Source: Actinomycetes bacterium (GTDB lineage Bacteria > Actinomycetota > Acidimicrobiia > Acidimicrobiales > Acidimicrobiaceae). From it: DNA of 8,771 nucleotides. The notes beneath the pieces were generated by a model. It did not search any database. It was not told the DNA's origin and saw only the letters and a program-made list of their open reading frames with translations. Of this stretch, positions 1-8,771 are shown piece by piece (the stretch's first letter is position 1; every line of letters starts with the position of its first letter). Location of the stretch: positions 1-8,771 of the forward strand of contig JAKBSX010000074.1 in the NCBI GenBank assembly GCA_021844725.1, written 5' to 3'. The position numbers and the translations under genes are program-made.

Positions 1-1103
1 AAAAAAATTATCGACGATTGCGAGTCATAATCATTCATATCGGGGCACTCTACAATGAGGTCTGGAAGACCACGCCCAGTTAGTGGTCTTGGGTGTGGTT
101 TTCTGAGTGATTCAAGTTCTAGGGGCCTATCTTCGGCACTGTCTCGTGACTCTTGAAGCGCATCAATATGTCGTTGCACTTCATCTGGATCATCTGGATT
201 AAGGGGAATACCCTGTAGCTTGCATTCGTCGATAATTTTTTTAAGAATCGTAGGAGAACGCTCTTCAATAAACAATTCCCTAAGCGTTCGTAACTCCGAA
301 ACCTCGTGCAAAGCCTTTACTAATTCCGGATTGTCCACTCCATTAGGAGGTATGGCTAAACTGCTGACATTGCAAGCATAGTAAATAGTCTTGCTGGATC
401 GTTCAATCACTTGCATCTGTGCTTTACATTTATCAGGCGGATACCCAGGTAACCACGGACGTTCTCCGTTACAGGGAAACTTTTCATCGGGGTCAAGGGA
501 CCTTTTGCGGCCACAACTACGGCACTCAACAGTTGGCCGTTTTGGTGTGCCTCCTGGTTGATAACGAATATTATCAGGGTGTGGGCAATCTGACCCCTTG
601 CTATCGTGAAGCCAATCAGCCCAAGGGATATCTGATAAATGCCCAATTGGACAAGCCAAAACCACTGGGACTTGAATAGTCGACCATTTGTGGCGGTTGT
701 TATCCGAGCATAAGGAATAGTTGCAATTAAGTGGCTTGTAATCAGTAGGATCTCGCTGGTGAAGATGATGGCATGAGGGGTTCAGGCAATACTCGTAAAG
801 AGGAAACCTCGCAGCCGGAATGATCCAATCACTATCAGGATGGGGCTTGTCTGAAGCGGGCCAAGGGCCGATGAGACGCTTAACGCCAAGGGGCTGTTCC
901 ATATGGGAATCACGAATAGTCAGTTGACGAAGTACATCACCACTATTCAGGTGCTCTGCTTTATCGAGGGAATTCATCCAAATAGGCAAGCCGCATGTGA
1001 TCGCGCATACGCCATTTTGAGTGATCTGTAGGGCACCTGGCCCAAAGGTCGATATAACGTGGGCATGGCGGACTGGGGTGCTAAATGAGTAATTGCTTAC
1101 CAT
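1..1103 (-). CDS. drmB: DISARM protein DrmB (DUF1998 family), N-terminal 367 codons, runs off the left edge
   Basis: Open on the minus strand from an ATG at 1103 to the window edge with no stop, so the gene is partial at its 3' end. Visible hallmarks of DrmB/DUF1998: an N-terminal STFGPGAL segment (residues 18-25), the motif ACPIGHLSDIPWADWLH (150-166), a CRSCGR knuckle (194-199) and CNGERPWLPG (211-220). Further Cys pairs C106/C111, C127/C132, C173 and C226 suggest several zinc-binding sites. In the DISARM family DrmB partners the helicase DrmA in the core DNA-binding complex; that is family knowledge. The start overlaps the drmA stop by seven bases (ATGGTAA), and GAGG elements lie 4 and 10 bases upstream, so translation is probably coupled to drmA. 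The C-terminal part with the DUF1998 domain proper is outside the window, and intactness cannot be judged. Confidence 0.9.
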   Translation of the reverse strand, partial: MVSNYSFSTPVRHAHVISTFGPGALQITQNGVCAITCGLPIWMNSLDKAEHLNSGDVLRQLTIRDSHMEQPLGVKRLIGPWPASDKPHPDSDWIIPAARFPLYEYCLNPSCHHLHQRDPTDYKPLNCNYSLCSDNNRHKWSTIQVPVVLACPIGHLSDIPWADWLHDSKGSDCPHPDNIRYQPGGTPKRPTVECRSCGRKRSLDPDEKFPCNGERPWLPGYPPDKCKAQMQVIERSSKTIYYACNVSSLAIPPNGVDNPELVKALHEVSELRTLRELFIEERSPTILKKIIDECKLQGIPLNPDDPDEVQRHIDALQESRDSAEDRPLELESLRKPHPRPLTGRGLPDLIVECPDMNDYDSQSSIIF

Positions 1104-4100
1104 ATATCCTCATCCTCCTCTTCTATTACTGTAGAAGAGGTAGCGCCAGGCAATCGCTGGACTATGGTGGGAGCAACGCGTATCCAGCGGTCACTGATTT
1201 GCAGAGCGGCCATTTTGTCGACATTTCGCAGACTGGTTAGCACTGGCCAACTCGCAGATCCCTTGGGGCGCTTGGAATCCAAGGGGCGCAGAAACTTTCC
1301 CTTCCCATCGGTTGAACTGGCCATTCCCCAGGGAAGACTTTCATCACTAGCAGCTCGAAGCTCTTCTAATGCTACTTGCCATTGGTCTCGGATCCGCTCG
1401 GCAAGATCATCTGCTTCATCACCAGTCACGCGGCGATCAGCGATACTGTTAACGGCACGTTCCGCAAGATCAATATCATCACGACTGATAGGATCGCTAT
1501 CTCCCCTATCTCTCGTTTGGCGAACAATTGAAGCAACTACACCTCGTAGCCCACGCTCGAGTGTGGCATCCGTGAACGGGGTGACTGTCGCAGGCTCGAC
1601 TGCCTCGTAAAAACGATCATGGTTTGCGATAAATCGTTCATAATGCGAAATATCTCGACCGATATGTGGATCAAGAAGTACCACAACAAGGCCAGGGCCA
1701 TCAGCGGAACGCCCCACTCGTCCTGATACTTGAATGTAGGAGGCAGCCATTTTAGGCTGATGCACGATAGTGAGAAGTCCCAACCTAGGTACATCTACTC
1801 CAACTTCGATGACACTCGTAGCTAAGGCAACGTCTACACAACTACGCTCTGTACGAGAAAGCTGAAGTCGTTCAAGTGCTTCACTTGCTGACTGACTAGA
1901 TGCGCTTGTCAACTCGATATCAAACAGATATCGATGAAATGAGCGCTTTCCTTTTTTCTGATCTCCAGATTGCGTTCCAGTCACATTGGCCAAGTGCCAT
2001 TGATATATCTTTAGATCAGTTGTCAGTAAAGATTTTGCTACCCCAAGATCTCTAAGACTTCCAAAGAACAGCACGTTGGTCCAGTAGAAATCGGCCTCTT
2101 TCTCTGAATCAGGTGCCAATATCCCGGCAGCATGGGCGAGAGCAGCAATAACTCGGGTTTGGACACGAGAGAACTGATTAAGACCCCCGGCACAGACCCC
2201 TATGTACTTTCGAGAAGGAAGACTTTCGTCTACATGAGCGAAGTAGCTGTCTTCAATATCAATGCCGGGAGGTGGAACCAGTCGTACATCATCGCGAAAG
2301 AATACTTCCTTGATCTGGCTTTTGTAAGCTCGGGGCGTAGCGGTGGAGGCTAGAATCCGAGGGTGGCGACCTCCATCATGTTCACATAGCCGGGCAATGC
2401 CAGTCTCATATAACCCAACCAGACTACCAAGTGGACCTGTGATGAGGTGAAGTTCGTCTTGGATGATCAGGTCTGGCGCCTGGTGAGTTCTCTTGCCTTC
2501 TTGATCAATTCCAAAAATTGATCGGGTATCCGATCTCCACGCAAGCTGAGCAAACTTGTCCACAGTTCCAAGAAGAAACGATGGAGGCTTTTTGTAGATG
2601 TCCTCGTCTACTTCATAGACAGGAAGACCCTTCTTCTTATTATTGACAAGGTGAAAATAGCATACAGGATTAGGACAATGGGCTTGCACACGACGACTGG
2701 AAGAAGTTAAATGTTGCACACTATAGCCGCGAACTTTCTCTGCCTGGTCGTATAGCGCTGTCGAACACCACGGACAGCGGCTGAGCAAGAAGGGGCGAGA
2801 TTGTCTTTTGTTATTTTTATTGAAATCATTGAGCTGTTTTATTGCTTCTTCTCGTCTATTTGGCGTACTTGTGCTACCAAGCCATGCTCCGACAGTAAAC
2901 GGGTTTTCCCCAAGCCTTCCCTCCCCCTCCTTCTCCTTTCGTCTAATCACTTCCATTGCACAGATCAACGAGGCGGCTCGCTGGAGCTGTTGGGCAGTAA
3001 GAAGGCGAAGGGTGTAGCGCATCAGGACAACGGTTTTGGGTGTGTTATCGATATCGTGAAGACGTTGCCATAGGATGGTCAAAGCTGCCACAGCCAGATA
3101 CGCTTCGGTCTTGCCTCCGCCGGTCGGCATCCAAATTACATCCACGGCATCACGTCGGTGATGTTCTGGATATATAATTGAAGGCAGATTGGCAAGAAGG
3201 AAAGCGAATTGAAATCCCCGCCAACAGGGAACCTTCTTCGACGCATCAGTGGTGGGTTCTATACCTTCGACGGAGGCTTTTCTGGAGTTTTCATCGAAAG
3301 TGAGCTTGCGTGTGGCACTTTGATACGCCAGCTGCTGCCATGCCATCGCTTGACTCGTCCACTGCAAGCATTGTCGCACATCTGGATCAGCCTCAGCGAG
3401 CTGCCAACCCTCTTTCATGTTTGCCAGAAAATTACGGCATCGCTCTAGGTGTGTCTTTGCGATATCCCAGTGTTCTTCAGGAATCAGATCAAGCATGTTC
3501 TCCTTGGTCGATATCCATTGTCCATAGCCCTCGATCATCCTTTGGACCGCAGAAATCGCAGACGGGTCCCATTGTGCGAGATCTTTCATATTGATCTCGA
3601 TGAGTTCGCCATTAACATCCTTGATGTCGAAACTCGTTGTCTTGACGGAAGAAGCAGGGAATGACTCGGTGGCTATCACCACCTTTCCATTTTGCTCTGT
3701 CACGCTGGCAGCACATCCGTGTCCCACCGCCCGAACGGGTTGATCCCTATATAAGAGGCGAAGGGACTGGTCCTCTTCTTTGCTTTCTTCGCTGAGGGAT
3801 CTATCCTGTCGGTATTCCTGCAAGAATGAGACAGATGAAAGTTCTATCTGAAGACGAGCCTGAAAAAGAACGGATTTAGTCAACTCATCATCATAGCTGG
3901 AAATGTTGCGGATATAGCATGTTACCACTCGTCTCCCCTCTGAATCTGTACGGCGAAACACGGCACCAACCACAAGACTGAGCGCACCATCCTGTAGCGT
4001 TTCCTCCTTTTTCTCCAACGGCTTGGTAACTCCAGACCGTGGCACTTCAAACGTGATTGGATGGCTGATGTCAACCCTATGCCACCACTGTTTGGAGGAG

Positions 4101-4627
4101 CCGGCGACAATGACTCGATACGGCTCATACCGTCCTCCCGTGAGTTGCAACTGAATCGACGGAGTTTCCTCTGTGATCACGAACGATACCCCTATTGCAG
4201 ATGGACGTGGTGACCGTGGGATCGCGATCTCCTCGCTGGGTTCGAGCGGCTCTTTGGGGGACTCGTCGGGGAGCTTTGACTTAGATGAGGCTGAGTTACG
4301 TTTGGCTGTGTCAGCTTCGTCGCCTTCAAATTCTTCATCAACAGGAGGAGTTTGTTCGGCTTGTAATTCTTCCTCGTCATGGATATACAAATTTGGATAG
4401 AGCACTCCTACTCCGTATCTGCTGATGGGTCGGTAAGGAAGAACCTCTTGGTCGTCACGCGCCTGAAATAGGTAACGCACCTCAGATTTTGATTCAAAAG
4501 AGGAATTTTCTGAAATTAGATGAGGATCAGAGCCAGGATACTTGCCTGAAGGATCAACTAAGGGACCGACTAGGTCGCGTCGTAGTGCTTCGATAATATC
4601 TTCGCGTAAAGCTGTTCCGCTAGTCAT
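1097..4627 (-). CDS. drmA: DISARM SF2 helicase DrmA, complete, 1176 aa
   Basis: A full-length SF2 helicase. Motifs: Walker A MPTGGGKTE (500-508), motif II QDELH with D724-H727, motif III STATP (761-765), motif V ATSVIEVGVDVP (936-947) and motif VI QVSGRVGRS (966-974) with the arginine fingers. Between Walker A and motif II lies a probable zinc ribbon, CPWC (618-621) and CPNPVC (651-656). The first roughly 470 residues are DrmA-specific, with an acidic, low-complexity, probably disordered stretch at about 83-135. The length, the extended N-terminus and the DrmB gene directly downstream identify DrmA rather than a generic helicase. DrmA with DrmB forms the ATP-dependent DNA-engaging core of DISARM (family knowledge). 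The ATG start overlaps the upstream stop as ATGA and has a near-perfect Shine-Dalgarno AGGAGGTG. All helicase motifs look intact, so the protein should be active. It ends in an acidic EEEDEDIW tail. Confidence 0.93.
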   Translation of the reverse strand: MTSGTALREDIIEALRRDLVGPLVDPSGKYPGSDPHLISENSSFESKSEVRYLFQARDDQEVLPYRPISRYGVGVLYPNLYIHDEEELQAEQTPPVDEEFEGDEADTAKRNSASSKSKLPDESPKEPLEPSEEIAIPRSPRPSAIGVSFVITEETPSIQLQLTGGRYEPYRVIVAGSSKQWWHRVDISHPITFEVPRSGVTKPLEKKEETLQDGALSLVVGAVFRRTDSEGRRVVTCYIRNISSYDDELTKSVLFQARLQIELSSVSFLQEYRQDRSLSEESKEEDQSLRLLYRDQPVRAVGHGCAASVTEQNGKVVIATESFPASSVKTTSFDIKDVNGELIEINMKDLAQWDPSAISAVQRMIEGYGQWISTKENMLDLIPEEHWDIAKTHLERCRNFLANMKEGWQLAEADPDVRQCLQWTSQAMAWQQLAYQSATRKLTFDENSRKASVEGIEPTTDASKKVPCWRGFQFAFLLANLPSIIYPEHHRRDAVDVIWMPTGGGKTEAYLAVAALTILWQRLHDIDNTPKTVVLMRYTLRLLTAQQLQRAASLICAMEVIRRKEKEGEGRLGENPFTVGAWLGSTSTPNRREEAIKQLNDFNKNNKRQSRPFLLSRCPWCSTALYDQAEKVRGYSVQHLTSSSRRVQAHCPNPVCYFHLVNNKKKGLPVYEVDEDIYKKPPSFLLGTVDKFAQLAWRSDTRSIFGIDQEGKRTHQAPDLIIQDELHLITGPLGSLVGLYETGIARLCEHDGGRHPRILASTATPRAYKSQIKEVFFRDDVRLVPPPGIDIEDSYFAHVDESLPSRKYIGVCAGGLNQFSRVQTRVIAALAHAAGILAPDSEKEADFYWTNVLFFGSLRDLGVAKSLLTTDLKIYQWHLANVTGTQSGDQKKGKRSFHRYLFDIELTSASSQSASEALERLQLSRTERSCVDVALATSVIEVGVDVPRLGLLTIVHQPKMAASYIQVSGRVGRSADGPGLVVVLLDPHIGRDISHYERFIANHDRFYEAVEPATVTPFTDATLERGLRGVVASIVRQTRDRGDSDPISRDDIDLAERAVNSIADRRVTGDEADDLAERIRDQWQVALEELRAASDESLPWGMASSTDGKGKFLRPLDSKRPKGSASWPVLTSLRNVDKMAALQISDRWIRVAPTIVQRLPGATSSTVIEEEDEDIW
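1108..1120 (-). promoter_or_regulatory. Ribosome binding sites for drmB
   Basis: On the minus strand GAGGAGG (1120-1114) and GAGG (1111-1108) precede the drmB ATG at 1103 by 10 and 4 bases. They lie inside the drmA coding sequence, where they encode part of the acidic tail. They decide the drmB start and support coupling of drmB to drmA translation. Confidence 0.75.
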
Positions 4628-6207
4628 TCTCCACCTCCTAAAATAGGCTTATACATTTTCCCTGTATCAGCTTCGATAGCCCGACCCAAATGATTTAGTG
4701 GAACACTGTATGTTCTATCGTCTACGCAAGCTACAACTTCAATGAGCAATATGCCCAAGCGATCACCGTCTACCCTAGCAAAGCCCTCAGCACCAACATC
4801 ATCAAGCCAATTATAGTCCTTTGTCAGAAGACAATCGAGTTCCTTTCTAATTTCCTTTCCAGCCTGTTGGTGAGCCGTTTGCAATCTTTGGAGCCGGTCC
4901 TTACAGGATAGCAACCCAATTGCGTCTATCGCCGTCAAAAGAGGAACAAATCCCCTTTCTCTAGGACATATATATCTTGATTTTGGCACATTGTATAAGA
5001 GCTGCTTCGAATAGTCGGTGGAAAGTCCTGAATTACATAATCTTTGGCATAATTCCTCTTCACCAAATTGATCAATTACTTGTCTCAGTGCGTCCTTTAA
5101 TTGCTTACGATCTTGTTCGGCCTGTTCAATATCTATATCTACCCAATTGTATTTTTCTTGAAGAATGTTGGCAGCCCGATGTTCGATCTCGTCTGAATCG
5201 GCCCCTGATGCTTGCAAAAGCAGCAAGTTCCCCTTATGAAGCTTCTCCACATCACAGTCTTCTGTGCTATCGGAGGTCTCATCGACGACAATTCGTTTAG
5301 GAGTTGGGCCTTGATCGTCAGCAAAGTAAACTATGTGGCCACTGGACAGGCGAACCAAGTGGGCATCAATTCCTTCGTCGGAGTATGCGGTGGGTTTGAT
5401 TGTCCGTGGAGGTGGATCAGGTAGGTTAATGCGGATAATTGGTTCGGGCTGGGTTATGAGAATAGCTGCCGGAAGGTGAGGATGCCTGTCGCCCGACAAG
5501 AGCCAACTCTCATTGAGATCTAGGTTTTCTCCACGTGAATTGATAATGCATACTTTATCGGCAGGTGGAGCAGTCACGAGCCACCCGAATTCGCGAGCAG
5601 CTCTTTGAGCATCTTTCCACAATGATTTGTAGGTCGTAGCGATATTTCCGATGACGACGATGCCTTTGTAGTGATGGCACTCACTTTTGAGTTGGACTGG
5701 CGTTTTAACTGCTGCAATGAATTTTTCCTCATCCAGAAATTCCTTAGTTGGTTCGATCAGCTTCTCGTGATAGACGACTATCACTGCCTCGGGGTGTTTG
5801 TTCTTAGATAATCCATAGTTCGATAATTCATCCAGGACAGCATCCAACAGTGGGGATCGCTCCTCCAAAAGATCTAGTGCAGCACAAGCAAGCTGTAAAA
5901 GAGGGTCTGAAAGTGAGTGATTAGGATGTTTGTCAGCGAAAACCTGACAACATTCAACGAAATTGTTGATTTTCATTGCTGGGTTACTTGGCGCAACGGG
6001 GGCTGACGTAATATCTTTCAAAAGGTCATATCCTCTTTTGACAAGCTTGGATGGTTCATCTGATCCAGGGCTGACTTTGTAGAGGTCGTTGAGATAATCG
6101 TTAAAATCTTTGAGCTGTGGCCATGAGACCGAGCGTATCGAGATGACAGGCTCAGATGCTGCTCGCCAGGTATCCGCTATATAGTCTGTGTCTGGGTGGA
6201 TCACCAT
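4624..6207 (-). CDS. DISARM-associated protein, possibly the C-terminal part of a split DrmE, 527 aa
   Basis: A 527-residue protein with no catalytic motif that I recognise. Residues 140-225 alternate hydrophobic strands and helices (AVIVVYHEKL, KGIVVIGNIA, FGWLVTAPPADKVCII), resembling a degenerate RecA/Rossmann-like lobe without Walker residues. Residues 323-350 read KGNLLLLQASGADSDEIEH followed by helix, a pattern I associate with the C-terminal region of DrmE-type proteins ('Gd-lll-sG-d-I--A'). The gene starts seven bases inside the end of the preceding gene (ATGGTGA overlap), with GAAGAG at 6218-6213 as likely ribosome binding site, and overlaps drmA by ATGA. Together with the upstream 321-aa protein it has about the length I remember for a one-piece DrmE. 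Identification as DrmE is inference from position, size and weak pattern; it could instead be a separate, unnamed DISARM accessory protein. Predicted cytoplasmic, with no signal peptide or membrane segment. Confidence 0.6.
   Translation of the reverse strand: MVIHPDTDYIADTWRAASEPVISIRSVSWPQLKDFNDYLNDLYKVSPGSDEPSKLVKRGYDLLKDITSAPVAPSNPAMKINNFVECCQVFADKHPNHSLSDPLLQLACAALDLLEERSPLLDAVLDELSNYGLSKNKHPEAVIVVYHEKLIEPTKEFLDEEKFIAAVKTPVQLKSECHHYKGIVVIGNIATTYKSLWKDAQRAAREFGWLVTAPPADKVCIINSRGENLDLNESWLLSGDRHPHLPAAILITQPEPIIRINLPDPPPRTIKPTAYSDEGIDAHLVRLSSGHIVYFADDQGPTPKRIVVDETSDSTEDCDVEKLHKGNLLLLQASGADSDEIEHRAANILQEKYNWVDIDIEQAEQDRKQLKDALRQVIDQFGEEELCQRLCNSGLSTDYSKQLLYNVPKSRYICPRERGFVPLLTAIDAIGLLSCKDRLQRLQTAHQQAGKEIRKELDCLLTKDYNWLDDVGAEGFARVDGDRLGILLIEVVACVDDRTYSVPLNHLGRAIEADTGKMYKPILGGGE
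4632..4639 (-). promoter_or_regulatory. Strong Shine-Dalgarno of drmA
   Basis: AGGAGGTG on the minus strand, four bases upstream of the drmA ATG at 4627. It is embedded in the last codons of the upstream gene, encoding part of its Gly-Gly-Gly-Glu end. It is the best ribosome binding site in the operon and fixes the drmA start. Confidence 0.85.
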
Positions 6208-7166
6208 TCTGGCTCTTCGTCCTCTTGGTCGTATGTGGATGTCGGGGGGTGGTCTTCAATCCAGCATCCAACCTCTATTCCGCTGCCTGGTGAGAGCGCA
6301 TTTTTGGCTTGTTCGCTATCCGGCCAGCAAGGCGACCATCCTTCACTAACAATTTCGTCAACGACCGCGACAGACGAAGAAGCGCGGCGACTGAGCAACA
6401 GAACTACAGGAACCTTCGGCCACAAACCACAAGAGCGTTTTAGGCTTGCAGCTTTCCCAACGGTTGTTACTAGACGAGGCTTGACACGACTAAGCCAGGA
6501 ATAATCCCCGTCTGGCGACGGAAGCGATCCTGCAAGCAAGGTGGGATGACGAAACCAACCTGACTTCAGTTCCCCTGTTCCGCAGCGACCTAATGGGTGA
6601 TAGGAGACAAGGGGTGAATTTTCCATGCACACATCGTCTTTAAATCCATCAACGTAACCTACGACCAAGACAGGATGTGCGCTCATGATACTTCGCTGTA
6701 ACCCAGCTATATTTTGCTCACAAGAGAATGCTTTTGAAAGATCTTCAATCTCGTCTTTACATTTTTTGGGTAGACGATCTTTAGGAAATCCATCAGGTAG
6801 AAGATGAACGCTTTTTTTATTTTCCACAAAGACACTCTGCCCAAAGTGAATGTCTCCTTTCGGGTCACGAAAACCCCTTCCATCCTCGAACTTACCGCCA
6901 GTATAGCCAGTAACGGGCATCTCCTCGGAGCTCTTGACCAGATGAGTGCAATCCTCCGTACAGACATCAATTTTCTTCAATGCGCCAAGAGCAATAGCTA
7001 CTGCTGCTAAACGTTCCGTTGGTATAGTAATGATGACACGTAAATTATCTGGTGGATCAAGGGAAGGGGATGCGAGAAATTCACCTATGTCCATGATGCG
7101 TTGAAGACTCTTGGGCATAAATTGACTAGTTTGCTTCTTTTTGAATATTCCGCAACTCTTTACCAC
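6201..7166 (-). CDS. DISARM-associated protein, first gene of the operon, possibly the N-terminal part of a split DrmE, 321 aa
   Basis: A soluble 321-residue protein without a recognised enzyme motif. Hydrophobic strands occur at 43-62 (RVIITIPTERLAAVAIALGA), 165-171 (HPVLVVGY) and 231-260 (RLVTTVGKAASL, then VPVVLLLSRR), suggesting an alpha/beta fold. A short acidic tail (DQEDEEPEW) ends the protein. The start chosen is GTG at 7166, because a TAA stop immediately precedes it in frame and a weak GGAA lies 5-8 bases upstream; later in-frame ATGs at residues 17 and 25 lack any ribosome binding site but cannot be excluded. It is the promoter-proximal gene, and the following gene begins within its last seven bases. 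The order (this gene, 527-aa gene, drmA, drmB) suggests that the pair replaces a single drmE. This is inference; the gene could be a distinct accessory factor. Confidence 0.55.
   Translation of the reverse strand: MVKSCGIFKKKQTSQFMPKSLQRIMDIGEFLASPSLDPPDNLRVIITIPTERLAAVAIALGALKKIDVCTEDCTHLVKSSEEMPVTGYTGGKFEDGRGFRDPKGDIHFGQSVFVENKKSVHLLPDGFPKDRLPKKCKDEIEDLSKAFSCEQNIAGLQRSIMSAHPVLVVGYVDGFKDDVCMENSPLVSYHPLGRCGTGELKSGWFRHPTLLAGSLPSPDGDYSWLSRVKPRLVTTVGKAASLKRSCGLWPKVPVVLLLSRRASSSVAVVDEIVSEGWSPCWPDSEQAKNALSPGSGIEVGCWIEDHPPTSTYDQEDEEPEW
6213..6218 (-). promoter_or_regulatory. Ribosome binding site for the 527-aa gene
   Basis: GAAGAG on the minus strand, five bases before the ATG at 6207, with a second purine-rich AAGAGG at 6226-6221. 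It lies inside the preceding gene. Its presence argues that the 527-aa protein is initiated independently and is not just the product of a broken frame. Confidence 0.5.
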
Positions 7167-7188
7167 TTATTCCAGCAACTCTTTACCA
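7146..7188 (-). repeat. Duplicated leader motif overlapping the first start codon
   Basis: The 14-mer GCAACTCTTTACCA (+ strand) occurs at 7152-7165 and 7175-7188, a 23-base period. The similarity extends into TATTCC (7146-7151 and 7168-7173) with one inserted base in the second copy. Relative to the predicted start of transcription the copies lie at about +8 to +21 and +31 to +44, and the GTG start codon begins at the edge of one copy. Two same-face sites about two helical turns apart could be an operator, or a leader duplication affecting translation. Confidence 0.6.
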
Positions 7189-7194
7189 GTCTGC

Positions 7195-7230
7195 TCAAAG
7201 TATAATATCACTGTTGCTAACTGCCGTCAA
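7195..7230 (-). promoter_or_regulatory. Sigma-70 promoter of the DISARM operon
   Basis: On the minus strand a -35 box TTGACG (7230-7225) is followed after exactly 17 bases by a -10 box TATTAT (7207-7202). Transcription would begin near the A at 7195, giving a leader of roughly 29 bases before the GTG at 7166. This is a near-consensus housekeeping promoter directed into the four-gene operon. No other good promoter is apparent inside the operon, whose genes all overlap. Confidence 0.75.
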
Positions 7231-7244
7231 GGGTGTATCCATTC

Positions 7245-7460
7245 GTGCGTCCAGCAGCTCGGGTGCCATGACCCGAAAGGAGCAATTATGACATAGCCGA
7301 GCGATAAGTTCACAACAACCAACCGATGAAAATTCGGTCCAGGGAGACGCCAAGGTCCCTGGTAGTGAAGCCTCTAGCGTAGATCGAGAGGTCTGCTCTA
7401 AAGCGGGGTGGAACAAATTGGCAGTCCGCAACATAAAGTGAAGCTTGCAGCGTCGTTAAC
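7245..7460 (+). mobile_element. Possible 5' fragment of a group II intron (domain I-like), truncated
   Basis: The segment begins with GTGCG, the typical 5' end of group II introns, and has a run of compact hairpins: TCGGGT/ACCCGA (about 7258-7275), CCAGGGA/TCCCTGG in 7338-7361, and CCTCT/AGAGG just after. Unpaired purine-rich linkers such as GAGCGATAAG lie between them. The layout and several short stretches resemble bacterial group II intron domain I. Only about 215 bases are present: no reverse transcriptase or domain V can be seen, so it would be a dead remnant cut off near the IS66 fragment. The right boundary is approximate. No convincing protein is encoded here. An unrelated structured RNA is an alternative. 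Confidence 0.4.
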
Positions 7461-7530
7461 TGTAACCATTCAGCACCCTGACCAGGGAATCGCGCGGATC
7501 GCGCGAATATCCACCACTTAACGCGCGCGC

Positions 7531-7718
7531 ATGTATGCTGGTGGCGTGTCGGACAAACCCAGCTACGAAGAGATCGTTGCCGAGAACGATGTTCTTCATG
7601 GGGAGATAGATGTTCTTCGTATTGAGGTGTCCAGGCTTACCGGCCTGACGGAGACTCAGAACCGCAGGATCGCCGAGTTGGAGAGGAAGTCCAGCCGGAA
7701 CTCCTCGAACTCATTACT
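7531..7718 (+). pseudogene. Truncated IS66-type transposase, N-terminus only
   Basis: Translation gives DKPSYEEIVAEND, a leucine/isoleucine-rich coiled segment, then RRIAELERKSSRNSSNS. This is the characteristic N-terminal region of IS66 TnpC-type transposases (KPSYEEL, coiled coil, then a SRNSSNSSKPPSSD-like motif). The match stops at the asparagine-serine repeat, and the frame continues into unrelated sequence to a stop at 7776. About 60 of the usual roughly 500 residues remain, so the zinc-finger and DDE domains are absent. ATG 7531 or GTG 7546 could have been the start; neither has a ribosome binding site. The GC-rich stretch at 7461-7530 (beginning TGTAACC) may hold the left end of the element, but I cannot define the inverted repeat. 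Confidence 0.75.
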
Positions 7719-7770
7719 TGTCAACGGCCACGCTAAAATCCCCACGGACGGCCACGGAATTCCCCAGTTT
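7719..7770. mobile_element. Probable end of an IS21-type element with internal repeats
   Basis: A TGTCAACGGCCACG start is followed by two 24-base-period units: ACGGCCACG with CTAAAATCCCC (7724-7743) and ACGGCCACG with GAATTCCCC (7748-7765). Multiple terminal repeats containing AAATCCCC/AATTCCCC and a terminal TG are typical of IS21-family ends. The join to the IS66 fragment is at 7718/7719, so this element or its remnant seems to have interrupted the IS66 gene. No istA or istB coding sequence is visible nearby, so only an end remains. Confidence 0.5.
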
Positions 7771-7776
7771 GGTTAG

Positions 7777-7890
7777 GCCAGGGGCATCGCCCCCTTTCCA
7801 GAGAGAGCCTGGGCAAGACAGATGGACTTGCCACCCTATCTCGTTGTTCTGCCGTTGATACAGGCAGGGGAATCGATAATCGAGTGAAAC
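7777..7890. other. Non-coding stretch between element end and low-complexity tract
   Basis: No gene is recognised here. It contains two small inverted repeats, GGGGC/GCCCC (7781-7785 and 7789-7793) and GGCAAG/CTTGCC (7812-7817 and 7827-7832). It may be the inner part of the IS21-type remnant, but its identity is not recognisable. Confidence 0.4.
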
Positions 7891-8017
7891 AGTAAATGAG
7901 TGATGTAATGAGTGAGTGAAAAGAATAAGTTAATGATGAGTAATAAAATAAAATGAATGAGTAAATGAAGTGAGTGAGTGAGTGAAAGGTGGTTGGTGTG
8001 TGAGGAGAAAAGGGGGT
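7891..8017. repeat. Cytosine-free low-complexity tract of degenerate GAGT/AATG tetramers
   Basis: The + strand has no C for 127 consecutive bases. It consists largely of four-base-like units (AATG, AGTG, GAGT, GTAA), ending in GTGAGTGAGTGAG, then G/T-rich and G/A-rich stretches. The + strand carries frequent TGA and TAA triplets in all frames. The minus strand lacks G and therefore can contain only TAA stops, which explains long antisense frames there; these are judged spurious. Confidence 0.85.
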
Positions 8018-8025
8018 CGGCACCA

Positions 8026-8042
8026 ATGCACCGGGAGTGCAT
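8026..8042. repeat. Perfect 6-bp inverted repeat
   Basis: ATGCAC (8026-8031) and GTGCAT (8037-8042) flank CGGGA. It separates the cytosine-free tract from the palindrome cluster. It could form a hairpin in RNA or be a protein binding site; no role is evident. Confidence 0.6.
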
Positions 8043-8095
8043 GGCGTTACGTAACAGCAATGTAACCGGGTGGCACGTGCTGGTAACGTTACGTT

Positions 8096-8148
8096 TTTCG
8101 TAGCCGGTTGTACCTAAATGTAGCCGGGTACATTTGTGTTACGTGACA
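8096..8148. repeat. 53-bp direct repeat, copy 1
   Basis: Identical to copy 2 over 53 bases. The unit contains a nearly perfect palindrome, AAATGTA (8116-8122) and TACATTT (8129-8135) around GCCGGG, two GTAGCCGG elements, and the near-palindrome GTTACGTGAC (8138-8147). Confidence 0.95.
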
Positions 8149-8149
8149 G

Positions 8150-8202
8150 TTTCGTAGCCGGTTGTACCTAAATGTAGCCGGGTACATTTGTGTTACGTGA
8201 CA
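8150..8202. repeat. 53-bp direct repeat, copy 2
   Basis: Perfect copy of the preceding unit, separated from it by one base (54-base period). Complete identity between copies indicates a recent duplication or active homogenisation. Flanking sequence contains further single copies of the component motifs. Confidence 0.95.
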
Positions 8203-8275
8203 CAGATGTAACCGTACTCCGCTACTAGCCGTATGAGTGAGCGTTAAGGGTGTAGGCTACATTTGTCTTACGAGA

Positions 8276-8400
8276 GATGAATGCAGCCATACCAGACGGT
8301 CTGAACCATCGAATGACCACCCAAGAGTGGGGGTGGCAAAAAAACCAATAGGAACGCGACTGGCAAATTACGCAGGAATAGTCACCCAGAAAAGTAATAC
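8276..8400. other. Intergenic stretch without recognised gene
   Basis: No coding region is supported. It contains the 11-base palindrome CAGACGGTCTG (8293-8303) and an inverted repeat CCACCC/GGGTGG (8317-8322 and 8331-8336) followed by an A-run. The A-run is on the wrong side and strand for an intrinsic terminator in either direction. Confidence 0.5.
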
Positions 8401-8429
8401 CCTCTTTTTATAATATAAACACAAAGAGG
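8401..8429 (+). promoter_or_regulatory. TATAAT box and inverted repeat covering the small gene's ribosome binding site
   Basis: CCTCTTT (8401-8407) is complementary to AAAGAGG (8423-8429), a perfect 7-bp stem with a 15-base loop. The second arm is the likely Shine-Dalgarno of the small frame at 8435. A TATAAT box lies within the loop (8409-8414); no good -35 box is seen at 17 bases. RNA started from this box (about 8421) would lack the first arm and leave the site free, while read-through RNA could fold and hide it. Confidence 0.4.
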
Positions 8430-8434
8430 CAACA

Positions 8435-8539
8435 ATGCTGAAAGGCGGGTCGGTACCCATCAAGTTAGTTGTCATCTTTTTTCTATTGGCAGTCAAGCAC
8501 CTTGTTGAAAAAAAACATTCGATCAATATATATTCGTAG
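8435..8539 (+). CDS. Possible small hydrophobic protein, 34 aa
   Basis: ATG at 8435 is preceded by AAAGAGG with a five-base gap, a good ribosome binding site. The peptide reads MLKGGSVPIK, then a hydrophobic core LVVIFFLLAV, then a charged, lysine- and histidine-containing tail of 14 residues. One short membrane-associated helix with basic residues on both sides is plausible; the size and shape recall type I toxin or other small membrane proteins, but the core is short and no family is recognised. A TATAAT box lies about 20 bases upstream of the start. No neighbouring gene suggests a role. Chance occurrence remains possible; the case rests on the combination of ribosome binding site, promoter-like box and composition. 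Confidence 0.4.
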   Translation: MLKGGSVPIKLVVIFFLLAVKHLVEKKHSINIYS

Positions 8540-8595
8540 ATAGCCGATACAGTTATGGCGCGTGGATCATCTTTGAGCTAGAATACCTGATCATA

Positions 8596-8615
8596 GGGTA
8601 GAAGTGAATCTACCC
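8596..8615. terminator. Stem-loop downstream of the small frame, weak terminator candidate
   Basis: GGGTAGA (8596-8602) and TCTACCC (8609-8615) form a perfect 7-bp stem with a six-base loop. TTTT follows only at 8627, so it is not a textbook intrinsic terminator. It could end or stabilise a transcript from 8421, or be a binding site. Confidence 0.3.
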
Positions 8616-8650
8616 ACATGGGCAAATTTTACTCCAAACACCATTACCGT

Positions 8651-8671
8651 CGTGCAGAATACGTGCAGAAT
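8651..8671. repeat. Short direct repeat CGTGCAGAAT
   Basis: Two copies, 8651-8660 and 8662-8671, eleven bases apart. An inverted GAATT/AATTC pair (8668-8682) follows directly. This spacing suits adjacent sites on one DNA face. Confidence 0.6.
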
Positions 8672-8682
8672 TGAAATAATTC

Positions 8683-8755
8683 TTGGTGTTTTTCGGTGTT
8701 ACTCGGTATCACTAAATACCAGGTCACAGCGTTGTGTCGAACATACGTCCTGGTA
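8683..8755. repeat. Three imperfect decamers and a flanking inverted repeat
   Basis: TTGGTGTTTT (8683-8692), TCGGTGTTAC (8693-8702) and TCGGTATCAC (8703-8712) form a ten-base-period series. TACCAGG (8717-8723) and CCTGGTA (8749-8755) then form 7-bp inverted arms 25 bases apart. The last stretch to the window edge has no supported gene. It could be a regulatory region of a gene to the right, or a recombination site. Confidence 0.5.
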
Positions 8756-8771
8756 AAAAAGCTGCTTTAAC

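Follow-up and report, generated by a model that had tools for sequence, protein, structure and literature searches.

A DISARM branch in which DrmE is probably encoded as two adjoining genes

To our knowledge, DrmE is a component of class 2 DISARM without a known role. Class 2 systems, designated type II in PADLOC, are listed in a passage of PMC9252829 as DrmA, DrmB, DrmC, DrmE and DrmMII, and four papers (PMC9142583, PMC9252829, PMC9716671 and PMC11705971) mention DISARM together with drmE. A passage of the 2022 DISARM structure paper states that the effect of DrmD and DrmE on activation should be studied (PMC9142583). In the stretch of 8,771 nucleotides analysed here (contig JAKBSX010000074.1 of an Actinomycetes bacterium, hereafter the window), drmA and drmB are preceded by two genes, which we refer to as small and big. 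As in class 2 DISARM, DrmA and DrmB are present and the candidate DrmE lies ahead of drmA, but here it would consist of two genes in two separate frames. We asked whether the two genes are the halves of a DrmE.

The four genes are arranged on the minus strand in the order small, big, drmA, drmB. The list of open frames confirmed small and big at the coordinates in Table 1. The frame of small encodes 321 residues from the GTG at 7166 or 305 residues from an inner ATG at 7118; the latter is probably the start, as in the public protein P0004. That of big encodes 527 residues from the ATG at 6207 or 526 from the GTG at 6204, and the public protein P0001 has 526 residues. The overlap between small and big is thus 7 nt with the ATG start and 4 nt with the GTG start, where the TGA of the GTGA is the stop codon of small. 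Genes big and drmA overlap by 4 nt, drmA and drmB by 7 nt. A promoter-like site, a consensus match only, is found 36 nt ahead of the GTG start of small; seven such sites occur on both strands of 4400-7600, compared with 4.2 (sd 2.3) in shuffled sequences. Further upstream of the operon, at 8096-8202, a 53-nt sequence occurs in two identical copies separated by one base, and a 38-nt part of it recurs in less exact form from 8034 to 8292. A short plus-strand frame at 7531-7776 may resemble the start of an IS66-type transposase.

Table 1. Positions of genes and features in the window.
Feature	Position	Strand	Basis
small, putative drmE N-half gene	6201..7166	-	open frame, relatives, profile comparison
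big, putative drmE C-half gene	4624..6207	-	open frame, relatives, profile comparison
stop/start overlap of small and big	6201..6207	-	GTGA, the -4 overlap common among relatives
big residues about 10-244, predicted helical part and second RecA-like lobe, Hef/XPF/MDA5-like	5476..6180	-	predicted model
big residues about 276-482, matching relatives whose proteins carry Pfam DrmE_C	4762..5382	-	homology
drmA, YprA-type helicase	1097..4627	-	model matches
drmB, truncated at window end	3..1103	-	model matches
promoter-like TTGACG-17-TATTAT, TG ahead of second hexamer	7202..7230	-	consensus match only

The window proteins were compared with models and databases. DrmA matched its PADLOC model (1.8e-187) and the DrmA structure 7s9v in the PDB (6.5e-127), and scored 809 bits with NCBIfam NF038325, below the cut-off of 950. 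The truncated DrmB matched PADLOC (5.6e-19) and NCBIfam (4.3e-32), the latter with 112 bits under a cut-off of 240. The initial annotation had called both genes clear, and the models do identify them, though each remains below its NCBIfam cut-off. The small protein had no match in Pfam, PADLOC or NCBIfam, and for big the same three collections returned just one chance-level Pfam match (0.072). Neither protein matches an unrelated family, and neither matched a DrmE model, although relatives of big do match DrmE_fam. Single-sequence searches among 5.8 billion proteins found two relatives of big besides itself, at 61-63% identity, and none of small besides itself. Mycobacterium paraense carries diverged forms of small (35% identity) and big (27% identity) in the same order. 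Judged by these sequence relationships, the close relatives of big and the diverged pair, small and big are real genes. When the PDB was searched with a sequence profile of the big family, no chain was significant (best E 0.019), and a Pfam search with 35 small proteins gave three families, each matched by a single protein (best E 0.0012).

Further relatives were collected starting from DrmA. A tblastn search of plasmids with the window DrmA gave 75 records, of which five were examined together with one weak match of the big protein. The pair was present upstream of drmA in Nostoc HK-01 plasmid 1, Rhodococcus opacus B4, Priestia and D. psychrotolerans, and absent from D. gobiensis (locus L004). 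On Nostoc plasmid 1 an opposite-strand transposase gene (L001:5458-6399) lies between small and big. A second pair, with no transposase gene in between, is located on plasmid 4 of this strain, whose record stops soon after the pair. The window big protein matched both Nostoc big proteins (1.8e-7 and 1.1e-6), and plasmid searches with the plasmid-4 pair gave three records each. A scan of genome contigs with the window DrmA alone, and a scan of viral contigs with the big family, found nothing. A genome scan with six aligned DrmA proteins then gave 574 loci, of which the best 80 by DrmA similarity were retained, a set that is enriched for split forms because its members were chosen as the most similar to the window DrmA. 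Separate small and big genes were found in 29 of the 80, with L003 (big broken) and L020 (big shortened) scored as split. In another 11, the big profile matched a longer single frame (L025, L028, L030, L035, L036, L040, L046, L054, L061, L063 and L071; L040 at just 5e-3), and the remaining 40 matched neither profile at E <= 0.01, the contig ending too early in some. Profiles from which the window and L007 (M. paraense) had been removed still found the window big (5e-24) and small (5.2e-5) proteins.

We examined how the two families relate to DrmE proteins encoded in one piece. In a profile comparison against 11 one-piece proteins, residues 19-531 of big aligned with columns 344-882 of 892 (P 2.5e-33) and residues 21-288 of small with columns 36-303 (P 4.1e-7), while control profiles (reversed, shuffled, NERD, DrmB, methyltransferase and DrmA) gave P values of 0.07 or more. 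The two families thus cover non-overlapping parts of one-piece DrmE in co-linear order, which supports the two-piece DrmE suggested by the initial annotation. The combined size also fits, as 305+527 residues make 832 against the 838 positions of the DrmE_fam model (NF038316). Among the one-piece frames, those of L025, L035, L046, L061, L063 and L071 passed the DrmE_fam cut-off, those of L028 and L054 were slightly below it, and L040 and L043 had no match. Big proteins matched the C-part of the model alone (393-802 and 453-802 in Nostoc, 580-837 for the second Priestia piece, 311-833 at most in Bacillales), and those of L005 and L021 exceeded the curated cut-off of Pfam DrmE_C (PF24957); the M. 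paraense big protein had no DrmE_C match. By this sequence homology, the big family is a homologue of the C-part of one-piece DrmE. The homology to DrmE_fam and DrmE_C proteins is shared via relatives; unlike those proteins, DrmE here would consist of two chains, and the window proteins themselves are not matched. Long single frames ahead of drmA in L028 (3458-6730, 1090 residues), L054 (4897-8214, 1105 residues) and L036 (3047-8224, 1725 residues) carry a DrmE-like C-part after additional N-terminal sequence.

The link of the N-half is weaker than that of the C-half. The window small protein and its nearest relative, L007, join the rest of the small family (P 5.7e-14) but gave P 0.6 when set directly against one-piece DrmE, so that the window protein appears tied to the DrmE N-part only through its family. 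One could thus argue that only big derives from DrmE, the N-half having been lost and an unrelated small protein having taken its place. The HMM of small finds no one-piece DrmE, and when 120 more one-piece proteins were added, all from one search and at 53-97% identity to L071 (a larger but skewed set), the match of small was reduced to P 1.4e-4, over 118 columns. Even so, the alignment of the small family extends over 247 columns in just the part that is absent from big, at the P value given above compared with 0.28 or more in 100 shuffles, and the lengths of small and big add up to a whole DrmE. In loci from whole genomes, small lies directly ahead of big in 19 of 19 cases of a split-length big gene, a set that partly repeats the loci of the first and includes L093, whose small gene is truncated by the locus end. 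We consider replacement of the N-half unlikely.

The junction of the two genes was compared in 46 pairs, a set that includes the window but neither one exact duplicate nor the transposase-interrupted pair of Nostoc plasmid 1. The start codon of big was located exactly at -4 in 33 pairs and at other spacings in 13. A Shine-Dalgarno-like match was found in 25 of the 33 pairs with the -4 start, compared with 28% at random places. At a -4 overlap big is in the -1 frame relative to small, and programmed frameshifting could in principle generate some fused DrmE besides the two pieces. We regard this as improbable, as big has its own start, often with a Shine-Dalgarno-like site, the spacing varies among the pairs, and no classic slippery heptamer precedes the window overlap as judged by eye. 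That the split is an assembly error, a frameshift or a decaying gene is highly improbable: big is indeed in two frames in Priestia and shortened in L020, but the two-frame form recurs across split rows of eleven named phyla, the pairs have separate start codons with Shine-Dalgarno-like sites and frequent 4-nt overlaps, and the two close relatives of big are full-length proteins from other assemblies. The natural split with separately initiated halves proposed in the initial annotation is therefore supported, not as an isolated case but as a form common to one branch.

This branch was seen in a quick, midpoint-rooted tree of 85 DrmA proteins without an outgroup, in which 45 rows were unlabelled. 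All 34 split rows fell on one side of a single branch with support 100. The adjoining group of seven rows contains four with one-piece DrmE and three unlabelled, and two more one-piece rows lie beyond the midpoint. One unlabelled row, L051, falls inside the split side; its contig, like that of L082, ends ahead of drmA, and L005 is not in the tree as its drmA is truncated. Since one-piece DrmE flanks the split branch on either side, we infer fission rather than fusion. The named split rows belong to the eleven phyla mentioned above, including Actinomycetota, Bacillota, Cyanobacteriota, Chloroflexota, Acidobacteriota and Pseudomonadota.

We also surveyed related genomes, counting the centre genome in each case. 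Matches to the big family were found in 11 of 301 genomes in the phylum of an Anaerolineae genome (5 split, 3 apparently one-piece, 3 weak) and in 9 of 298 in the order of M. paraense (7 split, 2 longer frames). With DrmE_fam, matches were found in 5 of 249 genomes in the phylum of a Clostridiaceae genome, all one-piece, in 3 of 244 in the phylum of Nostoc (one split, one one-piece, one weak), and in 6 of 249 in the order of Neobacillus (five split, one one-piece). The same model found 0 of 249 in the phylum of the Burkholderiales genome G011, which is no evidence of absence, as it misses the split pair of G011 itself (L027). Searching eight whole genomes with split pairs by DrmE_fam, a model that misses some DrmE, we saw no intact drmE elsewhere; the split C-half alone was detected in three (G004, G005 and G009) and nothing in the other five. 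DrmE_fam matches at E <= 0.01 were obtained for 14 of 35 big proteins, with none for the other 21. Two-piece DrmE is thus a widespread DISARM branch that is often missed by current detection models.

Taking into account the homology of big, the co-linear profile match of small, the gene order, the frequent 4-nt overlap and the grouping in the DrmA tree, we conclude with a probability of about 0.86 that small and big encode the N-terminal and the C-terminal half of DrmE, that the protein was divided a single time, in the ancestor of a DISARM branch, and that the pieces have since been kept as two co-translated polypeptides. One-piece DrmE would be the older state, and the halves would be made in equal amounts through translational coupling and would re-associate into one DrmE-like particle.

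Concerning the fold, the front part of big (residues 10-244) resembles, in a predicted model, lobe 2 and the helical insert of Hef/XPF/MDA5 helicases, and the model of small weakly resembles an alpha/beta lobe of the RecA type. Foldseek gave no match at E <= 0.001. None of 49 small and none of 48 big proteins contained the Walker A motif G....GK[ST]; it was found in 1 of 11 one-piece proteins, and its control form GGGK[ST] in 85 of 85 DrmA proteins. Anywhere in the chain, DE.[HDA]-type motifs occurred in 4 of 49, 7 of 48 and 3 of 11, respectively, and Q..GR.[GR] in 1 of 49, 1 of 48 and 0 of 11; as controls in DrmA, DE.H was present in 80 of 85 proteins, but Q..GR.GR in just 33. The predicted fold of big residues 10-244 thus resembles the Hef/XPF/MDA5-RIG-I cores, helical insert included, but split DrmE differs from them in lacking Walker A and in carrying the putative lobes on two chains. 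According to the models, DrmE may be a helicase-like core of superfamily 2 that is catalytically dead, and the lobe-2-like fold of big, the weak RecA-type lobe of small and the absence of Walker A indicate that the split probably parts its two lobes.

The neighbouring genes were compared with those of known systems. No frame for the C5-methyltransferase DrmMII was seen in the window, which ends inside drmB. A C5-methyltransferase-like gene was found by BLAST with one seed within about 7 kb in 16 of 33 split loci; DrmMII models matched 2 of 56 further neighbours, among the matches listed. Among the matches listed for ten downstream genes of relatives, there were restriction enzymes, a type III methyltransferase and helicases, and none to DrmC, the phospholipase-D-type nuclease. 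In 23 of 33 split loci, big and drmA are separated by a NERD-UvrD-type gene, identified by BLAST with the R. opacus protein, the one checked for Pfam NERD. No such gene is present in the window, in M. paraense or in the Nostoc and Bacilli loci; L006 is truncated at the record start. The proteins have about 555-595 residues, once 712 (e.g. L002:6314-7999), and are encoded directly ahead of drmA. This protein may be the nuclease of the split branch in the place of DrmC. In M. paraense, the closest relative, just small, big, drmA and drmB stand together on their strand. The YprA-type helicase of the window is shared with ARMADA, TALON and other YprA-helicase systems, and passages of the YprA-family preprint PMC12458937 describe a NERD nuclease in TALON as well and separate DrmA and DrmB genes in DISARM. 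Unlike ARMADA- and TALON-type systems, the window has DrmA and DrmB as separate genes adjoining the putative DrmE halves, and contains no BrxHII-like helicase or PglX. The word drmE is absent from the main text of that preprint. Among the papers listed, no title concerned a two-gene DrmE; the original DISARM paper or supplements may mention it.

If the two genes are indeed DrmE halves, small would contain lobe 1, and big the helical insert, lobe 2 and the DrmE C-terminal domain. DrmE would then bind DNA but hydrolyse no ATP, and would present the DNA to the active DrmA-DrmB translocase or load it there. At such a position between the two lobes, a covalent link is required by a motor, but perhaps not by a scaffold. 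A more speculative idea, which we hold to be doubtful, is that the dead Hef/XPF/MDA5-like core is a DNA-structure sensor for DrmAB and that, in one branch, the lobes are separate proteins which close on DNA only once both have come together, their assembly being the activation switch. A natural, conserved split would mark where the domains of DrmE part, and the two-gene form offers two smaller proteins instead of one large protein for structural work. The predicted folds, pointing to a dead helicase scaffold, would provide a first testable function for DrmE.
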